From the NCBI GenBank assembly GCA_902506565.1, contig LR732703.1, positions 4,016,709 through 4,080,708 on the forward strand: a stretch of 64,000 nt of DNA. Reading direction: 5' to 3'. Numbering within the stretch: position 1 is the first letter of the stretch; each line of letters opens with the position of its first letter. This DNA comes from Burkholderiales bacterium 8X (GTDB taxonomy: Bacteria > Pseudomonadota > Gammaproteobacteria > Burkholderiales > Burkholderiaceae_C). Positions 1 to 64,000 of the stretch are shown one piece after another. The position numbers were made by a program, and so were the translations under genes. The notes beneath the pieces are model-generated. The model searched no databases. It was not told where the DNA came from and saw only the letters and a program-made list of their open reading frames with translations.

Positions 1-324
1 AGGCGGGTCTGCCTCGGCTGGGCAGTTGGTGACTGCGGCGCTGTAGCAGGCGGCCCTGTCCTGGATGTCCTGGTTGCTATGGATGTTGGCCCAGTTGCAG
101 CGCGCCTGGTAGTTGCTGAGCCAGACGAAGGCGCCCGCTTCGTCGCAGAGCGCGTACTTGGTGTCGACGACCTGCGGGCTGCTGCACTCCATGGTGCCCC
201 CGTCAGCAAGGCAAACGCTTGAAGAGGCCTGAGCGCCTTCGCCGAAGGCTAGCTGCAGGCAAGTGGCCAAAAGAAAAAAGAACGCGCGAACGAACGCGCC
301 GACCCGAACTCGAGTGCTCGACAT
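1..324 (-). CDS. Cys-rich secreted protein, N-terminal part (truncated by window edge)
   Basis: Reading the minus strand from an ATG at 324 gives 108 codons with no stop before the window edge, so only the N-terminus is present. Residues 1-30 look like a signal peptide: a basic start, then a Phe/Leu-rich core, then an Ala-rich cleavage region. The mature part has several cysteines and aromatic residues, which suits an exported, disulfide-bonded protein. A GGAGAGGG Shine-Dalgarno sequence lies just upstream of the ATG. A perfect TTGACA sits at 377-382 on the same strand, but no good -10 follows at 17 nt. I do not recognise the family; it could be the start of a much larger surface protein. Confidence 0.6.
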   Translation of the reverse strand, partial: MSSTRVRVGAFVRAFFFLLATCLQLAFGEGAQASSSVCLADGGTMECSSPQVVDTKYALCDEAGAFVWLSNYQARCNWANIHSNQDIQDRAACYSAAVTNCPAEADPP

Positions 325-499
325 AGACCCTCTCCCCGACCTTGTAGGTTTTTGTAACGGGCGGATCTTAGCGGACTGTCAAAACGATCCCCAGGCGCGC
401 ATCGATCATCGGCATCCCGCCGAACGCAACAAAGCCGCGAAAACCAACCCGACTTTGCACCGTCCCTTTCGACGCCCTCGCCCTGCAAACCCCCGTCGG

Positions 500-505
500 T
501 AGAAT
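500..505 (+). promoter_or_regulatory. Possible -10 element (TAGAAT)
   Basis: TAGAAT matches the sigma-70 -10 consensus at 5 of 6 positions and lies 23 nt before the ATG at 529. No recognisable -35 is present at 17 nt. The same hexamer occurs close to several other gene starts in the window. Confidence 0.35.
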
Positions 506-528
506 GCCTCGCTCCCCACAGCCTCTGG

Positions 529-1035
529 ATGATCACCATGAACCGCTGCATCGCCACGTCCCCCCGCAAGCTCCGAAAGCTGGCCCTCCTGGCCACCGTC
601 GCCGCGCCACTCGCAGCCTGCTTGCTCGTCTCGAACACCGCATCGGCCCAGCCCGTACAGACCCAGGAAGAAGCCGCGCGCGGCGGTCGCAACTTTCCGG
701 TCGGTACGCTTCGCGGCAAGTTCATGGTGCTCAACTGGCCCGAGATCGAGCTCGACGGGCAGGTCGAGCGACTTTCTCCCGGCGCACGCATCCGCAACGA
801 GCAGCAGATGATGGTGATGCCCGCTGCCATCACCGGGCAGAAGTTCCTGGTCAACTACACGCGCGATGCCGCCGGCCTGGTGCGCGAGGTCTGGGTGCTG
901 ACGCCCAACGAAGCCAAGGCCAAGCGCGAATCGGCTGAAAAGCCTTTCCTGAACTTCTGGCCCTTCGTGGCGGACACCGGTCCGCGGGACGACGGCAAGA
1001 CGCCGTACAACGAATTGCCTCGCTACGGACAGTAG
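529..1035 (+). CDS. Conserved small exported protein of unknown function
   Basis: A 168-residue protein. Its N-terminus is basic (RKLRK), followed by an Ala/Leu/Val core and an A-S-A site near residue 40, so it is probably exported to the periplasm by the Sec pathway. The rest is soluble and polar. A central stretch ([19 protein letters not shown]) reads like a small beta barrel. An in-frame ATG at 538 is an alternative start and gives a more compact signal peptide. The gene stands alone 143 bp upstream of miaB on the same strand. I do not recognise a named family or function. Confidence 0.75.
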
Positions 1036-1178
1036 GCCCGGCTGTTCGTCCCGACATCGCGAAGGCGATCGCGAGCGGCCCACGCGGCCCGGATCGCCCG
1101 ATACCCATCCAACGCGCCAGCCTCCGGCGCCGATCCCGACTCAATCGAATCACCACCGCCTTTCCAAGGGAAAGCGTC

Positions 1179-2573
1179 ATGACCTCCAAAGTTTTCATCA
1201 AGACCTTCGGCTGCCAGATGAACGAGTACGACTCGGACAAGATGGTGGACGTCCTCCATGCAGCGCAAGGCTACGAGCAGACCGACGATGTCGACCAGGC
1301 CGACCTGATCCTCTTCAACACCTGCTCGGTCCGCGAGAAGGCGCAAGAGAAAGTCTTCTCGGACCTCGGCCGGATCAAGCACCTGAAGGCGCGCGGCGTG
1401 AAGATCGGCGTCGGTGGCTGCGTGGCCAGCCAGGAAGGCGCCGAGATCATTGCCCGGGCGCCCTATGTCGACGTGGTGTTCGGTCCGCAGACGCTGCACC
1501 GGCTGCCCGAGCTGCTCGACCGACGCCAGAGCGAAGGCCGTCCGCAGGTCGACATCAGCTTTCCCGAGATCGAGAAGTTCGATCACCTGCCGCCGGCCCG
1601 GGTCGACGGTGCCACCGCCTTCGTCTCGATCATGGAAGGCTGCTCCAAATACTGCAGCTATTGCGTGGTGCCGTACACCCGCGGCGAGGAAATCAATCGG
1701 CCGCTCGACGATGTGCTGGTCGAGGTGGCCGGCCTCGCCGAGCAGGGGGTTCGCGAAGTGACGCTGCTCGGCCAGAACGTGAACGCCTACCGCGGCCGCA
1801 TGGGCGATACCTCCGAGATTGCGGATTTCGCGCTGCTGATCGAGTACATCGCCGAGATTCCCGGCATGGAGCGCATCCGCTACACGACCAGCCATCCGAA
1901 CGAGTTCACGCCTCGGCTGATCGAGGCCTACGAGCGCGTGCCGCAACTCGTGAGCCACCTGCACCTGCCGGTTCAGCATGGCAGCGACCGGATCCTGATG
2001 GCGATGAAGCGCGGCTACACGGCGCTCGAATACAAGAGCACGGTGCGCAAGCTGCGCGCCATCCGGCCGCAGCTCGCGCTCAGCAGCGACTTCATCGTCG
2101 GCTTTCCGGGCGAGACGGACGACGACTTCTCGAAGACGATGAAGCTGATCGACGAACTCGCCTTCGATGCCAGCTTCAGCTTCATCTTCAGCCCACGGCC
2201 CGGCACCCCGGCCGCGGCACTGCAGGACGAGACGCCGCATGCGGTCAAGCTGGCACGGCTGCAGCAGCTGCAGGCGGTGATCGACGACAACGTCAAGCGC
2301 TTCGGCGAGGCGCGGGTCGGCACGCGGCAGAAGGTGCTGGTCGAAGGGCCGTCGCGCAAGGATCCGCGCGAGCTGATGGGCCGCACCGAATGCAACCGGG
2401 TGGTGAATTTCGCGGGCGATGCGCGGCTGGTCGGGCAGATGGTCGAGCTCGACATCACCCGTTCGTTCGCCTACACGCTCCGGGGCGAGGTCGCCACCCG
2501 CGAAAGCACGACCGACGCCAACCAGCTGGCAGCTCGCACCGGCACCCGAGCCACGGCAACGCCGATCGCTTGA
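1179..2573 (+). CDS. miaB: tRNA-2-methylthio-N6-dimethylallyladenosine synthase MiaB
   Basis: Radical-SAM methylthiotransferase that converts i6A37 to ms2i6A37 in tRNAs reading UNN codons, using two 4Fe-4S clusters. The 464 residues carry the full architecture. An N-terminal MTTase domain has the auxiliary-cluster cysteines C12, C49 and C81. The radical-SAM core has C155, C159 and C162 in a CxxxCxxC motif. A C-terminal TRAM RNA-binding region covers about residues 375-440, followed by a Thr/Ala-rich tail. The length is normal for the family (about 450-475). The stop overlaps the ATG of the next gene by one base (TGATG), so the kinase gene is probably translationally coupled to miaB. Confidence 0.97.
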
Positions 2574-4000
2574 TGGCTACGCTCAAGTCGGTCCGCGGCT
2601 CGTTCCAGCAACTGCTGCTGTTCGCCTTTCTCCTGATCACCGCCCTCCTGGTGGGCGTGGCGCTGCGCTCGGTGTTCCAGTACGACGAACTGATGACGCA
2701 AAGCCGCAACCAGGCGGCGCGCGCGCTCACGCTATCGGGCGCGGCGCAATCGCTGGCGGAGCGCAGCGCGGCGATGGAACGCGCCGCCCGCCAATCGCTG
2801 GTGTTGAACGACGCGGTGCTGCGCCGGCGCTTCGAGGATGCGGCGCGCGACGGCAATCAGGTGCTCGAGCGTCTCGGCGCCAACGGCCTGCCGCCCGCCG
2901 GGCTCGACATGTGGCGCGGCCAGCTCAACGTGATCCAGGGCCTCATGAGCGGATCGCCGGACACCGCGCTGACGCGCGAGGCCTCGATGGCGATGCAGTT
3001 CCGTGATCTCGATGCGCTCAACACCAACATCGCCCAGCAGGCGCAGTTCCTGATCGAGACGCAGAACAACGCGCTCGCCCAGCGCATCGAGAATGCGCGC
3101 CGCCGCGTGATGCGCCAGGTGGTGGCGGCGAGCACGCTGGCGGTGTCGCTCGCGCTGGCTTTCGGCATCTGGCTCGCACGGCCGTTCAAGCGGCTCGAAC
3201 GCGCGATCGTCGGGCTCGGCGAGAACCGGCTCGAAGTGCCGATCGACGTGCGCGGCCCGGCCGACGTGCGGCGGGTCTCGCAGCAGCTCGAATGGCTGCG
3301 GCTGCGGCTGACCGAACTGGACGCGGACAAGGCCCGGTTCTTGCGGCACGTCTCGCATGAACTCAAGACGCCCCTGGCCGCCTTGCGCGAAGGCGTTTCG
3401 CTGCTCGAGGACGGCGTGACCGGCGCACTGACACCGGCGCAGCGCGAGGTCGCGCAGATCCTGCAACAGAACACCGTCGCGCTGCAGGGGCAGATCGAGG
3501 CGCTGCTGCGCTTCAACGCGGCCGCCTTCGAGGCTCGCGAGTTGCGCCGGCAGCGCACGCCGATCCTGCCGCTGGTCGAGGAACAGATCGAGGCGCAGCG
3601 GCTTCAATGGCAGGCGAGCGGCCTCACGGTGCGGGCCGAGGGCGAGCCGATCTCGCTCGTGATCGATCCGGTCAAGCTCGGCACCGCGATCGCCAACCTG
3701 CTGTCCAACGCGATCCGGTTTTCGACACGCGGCGGCACCATCTCGATCGAGGTGTCGAGCGCCGAGGACAAGGCCTTCATCGACATCAGCGACGCCGGAC
3801 CCGGCATCGCCGAAAGCGACCGCGACCGCGTGTTCGAGCCCTTCTATCGCGGCGAGCGCCAGCCCCAGCATTCGGTCAAGGGCACAGGCATCGGGCTGTC
3901 GATCGTGCAGGAGTACATTGCAGCCCATGGTGGCCGCATCCTGCTGCTGCCGGACGGGCCCGGCGCACGGTTCCGCATCGAACTGCCCCGCTCTGCCTGA
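2573..4000 (+). CDS. glrK: GlrK/QseE-type sensor histidine kinase
   Basis: Membrane histidine kinase of 475 residues. TM1 covers about residues 14-34. A mostly helical periplasmic domain of about 150 residues follows, then TM2 (about 183-202), a HAMP linker, and HisKA with phospho-acceptor H262 in SHELKTP. The HATPase_c domain shows N379 in the N-box, DAGPG at 407-411 and GTGIGLSI at 437-444. It starts at the ATG overlapping the miaB stop; a longer upstream reading frame is only miaB read out of frame. The order kinase, lipoprotein with coiled coil, sigma-54 response regulator matches the enterobacterial glrK-qseG-glrR (qseEGF) locus, which controls envelope-stress small RNAs there. The assignment rests on this context. 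Confidence 0.85.
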   Translation: MATLKSVRGSFQQLLLFAFLLITALLVGVALRSVFQYDELMTQSRNQAARALTLSGAAQSLAERSAAMERAARQSLVLNDAVLRRRFEDAARDGNQVLERLGANGLPPAGLDMWRGQLNVIQGLMSGSPDTALTREASMAMQFRDLDALNTNIAQQAQFLIETQNNALAQRIENARRRVMRQVVAASTLAVSLALAFGIWLARPFKRLERAIVGLGENRLEVPIDVRGPADVRRVSQQLEWLRLRLTELDADKARFLRHVSHELKTPLAALREGVSLLEDGVTGALTPAQREVAQILQQNTVALQGQIEALLRFNAAAFEARELRRQRTPILPLVEEQIEAQRLQWQASGLTVRAEGEPISLVIDPVKLGTAIANLLSNAIRFSTRGGTISIEVSSAEDKAFIDISDAGPGIAESDRDRVFEPFYRGERQPQHSVKGTGIGLSIVQEYIAAHGGRILLLPDGPGARFRIELPRSA

Positions 4001-4023
4001 TTACCGTCCACGTCTTTCGACTC

Positions 4024-4746
4024 ATGCCTTTCATGCTCGTTTGCAGATCCACCTTCGCAGCGACCGCGAGCGTCGTGCTGACCGGGGCGATGCTGGCGGC
4101 CTGCACCACGCCCGTGACGCCACCGGCGGAAGCGGTTGCCGTCCAGCCCCCTTCGAAACCCCCGGCGCCGTCGACGCCCGCAGTGCCGGCGAGCCCGCCG
4201 GCACCACCGGCCGCGGCGCCGGTGACCCCGGTCGAAGCCGAGCCCTGGGCGCCGGCTGCGCAGCCAGCGCTGATGTTCACCATGATGACCCAGGGACCGG
4301 TCGCCGCACTGCTGCTCTACGCGGACAAGGTCCGGCCGCTCAACAACAACGACCTCGGCGCCGAGTTGCAGCGGCTGGGCGAGCCGAACGAAGTGCCGTT
4401 CGCGCAGATGCAGGTGGCGCTGGTGCTGGCACAGACGCGGGTTCCCGCCGACCTGGCGCGCGCGGTCGGGCTCCTGCAGCGGGTCGCCGCCAGCAGCCAA
4501 CCCGAGGCCCAGCCACTCGCGCCGCTCGCCAGGTTGCTGGTCGCCCGCTATGCGGAGCAGCGCCGGGTCGAGGACGACCGCGACAAGCAGGCGCAGCAGG
4601 TGCGCGAAAGCCAACGCCGGATCGACCAGCTCAACGAACGCATCGAGGCGCTGCGCGCCATCGAGCGCAGCTTTGCGCGCCCCAACAACGCAGCGCCCGC
4701 ACCGGCACCTGCGCCGGCCCCTGCACCGGCTCGGCCGACGCCATGA
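4024..4746 (+). CDS. QseG-like outer-membrane lipoprotein
   Basis: Predicted lipoprotein of 240 residues. The signal peptide ends in the lipobox L24-A-A-C27. A Pro/Ala-rich linker (about 30-80) follows, then a helical domain. A charged coiled coil at about 180-215 contains ESQRRIDQLNERIEALRAI. An Ala/Pro repeat tail closes the protein. In enterobacteria QseG is an outer-membrane lipoprotein that contacts the QseE/GlrK sensor domain and modulates it. The coiled coil and the position between kinase and regulator support the same role here. A second in-frame ATG at 4033 would still leave the lipobox intact. The stop overlaps the next ATG (ATGA). Confidence 0.75.
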   Translation: MPFMLVCRSTFAATASVVLTGAMLAACTTPVTPPAEAVAVQPPSKPPAPSTPAVPASPPAPPAAAPVTPVEAEPWAPAAQPALMFTMMTQGPVAALLLYADKVRPLNNNDLGAELQRLGEPNEVPFAQMQVALVLAQTRVPADLARAVGLLQRVAASSQPEAQPLAPLARLLVARYAEQRRVEDDRDKQAQQVRESQRRIDQLNERIEALRAIERSFARPNNAAPAPAPAPAPAPARPTP

Positions 4747-4838
4747 CCCCGGAACCGCGCGTCGCTTCCGGCGCAATCGCCGCCTTCGTTGGCTTCATCG
4801 CCTTCCTCGTCATGCGCGGCACGGAGTTGGTTAGATGA
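4743..4838 (+). CDS. 31-residue single-pass membrane microprotein (candidate)
   Basis: A 31-codon ORF fills the gap between the lipoprotein and response-regulator genes exactly. Its ATG overlaps the upstream stop as ATGA (4743-4746), and its own stop overlaps the regulator ATG as ATGA (4835-4838). The peptide has a short polar N-terminus, a hydrophobic stretch at about residues 7-24 (GAIAAFVGFIAFLVM) long enough to span the membrane, and a short charged tail. Translational coupling on both sides suggests it is translated. It may be a small membrane partner of the kinase, or only a coupling device that carries ribosomes to glrR. No family is recognised. Confidence 0.55.
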   Translation: MTPEPRVASGAIAAFVGFIAFLVMRGTELVR

Positions 4839-6220
4839 GCAACGCAGCCCGCCTCCTGGTGGTCGACGACGATCCCGACATGCTGCGGCTGATCTCGATG
4901 CGGCTCACCTCGGCCGGCTATCACGTCACCGCCGTGACCTCGGCCGAATCCGCGCTGACCCAGCTCGAGATCGAACACCCGCAACTGGTGCTGAGCGATG
5001 TGCGGCTTCCGGGCCGCGACGGACTCGCCTTGTTCGACGAAATCCGCAAGCGCCACCCGACCCTGCCGGTGATCCTGCTGACCGCGCACGGGACGATCCC
5101 GGATGCGGTCGAGGCGACGGCCCGTGGCGTGTTCACCTATCTCACCAAGCCCTACGACAGCCGCGAGCTGCTCGACAAGATCGCGCAGGCGCTGGCGCTC
5201 GGGGCACCCGCCGCGTCACCGGGCAAGCCGGGCGACGAGAGCTGGCGCGCCGAGATCGTGAGCCGCAGCAATCGCATGGCCGAGCTGCTCGCGGAGGCCC
5301 GCATGGTGGCCAAGTCGGACGCCAGCGTGCTGCTGCGCGGCGACAGCGGCGCCGGCAAGGAACTGCTGGCACGCGCCATTCACCGCGCGAGCGCGCGGGC
5401 CGACAAGCCCTTCGTCGCCGTCAACTGCGGCGCGATCCCCGAGGCGCTGCTCGAATCGGAGCTGTTCGGCCACATGAAGGGCGCCTTCACCGACGCGCAT
5501 GCCAATCACAAGGGCCTCTTCCAGCAGGCCGACGGCGGCACGCTGCTCCTGGACGAGATCGGCGACATGCCGCCCGCCCTGCAGGTCAAGCTGCTGCGGG
5601 TGCTGCAGGAACATGCGGTGCGCCCGCTCGGCGGCAGCCAGTCGATCGCGGTGGATGTCCGGATCATCTCCGCCACCCATCGGGATCTCGATGCGGCGAT
5701 GGAGGCCGGACAGTTTCGCGAGGATCTCTATTACCGGCTCAACGTGGTCACCTTGAGCCTGCCGCCTCTCTCGGCCCGCCGCGAAGACATCCCGCTCCTG
5801 GCCAACCACTTCCTGCAGCGGCTGTCGACCAAGTACGGCAAGCGGCTCTCGGGCTTCGCGCCGGAGGCACTCAAGGCGCTGACCACCGCCTCCTGGCCCG
5901 GCAACGTGCGCCAGCTCTTCAACGTGGTCGAGCAGGTGTGCGCGCTGTCGAGCTCGCCGTTGATTCCGCTGGCGTTGGTGCAACGGGCGCTTCGGGTTCC
6001 GACGGTGGAGGTGCAGACCTATGCCGAAGCCAAGCAGCGCTTCGAGCGGGACTATCTGGTGGGGCTCCTGAAGCTCACCGACGGCAACGTCGCGGATGCC
6101 GCGCGGCTTGCCGATCGCAACCGGACCGAGTTCTACCGGCTGCTGCAGAAGCACCAGCTGACGCCGGGCAATTTCAAGGCCGACCCCGCTAGCGGCGGCG
6201 AGGCTGTCGCAGGCTCCTGA
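4835..6220 (+). CDS. glrR: GlrR/QseF-type sigma-54-dependent response regulator
   Basis: NtrC-family regulator of 461 residues. The receiver domain has phospho-acceptor D55 with D11/D12, T83 and K105. The AAA+ sigma-54 activation domain has Walker A GDSGAGKE at 169-176 and Walker B GGTLLLDE at 234-241. A C-terminal Fis-type helix-turn-helix lies at about 420-455. The loop that contacts sigma-54, normally GAFTGA, reads GAFTDA at 216-221. It should be phosphorylated by the kinase encoded upstream and activate sigma-54 promoters, which in enterobacteria drive small RNAs of the envelope response. It is the last gene of the miaB-glrK-qseG-microORF-glrR run. Confidence 0.88.
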
Positions 6221-6222
6221 TG

Positions 6223-6243
6223 CCTGTCGCTGCTCAGCGACGG
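6223..6243 (+). terminator. Hairpin directly after glrR
   Basis: The stem GTCGCT/AGCGAC, extended by a T-G wobble and CC/GG, has a 4-nt loop and begins 2 nt after the glrR stop. No T-run follows, so it is either a weak terminator or an mRNA 3' end stabiliser. Confidence 0.4.
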
Positions 6244-6244
6244 G

Positions 6245-6263
6245 GCTAAGTCGTTGATTTAGC
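6245..6263. promoter_or_regulatory. 19-bp dyad motif in the glrR-opgH spacer
   Basis: GCTAAGTCGTTGATTTAGC has dyad symmetry: GCTAA/TTAGC arms and an inner TC/GA pair around a 3-bp centre. Fifteen bases recur on the other strand at 60877-60891, upstream of mraZ. A relaxed copy (AAGTCATTGATCTA) lies at 6373-6386. The symmetry suits a dimeric DNA-binding protein; the function is unknown. Confidence 0.4.
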
Positions 6264-6398
6264 TGGGTTTTGTGCGGTGGGCCGTGGTGCCTGTCGGGCT
6301 TTGGCGACAAAAACAGGGGTTTTCCCGGTCATATCAAAGACCTACCGTCGAAAACCGGGCCGAAAACGCTCCAAGTCATTGATCTAAAAGGACTTTCC

Positions 6399-6431
6399 TG
6401 ACCTGGCACAGGGTTTGCCCCTGTAAGGTCA
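6399..6431 (+). promoter_or_regulatory. Strong imperfect hairpin upstream of opgH
   Basis: TGACCT/AGGTCA and ACAGGG/CCCTGT pair in one stem, interrupted by an internal loop (GGC against A), with a 5-nt TTTGC loop. It lies about 210 bp before the opgH ATG inside the 419-bp spacer 6221-6639 and has no T-tract. It could be 5'-UTR structure or an operator. The rest of the spacer shows no convincing gene. A 70-codon frame (6431-6643) overlapping the opgH start has no family features. Confidence 0.4.
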
Positions 6432-6639
6432 TGACCGCACCTTTCAGCCCTTCAATCGCACGGCGTCCGTCGCGCGACGGCCTGCGTCAAAAGCAGTTTT
6501 CCCTCTCGCGCCCTCCTGTCGCGGGATCTTCCACCCCCTCTTTCGAAGCCATCGGCGGCGCTGCCCCGGATTGCGTGTTCAAGCGCTTTCCGGCAATCGG
6601 CGACACCACCCTTCTTTCCTCCAACGCCAAGAGCCGCGC

Positions 6640-8655
6640 ATGAAACCCAACGATTTCTCCCAGCTCAACGTGCTGAACGACAGCCATTTCTCGCAGCGCA
6701 GCAGCCTGCGTGAAGAGCGCCACCCGAATTCGGTGACGGCGCCTCCGATCAACCGCGGTTCGATGACGCCGCGCCCCTGGCGCGGTTTCTGGAACAGCAT
6801 CGGTACCGCCATGCTGGTCAAGCTCGGCGCCGGTGGGGTTCCGAAGACCGAGCGTGGCGCCGCCAACATCGACGGCGTCAAGCAGCCCTGGCAGCGTGCC
6901 GCCCAGCAGCGCCGAGCCGTCTTCATGATGCTCACCGTGCTGAGCACCATCGTCGCTTCCACCTTGTTCGCCGGCGTCCAGCCGGACTACGACAACGCCT
7001 GGCTCGAATACGGCCAGATCGGGCTTTACGGCCTCTTGTCGGGCTGGGTCGTGACCGGTTTCGTCACGGCGCTCATGGGCTTCTATGTCTCGGTCAAGGG
7101 CGACAAGCACGCCCTGTCGGCCAAGCAGGTCGCCAACCACCCGATGAATCCCGAGGCGCGGACGGCGATCATCATGCCGATTTGCAACGAAGACGTTTCC
7201 ACCGTTTTCGCCGGCCTTCGCGCCACCTGCGAATCGGTGGCCGCGACCGGACACGCCAAGCAGTTCGACGTCTTCGTGCTGTCGGACAGCTACAACCCCG
7301 AAACCGCCGCCGCCGAGCGTGCTGCCTGGGAAGACCTTCGCGCCGCGCTCGCCGAAAGCGAGAACCAGCCGCAGGTCGAGGTCTACTACCGCCTCCGCAC
7401 CCGTCGCACGCACCGCAAGGCCGGCAACGTGGCGGACTTCTGCCGCCGCTGGGGCAAGGACTACCGCTACATGGTCGTGCTGGATGCCGACAGCGTCATG
7501 AGCGGCGACTGCCTGGCCTCGATGGTCAAGCTGATGGAAGCCAACCCGACCGCCGGCATCATCCAGACCGCGACCCAGGCCATCGGCCACGTCACCTTGC
7601 ATGCCCGTGCGCAGCAATTCGCATCGCGTGTCACCGGCCGTCTCTTCACCCTCGGCATGCAGTTCTGGCAGCTGGGCGAGTCGCACTACTGGGGCCACAA
7701 CGCGATCATCCGCGTCAAGCCCTTCATGGATCACTGCGCCCTGGCCGAGATCGAGGGCAAGGGCGGCATGGCCGGCGGCATCATGTCGCACGACTTCGTC
7801 GAAGCAGCCTTGATGCGCCGTGCCGGCTACCACGTGTGGCTGGTCGCCGACCTGGTCGGCAGCTACGAGCAGCAACCACCGGACCTCTTGTCCGAACTGC
7901 AGCGCGATCGCCGCTGGTGCCAGGGCAACCTGCAGAACGCCCGCCTGATGGCCGAACCCGGCCTGCATCCGGTGCACCGCGCCATGTTCGTGACCGGCAC
8001 CATGGCCTATGTCTCCGCGCCGTTGTGGCTGGCGTTCCTGACGCTCGGCACCGCCTTGTGGCTGAGCGGCTCGAGCCTCATCTCGAGCTGGCACGTGCTG
8101 CCCGCCGAACTGGCTGGCCTCTGGCTGTGGACGCTCTGCCTCCTGTACCTGCCGCGCATGCTCGGCGTCGCTGCCGTCATCATCCGCGGCGAACAGCGCC
8201 AGTACGGCGGCATCTGGGGCCTCGTCAAGAGCTCGGCCGTCGAAAGCACGCTGGCCATCGTTCAGGCACCGGTTCGCATGCTGGCTCACTCGCTGTTCGT
8301 CGTGGTGGCCCTCACCGGCATCAAGCTCGACTGGAAGTCGCCTCCGCGTGAAGCCGCTGCCGTGCCGTGGCGCATCGCCTTCTCGCAACTGGCGCCGATG
8401 TCCACCATCGTGGCGGCCCTCGCGGTCGGCATCGCGATGATCGACGCCAGCGCCCTGGTGTGGCTGATGCCGGTCGGACTGCCGCTGCTGCTGGCGATCC
8501 CGCTCACCGTGCTCACCAGCCAGATCGCGTTCGGCACCATGCTTCGCGAACGCGGCTTCCTGCTGATTCCGGAAGAGTCGCGCTCGCCGGCCGTCCTGCG
8601 CCGCGCCTGGATGCATGCCTTGCGGATGGCTCGCCCGGCGCTGGCCGCTGCCTGA
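6640..8655 (+). CDS. opgH: Glucans biosynthesis glucosyltransferase H
   Basis: Inner-membrane family-2 glycosyltransferase of 671 residues that elongates the beta-1,2 glucose backbone of osmoregulated periplasmic glucans from UDP-glucose. The cytosolic catalytic domain follows two TM segments (about 88-108 and 125-150). It shows a TAIIMPICNED start, the DAD nucleotide-sugar motif in VVLDADS, a later acidic HDF motif and QRDRRW, the Q-x-x-R-W signature of processive enzymes. At least four further TM segments follow at the C-terminus. The start at 6640 lies after a long untranslated region. The usual partner opgG is absent on either side. A strong terminator follows. Confidence 0.93.
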   Translation: MKPNDFSQLNVLNDSHFSQRSSLREERHPNSVTAPPINRGSMTPRPWRGFWNSIGTAMLVKLGAGGVPKTERGAANIDGVKQPWQRAAQQRRAVFMMLTVLSTIVASTLFAGVQPDYDNAWLEYGQIGLYGLLSGWVVTGFVTALMGFYVSVKGDKHALSAKQVANHPMNPEARTAIIMPICNEDVSTVFAGLRATCESVAATGHAKQFDVFVLSDSYNPETAAAERAAWEDLRAALAESENQPQVEVYYRLRTRRTHRKAGNVADFCRRWGKDYRYMVVLDADSVMSGDCLASMVKLMEANPTAGIIQTATQAIGHVTLHARAQQFASRVTGRLFTLGMQFWQLGESHYWGHNAIIRVKPFMDHCALAEIEGKGGMAGGIMSHDFVEAALMRRAGYHVWLVADLVGSYEQQPPDLLSELQRDRRWCQGNLQNARLMAEPGLHPVHRAMFVTGTMAYVSAPLWLAFLTLGTALWLSGSSLISSWHVLPAELAGLWLWTLCLLYLPRMLGVAAVIIRGEQRQYGGIWGLVKSSAVESTLAIVQAPVRMLAHSLFVVVALTGIKLDWKSPPREAAAVPWRIAFSQLAPMSTIVAALAVGIAMIDASALVWLMPVGLPLLLAIPLTVLTSQIAFGTMLRERGFLLIPEESRSPAVLRRAWMHALRMARPALAAA

Positions 8656-8674
8656 CCTGCAGCTTCGCCACCCG

Positions 8675-8704
8675 AAAAAAAGCCCGCTCGATGCGGGCTT
8701 TTTT
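8675..8704. terminator. Bidirectional rho-independent terminator between opgH and ffh
   Basis: The stem AAGCCCGC/GCGGGCTT has a 5-nt loop, a T-run on the plus side and an A-run on the minus-strand-terminating side. It separates two convergent genes and can serve both. Confidence 0.92.
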
Positions 8705-8779
8705 GTGGGTGGTCGAGGCCGGTGACGAAGCCGGGCGGAGATCGATGACGAGTGGTCGCCGTGCCGAGCAGGCTGCGGC

Positions 8780-10177
8780 TCAGAAACGCGGCATGCCGCC
8801 GCCGCCACCGCCGCCGCCGCCGAGCCCGGGGAAGCCCTTCATGCCGCCCATGCGCTTCATCATCTTCATCATCCCGCTCCCCTTCATTTTCTTCATCATG
8901 CCCTGCATCTGCTCGAACTCGTTGAGCAGCCGGTTGACCTCCTGAACCTGCACGCCGGCGCCGGCGGCGATCCGGCGCTTGCGCGTCGCCTTGAGCAGCT
9001 CGGGCTTGCGGCGCTCCTGCGGCGTCATGCTGTTGATGATGCCTTCCTTGCGGCGGATGTCGCGCTCGGCCCGGGTCAGGTCAGCCTCGGTCGCCTTGGC
9101 CGCCATCTGGGTCGGCAGCTTTTCCATGATGCTGGAGAGCCCGCCCATCTGCTTCATCTGCTGCAACTGGCCGAGGAAATCGTTGAGGTCGAAGCCGGCA
9201 CCGCTCTTGACCTTGGCCGCCAGCTTCTGGGCCGCCGCGACGTCGACACCCGAAGTGACCTGCTCGACCAGCGCGACGATGTCGCCCATGCCGAGGATCC
9301 GGCCGGCATGGCGCTCGGCATCGAAGACCTCGAGACCGTCTATCTTCTCGCTGGTACCCGAGAACTTGATCGGAACGCCGGTGACCTGTCGCACCGACAA
9401 GGCCGCGCCGCCGCGCGAATCGCCGTCGGTCTTGGTCAGGATGATGCCGGTGAGCGGCAACGCATCGCGGAACGCCTTGGCGGTGTTGACCGCATCCTGG
9501 CCCTGCATCGCATCGACCACGAAAAGCGTCTCGATCGGCTTCAGCGCCGCGTGCAGCTGCTGGATCTCGGCCATCAGGATTTCGTCGATGGCGAGCCGAC
9601 CTGCGGTGTCGACCAGCAGCACATCGAAGAAGTGGCGGCGCGCATGGTCGAGCGCGGCGCGCGCGATGTCGAGCGGCTTCTGGTCGGCGCTGCTCGGAAA
9701 CCATTCGGCGCCGGCCTGCCGGGTCACCGTCTTGAGCTGCTCGATCGCGGCCGGCCGATAGACGTCGCCGGAAACCGTGAGCACCTTCTTCTTGCGCTTT
9801 TCGATCAGGTGCTTGGCAAGCTTGGCCGTGGTGGTCGTCTTGCCGGCGCCTTGCAGGCCGGCCATCAGGATGACCGCCGGCGGCTGCGCCATCAGGTTGA
9901 TGTCGGATACGCCCTCGCCCATGGTGGCGGCCAGCTCGCGATTGACGATGCCGATCAGGGCCTGGCCCGGCTTGAGCGAGCCCAGCACCTCCTGGCCCAG
10001 GGCCTTGTCCTTGACGCGGGCCACGAAGTCGCGCACCACCGGCAGCGCCACGTCGGCTTCCAACAGTGCCATGCGCACTTCACGCAGCATGTCCTGCACG
10101 TTGGCTTCGGTGATGCGGGCCTGGCCGCTGACCTGCTTGACCAGGCGGGAGAACTTTTCGGTAAGGGCTGTCGCCAT
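8780..10177 (-). CDS. ffh: Signal recognition particle protein Ffh
   Basis: GTPase of 465 residues that binds 4.5S RNA and nascent signal sequences and delivers ribosomes to FtsY. An N domain is followed by the G domain, with P-loop GLQGAGKT at 107-114, DTAGR from D190 and TKTDGD at 248-253. A methionine-rich M domain (about 325-440) has QMKQMGG and MQGMMKKMKG stretches. The C-terminus ends in a run of nine glycines before MPRF, encoded by a CCG/CCA simple repeat. The length is slightly above the usual 450. It is divergent from ypjD, as in many proteobacteria. Confidence 0.97.
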   Translation of the reverse strand: MATALTEKFSRLVKQVSGQARITEANVQDMLREVRMALLEADVALPVVRDFVARVKDKALGQEVLGSLKPGQALIGIVNRELAATMGEGVSDINLMAQPPAVILMAGLQGAGKTTTTAKLAKHLIEKRKKKVLTVSGDVYRPAAIEQLKTVTRQAGAEWFPSSADQKPLDIARAALDHARRHFFDVLLVDTAGRLAIDEILMAEIQQLHAALKPIETLFVVDAMQGQDAVNTAKAFRDALPLTGIILTKTDGDSRGGAALSVRQVTGVPIKFSGTSEKIDGLEVFDAERHAGRILGMGDIVALVEQVTSGVDVAAAQKLAAKVKSGAGFDLNDFLGQLQQMKQMGGLSSIMEKLPTQMAAKATEADLTRAERDIRRKEGIINSMTPQERRKPELLKATRKRRIAAGAGVQVQEVNRLLNEFEQMQGMMKKMKGSGMMKMMKRMGGMKGFPGLGGGGGGGGGMPRF

Positions 10178-10278
10178 GTGCTTCCCGCTGGGCGGGACCG
10201 GTATGAGAAGACGTGCAGGAGAGATGCGAGCGAAGTGCGGGACGGGCGAGAAGAGCGCGATCGCCAGGAGCGAGACGC

Positions 10279-10284
10279 TAAACT
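10279..10284 (+). promoter_or_regulatory. -10-like hexamer 7 nt before ypjD
   Basis: TAAACT (4 of 6 to the -10 consensus) ends 7 nt before the ATG at 10292. No Shine-Dalgarno sequence is present, so the transcript could begin at or next to the start codon. Confidence 0.45.
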
Positions 10285-10291
10285 CCGGCCG

Positions 10292-11101
10292 ATGATTTTA
10301 GCGATCCCCTCCCCGCTCGGCGTGGCTCTGGGCATCGCCACCGCCGCGAGCTACGGGCTTGCAGCCGTGATCGCATCGCGCATGGGCCGCCCGGTGACCC
10401 GATCGGTGCTGATCGCCGCATGGCTGCTGCACGCCGGCGCCCTCGCGGTCGGGCTCGTCGGGCGCGAGCCGCGCTTCGGCTTCGCGCCGGCGCTTTCGAT
10501 CACCGCCTGGCTGGTGCTCACCGTCTACTTCATCGAAAGCCGCATGTATCCGCAGCTGATCGCACGCAGGGCGCTGGCAGGCCTCGGCGTCGTCTGCGTC
10601 CTGCTGGCGGTGCTGTTCCCGGGCAGCCCTCTGCATGTGACGGCATCGCCCTGGCTGCCGCTCCACCTCGCCTTGGGCATCGCCTCCTACGGGCTCTTCG
10701 CGGTCGCGGTGGTGCATGCGTGGCTCATGACGCGTGCCGAAAAGCAGATCCGGCTCGCGGCCGAACCGCCGGGCGGCGTGCCGCTCCTCACGATGGAGCG
10801 GCTCACCTTCCGCTTCGTTGCCGCGGGTTTCGTCCTGCTCTCGGCCACCCTGCTCGCGGGCTTCCTGTTCAGCGAGACCTTGTACGGCGCCAGCTTCCGC
10901 GGCTTCCGGTGGGACCACAAGATGGTGTTCTCGGTGCTCGCCTGGTTCGCCTTCGCGGTGCTCCTCATCGGCCGTGCGCGCTTCGGCTGGCGCGGACGCA
11001 AGGCGCGCCGGGTGCTCTACGGCGGCTCGGCCCTGCTGTTGCTGGCCTACGTGGGTTCCCGCTTCGTGCTCGAAGTGGTGCTTTCGCGCCCGCCCTCCTG
11101 A
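10292..11101 (+). CDS. ypjD: YpjD-type inner-membrane protein (CcsA/cytochrome c assembly fold)
   Basis: Polytopic membrane protein of 269 residues with about eight hydrophobic segments. It shows hallmarks of the CcsA/HemX family: a WLLHAG segment near residue 45, a P-L-H-L-A-LG-I-A-S-YG segment near 125, and a W-DHK motif near 208 (RWDHKMVFSVLAWFAF). YpjD is a conserved gene of unknown exact role often found divergent from ffh, as here; the family relationship suggests haem or redox handling at the membrane. The start is the ATG preceded by a -10-like TAAACT. The next gene follows after 1 nt. Confidence 0.85.
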   Translation: MILAIPSPLGVALGIATAASYGLAAVIASRMGRPVTRSVLIAAWLLHAGALAVGLVGREPRFGFAPALSITAWLVLTVYFIESRMYPQLIARRALAGLGVVCVLLAVLFPGSPLHVTASPWLPLHLALGIASYGLFAVAVVHAWLMTRAEKQIRLAAEPPGGVPLLTMERLTFRFVAAGFVLLSATLLAGFLFSETLYGASFRGFRWDHKMVFSVLAWFAFAVLLIGRARFGWRGRKARRVLYGGSALLLLAYVGSRFVLEVVLSRPPS

Positions 11102-11102
11102 C

Positions 11103-11339
11103 ATGAAATACCTGATCGTGTTCGCGGTGGTGTTCATCGCCATCTATCTCTGGCGCAAGGGCCGCCGCGACGAGCTGCGTTCGCGGCCGCCGCCGCCGGC
11201 GGCGCCGCGCCAGGTGCCGCCACCGGAGTCGATGACCCGCTGCGCGCACTGCGGCCTGCACCTGCCGCAGGCGGATGCCATCGCCGGACCGGACGGCAGC
11301 TACTGCAGCCAGGCGCACCGACAGGCCGGCGCGCGCTAG
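11103..11339 (+). CDS. PP0621-like small membrane-anchored zinc-ribbon protein
   Basis: A 78-residue protein with one N-terminal TM helix (residues 3-17, LIVFAVVFIAIYLW), a basic stretch, and a Pro-rich linker. The C-terminal segment has C-A-H-C at about 47-50 followed by H54 and a later C and H, which could bind a metal. It matches the short PP0621 family found beside pilS or ypjD in pseudomonads and Burkholderiales. The function is unknown. It begins 1 nt after ypjD and ends 13 nt before pilS, so the three are probably co-transcribed. Confidence 0.8.
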   Translation: MKYLIVFAVVFIAIYLWRKGRRDELRSRPPPPAAPRQVPPPESMTRCAHCGLHLPQADAIAGPDGSYCSQAHRQAGAR

Positions 11340-11352
11340 CGGCACGAGCCCC

Positions 11353-13035
11353 ATGCCCGCCACGCATTGGCCGCGCGTCGACCCCGGCACCGACTGGGCA
11401 TCGCTCGAACAGTTCAGCCCCGACAGCACGGCGCTCTCGCGGCTGTGGCGCGGCTTCATGTCGGCGCGCTGCTTCATCGCGGCGATGCTGCTGCTGCTCC
11501 AGCTGCTGGCCTTCGCGCTCAGCCAGCCGACGCAGCCCGGCGTCACCGCTTTCGCAGTCGGCTATCTGATGGCCACCTTGCTGGCGGCACGGTTCATGCC
11601 GTTCCGGCCGCCGTTCCGCAACTTCGGGCCCAAGTGGCTCTCGACCATCGGGGTCGACCTGGTCGCCTTCGCGGTGCTCCAGCTGCAGCCGTCCGGCAAC
11701 ATCAACTACACGCCGCTCTTCGCGCTGCCGGTGCTGATGGGCGCGGTGCTCGGTTCGCGCCGGGTCGGCCTCGGCACCACCGCCGCGGCCACGCTGATGC
11801 TGTTGATGCATGCGGCCTGGTCGACCTTCCTGCAGCAGCAGCCGGGCGACTCGTCCTCGCGCTTCGTGCAGGCCGCGCTGACCGGCACCGGCCTTTTCGC
11901 GGTGGCCCTGCTCGCGCACGAACTCGCCGGACGGCTGGCGCGCGAAGAGGCGCTGGCCCAGCGCAACCGCAGCAGCGCATTGATGAACGCGCAGGTCAAC
12001 GATCTCGTGATCGAGACGCTGACCGAAGGCGTGCTGGTCATCAATTCGCAAGGCGAGGTGCATGCCGGCAACCCCGCCGCCGACGACATCCTCGGCCACG
12101 GCCTCCATGCGATGACGCTGCCGTTCGCCTTGCGGGTGCAGCCGGCCTGGTCGCCGCTGGCCGACCTGGCGCGGCAGACCTTCGCGCGCCGCACCGCACA
12201 GTCGCGCGAGGTATCGATCGCTCAGGAACACGGGCCTTCGCGCGAGGTCCGGGTCCGGACCCAGCTCACGCCGGCGAGCGACCGCCACTCTGAAAGCCTG
12301 TGCGTGATGTTCCTGCAGGACCTGCGCGAACTCGAAGCCCGCATCCGCACCGAGAAGCTGGCCGCGATGGGCCGCATGTCGGCCGCGGTGGCGCACGAGA
12401 TCCGCAATCCGCTGGCCGCCATCACTCAGGCCAGCGCGCTCCTCGGAGAAGACCTGGTCGATCCGGCCCACCAGCGCCTGACCGCCATGGTCCAGCAGAA
12501 CGCGCAGCGGCTCGCACGCATCGTGGACGACGTGCTCGACGTGGCGCGGGTGCGCCAGCAGCACGTGCTGCCGCTCGGCGAATTGGTGAGGCTCGATGCC
12601 ACGGTGCGAACCCTGGCCGAGGAATGGGTGCGCCAGGCGCAGCGGCAGGGCGTGCTGATGGTGCTCGAAGCCGGCAACCGCACCGTGCGGTTCGAGCAGG
12701 AGCACCTTCGGCGCATCCTGGTCAACCTGCTCGACAACGCGGCCCGCTATGCGGGCGAGCGCGAAGGCTCGATCCAGATCAGCACCCGGCCGAGCCCGAT
12801 CGACGCGGGCGCCATGCTGCAGGTGTGGAGCGACGGCGCGCCGCTGGAGCCTGCCGTGCAGCAGCACCTCTTCGAGCCCTTCTTTTCTTCCGAGAGCCGA
12901 TCGAGCGGCCTCGGCCTCTTCCTGTGCCGCGAACTGTGCGAGCGACATGGCGCCGTGATCGGCTACGAGCGCCGCGCCCTCACCGCCAACGGCCCGGAGG
13001 GAAACGAGTTCTTCGTGGTGTTCTCCGGCGACTGA
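11353..13035 (+). CDS. pilS: Type IV pilus sensor histidine kinase PilS
   Basis: Sensor kinase of 560 residues that in Pseudomonas senses pilin in the membrane and controls pilA through PilR. It has about six TM segments between residues 39 and 190, a PAS domain at about 213-328, HisKA with H348 in AVAHEIRNPLAA, and a HATPase_c domain with N-box LVNLLDNAARYA and a GLGLFLCRELCERHG C-terminal box. The start at 11353 follows the previous gene directly; an upstream in-frame ATG at 11275 would overlap that gene by 65 nt and add a basic non-family extension. No pilA lies nearby, so the target is elsewhere. Confidence 0.92.
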   Translation: MPATHWPRVDPGTDWASLEQFSPDSTALSRLWRGFMSARCFIAAMLLLLQLLAFALSQPTQPGVTAFAVGYLMATLLAARFMPFRPPFRNFGPKWLSTIGVDLVAFAVLQLQPSGNINYTPLFALPVLMGAVLGSRRVGLGTTAAATLMLLMHAAWSTFLQQQPGDSSSRFVQAALTGTGLFAVALLAHELAGRLAREEALAQRNRSSALMNAQVNDLVIETLTEGVLVINSQGEVHAGNPAADDILGHGLHAMTLPFALRVQPAWSPLADLARQTFARRTAQSREVSIAQEHGPSREVRVRTQLTPASDRHSESLCVMFLQDLRELEARIRTEKLAAMGRMSAAVAHEIRNPLAAITQASALLGEDLVDPAHQRLTAMVQQNAQRLARIVDDVLDVARVRQQHVLPLGELVRLDATVRTLAEEWVRQAQRQGVLMVLEAGNRTVRFEQEHLRRILVNLLDNAARYAGEREGSIQISTRPSPIDAGAMLQVWSDGAPLEPAVQQHLFEPFFSSESRSSGLGLFLCRELCERHGAVIGYERRALTANGPEGNEFFVVFSGD

Positions 13036-13050
13036 AAAACCCGGCGCCCC

Positions 13051-13059
13051 TGACACAAT
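13051..13059 (+). promoter_or_regulatory. Extended -10-like element before pilR
   Basis: TGACACAAT reads as an extended -10 (TGn plus CACAAT) ending 7 nt before the GTG start of pilR, with no Shine-Dalgarno sequence. It could give a leaderless pilR mRNA separate from pilS. Confidence 0.4.
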
Positions 13060-13066
13060 AGCCCGC

Positions 13067-14689
<1,623 letters not shown>

Positions 14690-14690
14690 C

Positions 14691-15353
14691 ATGACGCCCG
14701 GCCGCGAGCGACAAGAAGCCGAGCGACAGCAACATCCGGGGCGCGAAGACACCACCGGGTCGAGCTGGAGCGAAGGCTGGTATCTGCCGGCCATCGCTTC
14801 GCCGTCGCCCAACCACGGTCCGCGCCCGGCCCAAGGCCCGATCGACCTGATCGTTCTCCACTCGATCAGCCTCCCGCCGGGCTGCTATGGCGGCGACGAA
14901 GTCCGGCAGCTCTTCACCAACACGCTCGACTTCGACGCCCATCCGTATTACGACGGCATCCGGGGCATCCAGGTCTCCGCGCATTTCTTCGTGAGGCGGG
15001 ACGGCGCACTCTGGCAGTTCGTGAGCTGCGATCGACGAGCCTGGCATGCCGGCAATTCGGCCTGGCGCGGCCGCACCAACTGCAACGACGATTCGATCGG
15101 CATCGAGCTCGAGGGACTCGAAGGCGAGCTTTTCGAGCCCGAGCAATATCGGACGCTCCGAAAGCTCTGCCTGGCGATTCGCGACCGCTACCCGATCGCC
15201 CATCTCGCGGGCCACGAGGACATCGCGCCCGGACGCAAGGCGGACCCCGGCGCCGGCTTCGACTGGCACGGGTTCGAACGGATGCTGGGCTGGCCGTCAA
15301 CAATGTTTCCTGCGCGTATCCGAGTGGCCAAAAATATTCGATCGGCTCCCTGA
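14691..15353 (+). CDS. ampD: 1,6-anhydro-N-acetylmuramyl-L-alanine amidase AmpD
   Basis: Cytosolic zinc amidase of 220 residues that cleaves anhydroMurNAc from the peptide during wall recycling and so keeps the ampC inducer low. The zinc and catalytic residues line up with E. coli AmpD spacing: H57, E139, H175, K183 and D185 (HEDIAPGRKADPG). The protein has an extra polar N-terminal stretch of about 20 residues compared with E. coli. The gene starts one base after the pilR stop. It works in the same recycling route as mpl further along the window. Confidence 0.93.
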   Translation: MTPGRERQEAERQQHPGREDTTGSSWSEGWYLPAIASPSPNHGPRPAQGPIDLIVLHSISLPPGCYGGDEVRQLFTNTLDFDAHPYYDGIRGIQVSAHFFVRRDGALWQFVSCDRRAWHAGNSAWRGRTNCNDDSIGIELEGLEGELFEPEQYRTLRKLCLAIRDRYPIAHLAGHEDIAPGRKADPGAGFDWHGFERMLGWPSTMFPARIRVAKNIRSAP

Positions 15354-15387
15354 AGCCGATCCGACCCGGGAGGTGTCGATCGGGTCG
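15341..15387 (+). terminator. Two adjacent hairpins at the ampD 3' end
   Basis: ATCGGCT/AGCCGAT (15341-15360) has the ampD stop codon in its loop region. CGACCCG/CGGGTCG (15362-15387) follows directly. Neither has a T-run, so termination is only plausible. The 332-bp spacer up to nrdA otherwise holds the nrd control region. Confidence 0.35.
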
Positions 15388-15551
15388 AACGACGGCCTCC
15401 AGCCCTCAGCATCCATGCGGCTTTCGGGCCCGAAACCAGCGGAAAGCCTCAGCCCGCGCGGCTTGCCGTTCGCCAACCCAGCAACGACGCGGCCCGGGCA
15501 GGCTGATGTGAACTTTTCGCCTCGTCTGCAGCCTATTGCAAATTGACGAAA

Positions 15552-15567
15552 ACGCTACATCTAGTGG
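15552..15567. promoter_or_regulatory. NrdR box 1 upstream of nrdA
   Basis: ACGCTACATCTAGTGG matches the NrdR palindrome ACACTATATATAGTGT at 12 of 16 positions. It lies 32 bp (three helical turns) upstream of a second box, the usual tandem arrangement for cooperative NrdR repression. Confidence 0.85.
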
Positions 15568-15568
15568 G

Positions 15569-15597
15569 TTGTACCGCCTCGAGACCCTAGATATAGT
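15569..15597 (+). promoter_or_regulatory. Predicted nrdA promoter
   Basis: TTGTAC (15569-15574) and TATAGT (15592-15597) are separated by 17 bp. The -10 lies inside NrdR box 2 and box 1 abuts the -35, so NrdR binding would occlude RNA polymerase. Confidence 0.65.
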
Positions 15598-15599
15598 GT
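15584..15599. promoter_or_regulatory. NrdR box 2 upstream of nrdA
   Basis: ACCCTAGATATAGTGT matches the NrdR consensus at 14 of 16 positions and overlaps the predicted -10 of nrdA. NrdR is the ATP/dATP-sensing zinc-ribbon repressor of ribonucleotide reductase genes; its gene is not in this window. Confidence 0.88.
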
Positions 15600-15685
15600 G
15601 CGCTGCCCTGCCGGCACCAGCACCGGCGACGCAATCAGAGCGGACCAACCGCCCCTCAAACAAGAATTGCCAACCAAGGATTCGA

Positions 15686-18619
15686 ATGCAAACTGCCTTG
15701 AACACGCCCGCGGTCTCGCGCGCTCCCGCTTCCACCCTCCCTCCCCGCGACACCGCCGGATCCACTGCCCAGAACCTGCTCGCCAACTACCAGATCATTC
15801 GCCGCAACGGCGCCGTCGTTCCGTTCGAACCGAACAAGATCGCGATCGCGATGATGAAGGCCTTCCTGGCGGTGCACGGCACCCAGGGCGCCGCTTCGGC
15901 CAGCGTGCGCGAGACGGTCGACACCCTGACCCAGGCAGTCGTTCGGGCGCTGCTGCGCTCGCGCCCCGGCGGCGGCACCTTCCACATCGAGGACGTGCAG
16001 GACCAGGTCGAGCTCGGCCTGATGCGCGGCGGCCATCACGAGATCGCCCGTGCCTACGTGCTTTATCGCGAGCGCCGGAGCCAGGAGCGTTCGCGCCAGG
16101 GCGAGCAGGCTGCGCCGGCCCCCGCGCAGACCTTGCATGTGCTCGACCGCGGCGAACGGGTCGAACTCGACCTGCGCGAACTCCAGGGCTTGATCGAATC
16201 CGCCTGCGAGAACCTCGGCGAAAGCATCACCCCCGGCCCGATCCTGGCCGAGACCATGCGCAACCTCTACGACGGCGTGCCGCTCGACGAGGTCTACAAG
16301 GCCTCGATCCTCGCTGCCCGCACCCTGATCGAGAAAGACCCCGACTACACCTTCGCGACCGCCCGCCTGCTGCTGCACACGATCTTCAAGGAGATCATCG
16401 GCCGCGAAGTGATGCCGGCCGAGCGCGCCCAGACCTACGCCGACTACTTCCCGCAGTTCGTCAAGAAGGGCGTCGACAACGAACTGCTCGACGAGCGTCT
16501 GCTCCAGTACGACCTGGCCCGCCTCGGCGCCGCGCTCAAGCCCGAGCGCGACCTGCAGTTCGACTACCTCGGCCTGCAAACCCTGTACGACCGCTACTTC
16601 CTCCACGTGCGCAAGAGCCGCATCGAATTGCCGCAGGCCTTCTTCATGCGCGTCTCGATGGGACTCGCGCTCAACGAGATCGACCGCGAAGCCCGCGCCA
16701 TCGAGTTCTACGAAGTGCTCTCGTCCTTCGACTTCATGTCGAGCACGCCGACGCTCTTCAACAGCGGCACGCTGCGCTCGCAGCTGTCCAGCTGCTACCT
16801 GACGACCGTGCCGGACGACCTCGACGGCATCTACGAGTCGATCAAGGAAAACGCGCTGCTCTCCAAGTTCGCAGGCGGCCTCGGCAACGACTGGACCCGG
16901 GTGCGTGCGCTCGGCAGCCACATCAAGGGTACCAACGGCGAATCGCAAGGCGTGGTGCCGTTCCTCAAGGTGGTCAACGACACCGCCGTCGCGGTCAACC
17001 AGGGCGGCAAGCGCAAGGGCGCGGTCTGCACGTACCTGGAGACCTGGCATCTGGACATCGAGGAGTTCCTGGAACTGCGCAAGAACACCGGCGACGACCG
17101 GCGCCGTACGCACGACATGAACACCGCGAACTGGATTCCCGACCTGTTCATGCGCCGGGTCATGGAAAAGGGCAGCTGGACGCTGTTCTCGCCATCGAAC
17201 GTACCCGACCTGCACGACAAGTTCGGCGCCGACTTCGAAGCGGCCTACACCGCCTACGAAGAAAAGGCGGCTCGCGGCGAGATCAAGCCCAGCCGCACCG
17301 TGCAGGCGACCGACCTCTGGCGCAAGATGCTCACGATGCTGTTCGAGACCGGGCATCCGTGGATCACCTTCAAGGACGCCTGCAACGTCCGCTCGCCGCA
17401 GCAGCATGCGGGCGTGGTGCATTCGTCCAACCTCTGCACCGAGATCACGCTCAACACCAGCGACACCGAGACCGCCGTGTGCAACCTCGGCTCGGTCAAC
17501 CTGCTGCAGCACCTGAAGGCTTCGCCCGAGGGCACCGGCTCGGTACTCGACCACGACAAGCTCAAGCGCACCATCTCGACCGCGATGCGGATGCTCGACA
17601 ACGTGATCGACATCAACTACTACGCCGTCAAGAAGGCCCGCGACTCCAACCTGCGCCATCGGCCGGTCGGCCTCGGCCTGATGGGATTCCAGGACGCGCT
17701 GTACGAACTTCGCGTTCCGTACGCTTCGCAAGAAGCCGTGCAGTTCGCGGACGAGTCGATGGAAGCGATCTGCTATCACGCCTACTGGGCCTCGACCGAA
17801 CTGGCCCGCGAGCGCGGCAAGTATTCGAGCTACAAGGGTTCGCTCTGGGACAAGGGCATCCTTCCGCCGGACACCCTCGACCTGCTCGAGCAGGCCCGCG
17901 GCGGCTATGTCGAGGTCGATCGCAGCAGCACGCTCGACTGGGACGCCCTGCGCCAGAAGATCAAGTCCGACGGCATGCGCAATTCGAACTGCGTCGCCAT
18001 CGCGCCGACCGCCACCATCTCGAACATCATCGGCGTCGACGCCTCGATCGAGCCCTGCTTCGGCAACCTTTCGGTCAAGTCGAACCTGTCCGGCGAGTTC
18101 ACCGTCATCAACCACTACCTGGTCCGCGACCTCAAGCGACTCGGCCTCTGGGACGACGTGATGGTGATGGACCTCAAGCACTTCGACGGATCGCTTCGCC
18201 CGATCGATCGCGTGCCGCAGGACGTCAAGGCGCTCTACGCGACCGCGTTCGAGATCGAGACCACCTGGCTGGTCGAAGCCGCATCGCGTCGCCAGAAGTG
18301 GATCGACCAGGCGCAATCGCTCAACATCTACATGGCCGGCGCCTCGGGCAAGAAGCTGGACGACACCTACAAGCTGGCCTGGCTGCGCGGCTTGAAGACC
18401 ACCTACTACCTGCGCACGCAGAGCGCGACGCACGCCGAGAAGTCGACGGTGCAATCGGGTCGGCTCAACGCGGTCTCGTCGGGCCACGGCGAAGCACCGG
18501 CCGCGATGAGTGCGTTGGAAGCCGCGGCACTCGCAGCGCAATCGCAACTGAGTGCGATGCCGGCCACCGACATCGCGTTCTGCGGCGTCGACGATCCGAC
18601 CTGCGAAGCTTGCCAATGA
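15686..18619 (+). CDS. nrdA: Ribonucleoside-diphosphate reductase subunit alpha (class Ia)
   Basis: Large subunit of 977 residues that reduces NDPs to dNDPs with the tyrosyl radical delivered by NrdB. It has a low-complexity N-terminus, an ATP-cone regulatory domain (about 35-130), and the ten-stranded barrel. The active-site triad is visible as N582, C584 and E586 (NLCTE), and the redox-pair region as SSCYLTTVPDD. The C-terminal swinging arm has cysteines at 966, 973 and 976. It is longer than E. coli NrdA (761) but has the size common in Burkholderiales. The ATG is preceded by AAGGA at 15676-15680. Control is by the two NrdR boxes upstream. Confidence 0.97.
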   Translation: MQTALNTPAVSRAPASTLPPRDTAGSTAQNLLANYQIIRRNGAVVPFEPNKIAIAMMKAFLAVHGTQGAASASVRETVDTLTQAVVRALLRSRPGGGTFHIEDVQDQVELGLMRGGHHEIARAYVLYRERRSQERSRQGEQAAPAPAQTLHVLDRGERVELDLRELQGLIESACENLGESITPGPILAETMRNLYDGVPLDEVYKASILAARTLIEKDPDYTFATARLLLHTIFKEIIGREVMPAERAQTYADYFPQFVKKGVDNELLDERLLQYDLARLGAALKPERDLQFDYLGLQTLYDRYFLHVRKSRIELPQAFFMRVSMGLALNEIDREARAIEFYEVLSSFDFMSSTPTLFNSGTLRSQLSSCYLTTVPDDLDGIYESIKENALLSKFAGGLGNDWTRVRALGSHIKGTNGESQGVVPFLKVVNDTAVAVNQGGKRKGAVCTYLETWHLDIEEFLELRKNTGDDRRRTHDMNTANWIPDLFMRRVMEKGSWTLFSPSNVPDLHDKFGADFEAAYTAYEEKAARGEIKPSRTVQATDLWRKMLTMLFETGHPWITFKDACNVRSPQQHAGVVHSSNLCTEITLNTSDTETAVCNLGSVNLLQHLKASPEGTGSVLDHDKLKRTISTAMRMLDNVIDINYYAVKKARDSNLRHRPVGLGLMGFQDALYELRVPYASQEAVQFADESMEAICYHAYWASTELARERGKYSSYKGSLWDKGILPPDTLDLLEQARGGYVEVDRSSTLDWDALRQKIKSDGMRNSNCVAIAPTATISNIIGVDASIEPCFGNLSVKSNLSGEFTVINHYLVRDLKRLGLWDDVMVMDLKHFDGSLRPIDRVPQDVKALYATAFEIETTWLVEAASRRQKWIDQAQSLNIYMAGASGKKLDDTYKLAWLRGLKTTYYLRTQSATHAEKSTVQSGRLNAVSSGHGEAPAAMSALEAAALAAQSQLSAMPATDIAFCGVDDPTCEACQ

Positions 18620-18739
18620 TGTCGGCCTGAGGTCGTCGGTATTCGCGGCATCGCCTGACAAGATGCGATGCATGCGAACAACATAACGACCTCATAATTC
18701 GAGCGCGGTGTGATGCAGCACTTTGCAACTCACATCGTT

Positions 18740-18756
18740 GCTCACATAATTTGAGC
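18740..18756. promoter_or_regulatory. Small inverted repeat in the nrdA-nrdB spacer
   Basis: GCTCACATAATTTGAGC has perfect 5-bp arms around an AT-rich centre, 13 bp before the nrdB ATG. A related sequence, CTCATAATTCGAGC, lies at 18691-18704. They could be an mRNA processing hairpin or an operator. Confidence 0.3.
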
Positions 18757-18769
18757 ACTGGATTTTTCT

Positions 18770-20047
18770 ATGTTGACCTGGGACGAAGAAGTCAAGCCCA
18801 CCTTGCCGAACAACATGCAGCAAGGGCTGCGGCAAACAACGAACGGCGGCACGCAAGTTGGCCGCTCGGCGGAGTCCCCGACTTCGCAATACGGCGCCCA
18901 CCTCGCTTCCGTTTCCTCGCTTTCTTCTGCTTCCGATTCGGCTTCTTCCGCTTCGGCTTCCGCCAGTTCGATTGCTTCGGTCCCCGGTGCTGCGTCCTCC
19001 GCGCCAGCGCGCAGCGCGCCTGCACCCGCGCAGCGCGTCAAAGCCGCCGACAAGCGAATCATCAACGGCCAGACCGACGTCAACCAGCTGGTTCCGTTCA
19101 AGTACAAGTGGGCCTGGGAGAAGTACCTCGCCACCTGCGCCAATCACTGGATGCCGCAGGAAGTGAACATGACCCGCGACATCGCGCTCTGGAAAGACCC
19201 GAACGGTCTCACCGAGGACGAGCGCCGCATCGTCAAGCGCAACCTCGGCTTCTTCGTGACCGCCGATTCGCTCGCCGCCAACAACATCGTGCTCGGCACC
19301 TATCGCCACATCACGGCGCCCGAGTGCCGGCAGTTCCTGTTGCGGCAGGCCTTCGAGGAAGCGATCCATACCCACGCCTACCAGTACATCGTCGAATCGC
19401 TCGGCCTGGACGAAAGCGAAATCTTCAACGCCTACAACGAGGTCGCATCGATCCGCGAGAAGGATCAGTTCCTGATCCCGTTCATCGAAGCGATCAGCGA
19501 TCCGAACTTCCATACCGGCACCCACGAGAACGACCAGACGCTGCTCAAGTCGCTGATCGTGTTCGCCTGCCTCATGGAAGGGCTCTTCTTCTATGTCGGT
19601 TTCACGCAGATCCTCGCGCTCGGCCGGCAGAACAAGATGACCGGCGCGGCCGAGCAGTACCAGTACATCCTCCGCGACGAGTCGATGCACTGCAACTTCG
19701 GCATCGACCTCATCAACCAGCTCAAGCTCGAGAACCCGCACCTGTGGACGCCCGAATTCAAGGCCGAGATCAAGGCCCTGTTCCAGAAGGCGGTCGAGCT
19801 CGAATACCGGTACGCCGAGGACACCATGCCTCGCGGAGTGCTCGGCATGAACGCCTCCATGTTCAAGGGCTACCTGCGCTACATCGCCAATCGGCGCGCG
19901 CAGCAGATTGGCCTCGAAACGCTTTTCCCGAACGAAGAAAACCCGTTCCCCTGGATGAGCGAAATGATCGACCTGAAGAAAGAGCGTAATTTCTTCGAGA
20001 CCCGCGTGATCGAATACCAGTCGGGCGGAGCGCTCTCCTGGGATTGA
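18770..20047 (+). CDS. nrdB: Ribonucleoside-diphosphate reductase subunit beta (class Ia)
   Basis: Diiron/tyrosyl-radical subunit of 425 residues. Ligands visible by spacing are D166, E197 and H200, with Y204 at the tyrosyl-radical position (EAIHTHAY, same spacing as E. coli E115-H118-Y122). [10 protein letters not shown] and RDESMHC supply the second-half Glu and Glu/His. The C-terminal tail ends [10 protein letters not shown], the peptide that docks on NrdA. Unusual: residues about 44-88 form a Ser/Ala low-complexity segment between the conserved N-terminal MLTWDEEV and the core, encoded by a TCX/GCX simple repeat. It lies 150 bp downstream of nrdA, probably in one transcript. Confidence 0.96.
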
Positions 20048-20243
20048 CGGTTCAGACAAACAATAAAAGTGAATTCAGGAATTGCCCTCGACCATGAATC
20101 GCACCAAAGAGTGCGCATGGGGAGGGCTCAGGTGTTCATGGTGCTGGGATCGAACCCAACGCCATGAATCGCTTCTCGCTGACCAACATGCGCGAAGTGC
20201 TTCAAGAGGTTGATTTTTCAACTTGATCAAGGAGAAATTAGAA

Positions 20244-20756
20244 ATGGCAACTGCAAAGAAAGCGCCGGCCAAGAAAGCCGCTGCAAAGAAGGCTCCGGCC
20301 AAGAAGGTCGCAGCAAAGAAGGCCCCCGCCAAGAAGGTAGCGGCCAAGAAGGTAGCGGCCAAGAAGGCGCCCGCCAAGAAGGCCCCTGCGAAGAAGGTAG
20401 CGGCCAAGAAGGTAGCCGCGAAGAAGGCTCCGGCGAAAAAGGCTCCTGCCAAGAAGGCGCCGGCCAAGAAGGTAGCAGCGAAGAAGGCTCCGGCGAAGAA
20501 GGCCGCAGCGAAGAAGGCCCCTGCCAAGAAGGCGGCGGCGAAGAAGGCTCCGGCGAAGAAGGCCCCTGCGAAAAAGGCTGCGGCTAAGAAGCCCGCTGCC
20601 AAGAAAGCAGCGAAAAAGCCCGCTGCCAAGCCTGCCGCCAAGAAGGCCGCGAAAGCACCTGCCAAAGCTGCCGCAGCGCCTGCACCTGCTCCCGCAGCGC
20701 AGACCACGTTGAATCCGCAGGCAGCATGGCCCTTTCCGACGGCCAGCAAGCCCTGA
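20244..20756 (+). CDS. Histone H1-like lysine/alanine-rich DNA-binding protein
   Basis: A 170-residue protein built almost wholly from KK-A-P-A and KK-V/A-A-A pentapeptide-like units, with a neutral Ala/Pro tail ending in FPTASKP. Such proteins resemble the C-terminal tail of eukaryotic histone H1 and bacterial AlgP/HctB/BpH1 proteins and bind nucleic acid without sequence specificity. The start is the ATG at 20244 behind AAGGAG (20229-20234); an upstream in-frame TTG at 20223 is less likely. The coding DNA is a degenerate tandem repeat of the AAGAAGGC core, so repeat number may vary between strains. The 196-bp spacer before it shows no clear feature apart from two copies of CCATGAATCGC. Confidence 0.9.
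20256..20660 (+). repeat. Degenerate tandem repeat within the histone H1-like gene
   Basis: Some two dozen copies of a 12-18-bp unit with core AAGAAGGC(N)-CC/GC-G run through this stretch. The units encode [10 protein letters not shown] or KKAAA. The high identity between units invites recombination and slippage. Confidence 0.85.
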
Positions 20757-20790
20757 GGCATTCAGCGGCCTTGAACGGCCATTGAGCCAG

Positions 20791-20822
20791 AAGCCCGGCA
20801 CCGCGAGGTGCCGGGCTTTTTT
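20791..20822 (+). terminator. Rho-independent terminator after the H1-like gene
   Basis: AAGCCCGGCACC pairs with GGTGCCGGGCTT across a GCGA tetraloop and is followed by six T residues. It also lies 8 bp before the convergent kinase gene end and carries a short A-run on the other side. Confidence 0.93.
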
Positions 20823-20829
20823 CATGGGG

Positions 20830-21735
20830 CTAAACGAGGCCGAGCGCAGCGCGATCGACGGTGTAGTTCTGCGGTCCGCGCTGCGCGATCTTGAGCGCAC
20901 CCAGCTGGTTGCCGAGCGCAGCGCAACGGGCCAACGGCCAGCCTTGCTCCAGGCCGTAGAGAAGCGCGCCGCGCCAGGCGTCGCCGCAACCGGTGGGCTC
21001 GACAACGGCGGTCGGCGTCACGCCCGGCACGTGCTCCCGCTCGCCGCCCGTCCACACCTCGCAGCCTTCGGCGGCAAGGGTCACGACCAGGCCTTCGACC
21101 CGGCGCGAAAGATCGGCAAGACTCCATCCGGTGCGCTCGCAGAGCATCTTGCCTTCGTAGTCGTTGACCACCACCCAGCTGGCCTGGTCGACGAAGCGTG
21201 CGAGCTCTTCGCCGTTGAACATCGGCAGGCCCTGGCCCGGATCGAACACGAACGGAATGCCGGCCGCCTCGAACTGCGCGGCATGCTGGAGCATGGCCTC
21301 CCGTCCGTCCGGCGCGATGATGCCGAGGCGAATGTCTTCGCGGGCGACGATGCGCGTGATGTGCGCCTGCTGCATCGCACCGGGATGAAAGGCCGTGATC
21401 TGGTTGTTGTCACGGTCGTTCATGATCATGGCCTGCGCCGTGAAGCTGTCGTCCACCTTGCGGACGAACTCGGTGCTGATGCCCAACCCTTCGAGTCGCT
21501 CGACATAGTCGGTGCCATCGCTGCCGACGGTCGCCATCGGCAATGGCTCGCCGCCGATCGCCTTGAGGCTGTAGGCGATGTTGCCCGCGCAGCCGCCGAA
21601 GTCCCGCCGCAGCCCCGGGACCAGGAACGACACGTTGAGGATGTGCAACTGATCGGGGAGGATCTGGTCTGCAAAGCGGCCTTCGAAGGTCATGATGGTG
21701 TCGAAGGCCAGGGAACCGCAAATGACTGCTGCCAT
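20830..21735 (-). CDS. PfkB/ribokinase-family carbohydrate (adenosine-type) kinase
   Basis: Sugar or nucleoside kinase of 301 residues. It has the N-terminal PfkB signature [16 protein letters not shown] (about 47-62) and the C-terminal signature [16 protein letters not shown] near residue 247, with the anion-hole GCGD and the catalytic Asp. The [15 protein letters not shown] start and overall pattern are nearest to the adenosine kinase-like subgroup, but the substrate cannot be fixed from sequence alone. It is the last gene of a minus-strand run with accB-accC-prmA-DUF3426, 45 bp after the previous gene. Confidence 0.85.
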
Positions 21736-21780
21736 GAATAAGGTCGCTGAAAGGTGAAAGGAAATCGGCGCGGGGCGCGA

Positions 21781-23367
21781 TCAAGGATAGAGCGCCTCGA
21801 CCAGGAAGCCGGCCACGGGAGGCAGGCCCGAAGCCTCGGGCCCTGCGAGCGAGAGCGGAAGCGAAGCACTGCGCTCGGCATGCGCGGGCAACACGGCCGG
21901 AGCGTTGAAGTCGGCCGGCATCAGCACCCGCCTCACCACGGCGCGCTCCTGCAGGTCGAGCAGGCTGAGTTCGATCGCCGGCATGGCGAGGTCCACGGCG
22001 GAGACGTTGCGCAAGGTGAAGCTCAGCCGGTACGAATCGCCGGTGCGTTCCCGCGCAAAGGATGCGCCGTCGATCTTGATGTCGCCGATTCGCCGGAGCG
22101 CCGACAGCTCGCAACCGGTCGCGCTGCACAGCGCCGACAGCAGCGGCCGCCACGAGGGTTGATGCGCCACCACCAGGTCGCGCTGGAAGCGCAGCACCTG
22201 CAGCACGAGCAGCAAGCCGGCGATGACCGCGGCGGCCAGCCACGGTGCGCGCGTGGCCAGGAAACGGGTCTTGATGCGACGAGTTCGGGAGCGCCGCCTG
22301 GTGGTCCGCGTACGCACTGGCGCACGAGCCGATGGCGCGGGTTGCGGCTGAACCTCCGGCTCGCTCGTCGACATCACCAGCGACGCAGCGCCATCGCCGA
22401 ACGGTTGCGAATCCGACGGCGGCTTCTCGCGCGCCGCCTCGCGGGCCTTGTAGCGGGCAAGCTTCGCCGACCTGGCACGTGCGCGCCGGAGAGCCTTCTG
22501 GAGTTGCGCGCCCTCGCCGTCAGGCGGCTCCTGCGAGACCGCCGTGCTCGTGCCCGGAGCCGTTGCCTCCGGATCGAGATCGGCGTCATCGGAATCTTCT
22601 GCTTCTTCCGACCGGGGAAGAGCGAGCGGTCCGGCGTCCTGCAGTTTCGACTCGTCTTCCGGCGTCGGGGCGTCCTGGTGCGATACCCGCATGAATCGCT
22701 TTGCGGCAGGAGCAGGCGGCAACGAGAGGTCGATGCTGGGAAAGGGCGGAAAGGACTTGTACTGGGGAATGGCCGGAACCAAGGGCGCAGGCGGTGCCGA
22801 GATTCGATCGGCCGGCCAGGTGTCGGCGAAGAGCGCCGCGAGCGACATCCGGGATGTGGAAGATGCCGGGGATTCGTCCGCCGAGCCTTCGGGATCCGCC
22901 TCGACCTGGGCGACCTCGTTCGCCTTGTCCGATTCGGTGAGTCGGTCCTGCGGGGGGAGGTCGTCGTTGAAGTCGTCGTCGTCCTCGACCCATCCACCCC
23001 GGTCGGCTTCGGCATGGGCCGGCTCGATGCCCGCCTCTTCATCCGTCGGTTGCCCGACACCGATGTGCGACCCTGAAGCACCGCCGCCGTTTCCGAACAC
23101 GATATCGGCATCGCGTGCCGCTGCCCGGATCGCATCGCCGTGGGCGTGGTGTTCGCTCGGCTCGGACGGCTCGACCGCCGTGGTCGGCCCCGCGGCAGAC
23201 GGCCCCGTGAGCGCCGTCACCGGATCCGGTGTCTCGCGCAGGTCGTCGTTGGCATCAAAGACCTGGCTGCAGCGACCGCAGCGCACCCAGCCATCCGAGA
23301 TGCGCAACTGATCCTTCACCACCTTGAACGTGGTGGCGCAGGCAGGGCATCTCGTGACCAGACTCAT
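21781..23367 (-). CDS. MJ0042 zinc-ribbon and DUF3426 membrane protein
   Basis: A 528-residue protein. The N-terminal zinc ribbon has C7-x2-C10 and C30-x2-C33 in the MJ0042 pattern (TRCPACATTFKV...VRCGRCSQVFDA). A long acidic, disordered middle follows, then a basic [13 protein letters not shown] stretch and a single TM helix at about 365-385. The C-terminal beta-rich DUF3426 domain has cysteines and an AVDLAMPAIELSL segment. The topology suggests a cytosolic ribbon and a periplasmic C-terminus. The family commonly sits next to prmA in beta-proteobacteria, as here; the function is unknown. The tail domain resembles a Fn3/LEA-like fold only by eye. Confidence 0.85.
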   Translation of the reverse strand: MSLVTRCPACATTFKVVKDQLRISDGWVRCGRCSQVFDANDDLRETPDPVTALTGPSAAGPTTAVEPSEPSEHHAHGDAIRAAARDADIVFGNGGGASGSHIGVGQPTDEEAGIEPAHAEADRGGWVEDDDDFNDDLPPQDRLTESDKANEVAQVEADPEGSADESPASSTSRMSLAALFADTWPADRISAPPAPLVPAIPQYKSFPPFPSIDLSLPPAPAAKRFMRVSHQDAPTPEDESKLQDAGPLALPRSEEAEDSDDADLDPEATAPGTSTAVSQEPPDGEGAQLQKALRRARARSAKLARYKAREAAREKPPSDSQPFGDGAASLVMSTSEPEVQPQPAPSARAPVRTRTTRRRSRTRRIKTRFLATRAPWLAAAVIAGLLLVLQVLRFQRDLVVAHQPSWRPLLSALCSATGCELSALRRIGDIKIDGASFARERTGDSYRLSFTLRNVSAVDLAMPAIELSLLDLQERAVVRRVLMPADFNAPAVLPAHAERSASLPLSLAGPEASGLPPVAGFLVEALYP

Positions 23368-23376
23368 TGGGCGCCG

Positions 23377-23382
23377 ATTGTA
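23377..23382 (-). promoter_or_regulatory. -10-like hexamer 9 nt before the DUF3426 gene
   Basis: On the minus strand TACAAT (5 of 6 to consensus) ends 9 nt before the ATG at 23367, with no Shine-Dalgarno sequence between. Confidence 0.4.
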
Positions 23383-23419
23383 GGTGTGCCTCCGCTGGCG
23401 GAAGCCGCATCGCGCGGGG

Positions 23420-24316
23420 CTAGAAGCGTGCCGTCATCAGCACCCAGCCGTCCTCTTCGTCGCTCACCTCGAGCGCGGCCCAGGGTGCATAGGCGAGCTT
23501 CAATTCATCGGCCTGCCGTTCGAGGATGCCGGCCAGCACGAGCGCACCACCCGGCTCGACATGGCTGCACAGCAAGGGCGCCAGCACCTTGAGCGGCGTG
23601 GCGAGGATGTTGGCGAGCACCAGCTCGTAGCGGCCTTGCGCCAGCTCCGAAAGACCGGCTTGCAGCTGCACGCCGTTGGCTTCGGCGTTGAGCCGGGTGG
23701 CAGACACCGCCGCCTCGTCGATGTCCACCGCATCGATCTCGATGGCGCCGAACTTGGCGGCGGCGATGGCGAGGATGCCGGAGCCGCAGCCGTAGTCGAG
23801 CACGCGTGGCAGCCGTTCGGCGCCGAGCGACCTCGATCGGTTCGCGATCCAGCGCAGGCACATCCGGGTGGTGGGATGGGTGCCGGTTCCGAACGCGAGC
23901 CCGGGGTCGAGCCGGATCACCGTGGTTGCGGCCGCCGGCGGCTCGTGCCAGGTCGGCACGATCCAGAAGTCATCGGTGATGGACACCGGTGCGAACTGCG
24001 ACTGCGTGAGCCGCACCCAATCCTGCTCGGGCACCTCGCCGATGCCGACGAGCTTGCAGCCTGCGAAGAAATCCTGGGCGGCCAGCAGATCGCTCGCCTC
24101 CCGCGCGGCGGCTTCGTTGCGGAACAAGGCCGTCAGGCGCGAGCGCTGCCAGCCTTCCTTGGGTGCCGGCATGCCGGGCTCGCCGAACAACGCCACCTCG
24201 GCATCGCTTTGCGCATCCGCGTCCTCGACCGCGACGCTCAAGGCGTCGAGTGCGTCCAGCGCATCGGACACCGCTTCGACCCGATCCTCTGGCGCGATGA
24301 GGCGCAGCTCGAACAT
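23420..24316 (-). CDS. prmA: Ribosomal protein L11 methyltransferase PrmA
   Basis: SAM-dependent enzyme of 298 residues that trimethylates ribosomal protein L11. A small N-terminal substrate-recognition domain (about 1-100) precedes a class I Rossmann domain with GTGTHPTT, the SAM-binding VLDYGCGSGILAIAAAKFGA, an acidic DAVDIDE strand end and LANILATPL, the N-I-L-A motif typical of PrmA. It lies 10 bp downstream of accC on the same strand, as in many beta- and gamma-proteobacteria. Confidence 0.96.
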   Translation of the reverse strand: MFELRLIAPEDRVEAVSDALDALDALSVAVEDADAQSDAEVALFGEPGMPAPKEGWQRSRLTALFRNEAAAREASDLLAAQDFFAGCKLVGIGEVPEQDWVRLTQSQFAPVSITDDFWIVPTWHEPPAAATTVIRLDPGLAFGTGTHPTTRMCLRWIANRSRSLGAERLPRVLDYGCGSGILAIAAAKFGAIEIDAVDIDEAAVSATRLNAEANGVQLQAGLSELAQGRYELVLANILATPLKVLAPLLCSHVEPGGALVLAGILERQADELKLAYAPWAALEVSDEEDGWVLMTARF

Positions 24317-24326
24317 GGCCTGCCGA

Positions 24327-25676
24327 TCAGCGCTTGTGCGCCACCAGCCACTCCTCGAGGTAGTGGATGTTGGTGCCGCCGCTCATGAACTTGGCATCGA
24401 CCATCAGCTCGCGGTGAAGCGGGATGTTGGTCTGGATGCCCTCGACCACGGTTTCGTTCAAGGCCGTGCGCATCCGTGCGAGCGCCTGTTCGCGGGTGTC
24501 GCCATGCACGATGATCTTGCCGATCATCGAGTCGTAGTTCGGCGGCACGAAGTAGTTGGTGTACACGTGCGAATCGACCCGCACGCCGGGGCCACCCGGC
24601 GGATGCCACATCGTGATGCGGCCGGGCGACGGCGTGAACTTGTAGGCGTCCTCGGCATTGATGCGGCACTCGATCGCATGGCCGCGCATCTCGATCTGGC
24701 GCTGCACGAAAGGCAGCTTCTCGCCGGCCGCCACCATGATCTGCGTCTTGACGATGTCGATGCCGGTGGTGAATTCGGTCACCGGATGCTCCACCTGCAC
24801 GCGGGTGTTCATCTCGATGAAATAGAACTCGCCGTTCTCGTAGAGGAACTCGAAGGTGCCCGCGCCGCGGTAGCCGATCTTCTTGCAGGCCGCCGCGCAT
24901 CGTTCGCCGATCTTCTCGATCAGCTTGCGCGGGATGCCGGGCGCCGGCGATTCTTCGATGACCTTCTGGTGGCGCCGCTGCATCGAGCAGTCGCGCTCGC
25001 CCAGGTACACCGCGTTCTTGTGCTTGTCGGCGAGGATCTGGATCTCGATGTGACGCGGGTTCTGGAGAAACTTCTCCATGTAGACCGACGCGTTGTTGAA
25101 GGCGGCGCTGGCCTCCGCCTTGGTCATCTGGATCGCATTGACCAGCGCCGCCTCGGTGTGGACCACCCGCATGCCGCGGCCCCCGCCGCCGCCCGATGCC
25201 TTGATGATCACCGGGTAGCCGATGGCCCGCGCGATGCGCTTGTTGACCGCCGCATCGTCCGAGAGCTCGCCCTCGGAGCCGGGTACGCAGGGCACGCCGG
25301 CCTTGATCATGGTCTGCTTGGCAGACACCTTGTCGCCCATGATCCGGATCGACTCGGGCGTCGGCCCGATGAACTGGAAGCCGCTTTGCTCGACCCGTTC
25401 GGCGAAGTTGGCGTTTTCGCTCAGGAAGCCGTAGCCCGGGTGGATGGCCTCGGAGTCGGTGACCTCGGCTGCCGAAATGATGGCCGGCATGTTGAGGTAG
25501 CTGAGCGCCGAGGAAGCCGGCCCGATGCACACCGCCTCTTCGGCCAGCTTGACGTACTTGGCTTCGCGGTCGGCCTCCGAATACACCATGACCGCCCGGA
25601 TGCCGAGTTCGCTGCACGCGCGCTGGATGCGCAGGGCGATCTCGCCACGATTGGCGACAAGAATCTTCTTGAACAT
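24327..25676 (-). CDS. accC: Acetyl-CoA carboxylase, biotin carboxylase subunit
   Basis: ATP-dependent enzyme of 449 residues, the same length as E. coli AccC, that carboxylates biotin on AccB in the first step of fatty-acid synthesis. Visible are [26 protein letters not shown], the ATP-grasp glycine loop [29 protein letters not shown] and [14 protein letters not shown] with the catalytic Glu and Arg. I place the start at the ATG 25676, giving MFKKIL and a 2-nt gap to accB. A GTG at 25682 would add two residues and overlap the accB stop. Confidence 0.96.
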
Positions 25677-25678
25677 GG

Positions 25679-26134
25679 TCACTCGATGGTGAACAGTGCT
25701 TGGCCGTACTCGACCGCCATGCCGTTCTCGACCAGGATCTGCGTGACCGTGCCCGACTTGTCGGCCTCGATCTCGTTGAGGATCTTCATGGCCTCGATGA
25801 TGCAGATGGTGTCGCCTTCCTTGACCTGGCTGCCGACCTCGACGAACGCCGGGGCGCCGGGGCTGGACGAGCGGTAGAAGGTGCCGACCATCGGCGACTT
25901 GACGGCATGGCCTGCGGGCGCCGCGGGAGCGGGTGCGGCAGCGGTTGCAGCCGCTTCGGTCGGCGCCGCGGTCGCAGGCGCCTGCATGGCCGGCGCGACT
26001 TGCGCGAATTGAGCGGGCGCTGCGACGCCACCCTTCACGATCCGGACCTTGCCTTCGGCCTCGGTGATTTCAAGCTCGGAAATATTCGAATCAGACACCA
26101 GGTCGATCAGTGTCTTGAGTTTGCGCAGATCCAT
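25679..26134 (-). CDS. accB: Acetyl-CoA carboxylase biotin carboxyl carrier protein
   Basis: Carrier protein of 151 residues. The N-terminal helix pair is [24 protein letters not shown] Pro/Ala-rich flexible linker covers about 38-76. The biotinyl domain has K117 in EAMKI as the biotinylation site, and the [17 protein letters not shown] thumb region typical of AccB is visible. It is first in the minus-strand run accB-accC-prmA. A promoter presumably lies in the 112-bp spacer to the tlpA gene, where TTGACG occurs on the minus strand, but I see no convincing -10 at the right distance. Confidence 0.96.
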
Positions 26135-26246
26135 GGGGCTCCAGCGCCGGCGACGCCGGTCTAATGTTTAGAACTTGCTAGAAAAGAGCTTTACGTTGGC
26201 GTTTTGTCGTCAACTGCTTCTAGGGAGCGCGGATTGTAAACGTGAA

Positions 26247-26771
26247 CTACGCCCGCTGCCATTCGGCCAGGTCGGCCGATTCGAGCTTGCCCATTTTACG
26301 GGCGAGCCTTTGGCCCTTGGCATCGAGGACCAGGGTAAAGGGCAAGCCGCCCTTGGTATTTCCGAGCGCCTTCACGAACTCGGTGCCGTCCAGACCCGCA
26401 AGGCCTACCGGATAGCTCACCGGCGTCTTGGCGAGGAACTTGCGCACGGCGCTCGGCTGGTCGATCGCCAGTCCGACGACTTGCCAGCCGTTGCGTGCGT
26501 TTTCGCGGAAGAAGGCATCGATCATCGGCATCTCCTCGATGCACGGCGGACACCAGGTCGCCCAGAAATTGAGCAGCAGCGGTTTGCCCTTCAACTGCTC
26601 GAAAGCGACCTCCTTGCCGTCCGGCCCCTCGAACCGATGCGTCCAGAAGTCGGCGCCCATCGACTCGCCCGAAGACTCGCGGCGTTGCTGCCACACCGCG
26701 CCTGCGACTCCTGCGGTGGCTGCCGTCGCAGCGATCGCGAAGGTCAACCAACGCCTACGTTCCTGATTCAT
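26247..26771 (-). CDS. TlpA/ResA-family thiol:disulfide oxidoreductase
   Basis: Membrane-anchored periplasmic thioredoxin of 174 residues. A twin-Arg-like basic start and a TM or signal helix (about 9-26) precede a thioredoxin fold with C74-P-P-C77 in NFWATWCPPCIEEMP and a cis-Pro region near GGLPFTLVLD. The WCPPC site with the E-E-M-P helix is typical of TlpA/ResA/DsbE proteins that reduce apocytochrome or copper-site cysteines. The exact substrate is unknown. Its start overlaps the end of the upstream gene by 17 nt, so the two are co-transcribed. Confidence 0.88.
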   Translation of the reverse strand: MNQERRRWLTFAIAATAATAGVAGAVWQQRRESSGESMGADFWTHRFEGPDGKEVAFEQLKGKPLLLNFWATWCPPCIEEMPMIDAFFRENARNGWQVVGLAIDQPSAVRKFLAKTPVSYPVGLAGLDGTEFVKALGNTKGGLPFTLVLDAKGQRLARKMGKLESADLAEWQRA

Positions 26772-27369
26772 CCTCGCTCCCCTTGTCTTGTGCCATCAGC
26801 CGCCGGAGCGCCGCAAGGTCGCCGCGCGGGGTCCGCCCTTGCGCATCGCGCTTGAGCGCGCCACGCAGGTCGTCCAAATCGTAGACCAGCAGGTGGACGC
26901 CCACTTCCTCGCCGAGCGGTCGGCAAATCGCATGCACGCTCAACGCCTCGACCTGCTCTCCATGGAAGCCGGTCACCATCCGCGGCTCGTAATCGACGTT
27001 GTGATCGATGAGCGCGATCTCGGCCGACTTCGAGTCGTCACAAAAAAGCTGGATATAGATGTCCGAAAGCCGCGTGGCCGTGCCATGCCAGACCGCACCG
27101 CCGACATGCGGGCGGAACGCGGCCATGCGCTCCATCCATTCGAGCGCCAAGAGGCGCAGCGCCTCGAGTTCCTGCGGCTGGGTGTCGCCGCAGAAGAGCC
27201 GGATGTAGTCGCGGACTTCCGACTCCACCTCGTCGTTGTTCGGCAGTGCGGTGCGCGATGGCAGCCCGAGGTCTTTCAGCGCTCGCCGCTTGGCCGGGCC
27301 GTATTCGAGGCCCTCCTCCACCACCAATCGGGCGGCGGTGGCGGCAATTTCGTGCTTGGACCTGTCCAT
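26755..27369 (-). CDS. Conserved hypothetical protein (beta-proteobacterial)
   Basis: A soluble protein of 204 residues with no TM or signal peptide. The N-terminal 60 residues are helical (IAATAARLVVEEGLEYGPAKRRALKDLG...). The second half is beta-rich (HVGGAVWHGTATRLSDIYIQLFCDDSKSAEIALIDHNVDYEPRMVTGF), ending in a charged tail. The start at 27369 is the first ATG beyond the divergent mpl promoter. Much longer readings upstream run through mpl in antisense and are rejected. It is divergent from mpl and overlaps tlpA. The second half might be a nucleotidyltransferase-like fold, but I cannot support a function. Confidence 0.78.
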   Translation of the reverse strand: MDRSKHEIAATAARLVVEEGLEYGPAKRRALKDLGLPSRTALPNNDEVESEVRDYIRLFCGDTQPQELEALRLLALEWMERMAAFRPHVGGAVWHGTATRLSDIYIQLFCDDSKSAEIALIDHNVDYEPRMVTGFHGEQVEALSVHAICRPLGEEVGVHLLVYDLDDLRGALKRDAQGRTPRGDLAALRRLMAQDKGSEDESGT

Positions 27370-27375
27370 GCTTTC

Positions 27376-27381
27376 ATTCTG
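27376..27381 (-). promoter_or_regulatory. -10-like hexamer 6 nt before the hypothetical gene
   Basis: CAGAAT on the minus strand ends 6 nt before the ATG at 27369, mirroring the TAGAAT in front of the divergent mpl gene 43 bp away. No Shine-Dalgarno sequence is seen. Confidence 0.38.
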
Positions 27382-27423
27382 CCCCGGTTGGCTCGAAGGC
27401 AGAAGCCGCGCCGGGTGCGTCCC

Positions 27424-27429
27424 TAGAAT
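27424..27429 (+). promoter_or_regulatory. -10-like TAGAAT 6 nt before mpl
   Basis: TAGAAT (5 of 6) ends 6 nt before the mpl ATG at 27436, with no Shine-Dalgarno sequence and no clear -35. Transcription from it would start at the first codon. Confidence 0.5.
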
Positions 27430-27435
27430 TGCGCG

Positions 27436-28866
27436 ATGCACATTCATATCCTCGGCATCTGCGGCACCTTCATGGGTGGCCTGGCCGCCCTCGCGCGCGA
27501 GGCCGGGCACCGGGTGACTGGCTGCGACGCCGGCGTCTACCCGCCGATGAGCGATCAGCTTCGAAACCTCGGCATCGAACTCATCGAAGGCTTCGGCGCC
27601 GACCAGCTCGGGTTGCACCCGGACATCTTCGTCATCGGCAACGTGGTCTCCCGGGCCCGGCTGGCGGACGGCAGCCCGAAATTCCCGCTGATGGAAGCCA
27701 TCCTCGACGCCGGCGCCGCGTACACGAGCGGTCCGGCGTGGCTGGCCGAGCACGTGTTGCAAGGCCGTCATGTGCTGGCCGTGGCAGGCACCCACGGCAA
27801 GACCACCACCACCTCGATGCTGGCCTGGATCCTCGAGTGCGCCGGCCTTGCGCCGGGCTTCCTGATCGGCGGGGTGCCGCTGGATTTCGGCGTGTCGGCC
27901 CGGCTCGGCGGCGAAGTGGCCGGCCGCCGACTCTTCGTGATCGAGGCCGACGAGTACGACACCGCCTTCTTCGACAAACGCAGCAAGTTCGTGCATTACC
28001 GGCCCCGCACCGCGATCCTGAACAACCTGGAGTTCGATCACGCGGACATCTTCGACGACCTGGCCGCCATCGAGCGTCAGTTCCATCACCTGGTGCGCAC
28101 GGTGCCTTCGTCCGGCCGGCTCGTGGTCAACGCCGGCGAAGAAAGCCTGGAGCGCGTGCTGGCGCAAGGCTGCTGGAGCGAAGTCGCTCGTTTCGGCGCC
28201 AGCTCGGACTGGCAGGCGCGCGGCAGCCACGACGCCTTCGACGTGGTTCGGCGCGGCGAGACGGTTGGCCGGGTCGAGTGGGGCTTGTCCGGTGAACACA
28301 ACCAGGCCAACGCGCTCGCGGCCATCGCGGCCGCCGACCACGTGGGCGTGCCGGCCGACGAGGCCGCGGCGAGCCTGGCGCGCTTTCGCAATGTCCGGCG
28401 CCGTATGGAGCTGCGCGGAAGCGTCGACCAGGGCGGCGGAACGACCGAGGTCTACGACGACTTCGCCCATCATCCGACCGCGATCCGCACCACCCTGGAC
28501 GGCCTTCGCAACAAGCTGGATTCGAGCGGGCGCGGAGCCGAGCGCATCCTGGCGGCATTCGAGCCGCGCAGCAACACGATGAAGCTCGGCACCATGGCGG
28601 CGCAGCTTCCCTGGAGCCTGGCCTCGGCTGACCTTTCGTTCTGCCACACCGGCGGGCTCGACTGGGATGCGGCGGCGGCCCTCGCACCGCTCGGCGATCG
28701 GGCCCGGACCGGCTCGTCGATCGATGGCCTGGTCGCGCAGATCGTGCAAGCAGCGCGGCCCGGCGATCACATCGTCTGCATGAGCAATGGCGGCTTCGGC
28801 GGCATCCACGGCAAGCTGCTCGAAGCGCTGCGCCAGCGCCAGGATGCCCGCGTGGCATCCACCTGA
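27436..28866 (+). CDS. mpl: UDP-N-acetylmuramate:L-alanyl-gamma-D-glutamyl-meso-DAP ligase Mpl
   Basis: Mur-ligase family enzyme of 476 residues that reattaches recycled murein tripeptide to UDP-MurNAc. An N-terminal Rossmann start (HIHILGICGTFMGGLAALAREAGH) precedes P-loop [13 protein letters not shown] near residue 117, the EADEYDTAFFDKRSKF motif diagnostic of Mpl, LEFDHADIF, and the C-terminal ligase domain with YDDFAHHPTA. It functions in the same pathway as AmpD encoded at 14691-15353. The following cupin gene begins 12 bp downstream. Confidence 0.96.
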   Translation: MHIHILGICGTFMGGLAALAREAGHRVTGCDAGVYPPMSDQLRNLGIELIEGFGADQLGLHPDIFVIGNVVSRARLADGSPKFPLMEAILDAGAAYTSGPAWLAEHVLQGRHVLAVAGTHGKTTTTSMLAWILECAGLAPGFLIGGVPLDFGVSARLGGEVAGRRLFVIEADEYDTAFFDKRSKFVHYRPRTAILNNLEFDHADIFDDLAAIERQFHHLVRTVPSSGRLVVNAGEESLERVLAQGCWSEVARFGASSDWQARGSHDAFDVVRRGETVGRVEWGLSGEHNQANALAAIAAADHVGVPADEAAASLARFRNVRRRMELRGSVDQGGGTTEVYDDFAHHPTAIRTTLDGLRNKLDSSGRGAERILAAFEPRSNTMKLGTMAAQLPWSLASADLSFCHTGGLDWDAAAALAPLGDRARTGSSIDGLVAQIVQAARPGDHIVCMSNGGFGGIHGKLLEALRQRQDARVAST

Positions 28867-28878
28867 CCCGGACCGGTG

Positions 28879-29460
28879 ATGCGCGCGCGACGCCTGATCG
28901 ACACGCTCGGCCTGAAGCCGCATCCCGAAGGCGGCTGGTTCGTCGAGACCTTCCGGTCGCCGCTTCGGGTGCAACCGGCGGATGGACGCCCGGCTCGCAG
29001 CGCGCTCACCACCATCTATTACCTGCTGGAAGCGCACCAGTTCTCGCGCTGGCATCGGGTGATGTCGGACGAGGTCTGGATCCACCTCGAAGGCGCGCCG
29101 CTCGCGCTCTGGACCAGCGATGCGGCCTTGCGCACGCCGCCGGCCCATTTGCGCCTCGGGCCGGTCGATCTGCACGGAACACGGCCGCAGCACACGGTTT
29201 CGGCCGGACTGTGGCAGGCCGCGAGGCCCCTGTCGGCAAAAACCGCGGCGGGAACCGAGCCGCGCGCAGCCCCATCGGCGATCCAGCATCAGTCCGAAGC
29301 TTCAGCTGAAGCCGAAGGCGGCCCTGCAGCCGATTTCACGCTCGTCAGCTGCAGCGTCGGCCCGGGCTTCGACTTCAGCGACTTCGCTTTCATGGCCGCC
29401 GAGAGCGAAGAAGCCGCGCTGCTGCGCCACCACTGGCCGGAGCTTGCTGCGCTCATCTGA
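28879..29460 (+). CDS. DUF985-type cupin protein
   Basis: A 193-residue single-domain cupin. LGLKPHPEGGWFVETFRS opens the DUF985 pattern. ALTTIYYLLEAHQFSRWHRVMSDEVWIHLEGAPL carries the first cupin motif with candidate metal or substrate ligands H53 and E59. VSAGLWQAARPL and SCSVGPGFDFSDFAFM are the second half. An Ala/Glu/Ser low-complexity insert (about 117-152) interrupts the domain between those halves and is absent from compact DUF985 proteins I know. The ATG at 28879 is chosen over a GTG at 28876. It is probably co-transcribed with mpl; the substrate is unknown. Confidence 0.8.
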   Translation: MRARRLIDTLGLKPHPEGGWFVETFRSPLRVQPADGRPARSALTTIYYLLEAHQFSRWHRVMSDEVWIHLEGAPLALWTSDAALRTPPAHLRLGPVDLHGTRPQHTVSAGLWQAARPLSAKTAAGTEPRAAPSAIQHQSEASAEAEGGPAADFTLVSCSVGPGFDFSDFAFMAAESEEAALLRHHWPELAALI

Positions 29461-29482
29461 CCGCCACGGCGCGGCATCAGCC

Positions 29483-30604
29483 TCAACCCCTCCGCTGCTT
29501 GACCGCCTGCGACAGCGTGTCCAGCAAGGACAGCGACTCCTCCCAACCGAGGCAGGCATCGGTGATGCTCTTGCCGTACTCGAGCGCGCCGACCGGGTCG
29601 ACGCCGGCGGTGAACTTCTGCGTACCGGGATTGAGGTGGCTCTCGATCATCAAGCCGAAGATGCTGTGGCTGCCGCCGGCGATCTGCGTGCCGATGTCGG
29701 CCGCGACCTCGATCTGTTTCACGTGCTGCTTGCTGCTGTTGGCATGGCTGCAATCGACCATCAGCTTCGGCGGCAGCTTGGCGGCTTCGAGGTCGGCACA
29801 CGCCGCGCGGACGCTCGCCGCGTCGTAGTTCGGCGTCTTGCCGCCACGGAGGATGACGTGGCACTCCGGATTGCCGTTGGTCTGCACGATCGCGACCTGG
29901 CCGTTCTTGTGGACCGACAGGAAGTGATGGCCGCGGGCGGCGGCCTGGATCGCGTCGGTGGCGATGCGGATGTTGCCGTCGGTGCCGTTCTTGAAGCCGA
30001 TCGGCGCCGACAGGCCGGATGCGAGTTCGCGGTGGACCTGGCTTTCGGTGGTGCGGGCGCCGATCGCGCCCCAGGCGATCAGGTCGCCGATGTACTGCGG
30101 CGAAATCACGTCGAGGAATTCGCTGCCCGCCGGCAGCCCGAGACGGTTGATGTCGATCAGCAGTTGACGCGCGATTCGAAGTCCCTCGTCGATCCTGAAG
30201 CTCGCATCGAGGTACGGATCGTTGATGAGCCCTTTCCAGCCGACCGTCGTGCGCGGCTTCTCGAAATAGACCCGCATCACGATCTCCAGCGTGTCGGCAT
30301 GCTGGTCGCGCGCGGCCTTCAGGCGCCGGGCGTATTCGAGTGCCGCCACCGGATCGTGGATCGAGCACGGCCCCATGATGACCAAGAGCCGATCGTCGCT
30401 GCCGGCCATGATGTTCCTGATCTTCTGGCGAGTGGCGGTGATCAGGCTCTCGACCGGCGTTCCGCTGATCGGGAAAAAGCGGATGAGGTGTTCGGGCGGT
30501 GGGAGCACGTTGATGTCCTTGATGCGTTCGTCGTCGGTCCGGCTGGTTTTTTCGACGCTCGCATACCAGCTGTCGCTGGCCGATCCGGTGCTCTTCGGGT
30601 TCAT
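29483..30604 (-). CDS. aroG: 3-deoxy-7-phosphoheptulonate synthase (DAHP synthase, class I AroG type)
   Basis: First enzyme of the shikimate pathway, condensing PEP and erythrose-4-phosphate. The 373 residues show the AroG/AroF/AroH family features: a regulatory N-terminus (RIKDINVLPPPEHLIRFFPI), VIMGPCSIHDP, RVYFEKPRTTVGWKGLINDP, GSEFLDVISPQYIGDLIAWGAIGARTTESQVHRELASGLS, PIGFKNGTDG, and metal-site residues in VDCSHANS and GGSHSIFGLMIESHL. The start is the ATG at 30604 behind AGAAGGA (30612-30618). A frame open back to 30736 only reads through the attenuator and leader. Expression is probably set by the attenuator immediately upstream. Confidence 0.97.
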   Translation of the reverse strand: MNPKSTGSASDSWYASVEKTSRTDDERIKDINVLPPPEHLIRFFPISGTPVESLITATRQKIRNIMAGSDDRLLVIMGPCSIHDPVAALEYARRLKAARDQHADTLEIVMRVYFEKPRTTVGWKGLINDPYLDASFRIDEGLRIARQLLIDINRLGLPAGSEFLDVISPQYIGDLIAWGAIGARTTESQVHRELASGLSAPIGFKNGTDGNIRIATDAIQAAARGHHFLSVHKNGQVAIVQTNGNPECHVILRGGKTPNYDAASVRAACADLEAAKLPPKLMVDCSHANSSKQHVKQIEVAADIGTQIAGGSHSIFGLMIESHLNPGTQKFTAGVDPVGALEYGKSITDACLGWEESLSLLDTLSQAVKQRRG

Positions 30605-30641
30605 CGCTCGATCCTTCTTGGTTAACGTTTGTTCAAGGCAT

Positions 30642-30678
30642 AAAAAAACCGCCGGGGCTTGGGGCACCGGCGGTTTTT
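30642..30678 (-). terminator. Attenuator terminator in the aroG leader
   Basis: On the minus strand AAACCGCCGG pairs with CCGGCGGTTT around an 11-nt loop and is followed by a run of seven T. It ends 37 nt before the aroG ATG, so it lies inside the aroG 5' UTR. The CCGCCGG of its first arm can instead pair with CCGGCGG at 30716-30722 inside the leader ORF, giving an antiterminator. Confidence 0.88.
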
Positions 30679-30696
30679 GGAAGGCTTGTGTGTTGC

Positions 30697-30771
30697 TTAC
30701 GCGCTCGCCTCTCGTCCGCCGGAATTCGGGAACCAAAAGTACGAGAAGTAAAAAACGGCGCGCAGCGACAT
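30697..30771 (-). CDS. Aromatic-rich leader peptide of aroG (attenuation leader)
   Basis: A 24-codon ORF (ATG 30771, TAA 30697-30699) just upstream of the attenuator. Residues 7-14 read FYFSYFWF: four Phe, two Tyr and one Trp in eight positions, followed by P-N-S. This is the hallmark of a ribosome-mediated attenuator sensing charged aromatic tRNAs. A ribosome stalled on these codons would leave CCGGCGG (30716-30722, codons 17-19) free to form the antiterminator. A ribosome that reaches the stop would allow the terminator. No Shine-Dalgarno sequence is visible; an extended -10-like element ends 8 nt upstream. Confidence 0.85.
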   Translation of the reverse strand: MSLRAVFYFSYFWFPNSGGREASA

Positions 30772-30779
30772 AGGGCCGG

Positions 30780-30788
30780 AATGTAGCA
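30780..30788 (-). promoter_or_regulatory. Extended -10-like element before the aroG leader peptide
   Basis: TGCTACATT on the minus strand fits the extended -10 form (TGn plus TACATT, 4 of 6). It ends 8 nt before the leader ATG, in the 50-bp gap after tldD. It could give an aroG transcript starting almost at the leader start codon. Confidence 0.45.
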
Positions 30789-30821
30789 CGGGCTTGGCTG
30801 CCAACATGTTGCGTTCTGGTA

Positions 30822-32282
30822 TCAGGCGGTGCCGCCGACGGTGAGCCCGTCGATGCGCAAGGTCGGCTGGCCGACGCCGACCGGAACGCTCTGCCCTTCC
30901 TTGCCGCAGGTGCCGACGCCGGAATCGAGCGCCATGTCGTTGCCGATCATGCTCACCCGCGTCAATGCATCGGGGCCGTTGCCGACCAGGGTCGCGCCCT
31001 TGACCGGATACTGGATCTTGCCGTTCTCGACCCAGTAGGCCTCGCTCGCCGAGAACACGAACTTGCCGCTCGTGATGTCGACCTGGCCGCCGCCGAAATT
31101 GGTGGCGTACAGGCCCTTCTTGATGCTGGCCACGATCTCCAGCGGATCGCGCTTGCCGCCGAGCATGTAGGTGTTGGTCATGCGCGGCATCGGCACATGG
31201 GCGTAGCTTTCGCGGCGGCCGTTGCCGGTCGGCGCGGTCTTCATCAGGCGGGCATTCAACGAATCCTGGATGTAGCCCTTGAGGATGCCGTCCTCGATCA
31301 GCACGTTGCGCTGGCTCGCGTTGCCCTCGTCGTCGACATTGAGCGATCCGCGCCGGTCGGCGATGGTGCCGTCGTCCAGCACCGTGACGCCCCGCGCCGC
31401 CACCCGTTCGCCGATGCGGCCCGAGAACGCGCTCGAGCCCTTGCGATTGAAGTCGCCTTCCAGGCCGTGGCCGATGGCCTCGTGCAGCAGGATGCCGGGC
31501 CAGCCCGGGCCGAGCACCACCGTCATTTCGCCAGCGGGCGCAGGTCGCGAATCGAGATTGGTCAACGCGCCATGGACCGCCTGGTCGACGTACTTGGCGA
31601 TGTGCTCGTCGTCGAAGTAGTCGAGCCCGAAGCGGCCACCGCCGCCGCCCGAGCCCATTTCGCGGCGCCCGTTCTGCTCGGCAATGACCGTGACCGACAG
31701 GCGCACCAGCGGCCGGACATCCGCGGCCAGGGTGCCGTCGGCTCGCGCGACCAGCACCACGTCGTATTCGCTGGCCAGCCCCGCCATCACCTGGGCGATG
31801 CGCGGATCGCGGGAGCGGGCGAGCTTCTCGACCTTGCCGAGCAGGTCGACCTTGGCCTGGCTGTCGAGGGTGGAAATCGGATCGACGCCGCCGTAGAGCG
31901 AGCGGCTGCCGGCCACCTTGCGGGCCGGCGTCTTGACGCGGGCATTGCGGCCGGCCGACGAGATGGTGCGCACGGTGCGGGCTGCATCGAGGAGCGAGGC
32001 TTCGGAGATGTCGTCCGAATAGGCGAATGCCGTCTTCTCGCCGCTCACGGCCCTCACGCCGACGCCCTGGTCGATGCTGAAGCTGCCGGTCTTGACGATG
32101 CCTTCCTCGAGGCTCCAGCCTTCGCTGCGCGTGTACTGGAAGTACAGGTCCGCATCGTCGACCTTGTGCGCCGTGATCTCGGCCAGCGCGCGGGACAGGT
32201 GCGTTTCGTCGAGGCCGAAGGGCGTGAGCAGGAGCTGCTGCGCCGTGGCGAGGCGCTCGATGGTGGGTTCGCGGGAGATCAT
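30822..32282 (-). CDS. tldD: Metalloprotease TldD
   Basis: Zinc protease subunit of 486 residues that works as a TldD/TldE heterodimer to degrade unfolded peptides; in E. coli it matures microcin B17 and cleaves CcdA. The HExxxH-type zinc motif is H267-E268-A-I-G-H272 in LLHEAIGHGLEGDFNRKGSS. Other family landmarks are SEGWSLEEGIVKTGSFSIDQGVGVRAV at the N-terminus and GTCGKEGQSVPVGVGQPTLRI near the C-terminus. The partner TldE/PmbA is not in this window. It lies 50 bp upstream of the aroG leader on the same strand and 43 bp after rodA. Confidence 0.95.
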   Translation of the reverse strand: MISREPTIERLATAQQLLLTPFGLDETHLSRALAEITAHKVDDADLYFQYTRSEGWSLEEGIVKTGSFSIDQGVGVRAVSGEKTAFAYSDDISEASLLDAARTVRTISSAGRNARVKTPARKVAGSRSLYGGVDPISTLDSQAKVDLLGKVEKLARSRDPRIAQVMAGLASEYDVVLVARADGTLAADVRPLVRLSVTVIAEQNGRREMGSGGGGGRFGLDYFDDEHIAKYVDQAVHGALTNLDSRPAPAGEMTVVLGPGWPGILLHEAIGHGLEGDFNRKGSSAFSGRIGERVAARGVTVLDDGTIADRRGSLNVDDEGNASQRNVLIEDGILKGYIQDSLNARLMKTAPTGNGRRESYAHVPMPRMTNTYMLGGKRDPLEIVASIKKGLYATNFGGGQVDITSGKFVFSASEAYWVENGKIQYPVKGATLVGNGPDALTRVSMIGNDMALDSGVGTCGKEGQSVPVGVGQPTLRIDGLTVGGTA

Positions 32283-32288
32283 CGCGGG

Positions 32289-32294
32289 ATTCTA
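32289..32294 (-). promoter_or_regulatory. -10-like TAGAAT 6 nt before tldD
   Basis: TAGAAT on the minus strand ends 6 nt before the tldD ATG at 32282, with no Shine-Dalgarno sequence and no recognisable -35. Confidence 0.5.
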
Positions 32295-32325
32295 GGACCG
32301 CCCCCCGCCCTGCGCACCCGAAGGG

Positions 32326-33480
32326 TCAGGATTGCATCAGCCGCCGGGCCCGCGAAATCGACATCAGGATGCCGAGCCCCAGCCCGAGCGTGACCATCGC
32401 GGTTCCGCCGTAGCTGATGAAGGGAAGCGGCACGCCGACGACCGGCAGGATGCCGCTCACCATGCCCATGTTCACGAAGGCATAGGTGAAGAAGATCATG
32501 GTCATGGCGCCGGCGAGGAGGCGCGAGAACAAGGTGGGCGCATCCATCGCGATCGCCAGCCCCCGGAAGATGAGGAAGATGAAGGCGCAGATCAGCATCA
32601 GGTTGCCGGTCAGCCCGAATTCCTCGGAATAGGCGGCGAAGATGAAGTCGGTGGTGCGCTCGGGGATGAACTCGAGGTGCGTCTGCGTTCCCTGCATGAA
32701 GCCCTTGCCGCCGATGCCGCCGGAGCCGATCGCGATCATGCCCTGGATGATGTGGAAGCCCTTGCCGAGCGGATCCTTGCTCGGATCGAGCAGCGTGCAG
32801 ACCCGCTGCTTCTGGTAGTCGTGCAGCACCCGCCAGTCGACCCCGTCGGCGCAGATCTGCGACTCGAAGCCGACGATCAGCGAAACCGCCACCAGGCCGA
32901 GCAACACCGGCGGCACGATCAGCTTCCAGGGAAGGCCGGCAAAGAAGATGACCGACATGCCTGCCGCCAGCACCAGCAAGGACGTGCCGAGGTCGGGCTG
33001 CTTCATGATCAAGCCGACCGGCACCGCCAGCAGCAGCGTCGCAACCACGAAGTCGAGCGGCCGCAGTTGCCCCTCGCGGCGCTGGAACCACCAGGCGAGC
33101 ATCAGCGGCATGGCGATCTTCAGGATCTCGCTCGGCTGGATCACCATGCCGACGTTGATCCAGCGCTGCGCGCCCTTCTTGGTGATGCCGAAGAGCGCCA
33201 CCGCCACCAGGAGCCCGACCCCGACCAGGTAGAGCGGAACCGCGAAAGCCATCAGGCGCTGCGGCGGCACCTGCGCCACCACGAACATGATGAAGCCGGC
33301 CAAGAGCATGTTGCGGCCGTGGTCGGTGAAGCGCGAGCCGTGGTCGAAACCGGACGAATACATGGTGACCAGTCCGGCGCCGGCGAGCAGCAGCACGGCG
33401 ATGGCGAGCCAACCGTCGAAGCCCTGGAAGATGGGCGCGATGCGCCGCGCGAGCGAGGGCTGTTGGAACACGGCTGACAT
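32326..33480 (-). CDS. rodA: Rod-shape SEDS glycosyltransferase RodA (MrdB)
   Basis: Polytopic SEDS protein of 384 residues that polymerises lipid II for side-wall growth with PBP2. About ten TM helices are visible. Family signatures include WINVGMVIQPSEILKIAMPLMLAWWF, KQPDLGTSLLV, the periplasmic loop with RVCTLLDPSKDPLGKGFHIIQGMIAIGSGGIGGKGFMQGTQTHLEFIPERTTDFIFAAYSEEFG in pieces, and GVPLPFISYGGTAMVTLGLGLGILMS. The catalytic Asp should lie in the LD/DP loop. It has usual neighbours such as mrdA only elsewhere. Its start has a GATAAT element 8 nt upstream. Confidence 0.96.
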   Translation of the reverse strand: MSAVFQQPSLARRIAPIFQGFDGWLAIAVLLLAGAGLVTMYSSGFDHGSRFTDHGRNMLLAGFIMFVVAQVPPQRLMAFAVPLYLVGVGLLVAVALFGITKKGAQRWINVGMVIQPSEILKIAMPLMLAWWFQRREGQLRPLDFVVATLLLAVPVGLIMKQPDLGTSLLVLAAGMSVIFFAGLPWKLIVPPVLLGLVAVSLIVGFESQICADGVDWRVLHDYQKQRVCTLLDPSKDPLGKGFHIIQGMIAIGSGGIGGKGFMQGTQTHLEFIPERTTDFIFAAYSEEFGLTGNLMLICAFIFLIFRGLAIAMDAPTLFSRLLAGAMTMIFFTYAFVNMGMVSGILPVVGVPLPFISYGGTAMVTLGLGLGILMSISRARRLMQS

Positions 33481-33488
33481 GGGCGCGG

Positions 33489-33494
33489 ATTATC
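33489..33494 (-). promoter_or_regulatory. -10-like GATAAT 8 nt before rodA
   Basis: GATAAT (5 of 6) on the minus strand ends 8 nt before the rodA ATG at 33480. No Shine-Dalgarno sequence lies between. Confidence 0.45.
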
Positions 33495-33565
33495 CCTCGC
33501 ATGGCCGACCGAGGAGGCTGGTGCGGTGCTGCTTTTCGGTGAGAATCGCCAGTGCTCAAGGTCGC

Positions 33566-33571
33566 TATAAA
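33566..33571 (+). promoter_or_regulatory. -10-like TATAAA before yqiA
   Basis: TATAAA (5 of 6) ends 9 nt before the ATG at 33581, in the 100-bp divergent spacer with rodA. No Shine-Dalgarno sequence is seen. Confidence 0.45.
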
Positions 33572-33580
33572 AAACATAGC

Positions 33581-34177
33581 ATGACGCCTCCTCCGACCAC
33601 CCACCTGCTTTACCTCCATGGTTTTCGCTCGTCGCCGCAGTCGACCAAGGCGAAGCAAATGGCCAGCCGCCTCGCCGAGCGTCATCCGGCGGTGAACTTC
33701 TGGTGCCCCCAGTTGCCGCCCTCGCCGCACGACGCCATCGAGATGATCATGCGGGGCATTGCGCGGTGGCCGCGAGACTCGATGGCGGTGGTGGGCTCCT
33801 CGCTCGGCGGCTTCTATGCGACCTACGTCACCGGCATGACCCGCTGCCGCGCCGTCCTGCTGAACCCGGCGGTGCATCCGGCCCGCGACCTGGCGCGGCA
33901 CATCGGCGCGCAGACCCAGTGGCACGATCCGGCCACCCGCTTCTACTTCAGGCCCGAGTACATCGACGAGCTGCACGCGCTCGATGTCGGACCCCTGACC
34001 CGACCCGAGCGGGTGTTGGCGATCATCGCCAAGGGCGACGAGCTGCTCGACTGGCGCGAGATGTCGGCCCGCTACCCCGGCAGCCGCATCGACCTGCGCG
34101 AAGGCGGGGATCATGCGTTGTCGGATTTCGAACACAAGCACCTCGACGAGGTGATCGCCTTTCTCGACCTGGCCTGA
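33581..34177 (+). CDS. YqiA/YcfP-family alpha/beta-hydrolase (esterase)
   Basis: A 198-residue serine esterase. LLYLHGFRSSPQSTKAK is the family N-terminus with the oxyanion HGF. G72-S-S74-L-G is the nucleophile elbow. The catalytic acid is likely in AKGDELLDW and the His in GGDHALSDFE. The compact size and the UPF0227/YqiA pattern (HPA in LLNPAVHPARDL) indicate YqiA, an esterase with short-chain activity in E. coli. It heads a plus-strand run ending at ruvC; the RNase gene follows after 57 bp. Confidence 0.88.
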   Translation: MTPPPTTHLLYLHGFRSSPQSTKAKQMASRLAERHPAVNFWCPQLPPSPHDAIEMIMRGIARWPRDSMAVVGSSLGGFYATYVTGMTRCRAVLLNPAVHPARDLARHIGAQTQWHDPATRFYFRPEYIDELHALDVGPLTRPERVLAIIAKGDELLDWREMSARYPGSRIDLREGGDHALSDFEHKHLDEVIAFLDLA

Positions 34178-34218
34178 CGCACCGGCACGCCGCCCGAGGC
34201 GTTTCCGGACGGCCAGCA

Positions 34219-34227
34219 TGGGAGAAT
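34219..34227 (+). promoter_or_regulatory. Extended -10-like element (or Shine-Dalgarno) before the RNase II gene
   Basis: TGGGAGAAT reads as an extended -10 ending 7 nt before the ATG at 34235. The embedded GGAG could equally act as a Shine-Dalgarno sequence, so this case is ambiguous. Confidence 0.3.
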
Positions 34228-34234
34228 CCGCGCC

Positions 34235-36313
34235 ATGTTTGTTCTGTACGAAGAAGCCGGCAAGTACCTGGGCGGCCGCATCCTTTCCGAGGCAGAAGCG
34301 TCGGCGCAAGTCGAGCTCGAATCGGGCAAGCGGGTCAAGGTCAAGAGCGGCCACATCGTGCTTCGCTTCGAGAAGCCCGCACCTGCGCTGTTGATCGCCG
34401 AGGCCCGCCGGCTGGCCGCCGAGATGGACCTCGACCTGGCCTGGGAATTCGCGCCAGAAGGCGAGTTCGGCTTCGCCGACCTGGCGGTGGACTACTTCCA
34501 GGCCAAGCCCTCGCTGGAGCAGCAGGCCGCCTCGCTGCTGGCGCTCTTCGAGGCGCCGCACTACTTCCGGCGCGCCGGCAAGGGGCGCTTCAAGAAAGCG
34601 CCGGCCGAGATCGTGCAACAGGCGTTGGCGGCCATCGAGAAGAAGAAGGCGGTCCAGGCGCAGATCGCCGAATGGGCGGCCCAGCTCGCAGCCGGCGAAT
34701 GTCCTGCCGCCGTTCGCGATCAGCTCTACAAGATCCTCTTCAAGCCCGACAAGAACGCGCCCGAGTACAAGGCGGTGGTCGAGGCTTCGCGCAGCACCCA
34801 GCGCGCACCGCTCGACCTGCTCGAACAGGCCGGCGCGATCGATTCGGCCTACCAGTTCCACTGGCGGCGCTTCCTGTTCGAGAACTTTCCGAAGGGCACG
34901 GCCTTTCCGCCGCTCGCCGCACCGGTCATCGCGGACGAGCTGCCGCTCGCATCCGTCCAGGCCTTCTCGATCGACGACTCGCAGACCACCGAAATCGACG
35001 ACGCACTTTCGGTGCAGGGACTCGGCAGCGGCCAGGTGACGGTCGGCATCCACATCGCGGCGCCGGGCCTCGCGCTCGTGCCAGGCGGCCCGATCGACAA
35101 GGTGGCGCGCTCGCGCATGTCGACCGTCTACATGCCGGGCCACAAGATCACGATGCTGCCGGACGAGGTGGTGCAGGCCTACACCCTGCAGGAAGGCCGC
35201 GACTGCCCGGCGGTCTCGCTCTATGCCAGCTTCGACGAATCCACGCTGTCGCTCCTTTCGACCGAGACCCGGCTGGAGCGGGTGCCGATCGTCGCCAACT
35301 TGCGGCACGACCAGCTCGACCGCTTCGTCGACGAGGCGTGGTTGCAGGACGCGGCGCTGGCCGCCGGCGACACGCCGGAGGCTGCCGAGCGGCTGCGCGC
35401 GCCGCTCTCGTTTCTCTTCAAGCTCGCCAGGCATCTCAAGGCACAGCGCGAAGTCGTCCGGGGCAAGCCCGAAAGCTTCAATCGCCCCGACTACAACTTC
35501 CGCCTGGTCGGCAACGACGGCGAGCCGGATGGCAGCGAGCAGGTTCAGATCACCACCCGGCAGCGCGGCGCGCCACTCGACCTGATCGTCTCCGAAGCCA
35601 TGATCCTGGCCAACAGCACCTGGGGCAGCTGGCTCGGCGAACTGGGCGTGCCCGGCCTCTACCGCAGCCAGGCCAGCCTGGCGCCCGGCATCAAGGTGCG
35701 AATGGGAACTCGCGCCTTGCCGCATGCGGGCCTCGGGGTGAAGAGTTATGCCTGGAGCACGTCGCCGCTGCGCCGCTACACCGACCTCGTCAACCAGTGG
35801 CAGATCATCGCGGCCGCCCGCCATGGCAAGACCGCGGCGCTGGCAGCGCCCTTCAAGCCCAAGGACGCGGACCTGTTCTCGATCCTCTCGGGCTTCGACG
35901 CCGCCTACGCGACCTACAACGCCTACCAGGGCGCCATGGAGCGCTTCTGGACGCTCAAGTACCTGGAGCAGCAAGGCATCGCCGAACTCGAGGCCACGCT
36001 GATCAAGGACGTACCGCAGGGGGCGCTCGCGCGAGCCGACACCCTGCCGCTGGTCTTTCACGTGACCGGCACGCAGGGCCTCGCGCGCGGGGCGCGGGTC
36101 AGGGTGAAGCTCGGCGAAATCGACGAAATCGCGCTCGACGTCCACGGCACCGTGGTCGAGCGCCTCGACGCAGCGCCGGCACTGGCCGATGCGCTCGACG
36201 ACGAAGGCAGCGGCGAGGTCGAGGAGATGGCCGGGCCGCTGGCCATCGCGGTCGACCTTGCCGACGGCGATGCCGACAGCGAGACGCCTCAACCCGAGAA
36301 AACCCCGGCATGA
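34235..36313 (+). CDS. RNase II-family 3'-5' exoribonuclease
   Basis: Processive exoribonuclease of 692 residues. The N-terminal region (1-240) lacks the classical double cold-shock signature of RNase R and is helical. The RNB catalytic domain starts near 245 with AFSIDDSQTTEIDDALSV, which provides the clustered acidic metal ligands, and continues with HIAAPG, SRMSTVYMPGHKITMLP and YAWSTSPLRRYTDLVNQWQI with the conserved Arg pair. The C-terminal part (about 580-670) is an S1-like fold, ending in an acidic tail. It is smaller than RNase R (over 750) and closer to RNase II. The stop overlaps the next ATG (ATGA). Confidence 0.92.
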   Translation: MFVLYEEAGKYLGGRILSEAEASAQVELESGKRVKVKSGHIVLRFEKPAPALLIAEARRLAAEMDLDLAWEFAPEGEFGFADLAVDYFQAKPSLEQQAASLLALFEAPHYFRRAGKGRFKKAPAEIVQQALAAIEKKKAVQAQIAEWAAQLAAGECPAAVRDQLYKILFKPDKNAPEYKAVVEASRSTQRAPLDLLEQAGAIDSAYQFHWRRFLFENFPKGTAFPPLAAPVIADELPLASVQAFSIDDSQTTEIDDALSVQGLGSGQVTVGIHIAAPGLALVPGGPIDKVARSRMSTVYMPGHKITMLPDEVVQAYTLQEGRDCPAVSLYASFDESTLSLLSTETRLERVPIVANLRHDQLDRFVDEAWLQDAALAAGDTPEAAERLRAPLSFLFKLARHLKAQREVVRGKPESFNRPDYNFRLVGNDGEPDGSEQVQITTRQRGAPLDLIVSEAMILANSTWGSWLGELGVPGLYRSQASLAPGIKVRMGTRALPHAGLGVKSYAWSTSPLRRYTDLVNQWQIIAAARHGKTAALAAPFKPKDADLFSILSGFDAAYATYNAYQGAMERFWTLKYLEQQGIAELEATLIKDVPQGALARADTLPLVFHVTGTQGLARGARVRVKLGEIDEIALDVHGTVVERLDAAPALADALDDEGSGEVEEMAGPLAIAVDLADGDADSETPQPEKTPA

Positions 36314-37167
36314 ACCTGCGCGACTTCAGCACGCTGCAGATCGCAATCGGCATCTCGGTGCTGGCGCATGCCGGCTTGCTGGCGGTCCGCTTCGCCGACC
36401 CCGAATCCTTCAACCGGGTCTTCAAGGAAACGCCGCTCGAGGTCATCCTGGTCAACGCCAAGACCAACGAGCGGCCCGACAAGGCGATGGCGATCGCGCA
36501 GGCTTCGCTCGCCGGCGGCGGCGACCTCGACAAGGGCCGCGCCACCAGCCCCCTGCCGCCCTCGGCCTTCACCGCCATCGGCGACAGCGCCGACGATGCG
36601 CGCCGCCAGGTCGAGGCCATGCAGGAGCAGCAGCAGATGCTGCTGACCCAGATCAAGAAGCAGCTCGCCTCGATGCCGCTGCCCGACCCGCGCAACCAGG
36701 GCAACCCGGCCGAGGCGGCGGCCCGCGAAGAGAAGCGCAAGCAGCTCACCGAGCTGTTGGCGGAAATCGAGCGCCGGGTCAACGAAGAAAATGCCCGCCC
36801 CAAGAAGCGCTACCTGAGCCCGGCCACCAAGGAAGCGGCGTATGCCGGCTATGTCGACGCACTCAGGCGGCGCATCGAGGCCCGCGGCACCGAGAACTTT
36901 CCGGAGATCGCCGGCAAGAAGCTCTATGGCGAGCTCACGATGATGGTCACGGTCAACTTCGACGGCAGCCTGGTCGACACCGAGATCATCGAGAGCTCGG
37001 GCGATCGGCTGCTCGACCGCCGGGCCCAGGCCATCGTCCGCAGCATCGGCAACTTCGGCCGCTTCAACGACGCGATGCGCCGCCAGACCGACCAGATCGT
37101 GCTGCCCTCGCGCTTCAAGTTCACGCGCGACGAAACGCTCGAGACCCAGGTCTCGTCCAAGCCCTGA
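36310..37167 (+). CDS. TonB-like periplasmic protein
   Basis: An inner-membrane protein of 285 residues with a single N-terminal TM helix (about 9-27), the short ETPLEVILVNAKTNERP segment common to TonB/TolA-like proteins, and a Gln/Glu/Lys coiled coil (about 95-175). The C-terminal TonB domain (about 175-275) shows KKLYGELTMMVTVNFDGSLVDTEIIESSGDRLLDRRAQAIV. It lacks the long Pro/Lys spacer and an adjacent exbBD, so it may be a dedicated TonB paralogue or an energy-independent relative. The start overlaps the RNase stop by 4 nt. Confidence 0.85.
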   Translation: MNLRDFSTLQIAIGISVLAHAGLLAVRFADPESFNRVFKETPLEVILVNAKTNERPDKAMAIAQASLAGGGDLDKGRATSPLPPSAFTAIGDSADDARRQVEAMQEQQQMLLTQIKKQLASMPLPDPRNQGNPAEAAAREEKRKQLTELLAEIERRVNEENARPKKRYLSPATKEAAYAGYVDALRRRIEARGTENFPEIAGKKLYGELTMMVTVNFDGSLVDTEIIESSGDRLLDRRAQAIVRSIGNFGRFNDAMRRQTDQIVLPSRFKFTRDETLETQVSSKP

Positions 37168-37204
37168 CCCAAGCGAAGCGAAGCGAATCGGACCGAGCCG
37201 CACG

Positions 37205-38050
37205 ATGGATCTCTACTGCGTCATGGGCAATCCGGTGGAGCACAGCCGCTCGCCGTGGATACACGCGCGCTTCGCGGAACTCACCGGGCAGACATTGCGA
37301 TACGACCGCCGGCGGGTGGAACTGGATGGCTTTGCCGATGGCGTCGCGGCCTTCCGCGGCGAGGCTTCCGGCACCGCGCGCGGCTGCAACGTGACCGTGC
37401 CCTTCAAGTTCGATGCCGCCCGGCTGGCCAACCGGCGCAGCGAGCGAGCGACGCTCGCGGACGCCGCCAACGTCCTCAGCTTCGCCGAAGACGGCAGCAT
37501 CGATGCCGACAACAGCGATGGCGCGGGCCTGGTCGCCGACATCGAGCAGCATGCCGCGCGCCCGCTCGCCGGAGTCGACCTGCTGCTGCTCGGCGCAGGC
37601 GGCGGCGCTTCCGGGGTGCTGGGTCCGCTGCTTCAGGGCCGGCCTCGACGTCTGGTGGTCGCGAACCGGACCTTGTCGCGCGCGATCGAACTGGTGCAGC
37701 GCCATGCCGCGCTGGCGCTCGCCAGCGGCGTGAGCCTCGAGGCGCAGGCGCTGGGCGATGTGCAAGGCACATTCGATCTGGTGGTGAATGCCACCGCGTC
37801 CAGCCTGGCGGGCGGCGAGGTGCCGGTGTCGGCCAGCGTCCTCCAGCCCGGCACGCTGGCCATCGACATGATGTACGGACCGGCCGCCGCCGGCTTCATG
37901 CAGTGGGCGCGCCGACACGGCGCCATTCCGCGGGACGGCCTCGGCATGCTGGTCGAGCAGGCGGCCGAAGCCTTCGCGGTCTGGCGCGGCGTGCGTCCGC
38001 CGACCCAGGACGTGCTGGCCGAATTGCGCGCCATCGTCGATCGCGCGTGA
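37205..38050 (+). CDS. aroE: Shikimate dehydrogenase AroE
   Basis: NADPH-dependent enzyme of 281 residues reducing 3-dehydroshikimate to shikimate. The substrate domain begins YCVMGNPVEHSRSPWIHARF and has the catalytic K68 in NVTVPFK, followed by the ADNSDGAGL loop (usually NTDG; the Asp remains). The NADP domain has the glycine motif LLLLGAGGGASGVLGPLL and ANRT. A conserved MMYGP motif and a C-terminal DGLGMLVEQAAEAF follow. It belongs to the same pathway as aroG but is transcribed on the opposite strand. Its stop overlaps the GTG of mtgA. Confidence 0.95.
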   Translation: MDLYCVMGNPVEHSRSPWIHARFAELTGQTLRYDRRRVELDGFADGVAAFRGEASGTARGCNVTVPFKFDAARLANRRSERATLADAANVLSFAEDGSIDADNSDGAGLVADIEQHAARPLAGVDLLLLGAGGGASGVLGPLLQGRPRRLVVANRTLSRAIELVQRHAALALASGVSLEAQALGDVQGTFDLVVNATASSLAGGEVPVSASVLQPGTLAIDMMYGPAAAGFMQWARRHGAIPRDGLGMLVEQAAEAFAVWRGVRPPTQDVLAELRAIVDRA

Positions 38051-38796
38051 AGGCCGTTCTTCGTTGGCTGCTGTGCCTGCTGTTCGCGGGCTTCGCACTC
38101 CAGGTGTTCTTCGTCGGGCGAATCGCGCTGATGGCGGTGGTCGATCCGCAGTCCACCGCCTTCCAGCGCTCCGAAGCCTGGCGAACCGCCACCGAGGGCC
38201 GGAGCAACGGCGAGCGCGACTGGCGCCAGCGCTGGGTGCCGTACACGCAGATCGCCGAGAACCTGAAACGCGCGGTGATCGCGAGCGAGGACGGCGAATT
38301 CATCTATCACGGCGGGGTCGAGTGGGAGGCGATCGAACGCGCCCGCCAGCGCAATGCCAAGGCCGAACAGCTGGCGGCGCGCCGCGCCGCGCAGATGCGG
38401 GCCCGCGGCAAGGAGCCGCGCCCGCCGCAGATGCGCGGCGGCTCGACCATCACCCAGCAGCTGGCCAAGAACCTGCTGCTTTCCGGCGAGCGAACGATGC
38501 TGCGCAAGGGCCAGGAGCTGGTGCTCGCCACCCTGCTGGAAATCTTCTTGAGCAAGCAGCGCATCCTCGAGATCTACCTGAACAGCGTCGAATGGGGCGA
38601 AGGCGTGTTCGGTGCCGAGGCCGCGTCGCAGCATTACTTCAAGAAGCCTGCAGCAAGACTCAACGCGAGCGAGGCTGCGCGGCTCGCGGTCATGCTGCCG
38701 AGCCCCAAGGCCTTCGAGCGCCGGCCCGGGTCGCCTTATCTCTCGAACCGCACCGGCACGATCGTCGCGCGGATGCCCTCGGCCGAACTGCCCTGA
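38047..38796 (+). CDS. mtgA: Monofunctional biosynthetic peptidoglycan transglycosylase MtgA
   Basis: GT51 glycosyltransferase of 249 residues that polymerises lipid II without a transpeptidase domain. TM helix at about 9-30. The catalytic motif is ASEDGEFIYHGG with E81. GGSTITQQLAKNLLLS, KGQELVLATLLEIFLSKQRILEIYLNSVEWGEGVFG and AARLAVMLPSP are the remaining GT51 boxes. A short basic insert (QLAARRAAQMRARGKEPRPPQ) sits before the GGST box. The GTG start overlaps the aroE stop as GTGA, implying coupling. Confidence 0.95.
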   Translation: MKAVLRWLLCLLFAGFALQVFFVGRIALMAVVDPQSTAFQRSEAWRTATEGRSNGERDWRQRWVPYTQIAENLKRAVIASEDGEFIYHGGVEWEAIERARQRNAKAEQLAARRAAQMRARGKEPRPPQMRGGSTITQQLAKNLLLSGERTMLRKGQELVLATLLEIFLSKQRILEIYLNSVEWGEGVFGAEAASQHYFKKPAARLNASEAARLAVMLPSPKAFERRPGSPYLSNRTGTIVARMPSAELP

Positions 38797-38847
38797 TCCG
38801 GCTCGCGCCCCTGCCGCAGACGGGCATTCGAAGGCAGGTGCCGCCCG

Positions 38848-38853
38848 TATGAT
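38848..38853 (+). promoter_or_regulatory. -10-like TATGAT 7 nt before plsC
   Basis: TATGAT (5 of 6) ends 7 nt before the ATG at 38861, with no Shine-Dalgarno sequence. This spacing supports 38861 rather than 38849 as the plsC start. Confidence 0.45.
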
Positions 38854-38860
38854 CGGCGCC

Positions 38861-39661
38861 ATGCTTGCGAAGTTGCTGGGGTGGATGCTGTTGGGCGTGG
38901 TTCGTCTCTTGACGGGCGCGCAGGCTCGTTGGCATGGCTGCCCGCCCAAGGCCGAACAGCGCATCTACTTCGCCAACCACCAGAGCCACATCGACTTGGT
39001 CATGATCTGGGCCGCGCTGCCCGAAGAACTTCGCAGCATCACGCGACCGATCGCCGCCCGCGACTACTGGGCCAACACGCCGTTCAAGCGCTGGATCACG
39101 ACCAAGGTCTTCAACGCGATCTATGTCGAACGAGGCGGCAGCCCTTCGCCGGCTGGCGCCAAGGATTCGGCACCGTCGCAAGCCATGGCGACACGCGGTG
39201 ACGACGAGCGCATCGAACCCACGCTCGAAAGCAACCCGGCACCGCTGCATGAAACTGCCTCGACGCCGGAGCCGGAGGCAGTGCAGCTGGCGCAGGCCGC
39301 GCAGGTGACAGCGGCTGCGCCCGGCTCTCCCGAAGCCCTGGCACCGCTCCAACCCCTTATCGACGCCCTGCAAAGCGGCGACTCGATCATCATCTTCCCC
39401 GAGGGCACGCGTGGACACACCGGCGAGCCGCAGAAGTTCAAGTCCGGCCTCTACACCCTTGCGCAGCTGTTCCCGGACGTGGTGCTGGTACCGGCCTGGA
39501 TCGACAACGTGCAGCGGGTCATGCCCAAGGGCGAAGTCGTGCCGGTGCCGATCCTCTGCTCGGTCACCTTCGGCGCGCCGGTTCGGCTCGAAGCCGAGGA
39601 AGAGCGGCGCGCCTTCCTGGATCGTGCACGCGAGGCGGTGGTCGCCCTGCGCGCCGCCTGA
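38861..39661 (+). CDS. plsC: 1-acyl-sn-glycerol-3-phosphate acyltransferase PlsC
   Basis: Membrane acyltransferase of 266 residues converting lysophosphatidate to phosphatidate. An N-terminal hydrophobic helix (about 1-18) is followed by motif I N-H40-Q-S-H-I-D45 and motif III FPEGTRG (179-185), then the conserved VPAWIDNVQR segment. Between the motifs, residues about 92-162 form an Ala/Pro/Glu/Ser-rich insert not found in compact PlsC proteins. Without it the protein would have ordinary family length. The ATG at 38849 is an alternative start. The product feeds CdsA, encoded 13 bp downstream. Confidence 0.9.
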   Translation: MLAKLLGWMLLGVVRLLTGAQARWHGCPPKAEQRIYFANHQSHIDLVMIWAALPEELRSITRPIAARDYWANTPFKRWITTKVFNAIYVERGGSPSPAGAKDSAPSQAMATRGDDERIEPTLESNPAPLHETASTPEPEAVQLAQAAQVTAAAPGSPEALAPLQPLIDALQSGDSIIIFPEGTRGHTGEPQKFKSGLYTLAQLFPDVVLVPAWIDNVQRVMPKGEVVPVPILCSVTFGAPVRLEAEEERRAFLDRAREAVVALRAA

Positions 39662-39674
39662 TCAACACACCGTC

Positions 39675-40721
39675 ATGTACCCCTTCCTGCGCAGCCTCAC
39701 GCCGACCCAACAGGTCGCGGCGCTGTTCCTCATCGTCTTCGGCCTGCTCGTCGTCATGAGCACCGTCGCCTTCTTGCTCACCTTCAAGGAGCGGCGCAAT
39801 CCGGTCCATGACGAGCTCTGGCAACGCGAGCTGCAGCACTACCGGCGGCTGCTCGGCACCACCTGGTTCATGGTGGCGGTGTTCTGGATCGGCTGGGCCC
39901 TGGGCGAAACCGTGGCGACCCTGCTCTTCGCCTTCATCTCGTTCTTCGCGCTGCGCGAGTTCATCTCGCTCTCGCCGACCCGGCGCGGCGACCATCGCAG
40001 CCTGATCCTGGTCTTCTTCATCGTGCTGCCGGTGCAGTTCTGGCTGGTGGCGACGGCACGCTTCGACCTCTTCACCGTGTTCATCCCGGTGTACGCATTC
40101 CTGGCGATCCCGGTAGTAAGCGCGCTGGCCGACGATCCGAACCAGTTTCTCGAACGCACCGCCAAGCTGCAATGGGGAATCATGGTCTGCGTCTTCGGCA
40201 TGAGCCATGTGCCGGCCTTGCTGCTGCTGTCGTTCCCGGGGTACGAGGGCAAGAGCGCGTTCCTCGTGTTCTTCCTCGTCTTCGTGGTGCAGACCTGCAT
40301 GCTGGTGCAGCATGTCATCGCCCGGCGCAGCACCTTGCCGATGGCGTCGGCTGCACTGCCGGTGCCTGCGCCGCCCACCGCACTCTTCCGGCGCGAACCC
40401 TTCGCCCCGCATGTGAGCCGCAGCTTCAACTGGACCAGCTGGGCGATCGGCATGGCGATCGCGAGCCTGGTGGGTGCCCTGCTGTCCTTCATCACCCCGT
40501 TCCGGTTCGGCCAGGCATTGGCGGTGTCGCTGATCGCCTGCATCGCCGGCTCGATGGGCCACCTCGTCATGAAGGCCATGAAGCACGACCGCGGCATTCC
40601 GAGCTGGGGCCGGCGCGGCGTCGGCATCACCGGCGCCAATGGCCTGCTCGATCGGGTCGACGCGCTCTGCTTCGCGGCGCCGGTGTTCTTCCATTCGGTG
40701 CGCTGGTACTTCGACGCATGA
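39675..40721 (+). CDS. Phosphatidate cytidylyltransferase (CdsA family)
   Basis: Polytopic enzyme of 348 residues making CDP-diacylglycerol from phosphatidate and CTP. About eight TM helices. The C-terminal family signature is recognisable as [26 protein letters not shown], where the D-R-x-D metal motif is kept although HGG reads ANG. The compact cytosolic CDS loop ([17 protein letters not shown]) is typical of the alternative, longer CdsA-like group often paired with a plsC gene. It directly follows plsC, so the pair covers two successive phospholipid steps. Confidence 0.88.
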
Positions 40722-40734
40722 ACCGCCGCCCGCG

Positions 40735-41283
40735 ATGAGGATCCTCGGCATCGATCCGGGCCTGCAGACCACCGGCTTCGGCGTGGTCGATATCGACGGC
40801 CATGCGCTGCGCTACGTGGCGAGCGGCACGATCAGCACCCGCAAGGTGGCGCAGGGCGAGCTGCCGGCGAGGCTCAAGGTGCTGTTCGACGGCATCGGCG
40901 AGATCGCCGAGCGCTACAAGCCGGATGCGGCCGCGGTCGAAATCGTCTTCGTCAACGTCAATCCGCAATCGACCCTGTTGCTCGGCCAGGCGCGTGGGGC
41001 CTGCCTGACGGCACTGGTCACCAACAACCTCTCGGTCGCCGAGTACACGGCGCTGCAGATGAAGCAGGCGGTCGCCGGCCATGGCCGCGCAGCCAAGGCG
41101 CAGGTCCAGGAAATGGTGAAGCGCCTGCTGCAACTGCCGGGCCTTCCGGGCAGCGATGCGGCGGATGCGCTGGGCATCGCGATCACCCACGCCCACGTGG
41201 GCAGTTCGATGAGCCGCTTGAGCCAGGCCGCGGTGCTGACGCGCACCACGACTGGCATGTACCGCCAGGGTCGCACTCGCTGA
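40735..41283 (+). CDS. ruvC: Holliday junction resolvase RuvC
   Basis: Endonuclease of 182 residues that resolves four-way junctions with RuvAB. The catalytic carboxylates D7, E69, D141 and D144 match the E. coli pattern (D7, E66, D138, D141). [16 protein letters not shown] and [15 protein letters not shown] are visible. The usual ruvAB neighbours are absent, a split found in many Burkholderiales. It follows cdsA by 13 bp and ends the plus-strand run. Confidence 0.95.
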
Positions 41284-41303
41284 CCCGAGCGCCCCGACCG
41301 GGC

Positions 41304-41319
41304 GGCCCGAGGGCCTTTT
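41304..41319. terminator. Short hairpin with T-run between convergent ruvC and the 58-aa gene
   Basis: GGCC/GGCC with a CGAG loop is followed by TTTTC. It is short but lies in the 45-bp convergent gap where a terminator is expected. Confidence 0.45.
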
Positions 41320-41328
41320 CTCAAGCTC

Positions 41329-41505
41329 TCAAGCCACGCGTTCGGCGATCAGCACCGCGAAGAAGCCGAACGCCGCCAGCAGCGTCCATTTCAGGACGAT
41401 CCAGCCGAAGCGGCGGTACTTGGGCTGCCCCGTGCCGGCGTAGAACGCGAAGGACACGCCGGCGGTCAGCAGCAGGAAAAGAATGGCCCAGCGAAACAGC
41501 AGCAT
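41329..41505 (-). CDS. Small two-helix membrane protein
   Basis: A 58-residue protein with two hydrophobic segments (about 2-20 and 36-54) joined by a short basic turn (TGQPKYRRFGW). The ATG at 41505 is the first after the lpxC stop, 34 bp away on the same strand. Longer readings run into lpxC out of frame. The position after lpxC is common in Comamonadaceae. The function is unknown; such proteins are usually inner-membrane accessories. Confidence 0.65.
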   Translation of the reverse strand: MLLFRWAILFLLLTAGVSFAFYAGTGQPKYRRFGWIVLKWTLLAAFGFFAVLIAERVA

Positions 41506-41539
41506 GTGAGAGCGATGAGCCTGTGGTCGCGAAAAAGAG

Positions 41540-42463
41540 CTACCAGGCCCGCGCGACTTCGGCGAAGCCGGCCGGCGCCTGCTTCTGGTCGTCGAAGGTG
41601 ACGATCTCGTAGGCGTCCTCTTGCGCGAGCAATTCGCGCAGCAGGCGGTTGTTGAGCGCATGGCCGGAGCGGAACGCGGTGTACGCCGCCAGCAAGGGCC
41701 GGCCGATCACGTACAGGTCGCCCATCGCGTCGAGGATCTTGTGCTTCACGAACTCGTCGTCATAGCGCAGCCCACCGGCGTTCAGCACCTTGGTGTCGTC
41801 CATCACGATCGCGTTGTCCAGCCCGCCGCCGAGCGCCAGGCCGCGGGAGCGCATGTATTCCACTTCCTTGGTGAAGCCGAAGGTGCGTGCGCGTGCAATG
41901 TCCCGGCTGTAGGAACCCGAGCCCAGGTCGAACTCGAAGCGCTGCCCGGTCGAACTCACCACCCGGTGGTCGAAATCGATCTCGAAACTCAGCTTGAAGC
42001 CGTGGTGCGGCGCGAGCCGGGCCCACTTCAGGTCGCCGCCCTCGCCTTCCCGAACTTCCACCGGCCGGGTCACCCGGATGAAGCGGCGCGGCGCCTTCTG
42101 CAATTCGATGCCTGCGCTTTGCAGCAGGAACACGAATGACGATGCCGAGCCGTCGAGGATCGGAACCTCGTCCGCCGTGATATCGATCAAGAGATTGTCG
42201 ATGCCGAGCCCTGCGCAGGCCGACATCAGGTGCTCCACCGTCTGCACCTTGGCCGCCCCCGACGACACCGTCGAGGCCAGCCGCGTATCCGTCACCGCCT
42301 CGGCGGTCATCGGAATCTCCACCGGCTGCGGCAGATCCACCCGCCGGAACCGGATCCCGAAATCCACCGGCGCCGGCCGCAGCGTCAACTCCACCCGCTG
42401 CCCGCTGTGCAGCCCCACGCCCACGGCGCGAGTGATCGATTTAAGCGTTCGTTGAGCCAGCAC
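41540..42463 (-). CDS. lpxC: UDP-3-O-acyl-N-acetylglucosamine deacetylase LpxC
   Basis: Zinc amidase of 307 residues, the committed step of lipid A synthesis. The zinc ligands H78, H241 and D245 and the general base/acid region E77 and H268 are all present ([28 protein letters not shown]). I chose the GTG at 42463 because it gives the family N-terminus [20 protein letters not shown] at normal length and lies 7 nt after a TAGAAT. Starting at the ATG 42532 would add a 23-residue basic extension. It is separated from ftsZ by 254 bp containing a large palindrome. Confidence 0.96.
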
Positions 42464-42470
42464 CCGGCCG

Positions 42471-42476
42471 ATTCTA
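42471..42476 (-). promoter_or_regulatory. -10-like TAGAAT 7 nt before lpxC
   Basis: TAGAAT on the minus strand ends 7 nt before the GTG start of lpxC, with no Shine-Dalgarno sequence and no -35. It suggests an lpxC transcript independent of ftsZ. Confidence 0.5.
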
Positions 42477-42598
42477 GGAGCCCCCGCCCGATCGAGCGAT
42501 CGACGGTTGGCTATACCCCGCATGGCCATCATGAAGCTCCGAAACCCGCCAACGCCCTGTCCATGGGATCCCGGTATTCAGAAATGCGACGCAGGAGC

Positions 42599-42723
42599 GA
42601 TTGATAGGGTGTGAAGCGTAGCGAGCGCCCCGAGGTTGCGCCGAGAAGCGCAGCCGTACTCCGGTACGGCGAGCATCGCAGGCGCAAGATCGGGGCGCGC
42701 AGTAGCTTCAAACCCTATCAATC
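42599..42723. repeat. 125-bp imperfect palindrome at the ftsZ 3' end
   Basis: The arms pair over most of their length: GATTGATAGGGT/ACCCTATCAATC, TGAAGC/GCTTCA, GCGCCCCGA/TCGGGGCGC, TTGCGCC/GGCGCAA and CCGTAC/GTACGG around a TCCG tip. The right arm contains the ftsZ stop codon (42718-42720). As RNA it would form a very long hairpin starting at the end of ftsZ. The form resembles REP-like elements scattered in Comamonadaceae genomes, which is an inference from memory. Confidence 0.8.
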
Positions 42724-43926
42724 CGCTTGGCGGCGCAGGAAGGCGGGGATCTCGAAATCGTCCATGCCGCCGTTCGACAGCGCATCGACCTTGGCAGCCG
42801 CCATCGTCCGATTGGTCCGCCAGACGCTGGGCACCGCCATGCCGTCGTAGTTCATGTTGCCCGCGCCGGCGGTCTGCTGCGCACCGCCCAGATGCGGCAC
42901 GCCGAACGGGATGTTGTCGGTGCCGGTGCGGATGACCTCCAGCGTCGGCGCCTGGCGACGTGCGTCCTGCCGCGACAGCCCGGTCGCGACCACGGTCACG
43001 CGCATCTCGTCGCCCAGGTTGTCGTCGTAGGCGGCGCCGTAGATCACATGGGCATCCGGCGAGGCATACGCGCGGATGGTATTCATCGCGAGCTTCGACT
43101 CGTTCAGCTTCAGCGAATTCTTCGATGCGGTCACCAGCACCAGCACGCCCTTGGCACCCGAGAGGTCGATGCCTTCGAGCAGCGGGCAGGCCACGGCCTG
43201 CTCGGCGGCGATGCGCGCACGGTCGGGACCCGCGGCCGATGCGGTGCCCATCATGGCCTTGCCCGGTTCGCCCATCACGGTCCGCACGTCCTCGAAGTCG
43301 ACGTTCACGCCGCCGTACTCGTTGATGATTTCCGAGATGCCGCCGACCGCGTTCTTGAGCACGTCGTTGGCATGCGCGAAGGCTTCGTCCTGCGTCACGT
43401 CCTCGCCCAGCACGTCGAGCAGCTTTTCGTTGAGCACCACGATCAGCGAATCGACGTTCGCCTCCAGTTCGGCCAGCCCCTGGTCCGCGTTGGTCATGCG
43501 CCGGCCGCCTTCCCAGTCGAAGGGCTTGGTCACCACGCCCACGGTCAGGATGCCCATCTCCTTGGCGACCCGAGCGATCACCGGCGCCGCGCCGGTACCG
43601 GTGCCGCCGCCCATGCCGGCCGTGATGAACAGCATGTGCGCGCCGTCGATCGCAGCGCGGATGTCATCCACCGCGGCTTCGGCCGCATCGCGGCCCTTCT
43701 CCGGCTTGCTGCCTGCGCCCAGTCCGTTGGTGCCCAGCTGGATGGTGCGGTGCGCATTGCTGCGCGAAAGTGCCTGCGCATCGGTGTTCGCGCAAACGAA
43801 CTGCACGCCCTGCACGCCCCGCTCCATCATGTGCGCGACCGCATTGCCGCCGCCGCCGCCCACGCCGATCACCTTGATCATGGTGCCCTGGTTGAATTCT
43901 TCGATCTCGATCATTTCGATGGCCAT
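42718..43926 (-). CDS. ftsZ: Cell division GTPase FtsZ
   Basis: Tubulin homologue of 402 residues that forms the Z ring. The GTP-binding tubulin signature GGGTGTG lies at 106-112. The T7 loop NVDFEDVRTVM supplies catalytic Asp. The C-terminal conserved peptide DDFEIPAFLRRQAD, which binds FtsA and other partners, ends the protein. The start is the ATG at 43926 giving MAIEMIEIEEFNQGTMIKVIG; an open frame back to 44157 runs through the upstream repeat region and is rejected. It lies 276 bp after ftsA, an unusually wide spacer for this cluster. Confidence 0.97.
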   Translation of the reverse strand: MAIEMIEIEEFNQGTMIKVIGVGGGGGNAVAHMMERGVQGVQFVCANTDAQALSRSNAHRTIQLGTNGLGAGSKPEKGRDAAEAAVDDIRAAIDGAHMLFITAGMGGGTGTGAAPVIARVAKEMGILTVGVVTKPFDWEGGRRMTNADQGLAELEANVDSLIVVLNEKLLDVLGEDVTQDEAFAHANDVLKNAVGGISEIINEYGGVNVDFEDVRTVMGEPGKAMMGTASAAGPDRARIAAEQAVACPLLEGIDLSGAKGVLVLVTASKNSLKLNESKLAMNTIRAYASPDAHVIYGAAYDDNLGDEMRVTVVATGLSRQDARRQAPTLEVIRTGTDNIPFGVPHLGGAQQTAGAGNMNYDGMAVPSVWRTNRTMAAAKVDALSNGGMDDFEIPAFLRRQAD

Positions 43927-44111
43927 GTCTAACTCCTGAAAATGTGCAGTTGCCGTGTGGGAAAAAAGTAGTTGTTGTCGCGAAGCAGAAATCATTTCTT
44001 GCAACCTGGCGGCCCCGTCCGTCGCCATCGCTCGTTGAAGTGCCGCGAAGGACTCCCCCGAGCCAATGAAATTGAACCGATGTTCATACGCGCGGGCCCC
44101 CTTCCAGCGAA

Positions 44112-44175
44112 CACCGCGGATCCGGCTCCGCCGGTCCGCAGGTGTTGCCCCCTGCAAGGGGGTTGGCGAAGCGAC
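44112..44175. repeat. Inverted-repeat element in the ftsA-ftsZ spacer
   Basis: Two adjacent dyads: CACCGCGGATCCGGC against GCCGGTCCGCAGGTG (44112-44144), then CCCCCT/AGGGGG with a 3-nt loop (44148-44162). The composition resembles dispersed intergenic repeats I associate with Variovorax-type genomes. The rest of the 276-bp spacer (43927-44202) shows no gene. Confidence 0.6.
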
Positions 44176-44202
44176 ACGAAGTGCGCGAAGACTGGGGATG
44201 CA

Positions 44203-45432
44203 TCAAAAGTTCCCCACGATGAAGTCCTTGAAGCGCCCGAAGGCCGTCTTCACCGAACCGTTCTTTTGCGCGACCTTGAAGCCGCGCAGCCGCGCGTACC
44301 GGGCTTCCTCGAGCAAGCCCATCACGGTTGCGGCACGGGGCTGGGCCACCATGTCCGACAGCGCGCTCGAATACTTCGGAATCCCGCGGCGCACCGGCTT
44401 CAGGAAGATGTCCTCGCCCAGCTCGACCATGCCCGGCATCACGGCGCTGCCGCCGGTCAGCACCACGCCGGAAGACAGCACTTCCTCGTAGCCAGACTCG
44501 CGCACCACCTGCTGCACCAGCGAAAAAATCTCTTCGACCCGCGGCTCGATCACGCCGGCCAGCGCCTGCTTGCTCAGCATGCGCGGACCGCGGTCGCCCA
44601 GCCCCGGCACCTCGACCTGGGTGTCCGGGTCGGCCAGCAGTTGCTTGGCGAAGCCGTTCTCGACCTTGATGTCCTCGGCGTCCTTGGTCGGCGTGCGCAA
44701 GGCCATCGCGATGTCGCTGGTGATGAGGTCGCCGGCGATCGGGATCACCGCGGTGTGCCGGATCGCGCCGTTGGTGAAGATCGCGACATCGGTGGTGCCG
44801 GCGCCGATGTCCACCAGCACCACGCCCAGTTCGCGCTCGTCCTCGGTCAGCACGGCCTGGCTGGAGGCGAGCGGGTTCAGCATCAGCTGGTCGACCTCGA
44901 GCCCGCAGCGGCGCACGCACTTGATGATGTTCTCGGCCGCGCTCTGGGCACCGGTCACGATGTGCACCTTGGCCTCGAGCCGCATGCCGCTCATGCCGAT
45001 CGGTTCCTTGACGTCCTGGCCGTCGATCACGAATTCCTGCGGCTCCACCAGCAGCAAACGCTGGTCGCTCGAGATGTTGATCGCCCGGGCGGTCTCGACC
45101 ACGCGGGCCACGTCGGCCTGGGTGACTTCCTTGTCCTTCACCGCGACCATGCCGCTCGAATTGATGCCGCGGATGTGGCTGCCGGTGATGCCGGTGTAGA
45201 CCCGGCCGATCTTGCAGTCGGCCATCAGCTCCGCTTCTTTCAGAGCCTGCTGGATGCTCTGCACGGTGGCGTCGATGTTGACCACCACGCCGCGCTTGAG
45301 TCCGTTGCTCGGCGCGATGCCGAGCCCGGCCAGCTTGAGCTCGCCGTTGCCCAGCACCTCGGCCACCACCACCATCACCTTGGCAGTGCCGATGTCGAGA
45401 CCGACGACGAGATCTTTGTATTCCTTGGACAT
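44203..45432 (-). CDS. ftsA: Cell division protein FtsA
   Basis: Actin-like ATPase of 409 residues that tethers FtsZ to the membrane. The phosphate-1 motif VVGLDIGTAKVMVVVAE is at the N-terminus. The 1C/SHS2 domain covers about 85-165. Phosphate-2 is VLVDIGAGTTDVAIF and the adenosine motif is VVLTGGSAVMPG. A C-terminal amphipathic helix (TAFGRFKDFIVGNF) serves as membrane-targeting sequence. The start at 45432 gives MSKEYKDLVVG. It lies 31 bp downstream of ftsQ. Confidence 0.97.
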   Translation of the reverse strand: MSKEYKDLVVGLDIGTAKVMVVVAEVLGNGELKLAGLGIAPSNGLKRGVVVNIDATVQSIQQALKEAELMADCKIGRVYTGITGSHIRGINSSGMVAVKDKEVTQADVARVVETARAINISSDQRLLLVEPQEFVIDGQDVKEPIGMSGMRLEAKVHIVTGAQSAAENIIKCVRRCGLEVDQLMLNPLASSQAVLTEDERELGVVLVDIGAGTTDVAIFTNGAIRHTAVIPIAGDLITSDIAMALRTPTKDAEDIKVENGFAKQLLADPDTQVEVPGLGDRGPRMLSKQALAGVIEPRVEEIFSLVQQVVRESGYEEVLSSGVVLTGGSAVMPGMVELGEDIFLKPVRRGIPKYSSALSDMVAQPRAATVMGLLEEARYARLRGFKVAQKNGSVKTAFGRFKDFIVGNF

Positions 45433-45463
45433 GAAGCTCCTCTTCGCTTTCTGTTCGCTGCTG

Positions 45464-46246
45464 CTACTTCTTCTTGGGGTCGGAAACGACCGTGGTGACG
45501 CCGCGCATGCGCAGCGCATAGCCTTCGTTGTGGCGCAGGTCGGCGCCTTCGATCGCATCGATGCCGCGGCCGTACTGCCGGGCCACCGGTGCCACCGTCT
45601 TCAAGAACCGCTGGGTGCGCGCGGCCACGTCCTCGCCGCGCCCGCGGCCGAGTTCGAGCACCGCGCCGGTGTCGAGTTCGACCCGCCAGCTGCCTCGACT
45701 GGTGAGCGTCAGCTGCTCGATCTCCAGCTCCAGCGGCTGGAAGATCGGCACCAGCACCCGGTACATGCCGAGCACCTGCCCGGCCTGCTCGGTGGGGCCG
45801 GAAAGCCGCGGCAGCACCTGGTCGATCTCGGCCACGTTGGCATCGAAGACCTCGCCGAAGCCGTTGATGAGGCGCGACTCGGCCTCGTCGCCCCAATGCG
45901 CGACCGGCACGTGTTCGGTCAGCGTGGCGCGCAGCTTGTTCGGGAACTCGCGCCGCACCACCGCCTTGCGGACCCAGGGCACCGACTCGAAGGCCGCGCG
46001 AGCACGGCCCAGGTCGACCGTGAAGAAGTTGCCGGCCAGCTGGGGCGCGACATTGGCACGCAGCGTGACGGCGTTGTTGTGCGTGACGTCGCCGTCGACC
46101 TTGATGCCGGCGAGCGGGAAGAAGGGTTGGCGCAGCACCCACCAGGCGCCCGCCGCGCACAGCATCAGCACGAAGGCGGCGAACACCAGGCTCGCGGTCA
46201 CGTTCATGAGCTTGACGTCGAAGGGGACGGGGATGCTGGAAGCCAT
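45464..46246 (-). CDS. ftsQ: Cell division protein FtsQ
   Basis: Bitopic divisome protein of 260 residues that links early and late division proteins through FtsB/FtsL. A short cytosolic tail and a TM helix (about 15-38) precede a periplasmic POTRA domain (PLAGIKVDGDVTHNNAVTL) and the beta domain (WVRKAVVRREFPNKLRATLTEHVPVAHWG). The ATG at 46246 overlaps the ddl stop by one base (TGATG). The longer open frame upstream is ddl out of frame. Confidence 0.95.
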   Translation of the reverse strand: MASSIPVPFDVKLMNVTASLVFAAFVLMLCAAGAWWVLRQPFFPLAGIKVDGDVTHNNAVTLRANVAPQLAGNFFTVDLGRARAAFESVPWVRKAVVRREFPNKLRATLTEHVPVAHWGDEAESRLINGFGEVFDANVAEIDQVLPRLSGPTEQAGQVLGMYRVLVPIFQPLELEIEQLTLTSRGSWRVELDTGAVLELGRGRGEDVAARTQRFLKTVAPVARQYGRGIDAIEGADLRHNEGYALRMRGVTTVVSDPKKK

Positions 46247-47235
46247 CAGGCACCCGCTTTCGAATCGAGCGTGGCCGTGGCCAGCACCCGGAGGCAGAGC
46301 TGCTCGTAGCCGATGCCCGCGGCCCGCGCCGACATTGGCACCAGCGAATGGCTGGTCATGCCAGGCGAGGTGTTCATCTCGAGCAGGAAGGGCTTGCGGT
46401 CGCTCGCGCGGATCATCAGGTCGGCCCGGCCCCAGCCGCGGCAGCCGAGCTGGTGGTAGGCCGCCAGCGAAATGCGGCGGATCTCCTGCTCCTCGGCCTC
46501 GGGCAGGCCGCTCGGGCAGTGGTACTTGACGTCGTCGGTGAAGTACTTGTTCTGGTAGTCGTAGGCGCCCTCGGGTGCGGCGATGCGCACCACCGGCAGG
46601 GCCTCGGCCGCGAGGCCGCTGCCCAGCACGGCGCAGGTGACTTCCTCGCCCTCGACGAATTCCTCGCACAGCACGTCGGCGTCGTAGCGCACCGAGAGCG
46701 CGACCGCGTCGAGCAACTGGCGATCGGCCTCGTCGGAGGATGGCGAAGCAGCCACCTTGGTCACGCCGATCGACGAACCCTCGCGCGGCGGCTTCACGAT
46801 CAGCGGAAGCCCGAGCAGCTTCGCGGCCGCGAGGATCTGCTCGCGGCTCTGCTGGTCGGGCGCAAGCCGCAGGTAGCGCGGCGTCGGCAAACCCTCGGCC
46901 TGCCAGATGCGCTTGGTCATGACCTTGTCCATGGCCACGCTCGACGCCATCACGCCCGAGCCGGTGTAGGGAATGCCCAGCAGCTCGAGCGCACCTTGCA
47001 CGGCGCCGTCTTCGCCGTGCCGGCCGTGCAGCGCCACGAAGGAGCGGCTGAAACCTTCATTGCGCAACTCGACCAGGTCGCGCCGCGCCGGATCGAAGGC
47101 ATGCGCATCGACGCCTTGCGAACGCAATGCCTCCAGCACGCCGGCGCCCGACATGAGCGAGATCTCGCGCTCGGCCGAATCGCCGCCGCAGAGCACCGCG
47201 ACCTTGCCGAAAGACTTCGGATCGATGTCGTTCAA
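46246..47235 (-). CDS. ddl: D-alanine--D-alanine ligase
   Basis: ATP-grasp enzyme of 329 residues making D-Ala-D-Ala for Mur[25 protein letters not shown] opens the family pattern. [35 protein letters not shown] holds substrate-binding residues. [15 protein letters not shown] and [24 protein letters not shown] give the ATP and metal sites. It is of DdlB type by its position inside the dcw cluster. It overlaps murC by 4 nt (ATGA). Confidence 0.96.
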
Positions 47236-48731
47236 ATCGATCTCCCTTCACGCGTGTAGCGCTCGGGCTTGCCCGAGCCATCGATGCCGTTGCCGTCCGC
47301 ATTGCCGTACTCGACCACGCGCGACGGCACGCCGCCGATCGAGCCCGCGCCCATGCAGATCACGACGTCGCCTTCGCGCGCGTTGTCGAGGATGGCGAAA
47401 GGCATGGCCGAGATGTCGTCGACGAACACCGGCTCGACCTTGCCGGCGATCCGCAGCGCCCGGGCCAGCGAGCGGCCGTCCGCGGCCACGATCGGCATCT
47501 CGCCGGCCGCGTAGACCTCGGCCAGCAGCACCGCGTCCGCCTGGCCGATGACCTTGACGAAGTCCTCGAAGCAATCGCGGGTGCGGGTGTAGCGATGCGG
47601 CTGGAAGGCCAGCACCAGCCGGCGGCCCGGAAAGGCGCCGCGCGCCGCCGCGATGGTGGCCGCCATCTCGACCGGGTGGTGGCCGTAGTCGTCGATCAAG
47701 GTGAAGCTGCTGCCGCCCGAGCTGCTCGCGACGTCTGCGCCGCCGTTCGGCTTGCCGACCCGGACTTCGCCATAGCGCTGGAAGCGCCGCCCGACGCCGG
47801 TGAAGTCCGCCAGGCCGCGCTGCACCGCTTCGTCCGGCACGCCGAGCTCGACGGCCACCGCGATCACCGCGAGCGCATTGCGCACGTTGTGCTCGCCCGG
47901 CAGGTTGAGCACGATGTCGAGATCGGGCAAGGTGACGCCGTTGCGGCGCTGCGCCGTGAAATGCATCTGGGCGCCGACGGCGCGGACGTCGACCGCACGC
48001 ACCTGGGCCTCCGGGCCGAAGCCGTAGCTCGTGACCGGGCAGGACACCTCGGGCACGATCTGCCGTACCGCCGCGTCGTCGGTGCAGAGGATGGCGACGC
48101 CGTAGAAGGGCATCCGATGCAGGAAATCGACGAAGGCCTTCTGCAGCTTCGCGAAGTCGTGCCCGTAGGTCTCCATGTGGTCGGCATCGATGTTCGTGAC
48201 CACCGCCATCACCGGCAGCAGGTTCAGGAACGAGGCGTCGGATTCGTCCGCCTCCACCACGATGTAGTCGCCGCTGCCGAGCTGCGCATTCGCGCCGGCG
48301 CTGTTGAGCCGGCCGCCGATCACGAAGGTCGGGTCGAGCCCGGCGGCGGCCAGCACGCTCGCGACCAGGCTGGTGGTGGTCGTCTTGCCATGCGTGCCCG
48401 CAATCGCGATGCCCTGCTTGAGGCGCATCAGCTCGGCCAGCATCATCGCGCGCGGCACGACCGGGATGCGTTTCTCGCGGGCCGCGACGACCTCGGGATT
48501 GTTCGGCTGCACCGCGGTCGAGGTGACCACCGCATCCGCGCCCTCGATGTTCGATGCGTCGTGGCCGACGAAGGTCTTGATGCCGAGGCCGGCCAGGCGG
48601 CGCAGCGTGGTGCTGTCGGCGAGGTCCGAACCCGAGATCGAATAGCCCAGGTTGAGCAGCACCTCGGCGATGCCGCTCATGCCCGAGCCGCCGACGCCGA
48701 CGAAATGGATGTTGCGGATGGCGTGCTTCAT
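47232..48731 (-). CDS. murC: UDP-N-acetylmuramate--L-alanine ligase MurC
   Basis: Mur ligase of 499 residues adding L-Ala to UDP-MurNAc. N-terminal Rossmann motif [23 protein letters not shown]-loop [38 protein letters not shown], and C-terminal [14 protein letters not shown] with [11 protein letters not shown] are all present. It is slightly longer than E. coli MurC because of a short Gly/Ser-rich insert ([14 protein letters not shown]) before DDYGHHP. The ATG at 48731 overlaps the murG stop as ATGA. Confidence 0.97.
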
Positions 48732-49789
48732 CGGGCCAGCTCCTCGCACGCCTTCACGATGGCATCGACCGCATCGGTCTTCTGCATGGCCTTGGCCTTG
48801 ATGGCGCGCTCGAGCAGCGCGCCGCGGTCGGTCTTCTGTAGCAAGTCGGCAAGCAATTCGGGTGTCAGGTCGGTTTGTTGAACGAGCCAGCCACCACCCG
48901 CGTCGACCAGAAAGTGAGCGTTGGTGGTCTGGTGGTCGTCCACGGCAGATGGGAAAGGCACGAACAGCGCAGCTGCGCCAACGGCCGCGATCTCGGTCAC
49001 CGTGCTGGCGCCGGCGCGGGCCACGATCAGGTCGGCCTCGGCGTAGGCACGGGCGGTGTCCTCGATGAACGGGGTGAGCTCGCCTTCGACGCCGGCGGCG
49101 GCGTAGTTGGCACGCAGCTCGTCGATCTGCTTGGCGCCGCTCTGATGAACCACGCTCGGCCGCAGCGCCGGTGCGATGCGGGCAAGCGCCTGCGGCACCA
49201 CCGAGTTGAGCGCCTTGGCACCCAGGCTGCCGCCGACCACCAGGAGCCGCAGCGGCCCGGTGCGTCCGGCGAAGCGCTCGGCTGGCGACGGCTGCGACAG
49301 GAAGTCGGCGCGCAGCGGATTGCCGATCCAGTGCCCGGTCTTCATCACGCCCGGAAAGGCCGTGAAGACCCGGTCGGCGACGCTCGCCAGCACCTTGTTG
49401 GCGAGGCCCGCGACCGAGTTCTGCTCGTGCAGCACCAGCGGCTTGTAGAGCAGCACGCTCATCATTCCGCCTGGGAAGGTGATGTAGCCGCCGAGGCCCA
49501 GCACCACGTCGGGCGCAACCCGGCGCACCACCCGGATGCTCTGCACGAAGGCGCGCAGGAGCCGCATCGGCAGCAGCGCGAAGGTCATCAGGTTCTTGCC
49601 GCGCAAGCCGCCGAACTGCACCGGCTCGAAGGCGAAGCCGCGCGGCGGAACCAGCTTTTCTTCCATGCTGCCGGGCGCGCCCAGCCAATGCACCCGCCAG
49701 CCACGCTCGCGCAGGGCCTCGGCCACGGCCAGCCCCGGGAAGATGTGGCCGCCGGTGCCGCCCGCCATGACCAGCGCGGTGCGGCTCAT
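48728..49789 (-). CDS. murG: UDP-GlcNAc:lipid I N-acetylglucosaminyltransferase MurG
   Basis: GT28 enzyme of 353 residues that converts lipid I to lipid II on the inner face of the membrane. The glycine-rich loops [19 protein letters not shown] and [24 protein letters not shown], and the C-domain [19 protein letters not shown] and [34 protein letters not shown] are diagnostic. The start at 49789 overlaps the ftsW stop (ATGA). Confidence 0.97.
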
Positions 49790-51078
49790 ACCCGGCCTCC
49801 CCGCATCAGCACGCGGTTCTCGTAGTCGATGCGCAGCACCACCGCCAGCGCCACCACGTTCATCAGGATGGCCGAGCCGCCGAAGCTCATCAGCGGCAGG
49901 GTCAGGCCCTTGGTCGGCAGCGCGCCGAGGTTCACGCCCATGTTGATGAAGGCCTGGAAGCCGATCCAGATGCCGATGCCCTGCGCGGCAAGGCCCGAGA
50001 ACACGCGGTCGAGCGCGATCGCCTGCCGGCCGATGTGCATGATCCGGCGCGTGAGCCACAGGAAGAGGCCGATGGCCAGCAGCACGCCGACCAGGCCGAA
50101 CTCCTCGCCGATCACGGCCAGCAGGAAGTCGGTATGGGCTTCGGGCAGCCAGTGCAGCTTCTCGACGCTGCCGCCCAGGCCCACGCCGAAGATCTCGCCG
50201 CGGCCGATCGCGATCAGCGAATGCGAGAGCTGGTAGCCCTTGCCGAGCGCATGCTCCTCGCTCCACGGATCGAGGTAGGCAAAGATGCGTTCGCGCCGCC
50301 AGGAACTCGAGGCCACGATGGATGCGAAGGCGGCCACCACCAGGGTCGCGATCACGAAGAACATGCGGGCATTGACTCCGCCCAAAAAGAGGATGCCCAT
50401 CGCGATCACCGCGATCACCATGAAGGCGCCCATGTCCGGCTCGGCCATCACCAGCATGCCGACCACCAGCACTGCAAAGCCCATCGGCGCCACCGCGCGG
50501 AAGAAGCGCTCCTTGAGTTCCATCTTGCGGACCATGTAGCTGGCCGCGTAGAAGATCATCGCCAGCTTGGCCAGCTCCGACGGCTGGAAGCGCATGAAGC
50601 CGAGCGGCAGCCAGCGCCGCGCGCCGTTGACGTTGATGCCGATGTGCGGAATCAGCACCAGCACCAGGAGCAGCAGCGACGCGATGAAGATCCAGGGCGC
50701 GAATCGCTCCCAGGTCGACATCGGCACCTGGAAGGCCAGCAGGGCAGCCACCAGCGCGATGCCCACGGAGGCCGCGTGACGCGTGATGAAGAAGGCCGGG
50801 CCGTAGCCGGCGCGCACGAAACGCGGGTTGTCCGGCATCGCGATCGATGCCGAATACACCATCACCAGGCCCCAGGCCAGGAGCGCGATCGTGACCCAGA
50901 CCAGCGCCTGGTCGAAGCCCAGCACCCGGACCGGCGCGGCCTTGGTCTGGGTCATGCCGGCGCTGCCGAGATGCACCGGCAAGGTCATCGGCATGGCGTC
51001 GGACTGGCCCTGCCGGCGACCGAAGCCGCCGAGGAATCCGAAGAGGCCGCTGCCACGGCGGTCGGGTGTGGCGCTCAT
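49786..51078 (-). CDS. ftsW: Septal SEDS glycosyltransferase FtsW
   Basis: Polytopic SEDS protein of 430 residues that polymerises septal glycan with FtsI. It has a cytosolic N-terminal extension of about 55 residues with a Gly/Arg-rich stretch, then about ten TM helices. Family landmarks are [95 protein letters not shown] and [17 protein letters not shown], each seen as short pieces in order. It overlaps murD by 4 nt at its start and murG by 4 nt at its end. Confidence 0.95.
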
Positions 51079-52811
51079 CGGGCCGTCTCCTGGTGGGCCA
51101 GGGCCGCTTCGCGAAAGGCGCGGGCACGGTCCTCGTAGTCCTTGAACATGTCGAAGCTCGCGCAGGCCGGCGAGAGCAGCACGGCGTCGCCGCCCTGTGC
51201 ATGGCCGGCGGCCAAGGCGACGGCCTCCGCCATCGAAGCGGCAGGCAGCAGCGGCACGCCGGTCGATTCCAGCACCTCGCGGATCAGCGGTGCATCGCGC
51301 CCGATCAGGACCACGGCGCGCGCATGGCGACGAACCGGATCGGCGAGCGGGCCGAAGTCCTGGCCCTTGCCTTCGCCGCCGAGGATCACGACCAGCCGGC
51401 GGTCTTCGCCGAGTCCGGACAACGCGGCGACGGTCGCGCCGACGTTGGTGCCCTTGCTGTCGTCGAAATATTCGACCTCGTCGATGACCGCGATCGATTC
51501 GACCCGGTGCGGCTCGCCGTGGTATTCACGCAGGCCATACAGCACCGGCCCGAGCTGGCATTGCGCCGCATGGGCGAGCGCGAGAGCCGCCAGCGCGTTC
51601 AACGCGTTGTGCCGACCGCGAATGCGAAGCGCATCGGCCGGCATCAGGCGCTGGATGTGGACCTCTTCGTCCTCCGCGGCACCGCGCTTGCGCTTCTGGG
51701 TTTCGTCCGCCTCCAGCGCGCGCACCAGCCAGCCCATGCCGTTGATGCGCTCGATGCCCCAATCCCCCGGCCGCGTCGGCATGCCGGCGCCGAAGGTCTG
51801 CCAGCTGCGCTGCACGCGGGCCTTGGCGAACTTGCCGGTCTTGGTGGGCGCGGGCAGCATCGCCATCACCCGCGGGTCGTCGCGGTTGAGCACCATCAGG
51901 CCGGCGCTGCCGAAGACGCGCGCCTTGGCGCCGGCATAGGCCTCGAGGTCGCCGTGCCAGTCGAGGTGGTCCTGCGTGACGTTGAGCACCACGGCGGCCG
52001 TGGGTTCGAAGCCCTGCACGCCGTCGAGCTGGAAGCTGGAGAGCTCGAGCACCCAGACCTGCGGCAGCGTGCCGGCGTCGAGGTGCGCGGCGAGCGTGTC
52101 CAAGAGGGTCGGGCCGATGTTGCCTGCGACCGCAACGGTTTTGCCGGCGCGCTCGACCAGCTGGCCGGTGAGCGCGGTGACGGTGGTCTTGCCGTTGGTG
52201 CCGGTGATGGCGAGCACCACTGGCGCGTAGCCGCGCTCCGCGGGAACTGGCGGAACCGGGGCTGTGAGCTCGGAAGCCCGGTCGTCGGTTTCGGGGCCTG
52301 CTTCAGGTTCTGCTTCGGGCTCGGCTTCTGCTCCAACTTCCGGCTCGGCTTCCGGTTGACGCTCGAGTTCGGCGCGGGCCGAAGCGAGTTCATCGTCAAC
52401 GCTCGGTGCATCGACCTCCATCGCTTCCTCCGACTTGTCGGTCTCGGCGGGCTGGTCGTCATCGGGCGTCCGAAGGTCGGCCAACGCACGCGCGAACAGG
52501 TCGAGTTCTCCGCCCACTACGAGGCCCATCGCCTTGGCGGCATCGACCACCGGCGCGATCGCGGCCGGCGACAAGCCGGGCGATCGGTACACCGCGCGAA
52601 TCAGCGTGCCCTGGACCAATGCCTCGCCGAACGGGCCGCCGACAAAAGCCGCGGCCGGCACTTCCGACTGCAGCGCTGCAAGCTGCGGCGGCGCCTCGCG
52701 GCTGTCCGCCACGGTGACCCGGGCGCCGTGCCGCGCGCACCAGCGCGCCATCGCCAGGCCGGAGGCTCCCAGGCCGAGGACGAGCACATCGAGGTCGCGC
52801 AGGTGCTTCAT
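51075..52811 (-). CDS. murD: UDP-N-acetylmuramoylalanine--D-glutamate ligase MurD with acidic insert
   Basis: Mur ligase of 578 residues adding D-Glu; typical MurD has about 440-510. The Rossmann N-domain is [16 protein letters not shown], the P-loop is GTNGKTT at 204-210, and [52 protein letters not shown] and [22 protein letters not shown] complete the family set. Residues about 113-192, between the N- and central domains, are a Glu/Ala/Pro-rich acidic insert with repeated EAEPE units. A smaller charged insert ([16 protein letters not shown]) lies in the central domain. The ATG at 52811 gives the family start; an upstream open frame lies within mraY. Confidence 0.95.
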
Positions 52812-52813
52812 GG

Positions 52814-53992
52814 CTAGCGCAGCTTCAGGGTCGAAAGGCCCACGAGGCACAGCAGCATCGTGATGATCCAGAAGCGCACGACGACCTGCGTCTCGCGCCA
52901 TCCGCTCTTCTCGAAGTGATGGTGCAAGGGCGCCATCTTGAGCACGCGCCGGCCTTCGCCGAAGCGCTTCTTGGTGTACTTGAAGTACATCACCTGCGCC
53001 ATCACCGAGATCGCCTCGACCACGAAGATGCCGCCCATGATGAAGAAGACGATTTCCTGGCGCACGATCACGGCGATGGTGCCGAGCGCGCCGCCGAGGG
53101 CGAGTGCGCCGACGTCGCCCATGAAGACCTGCGCCGGATGCGTGTTGAACCACAGGAACGCGAGGCCCGCGCCCGCCATCGCGGAGCAGAACACCAGCAG
53201 TTCGCCCGACCCGGGGATGTTGGGGAAGAGCAGGTAGCGCGAATACACGGCGCTACCGGTGACATACGCGAAGACGCCGAGCGCCGAGCCGACCATCACG
53301 ACCGGCATGATCGCGAGCCCGTCGAGCCCGTCCGTCAGGTTGACCGCATTGCTCGCGCCCACGATCACCAGGTAGGTCAGGATCACGAAGCCGATGCCGC
53401 CGAGCGGATAGCTGATCTCCTTGAAGAAAGGCACCAGGAGATTGATCTTGGGCGGAAAGCTCAGGTCGAATCCGGAACGAACCCAGGCGAAGAAGAGTTC
53501 CAGCACGCGCCAGTTGGAGCTCTCCGAGATGCTGAAGAGCAGGTAGAAGCCCGCGATCAGCCCGACCACCGACTGCCAGAAGTACTTTTCGCGCGAGCGC
53601 ATGCCTTCCGGGTCCTTGCGCACCACCTTGCGCCAGTCGTCGACCCAGCCGATCGCGCCGAAGCCGAGCGTGACCCACAGCACGATCCAGACGAAGCGGT
53701 TCGACAGGTCGAACCAGAGCACGGTGCCGAAGGCGATCGAGAACAGAACCAGCACGCCGCCCATGGTCGGCGTGCCGCTCTTGGTCAGGTGCGTCTCCAT
53801 CGCGTAGCCCCGCACCGGTTGCCCGATCTTGAGCGCCGTGAGGCGGCGGATGACCCACGGGCCGGCCACCAGGCCGAGCACCAGCGAGGTGAGCGCGGCC
53901 ATCAGCGCGCGGAAGGTGAGGTACTGGAACACGCGCAGGAAACCGAATTCCGGCGAGAGCGTCTGCAGCCACTGGGCGAGGCTCATCAGCAT
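52814..53992 (-). CDS. mraY: Phospho-N-acetylmuramoyl-pentapeptide transferase MraY
   Basis: Polytopic transferase of 392 residues making lipid I from UDP-MurNAc-pentapeptide and undecaprenyl phosphate. Ten TM helices are expected. Active-site motifs are [30 protein letters not shown] with the Asp pair, [13 protein letters not shown] and the [21 protein letters not shown]-terminal box. It follows murF by 18 bp and precedes murD by 2 bp. Confidence 0.97.
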
Positions 53993-54010
53993 GAGGTGAA
54001 AGTGCGCGGC

Positions 54011-55516
54011 TCACTCTGCATGGCCGGCCTCCTTGGCTTGTTGTTCTGAAGGAATGGACGCGGCGTCCGCGGCGGCAATCACCGCCTGCACGACCCGCTC
54101 CATCCGCATGAATCGCGAACCCTTGACCAGCACGCTGGCGAGTCGCGGCAGCTGTGCGAGCACGGCTGCGTCGAGCGTGTCGATGTCGTTGAAGTGGCGA
54201 CCGTCGAAGGACCGAGCGGCGGCCGACGAATCGTCCGGTGCGTCGCTGCCCTGGGCGAAAGCCTGCACGCTGCTCGCCGATGCATCGCCGAGCGCATACA
54301 GCATCTCGATACCGCGCTCGCGCGCCCAGGCGCCGACTTCGGCATGGAACTCCGGGCCGCGGTCGCCGACCTCGCCCATGTCGCCGAGCACCAGGAGGCG
54401 CGGGCCGGGCAGGCTGGCCAGCACGTCGATCGCGGCCCGCACTGAATCCGGATTGGCGTTGTAGGTGTCGTCCACCAGGGTGATGGCGGCGCCACCGGCC
54501 ACTGCGATGCGGGACGCACGCGAGCGGCCCTTGACCGGCTCGAAGCGCGCAAGGCCCTCGGCGATCTTCTCGATCGAGACACCGGCCGCCATCGAGCAGG
54601 CGATCGCCGCGAGCGCATTGACGACGTTGTGGCGGCCGGCGATGCGCAGGGTGGTGACCACGTCGCCGAGCGGCGTGCGGGCATGGAGGCGCCAGGCGTC
54701 CTGCTCCCAGCGCGCATCGACCAGCGCGATGTCCGCATCGGACTGCTCGCCGAAGCTCAGGCAGCGACGGGTCGCGCCCTCGCGGGCGGTCTCGTTCCAG
54801 AGGCTGGTGAAGGCATCGCCGAACGGAAAGACCGCGGTGCCGTTCTCGGGCAGTACCGCGAAGACCGATCCGTTCTCGACCGCGACCGCATCGACGCCGG
54901 CCATGAACTCCTGGTGTTCGCGCTGCGCGTTGTTGACCAGCGCGATCGAAGGCCTCGCCATCTCGGCAAGCCGCAGGATCTCGCCCGGATGATTCATGCC
55001 GAGCTCGACCACCGAGCGCCGATGCCGCTCGCGCAGCCGCAGCAGCGTGAGCGGCACGCCGATCTCGTTGTTGAAGTTGCCGACCGTCGCGAGCGAATGT
55101 TCGCCGCAGGCAACCCGCAGCACCGCCGCGATCATCTGCGTGACCGTGGTCTTGCCGTTGCTGCCGGTGACGGCGATCAGCGGGATGTCGAATTGCGAGC
55201 GCCAGCCGGCGGCGAGCGACGCGAGTGCAGCCAGCGTGTCGTCGACCTCGATCCCGGCGAGGCCCGCAGCTTCGAGACCGCGCTCGGCGATGGCGGCGAT
55301 GGCGCCCTTTGCGCGCGCCTCCGCCAGGAAGTCGTTGGCATCGAAGCGTTCGCCCTTGAGCGCCACGAACAGATCGCCTTCGGCCAGCGTCCGGGTGTCG
55401 GTATGCACCCGCAGGACGGGCGTCGCCGGATCGCCGACCAGCCGGCCGCCGGGCAGCCATTGCAACGCCTGGCCGAGCGTCATCATCGGGCTGGTTCCTG
55501 CTGCCGCGTCGCTCAT
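54011..55516 (-). CDS. murF: UDP-MurNAc-tripeptide--D-alanyl-D-alanine ligase MurF
   Basis: Mur ligase of 501 residues adding D-Ala-D-Ala. TDTRTLAEGDLFVALKGERFDANDFL is the MurF/MurE N-domain, with P-loop TGSNGKTT, NFNNEIGVPLTLL, ELGMNHPGEI, RHNVVNALAAIA and DDTYNANPDSVRAAI all present. The C-domain keeps GDMGEVGD. The start at 55516 overlaps the murE stop (ATGA). Confidence 0.97.
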   Translation of the reverse strand: MSDAAAGTSPMMTLGQALQWLPGGRLVGDPATPVLRVHTDTRTLAEGDLFVALKGERFDANDFLAEARAKGAIAAIAERGLEAAGLAGIEVDDTLAALASLAAGWRSQFDIPLIAVTGSNGKTTVTQMIAAVLRVACGEHSLATVGNFNNEIGVPLTLLRLRERHRRSVVELGMNHPGEILRLAEMARPSIALVNNAQREHQEFMAGVDAVAVENGSVFAVLPENGTAVFPFGDAFTSLWNETAREGATRRCLSFGEQSDADIALVDARWEQDAWRLHARTPLGDVVTTLRIAGRHNVVNALAAIACSMAAGVSIEKIAEGLARFEPVKGRSRASRIAVAGGAAITLVDDTYNANPDSVRAAIDVLASLPGPRLLVLGDMGEVGDRGPEFHAEVGAWARERGIEMLYALGDASASSVQAFAQGSDAPDDSSAAARSFDGRHFNDIDTLDAAVLAQLPRLASVLVKGSRFMRMERVVQAVIAAADAASIPSEQQAKEAGHAE

Positions 55517-57090
55517 GCCTCGGTCCTTCGGGTGAGTGCGTCGAGCGCCTGGGCGCTGTCGGAGAAGGCGTGGCGCAGGCCGTCGATCTCCTGGTAGTCC
55601 TCGTGGCCCTTGCCGGCGATCAGCACCACGTCGGCGGCAGCGGCCTCGGCGAGGGTTTCGGCGATGGCGCGGGCACGGTCGGGTTCGACCCGAGCCGCAT
55701 CCGGATCGGATAGGCCGAGCAGGATCTGGCTGATGATGGCCGCCGGCTTCTCGCTGCGCGGGTTGTCGCTGGTCACGACCACGCGATCGGCCCGGCGCTC
55801 GGCGACGGCCGCCATCATCGGGCGCTTGGTGCTGTCGCGATCGCCGCCACAGCCGAACACGCACCAGAGCCGTCCACCGCGGCGCGCTGCCAACGGCCGC
55901 AAGCCTTCGAGCGCCTTGTCGAGCGCGTCGGGCGTGTGGGCGTAGTCGACCACCGCCAGGGGCCGGCCCGGCAGCGCCACCTGTTGCATGCGGCCAGGCA
56001 CGCTGCCCAGCTCGGCGCAGGCGGCGACCGCGTCCGCAAGCGAAAGGCCGAGGGCGCGCAGGGTTCCGAGCACGCCCAGCAGGTTGGCGACGTTGTAGTC
56101 GCCGATCAGCGAGGTCGAGAGCCGGAGCGGCTTCGGGCCTTCGCGGGCCGGCTCGCCGGGCTCGCCCTCGTCGCCCTGCTCCTGCACGTCGAAAACCAGG
56201 CCGCGCGCGTCGTAGCCGACGTTCAAGGCCCGCAGCCGCGCCGGATTACCGGCGGCCGACAGCGTCCATACATCGAGCGCACCGACGCCGCGCTCCACCA
56301 GGTCGGCCACCAGCGTGGCGCCGTGCACGTCGTCGATGTTGACCACCGCGGCACGCAGTCCGGGCCAGCCGAACAGTTCGAGCTTGGCCTGCCAATAGGC
56401 TTCCATGCTGCCGTGGTAGTCGAGATGGTCCTGCGTGAAATTGGTGAATACCGCGACCGCGATCCGGGTGCCGTCGAGCCGGCGCTCGGCGATGCCGATC
56501 GACGAAGCTTCGATGGCGCAGGCGCCGAAGCCGCGGTCGGCGAACGAGCGCAGCTCGCGCTGCAGCATCACGGGGTCGGGCGTGGTGAGGCCGGTGTAGC
56601 GCAGCTCGGGCGGCACGCCGATGCCGAGGGTGCCGATCACGCCGCAGGCCGAACGGGTTGCCTTCGATGCGGCATGGGCGGAAAGCGCCTCGGCTAGCCA
56701 CCAGGCGGTCGAGGTCTTGCCGTTGGTGCCGGTGATGGCGAGCACATCGAGGCGCTCCGACGGCATCTCGTGAAAGGCAGCGGCGATCGGGCCGGTCGCG
56801 GCCTTGAGGCCTGCATAGCTCGCGATCGCGTCGCCCCCGCGTCTGCCTTCGACCTTGCCGTCGCCTTCGATGTCGAAATGAAATTGCTCGACGCCCTCGG
56901 CTTCGACCAGGCAGGCCGTCGCACCCTGCGCCAGCGCCGAAGCCACATGCCGGCGCCCGTCGGTCGCCGCGCCGGGCCACGCGATGAAGCCGTCACCCGC
57001 ACCGACGGCACGGCTGTCCGCATGCAGCGCGCCGCTCACGCGGGAGCGCAGCCAGCGAGCCGCATCGAGAGGCGTGTCGAGCGACAGCAT
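55513..57090 (-). CDS. murE: UDP-MurNAc-L-alanyl-D-glutamate--meso-DAP ligase MurE
   Basis: Mur ligase of 525 residues adding the third amino acid. DSRAVGAGDGFIAWPG, P-loop TGTNGKTSTAWWLAEAL, TTPDPVMLQRELR, EASSIGIAERRLDG, NFTQDHLDYHGSMEAYW and DYAHTPDALDKALEGLRPL are present. The SDNPRSE motif (DNPR) specifies meso-diaminopimelate. A short acidic insert (EQGDEGEPGEPAREG) lies in the central domain. The ATG at 57090 overlaps the ftsI stop by one base. Confidence 0.97.
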   Translation of the reverse strand: MLSLDTPLDAARWLRSRVSGALHADSRAVGAGDGFIAWPGAATDGRRHVASALAQGATACLVEAEGVEQFHFDIEGDGKVEGRRGGDAIASYAGLKAATGPIAAAFHEMPSERLDVLAITGTNGKTSTAWWLAEALSAHAASKATRSACGVIGTLGIGVPPELRYTGLTTPDPVMLQRELRSFADRGFGACAIEASSIGIAERRLDGTRIAVAVFTNFTQDHLDYHGSMEAYWQAKLELFGWPGLRAAVVNIDDVHGATLVADLVERGVGALDVWTLSAAGNPARLRALNVGYDARGLVFDVQEQGDEGEPGEPAREGPKPLRLSTSLIGDYNVANLLGVLGTLRALGLSLADAVAACAELGSVPGRMQQVALPGRPLAVVDYAHTPDALDKALEGLRPLAARRGGRLWCVFGCGGDRDSTKRPMMAAVAERRADRVVVTSDNPRSEKPAAIISQILLGLSDPDAARVEPDRARAIAETLAEAAAADVVLIAGKGHEDYQEIDGLRHAFSDSAQALDALTRRTEA

Positions 57091-58907
57091 CAGAAGCTTT
57101 CCTCCACGCCGTTGGTCACCACCAGCGGCTTGACGGCCAGGTCGGGCGCGACGCCCATCATGCGCAGGGTCTGCTGCACCACTTCGCTGAAGACCGGCGC
57201 CGCCACCGTGCCGCCGAAATACTGGCCGGCGCTCGGCTCGTCGATCATCACGGCGACGATGATGCGCGGCTTCTCGATCGGTGCCATGCCGGTGAACCAC
57301 GAGCGGTACTTGTTGCTCGCGTAGCCCTTGCCGACCTGCTTGTGCGCCGTGCCGGACTTGCCACCCACCGAGTAGCCGATGGTCTGCGCGCGCTGGCCAG
57401 TGCCGCCGGGCCCGGCCGCCATCTGCAGCATCTTGCGCACGGCGAGCGCGTTCTGCGCCGAGAACACCTTGACGCCCACCGCCGCATCCGGGCTCTTCAA
57501 GATCGTGGCCGGGATGATCGCGCCGTCGTGCGCGAACGAGGTGTACGAATGCGCCATCTGGAAGAGCGATGCCGACAGGCCGTAGCCGTAGGCCATGGTG
57601 GCCTGCTCGACCGGCTTCCAGCTCTTCCAGGGACGCAGGCGCCCGGTGACGGCGCCCGGAAACTGAAGCTGCGGCTTCTGGCCGTAGCCGAGCGCGGTGT
57701 AGGTGTCCCACATCTCGTGCGGGCTCATCTTCTGCGCGATCTTGAGCGCGCCGACGTTGCTCGACTTCTGGATCACGCCCTCGACCGTGAGCAGGCCGTA
57801 GTTGTGGGTGTCGCTGATGGTGAAGCCTCCGATGCTGAAGCGGCCGGGGCCGGTCTCGATCAGCGTCTGCGGCTTGATGCGGCCGGCCTCGAGAGCCATC
57901 GCCACCGTGATCGGCTTCATGGTCGAGCCCGGCTCGAAGGTGTCGGTGAGCGCGCGGTTGCGCAGCTGCTCGCCGGTCAGGTTCTCGCGCTTGTCGGGCA
58001 CGTAGCTCGGGTAGTTGGCAAGCGCAAGCACTTCGCCGGTGACCGCGTCGAGCACCACCACGCTGCCGGCCTTGGCCTTGTTCGCGGTGACCGCGTCGCG
58101 CAGCTTCTGGTAGGCGAAGAATTGCACCTTGCTGTCGACGCTGAGCTGGATGTCCTGCCCGTCGGTCGGCGGCACGATCTCGCCGACGCCCTCGACCACG
58201 CGGCCGAGCCGGTCCTTGATGACGCGCTGCGCGCCGGCCTTGCCGCCGAGCTCGCGATTGAAGGCGAGCTCGATGCCTTCCTGCCCATGGTCCTCGACGT
58301 TGGTGAAGCCAACCACGTGGGCCGCGGCCTCGCCTTCCGGATACTGGCGCTTGTATTCCTTGCGCTGGTAGAGCCCCTTGATGCCGAGCGCCGCGATTTC
58401 CTTGGCGACCGGCTCGTCGACCTGGCGCTTGATCCAGACGAATTGCTTGTCTTCGTCCTCGAGCTTCTTGTCGAAGTCCTTCTGCGCCATGCCGAGCAGC
58501 TTGGCAACCTGCCGCAGCTTCGCCTTGACGCTCGGGTCGTTGCGGTCGATGTCCTCGGGAATCGCCCAGATGCTGGGCGCCACCACGCTCGACGCCAGCA
58601 GCAGGCCGTTGCGGTCGAGGATGCGGCCGCGGTTGGCCGGCAGCTCCAGCGTGCGCGTGAAACGCACTTCGCCCTGGCGCTGGAAGAAGTCGTTGCCGAT
58701 GACCTGCACGTAGGCCGCGCGGCCGGCCAGCACCACGAAGCCGAGTGCGATGCCGGCCACGATGAACTTGCTGCGCCAGACCGGCGTCTTGCTGGCGAGC
58801 AGCGGGCTGGTCGTGTATTGCACGCTGCGGCTGCGGCGATTGCTGCGGTTGGCGGCGTTGCGGCCGCTGCCGCCGAGGCCATTGCGGTCGTTGCGGTCGT
58901 TGCTCAT
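57090..58907 (-). CDS. ftsI: Septal peptidoglycan transpeptidase FtsI (PBP3)
   Basis: Class B penicillin-binding protein of 605 residues. A basic, Asn-rich cytosolic tail (1-47) precedes a TM helix (about 48-68), the N-terminal pedestal with RGRILDRNG, and the transpeptidase domain with S328-T-M-K331, SSN at 382-384 and KSGT at 517-520. The start at 58907 has a good Shine-Dalgarno sequence (GGAGG); an ATG seven codons earlier lies before it. Partner of FtsW and FtsL. Confidence 0.97.
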   Translation of the reverse strand: MSNDRNDRNGLGGSGRNAANRSNRRSRSVQYTTSPLLASKTPVWRSKFIVAGIALGFVVLAGRAAYVQVIGNDFFQRQGEVRFTRTLELPANRGRILDRNGLLLASSVVAPSIWAIPEDIDRNDPSVKAKLRQVAKLLGMAQKDFDKKLEDEDKQFVWIKRQVDEPVAKEIAALGIKGLYQRKEYKRQYPEGEAAAHVVGFTNVEDHGQEGIELAFNRELGGKAGAQRVIKDRLGRVVEGVGEIVPPTDGQDIQLSVDSKVQFFAYQKLRDAVTANKAKAGSVVVLDAVTGEVLALANYPSYVPDKRENLTGEQLRNRALTDTFEPGSTMKPITVAMALEAGRIKPQTLIETGPGRFSIGGFTISDTHNYGLLTVEGVIQKSSNVGALKIAQKMSPHEMWDTYTALGYGQKPQLQFPGAVTGRLRPWKSWKPVEQATMAYGYGLSASLFQMAHSYTSFAHDGAIIPATILKSPDAAVGVKVFSAQNALAVRKMLQMAAGPGGTGQRAQTIGYSVGGKSGTAHKQVGKGYASNKYRSWFTGMAPIEKPRIIVAVMIDEPSAGQYFGGTVAAPVFSEVVQQTLRMMGVAPDLAVKPLVVTNGVEESF

Positions 58908-58968
58908 CGGCGGACCTCCGTGCTGCAAGCGCGGCCGCTGCCCGGCCGAAGGCGAATCTGTGATGCGC

Positions 58969-59367
58969 TCATGGCGAAGGCCTCCGGGCGGCCGGCGGCC
59001 GTGCTGCCGTGCCCGCCTGCGCGTTCGTGGCGCGCGAACCGCTCGCCGCCTGCCCGGACACCGGCTTCTCGGGCGGCGTCGGCGCGATCGCCGGGATCAC
59101 GGTGCCGTCTTCTTTCACGTACTGCGTGATCGCCGGCGTCGTGGTGCGCATCTTGAGCTGCTCCTTGGCCAGCTTCTCGACCCGGAGCGGCGTCGACTGG
59201 GCGCGCTTCTCGACCTGCAGGCGGTCGTGCTCCAGTTCGAGCCGACGGGTCTCGCTCTGCACGCGGTAGAGCTCGGTGAAGAGCTGGCGCGACTGGTACT
59301 GCGTGTGCACCAGGAAGATGGCCGAGGCGAGCACCGCCATCAGGAGCAGAAGATTGAGGCGTGCCAT
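58969..59367 (-). CDS. ftsL: Cell division protein FtsL
   Basis: Bitopic protein of 132 residues that with FtsB activates FtsWI. TM helix at about 5-22 (NLLLLMAVLASAIFLVHTQ), then a leucine-zipper-like coiled coil (about 25-70) with LYRVQSETRRLELEHDRLQVEKRA, and a Pro/Ala-rich tail of about 40 residues that is longer than in E. coli FtsL. It lies 4 bp after rsmH and 61 bp before ftsI. Confidence 0.93.
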   Translation of the reverse strand: MARLNLLLLMAVLASAIFLVHTQYQSRQLFTELYRVQSETRRLELEHDRLQVEKRAQSTPLRVEKLAKEQLKMRTTTPAITQYVKEDGTVIPAIAPTPPEKPVSGQAASGSRATNAQAGTAARPPAARRPSP

Positions 59368-59371
59368 GCGA

Positions 59372-60295
59372 TCAGGCCTCCGCCGTGCGCTCGGCCACGC
59401 GCAGGATCGCGCTGCGGGCGCGCGGGTTGCGGTCGACCTCTTCCTGCGAGGGCTTAATGCGCGCCAGGGCCTTGAGCTTCATCGCGCGCGGCGCGGCGAA
59501 GGGCGTACGGCGGTCGTACACCTCGCGCGAATGTTTCGCGATGAACTGCTTCACGATGCGATCTTCCAGCGAATGGAAACTGATCACCGCGAGTCGGCCT
59601 TTGGGTTGCAGCACGAGAAGACTCGCCTCTAGCGCCTGTTGCAGCTCTTCAAGCTCGGCGTTGATGAAAATCCGAAGAGCCTGAAATGTGCGCGTTGCAG
59701 GGTTCTGGCCCTGCTCGCGGGTTTTGACCGTGCCAGCCACGAGTTCGGCCAGCTCGGCGGTGGTTGAAATTGGGCCCCGTTCTTGTCGGCGAGCTGCAAT
59801 CGCCTTTGCAATCTGAACAGCAAACCGTTCTTCGCCATAGTCACGAATCACCTCCGCCATCTGCTGGGGGTCGGCCGTGGCCAACCATTCGGCCACGCTC
59901 TCGCCGCGCGTGGTGTCCATGCGCATGTCCAGCGGGCCGTCGAAACGAAAAGAAAAACCCCGTGCGGGGTTGTCGATCTGGGGAGAGCTGATGCCGAGAT
60001 CCATCAGCAGGCCGGCCACGCTGCCGGGCGGCAGCTCCCCCAGGTCCTTGAAGCCCTGGTGCCGGATCGAGAACCGCGCATCCTCGATGCGGCTCGCCTC
60101 GGCCACGGCCTCCGGATCCTTGTCGAACGCCACCAGCCGGGCCGACGGGCCGAGCCGCGACAGCAGAGCGCGCGAATGCCCGCCGCGGCCGAAGGTGGCG
60201 TCGACCCAGGTGCCGGCCGCGACCGGCGCGTTGTCCAGGAGCGCGTCGACCGCCTCCTGCAACAACACGGTGGTGTGATTCCATGTGGGCTCCAC
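59372..60295 (-). CDS. rsmH: 16S rRNA (cytosine1402-N4)-methyltransferase RsmH (MraW)
   Basis: SAM-dependent enzyme of 307 residues that methylates C1402 in the ribosomal P site. The N-terminus [16 protein letters not shown] is followed by [14 protein letters not shown] (SAM loop), [40 protein letters not shown] and [13 protein letters not shown]. The GTG at 60295 is preceded by GAGG at suitable distance and gives the family start; no ATG lies in frame between it and the mraZ stop. Confidence 0.95.
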
Positions 60296-60303
60296 CGCCG
60301 GCC

Positions 60304-60732
60304 TCAGAACGCGAAGTCCTGGAAGACATCGGGCATGTCGCCCTGGGTGGCCTCGGCCTCCTTGGCCTCGTAGCTCGCCTTGTCCCACAGCTCGAAATGC
60401 TCGCCCATGCCGAGCAGCAGCACTTCGCGCGTGATCCCGGTGGCGGCGCGCAGCTCGGGCGACACCAGCACGCGACCGGTGCCGTCCATCTCGACGTCCA
60501 TGGCGCTGCCGAGGAATACCCGCTTCCACCACTGCGCGCTCATCGGCACGGCCGAGATGCGGGCGCGAAACTTTTCCCATTCGGGGCGCGGGAAGATCAT
60601 CAGGCAGCCGTGCGGATGGCGGGTGATGGTCAATTGGCCGGCGGTGGTGGCGCTCAGCACGTCGCGATGGCGCGTCGGCACGGAAAGCCGGCCTTTGGCA
60701 TCCAGACTGAGCGATGAAGCGCCTTGAAACAC
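60304..60732 (-). CDS. mraZ: Transcriptional regulator MraZ
   Basis: DNA-binding protein of 142 residues with two SpoVT/AbrB-like domains ([23 protein letters not shown] and [23 protein letters not shown]). It represses the dcw operon by binding repeats in its own leader. I chose GTG 60732, which gives the family N-terminus (V/M)[10 protein letters not shown]. An open frame to a GTG at 60801 would start inside the MraZ-binding repeats and add 23 residues absent from the family. It is first gene of the dcw cluster. Confidence 0.95.
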
Positions 60733-60788
60733 GACGAGCGGACCTTGGTGATGGGTGATGTCGCGCACCTGGAGCAGGTACCGTCCGA

Positions 60789-60821
60789 CACTTTCTCCCA
60801 CTTAACTGCACTTTTTTCCAC
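60789..60821 (-). promoter_or_regulatory. MraZ-binding repeats upstream of mraZ
   Basis: On the minus strand GTG occurs four times with exact 10-bp spacing (first bases at 60821, 60811, 60801 and 60791), within GTGGAAAAAA, GTGCAGTTAA, GTGGGAGAAA and GTGTCGGACG. MraZ is known to bind GTGG/TGGG direct repeats with this period, and the site lies 57 nt before the mraZ start. Confidence 0.85.
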
Positions 60822-60875
60822 TGTAGCAGGAAAGCGCAGGCCCGCAAGGCGAGGTGCTCGCTATTTTTTGTAATG

Positions 60876-60891
60876 GAATCAACGACTTAGC
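60876..60891 (-). promoter_or_regulatory. Second copy of the GCTAAGTCGTTGATT motif
   Basis: On the minus strand this reads GCTAAGTCGTTGATTC, sharing 15 bases with the dyad at 6245-6263. It lies about 55 bp upstream of the MraZ repeats, in the 272-bp spacer 60733-61004 that must contain the dcw promoter. TTGATT inside it could act as a -35, but I see no good -10 at 17 bp. Confidence 0.4.
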
Positions 60892-61004
60892 GGCACTTTC
60901 GCACAATCGAAAGCACCGAATACCGTTGCAAATGAAGCACTTAGCTCACGCAATGCATGTGTTGCGCGAAGCGCGGCCGTTGCGCGCTCGGCAAAGGGTC
61001 GCCG

Positions 61005-62336
<1,332 letters not shown>

Positions 62337-62348
62337 GGTGGCTGGCTG

Positions 62349-62894
62349 CTAGAGGACTTCGACCGTGTGGTTCATGTTGGTGTAGATGCAGAGCTCGCCT
62401 GCGATCTCGAGCGACTTCTTGACGATCTCGCCGGCGCTCAAGTCGGTGTTGTCGAGCATGGCCTTGGCGGCCGCCTGGGCGTAGGCGCCGCCGGAGCCGA
62501 TCGCGATGATGCCGTTCTCGGGTTCGAGCACGTCGCCGTTGCCGGTGATGATGAGGGAACTGGTGGCGTCGGCCACCGCCAGCATGGCCTCGAGCCGCCG
62601 CAGGACCCGGTCGGTGCGCCATTCCTTGGTCAGCTCGATCGCGGCGCGGGTCAGTTGGCCCTGGTGCCGCTCGAGCTTGGCCTCGAAGCGCTCGAACAAG
62701 GTGAAGGCATCGGCGGTGGCGCCGGCGAAACCGCCGAGCACCTTGCCGTTGTAGAGCCGCCTGACCTTGCGCGCGGTGCCCTTGATGACGATGTTGCCGA
62801 GGGTGACCTGGCCATCGCCGCCGATCGCGACCTGGACGCCCGTGGGCCCGTTGCGTCGCACGCTGACGATGGTCGTTCCGTGAAATTGTTCCAT
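62349..62894 (-). CDS. hslV: ATP-dependent protease peptidase subunit HslV (ClpQ)
   Basis: Threonine peptidase of 181 residues, a bacterial relative of proteasome beta subunits. The propeptide MEQFHG should be removed to expose the catalytic T7 in [21 protein letters not shown] and [13 protein letters not shown] are family motifs. The ATG at 62894 is chosen; the open frame further upstream has no family features. With hslU it forms the heat-shock hslVU pair. The 191-bp spacer upstream (62895-63085) shows no clear promoter by eye. Confidence 0.96.
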
Positions 62895-63085
62895 TGCTTC
62901 AGAAAGATGTGGATGGAAAGGGCGGGCGCAAGCCCATGCCCTTCGAGTGGCGACGGGAAGTCTGGACCTATTGAGAAGAACCGGGCAAGCGCGAGTTCCC
63001 CAGCCCTCATGCGAGGCCGGGCTTTGAACGGGCGACTCGCCGCGGGCAGCAGGCGCGATGCGACCTCCGGCCCGGCGACCGGACG

Positions 63086-64000
63086 TCAGTTGCTTCGATG
63101 CACGACGTCCGCGTGATGCGTGATGCCGATCACGCCGAAGAAGATGCCGACCAGCCGATGCGCATCGACGAAGCGAACCCGCTGGCCCCTGGCATCGCGC
63201 GCCATCACCCAGTTGAGCAGGGTGCCGGCGGCCGCGAAATCGAGGCGCACCAGGCCCGCACACGAAATCGGCGCCATCGGATGCTTGCCGAGGTCGGCAT
63301 CCAGCCGCTGCCAGGTGGAGAGCGATTCGCCTTCGAGTTCACCCGCCAGGTTGACCGGCGAAACCGCCGGTGCCTCGGCCGGATTCACGGCGGCGAGCGA
63401 ATAGTCGGGCGCGGCCGGGCCGCTTCCGACCGGCAGCGTCTCGAGTTCGGAGTAAGCGCCCTTCGGGTCTTCCCAAGGCGGCGGCGAGACTTCGTAGGTG
63501 ATGCAGTAGTTGAGCGCCAGCAATTCGAACTCGTCGTCGCGGCCCATCAGGCGCATCGCGGCCATGTGGAGCTGCCACCAGACCGCGTCGACCTGCCGGT
63601 CGTTCACCGGCGTGGCTTCGGACAACACCACGATCAGCCGGTCGCTGCCCGAGAAGCGGATCTGGACCGCCGAGTCGGCCCAGTGCGCGAACAGCGCGCG
63701 GAGCGGGCCGGCGGCATCCGGCTCGATCGACTGCAAGGCGCTCCAGTCGAGCTTCCAGATCGGGCCGGCCGCGGACAGCGCGCGGGTCAGTTCGAGCAGG
63801 CTTTCGCGGTTCAGGTTGCCGGGCGCGAACCAGTCGGCGCTCCCGAGCGGCGCGAGCGGCCGGCCGCCGGAGGCCATGCGGGCCTCGACCTCGCGGGCAA
63901 CGCCGCGCAGCGACACCCAGGGCGGCGCCACCCGATGGGTGCGCTGGGCGTATCGGATGCCGGCTGCGCTGAACTTCTCGTCCTCGTCGGTGGCGCGATA
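63086..64000 (-). CDS. STAS-domain protein (N-terminus beyond window)
   Basis: The open frame continues through 64000 without a stop, so the start is outside; 304 residues are visible. The segment [27 protein letters not shown] (middle) and the C-terminal [47 protein letters not shown] both have the STAS pattern of a strand, a D/S-containing loop and an amphipathic helix, so two tandem STAS domains are likely. The C-terminal one resembles MlaB or anti-sigma antagonists. It lies upstream of hslV on the same strand; the role is unknown. Confidence 0.75.

Follow-up and report, generated by a model that had tools for sequence, protein, structure and literature searches.

The aroG gene of Burkholderiales bacterium 8X is preceded by a conserved element that we take, with a probability of about 0.9, to be a ribosome-mediated transcription attenuator, in which the supply of charged tRNA-Phe, tRNA-Tyr, and tRNA-Trp would set aroG expression. 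The original prediction, read from the 64,000-nt stretch of DNA analyzed here (the window), had proposed attenuation of aroG by a translating ribosome, and this proposal is supported by the conservation of the element, the matching of its RNA arms among loci, and the matches of a covariance model. Codons for the aromatic products are clustered in a short leader ORF, and an intrinsic terminator lies between this ORF and aroG.

All features of the locus are on the minus strand. The putatively controlled gene, aroG (29483..30604), encodes a 3-deoxy-7-phosphoheptulonate (DAHP) synthase, and its product scores 529.8 bits against TIGR00034 (cut-off 173.2). It is the only DAHP synthase found in the genome, in which the only other PF00793 match is KDO-8-P synthase and class II DAHP synthase has no match. 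The upstream gene, tldD (30822..32282; NF008006), lies outside the switch and ends 50 nt before the leader ATG. Downstream of aroG, an ORF of 844 aa with an ATG start (26755-29289) has no NCBIfam or Pfam match.

Translation of 30771-30697 gives the leader peptide MSLRAVFYFSYFWFPNSGGREASA, with 24 codons and a stop codon, in which residues 7-14 (30730..30753) read FYFSYFWF, in agreement with the original prediction. This ORF has no Shine-Dalgarno sequence and is preceded by an extended -10 promoter element, TGCTACATT (30788-30780), read from the sequence. The MFE fold places arm 1 (CUUCUCGU and UUGG; 30733..30748) within the aromatic codons. Arm 2, CCGGCGG (30722-30716), spans leader codons 17-19 and is the 5' half of the antiterminator, and a conserved GAGAGG block (30713-30708) adjoins it. 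Arm 3, AAAAACCGCCGG (30667..30678), includes CCGCCGG (30673-30667), directly preceded by five A, and serves both as the 3' half of the antiterminator and as the 5' half of the terminator. Arm 4, CCGGCGG (30655-30649), and the T7 run (30648-30642) form the 3' half of the terminator and its U-run (30642..30655); the assignments of arms 3 and 4 rest on sequence, fold, and alignment. The terminator arms read AAAACCGCCGG and CCGGCGGTTTT, and the T7 run ends at 30642, with the aroG ATG at 30604, 37 nt further on. Arm 2 and the CCGCCGG of arm 3 pair exactly over 7 bp; this alternative pairing with codons 17-19, the terminator with its seven T, and its distance to aroG are all exactly as had been claimed.

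The leader stands out from its surroundings. Octapeptides with at least six aromatic residues occur at this spot only (three overlapping) in the six frames of the 64-kb window, and none occurred in 40 simulated first-order Markov windows. A 201-nt region folds better than its shuffles (z = -2.33), 5 of 200 shuffles being as good. A generic feature scan listed neither the aroG leader terminator, we think because of its loop limit of 8 nt, nor the promoter, because it requires a -35 hexamer.

In the proposed mechanism, the transcript would start with the leader AUG or directly next to it, and a ribosome would load onto this leaderless RNA. With all three charged tRNAs plentiful, the ribosome would pass codon 14 and cover arm 2; arm 3 would then pair with arm 4, and transcription would end near 30642, leaving an RNA of approximately 130 nt. 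A shortage of any one charged tRNA would stall the ribosome within codons 7-14 and leave arm 2 free downstream, i.e., the three amino acids would be pooled in the manner of an OR gate. The free arm 2 would capture arm 3 while arm 4 is still to be transcribed, and the polymerase would continue into aroG.

The geometry of these stalls was computed by folding the nascent RNA as transcribed as far as the terminator loop, with positions from -18 to +12 nt around the A-site codon masked and everything upstream kept unpaired. In the window, stalls at codons 7-13 give a probability of 0.994-0.998 for the pairing between arms 2 and 3; the value drops to 0.713 at codon 14 and to 0.009 at codon 15, and it is 0.000 both with a ribosome at the stop codon and without a ribosome. 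Stalls at codons 3-6 would free arm 2 as well (0.84-0.98). The same folding was applied to 114 loci of the family and genus, 5 of 119 loci without an arm 2 of at least 5 nt being omitted. The mean probability reaches 0.96-0.97 for the three codons before the last aromatic one, falls to 0.78 at that last codon, and is 0.69-0.89 at earlier codons; it is 0.00 at the stop codon and 0.35 without a ribosome. In these computations, arm 2 is thus free when the ribosome stalls at the regulatory codons and covered when it has reached the stop codon, and the profile indicates that the aromatic run ends where stalling ceases to work. The full window RNA folds into the terminator at equilibrium (P = 0.905), and the antiterminator must therefore win kinetically.

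Without a ribosome, arm 1 of the window engages both arm 2 and the GAGAGG block, in the MFE as well as in the masked fold. Among the relatives, GAGAG is present in 102 of the 114 family and genus leaders, eight times at or beyond the leader stop codon, and its pairing with upstream sequence averages 0.88 versus 0.82 in codon-order shuffles, being higher in 79 of 102 loci; the MFE of these loci lies below that of the shuffles in only 43 of 102. The block is probably the partner of arm 1, through the TTCTC of the last aromatic codons. For arm 2, the upstream pairing averages 0.60 versus 0.65 in shuffled upstream sequence and is higher in 48 of 114 loci. As this value does not exceed that of the shuffles, and as the antiterminator is favored (>0.5) without a ribosome in 37% of the 114 loci, an anti-antiterminator may be missing in many relatives, across which this part of the model is weakly supported.

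The element is kept across a large group of bacteria that includes many Burkholderiales. The family sample contained one genome per genus and yielded 95 aroG upstream rows from 98 genomes with a match, the genomes with only weaker aroG matches (G100, G103, and G128) being left out. An aromatic leader precedes aroG in 91 of the 95 rows by the leader score alone, and in 89 it is joined by a terminator at threshold. L184 and L228, two further rows, combine a terminator with a weaker aromatic leader, and in two others (L231 and L233) the region upstream of aroG is cut by contig ends too near the gene. A second set of 91 family rows, used for the promoter, composition, and folding counts, was defined by a leader score of at least 1.6 and a terminator score of at least 25; it adds L184 and L228 and omits L183, in which the search found no terminator, and L216, whose terminator is just below threshold. 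The search found no arm 2 of at least 5 nt in 5 of 91 family rows. Within the genus, 36 relatives were searched and a locus was fetched from 29; the aromatic leader occurs in 28 of these 29 rows. In the exception (L088), a seeming frameshift in the leader breaks the aromatic run, and the terminator is intact.

The original prediction had named the Comamonadaceae as the group for comparison; the aromatic run and the paired arms are indeed conserved among relatives, and the element extends beyond the Comamonadaceae to other families of the order. In those families, 28 of 61 rows (from 109 genomes with an aroG match) were flagged with an aromatic leader, and 26 remained after L255 and L271, which pass the leader score, were judged spurious; L271 is still among the 209 loci of the arm-matching analysis. 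Among 80 named loci, 60 pass the leader test, 59 of them with a terminator. The leader reads, for example, MSAKFYFYFFWHLKPLADREG in Burkholderia-group genomes and MTCFFFTGYFYFSNSNPKAVE in Rugamonas. Leader lengths range from 14 to 29 aa, the peptide varies outside the aromatic residues, and the order of the aromatics differs between families. The aroG rows of Thauera, Azoarcus, and Methylotenera did not pass the leader test, and the same test found no aromatic leader in three Polynucleobacter and two Cupriavidus rows (L031, L032, L034, L035, and L038), whose aroG is 73-74% identical to the protein of the window. Many family genomes carry a second aroG, approximately 57% identical to that protein, and no such copy was found in the genome of the window itself. 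An aromatic leader precedes 0 of 20 of these second paralogs examined (L234-L253), out of several dozen found, and their control must therefore differ.

Covariance model R1 gave one full element, located before aroG when match positions were compared with aroG positions in each genome, in 40 of 40 family genomes (64-118 bits), many of which had contributed sequences to R1; the scan scored 85 first-look candidates in each. The other matches in these genomes are partial (at most 29.6 bits) and consist mostly of the terminator end, apart from one extra full-length match of 23 bits in G091, and no second full element was found in the genome of the window. Within the candidates scored, there is no sign of a regulon homologous to the aroG leader.

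The pairing of arms 2 and 3 was compared locus by locus across the order. The arm 3 of a locus fits its own arm 2 better than a swapped arm 3 does (mean score 20.39 versus 18.52, sd 0.15), and 0 of 300 permutations were as good, relatedness being uncorrected among the 209 loci, of which 197 are distinct because some named loci duplicate others (L002 = L093). In five loci (L133, L173, L177, L207, and L214), arm 2 is CCGACGG and arm 3 is CCGTCGG, while arm 4 is still CCGGCGG, and L176 has the same change in a shifted form. The antiterminator of these loci remains fully Watson-Crick, and the terminator is left with a G.U pair. The CCGTCGG rows may represent a single clade and a single event; L205 and L232 carry other matched changes in arms 2 and 3. 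For the 74 loci without CCGCCGG in arm 3, comparison with the consensus showed the native arm 3 to fit better in 36, equally well in 17, and less well in 21. The matched changes across the order, with relatedness uncorrected, bear out an antiterminator inside the leader that is mutually exclusive with the terminator. The core of arm 2 (GGCGG or a variant) lies in frame 0 in 122, in frame 2 in 63, and in frame 1 in 5 of the 209 loci, is absent in 19, and encodes GG, AD/AE/AV, or RR depending on the frame. Beyond the aromatic residues, it is therefore the RNA and not the peptide that is conserved.

Inside the family, the picture is less clear. In 45 family and genus sequences aligned with MAFFT, the antiterminator pairs in 86.3% of 315 cells (16.5-55.3% in slid controls) and the terminator in 95.1% of 450 cells. 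Double changes in the antiterminator occur in 4 of 315 cells, as compared with 5, 8, and 10 in the +1, +2, and +3 slides (three of six slides are higher), and the antiterminator covariation score of 0.073 in this alignment is equaled by the +3 slide; the terminator has no double changes within the family alignment. The arms hardly vary inside the family, where the pairing is conserved and the slid controls do as well on double changes. The compensatory changes expected by the original prediction are thus convincing across the order and not inside the family alignment, and the performance of the slid controls has slightly lowered our confidence in the attenuator.

Most members of the family appear to have a leaderless leader ORF, a feature on which the original prediction was silent. 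Of the 119 family and genus loci, 109 have a TGn with a -10 element of at least 4/6 ahead of the leader ATG, and in 103 of the 119 this element ends 6-9 nt before the ATG; a Shine-Dalgarno-like motif is found in 1 of 119. The same type of -10 element occurs in 41 of 2380 base-shuffled stretches, the control covering 42 nt and the real search up to 60. From the spacing of the extended -10 element, transcription is predicted to start with the A of the ATG or directly beside it, i.e., at approximately 30774-30771 in the window, and together with the missing Shine-Dalgarno sequence this spacing predicts a leaderless transcript. In one Burkholderia-group locus (L051), a -10-like TATAAA lies much further from the leader ATG, and the leaderless trait may therefore extend no further than this family and its closest relatives.

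The family leaders contain on average 4.4 Phe, 1.6 Tyr, and 0.95 Trp (91 leaders). All three aromatics are present in 83 of 91; Trp is missing in 7. The original prediction that one leader counts all three aromatic amino acids fits this genome but is not universal, as Phe dominates and Trp is missing in some lineages. In the order sample, 10 of 29 leaders lack Trp. Of the 6 Oxalobacteraceae leaders, 5 are without it, and in the remaining one it falls outside the run. A switch that is effectively a sensor of Phe (and Tyr), with the Trp codon a passenger of the YFWF block, is a narrower form of the same attenuator; it overlaps with the reading preferred here, and we consider it possible but doubtful. 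It would account for the excess of Phe over Trp and for the leaders without Trp, and the leader of Corynebacterium glutamicum AroR is reported to be Phe-Tyr-Phe. On the other hand, 84 of 91 family leaders and 28 of 28 from the genus retain Trp, and in the family leaders it is usually next to last in the aromatic run, the position at which stalling is most effective in freeing arm 2 (mean 0.97). As a separate observation, the Phe codons of the family leaders are TTT in 248 cases and TTC in 153, and the corresponding numbers in the window are 1 and 8 for aroG and 0 and 11 for tldD. The preference for TTT in the leader may reflect RNA pairing or slower decoding.

Two further explanations concern the terminator and the peptide. 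The hairpin might merely end the tldD transcript, the aromatic ORF being incidental: tldD is on the same strand and ends close to the leader, and a hairpin followed by T is common on its own, as the weak extra matches of R1, mostly to the terminator part, illustrate. We regard this as extremely improbable in view of the promoter-like extended -10 element immediately ahead of the leader in 109 of 119 loci, the conservation of the aromatic run, whose six aromatics in eight residues none of 40 simulated windows reached, and an arm 2 within the ORF that fits the first arm of the terminator locus by locus. Alternatively, the nascent peptide might act in the exit tunnel in the manner of TnaC and sense free aromatic amino acid instead of tRNA charging. 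The YFWF block, strikingly constant in many family members, would suit such a peptide; the variation in sequence outside the aromatics, in aromatic order, in length (14-29 aa), and in the frame of the arm 2 core would not. Moreover, TnaC-type sensing induces on excess, which is the wrong sign for a biosynthetic gene, and this explanation is very improbable. Attenuation by a translating ribosome, with tRNA charging as the likely signal, is easily the best of the readings.

The mechanism itself is classical. The E. coli leaders pheL, pheST, and trpL each contain codons for one amino acid and have a Shine-Dalgarno sequence, and they control a terminal-branch enzyme or a synthetase, whereas the gene concerned here encodes the first common enzyme. 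The likeness lies in the ORF rich in the regulating amino acid and in the alternative antiterminator and terminator stems, as the relevant passages of PMC11802643 describe for pheL-pheA (also pheST and trpL-trpE). The original prediction named pheA, pheST, and trp as the best-known cases of aromatic leader attenuation; for a DAHP synthase, a precedent exists in C. glutamicum aroR-aroF, in which, according to the passages on it in PMC11802643 and PMC4046766, a DAHP synthase is attenuated by a ribosome on a Phe-Tyr-Phe leader. That system belongs to the Actinobacteria, has Phe limitation as its reported signal, and has no Trp mentioned in those passages. In Sinorhizobium meliloti trpL-trpE(G), the 5' end of the attenuator RNA is the ATG of the leader ORF (PMC7298713); this leader is leaderless, as the aroG leader is predicted to be, and senses Trp only.

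In Ralstonia solanacearum, which has aroG1 and aroG2, deletion of one aroG raises the aroG-lacZYA fusion of the other approximately 10- to 20-fold (PMC6379268). In those deletion strains, 1 mM Phe lowers aroG-lacZYA two- to threefold, and in the wild type the effect of Phe is within the SD, e.g., 47 (9) to 40 (8) (PMC6379268). By analogy, this lacZ response is what such a switch would produce; "leader" and "attenuat" have no matches in the text of PMC6379268.

The aroG leader of Burkholderiales seems to be uncatalogued. A search of 29000-32500 against 4227 Rfam families (E up to 5) gave three matches, all below their gathering scores. The best of them, RNAI, reaches 20.3 bits where the gathering score is 47, and it was rejected as a probable chance match of the terminator-like type. 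No aroG attenuator in Burkholderiales is named in the titles or abstract openings among the matches listed from the open-licence literature. In the searchable part of Naville and Gautheret 2010 (PMC2965389), "aromatic" has no match and "aro" has one, and the part of Weinberg 2010 (PMC2864571) consulted contains a Burkholderiales-1 motif. Two traits of the aroG leader are notable, the three aromatics in a single leader and the probably leaderless ORF.

A further function is conceivable for the terminated transcript. The relevant passages of PMC7298713 report trans functions for the terminated RNA and the peptide of the S. meliloti attenuator (rnTrpL/peTrpL), and by analogy the leaderless aroG RNA of approximately 130 nt or its aromatic peptide could regulate in trans, although we hold this to be unlikely. 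If it were true, the aroG attenuator would, in much of the order, act as a reporter of the entire aromatic pool.

The element could join Rfam as a new family, with R1 as its covariance model. The seemingly leaderless leader offers a natural system for the coupling of leaderless initiation to transcription, and the run of mixed aromatic codons one for asking how a single attenuator weighs three amino acids. As only one DAHP synthase was found in this genome, one leader would gate the whole pathway, and the attenuator suggests in concrete terms how the entry step of aromatic synthesis may be regulated in many Burkholderiales.
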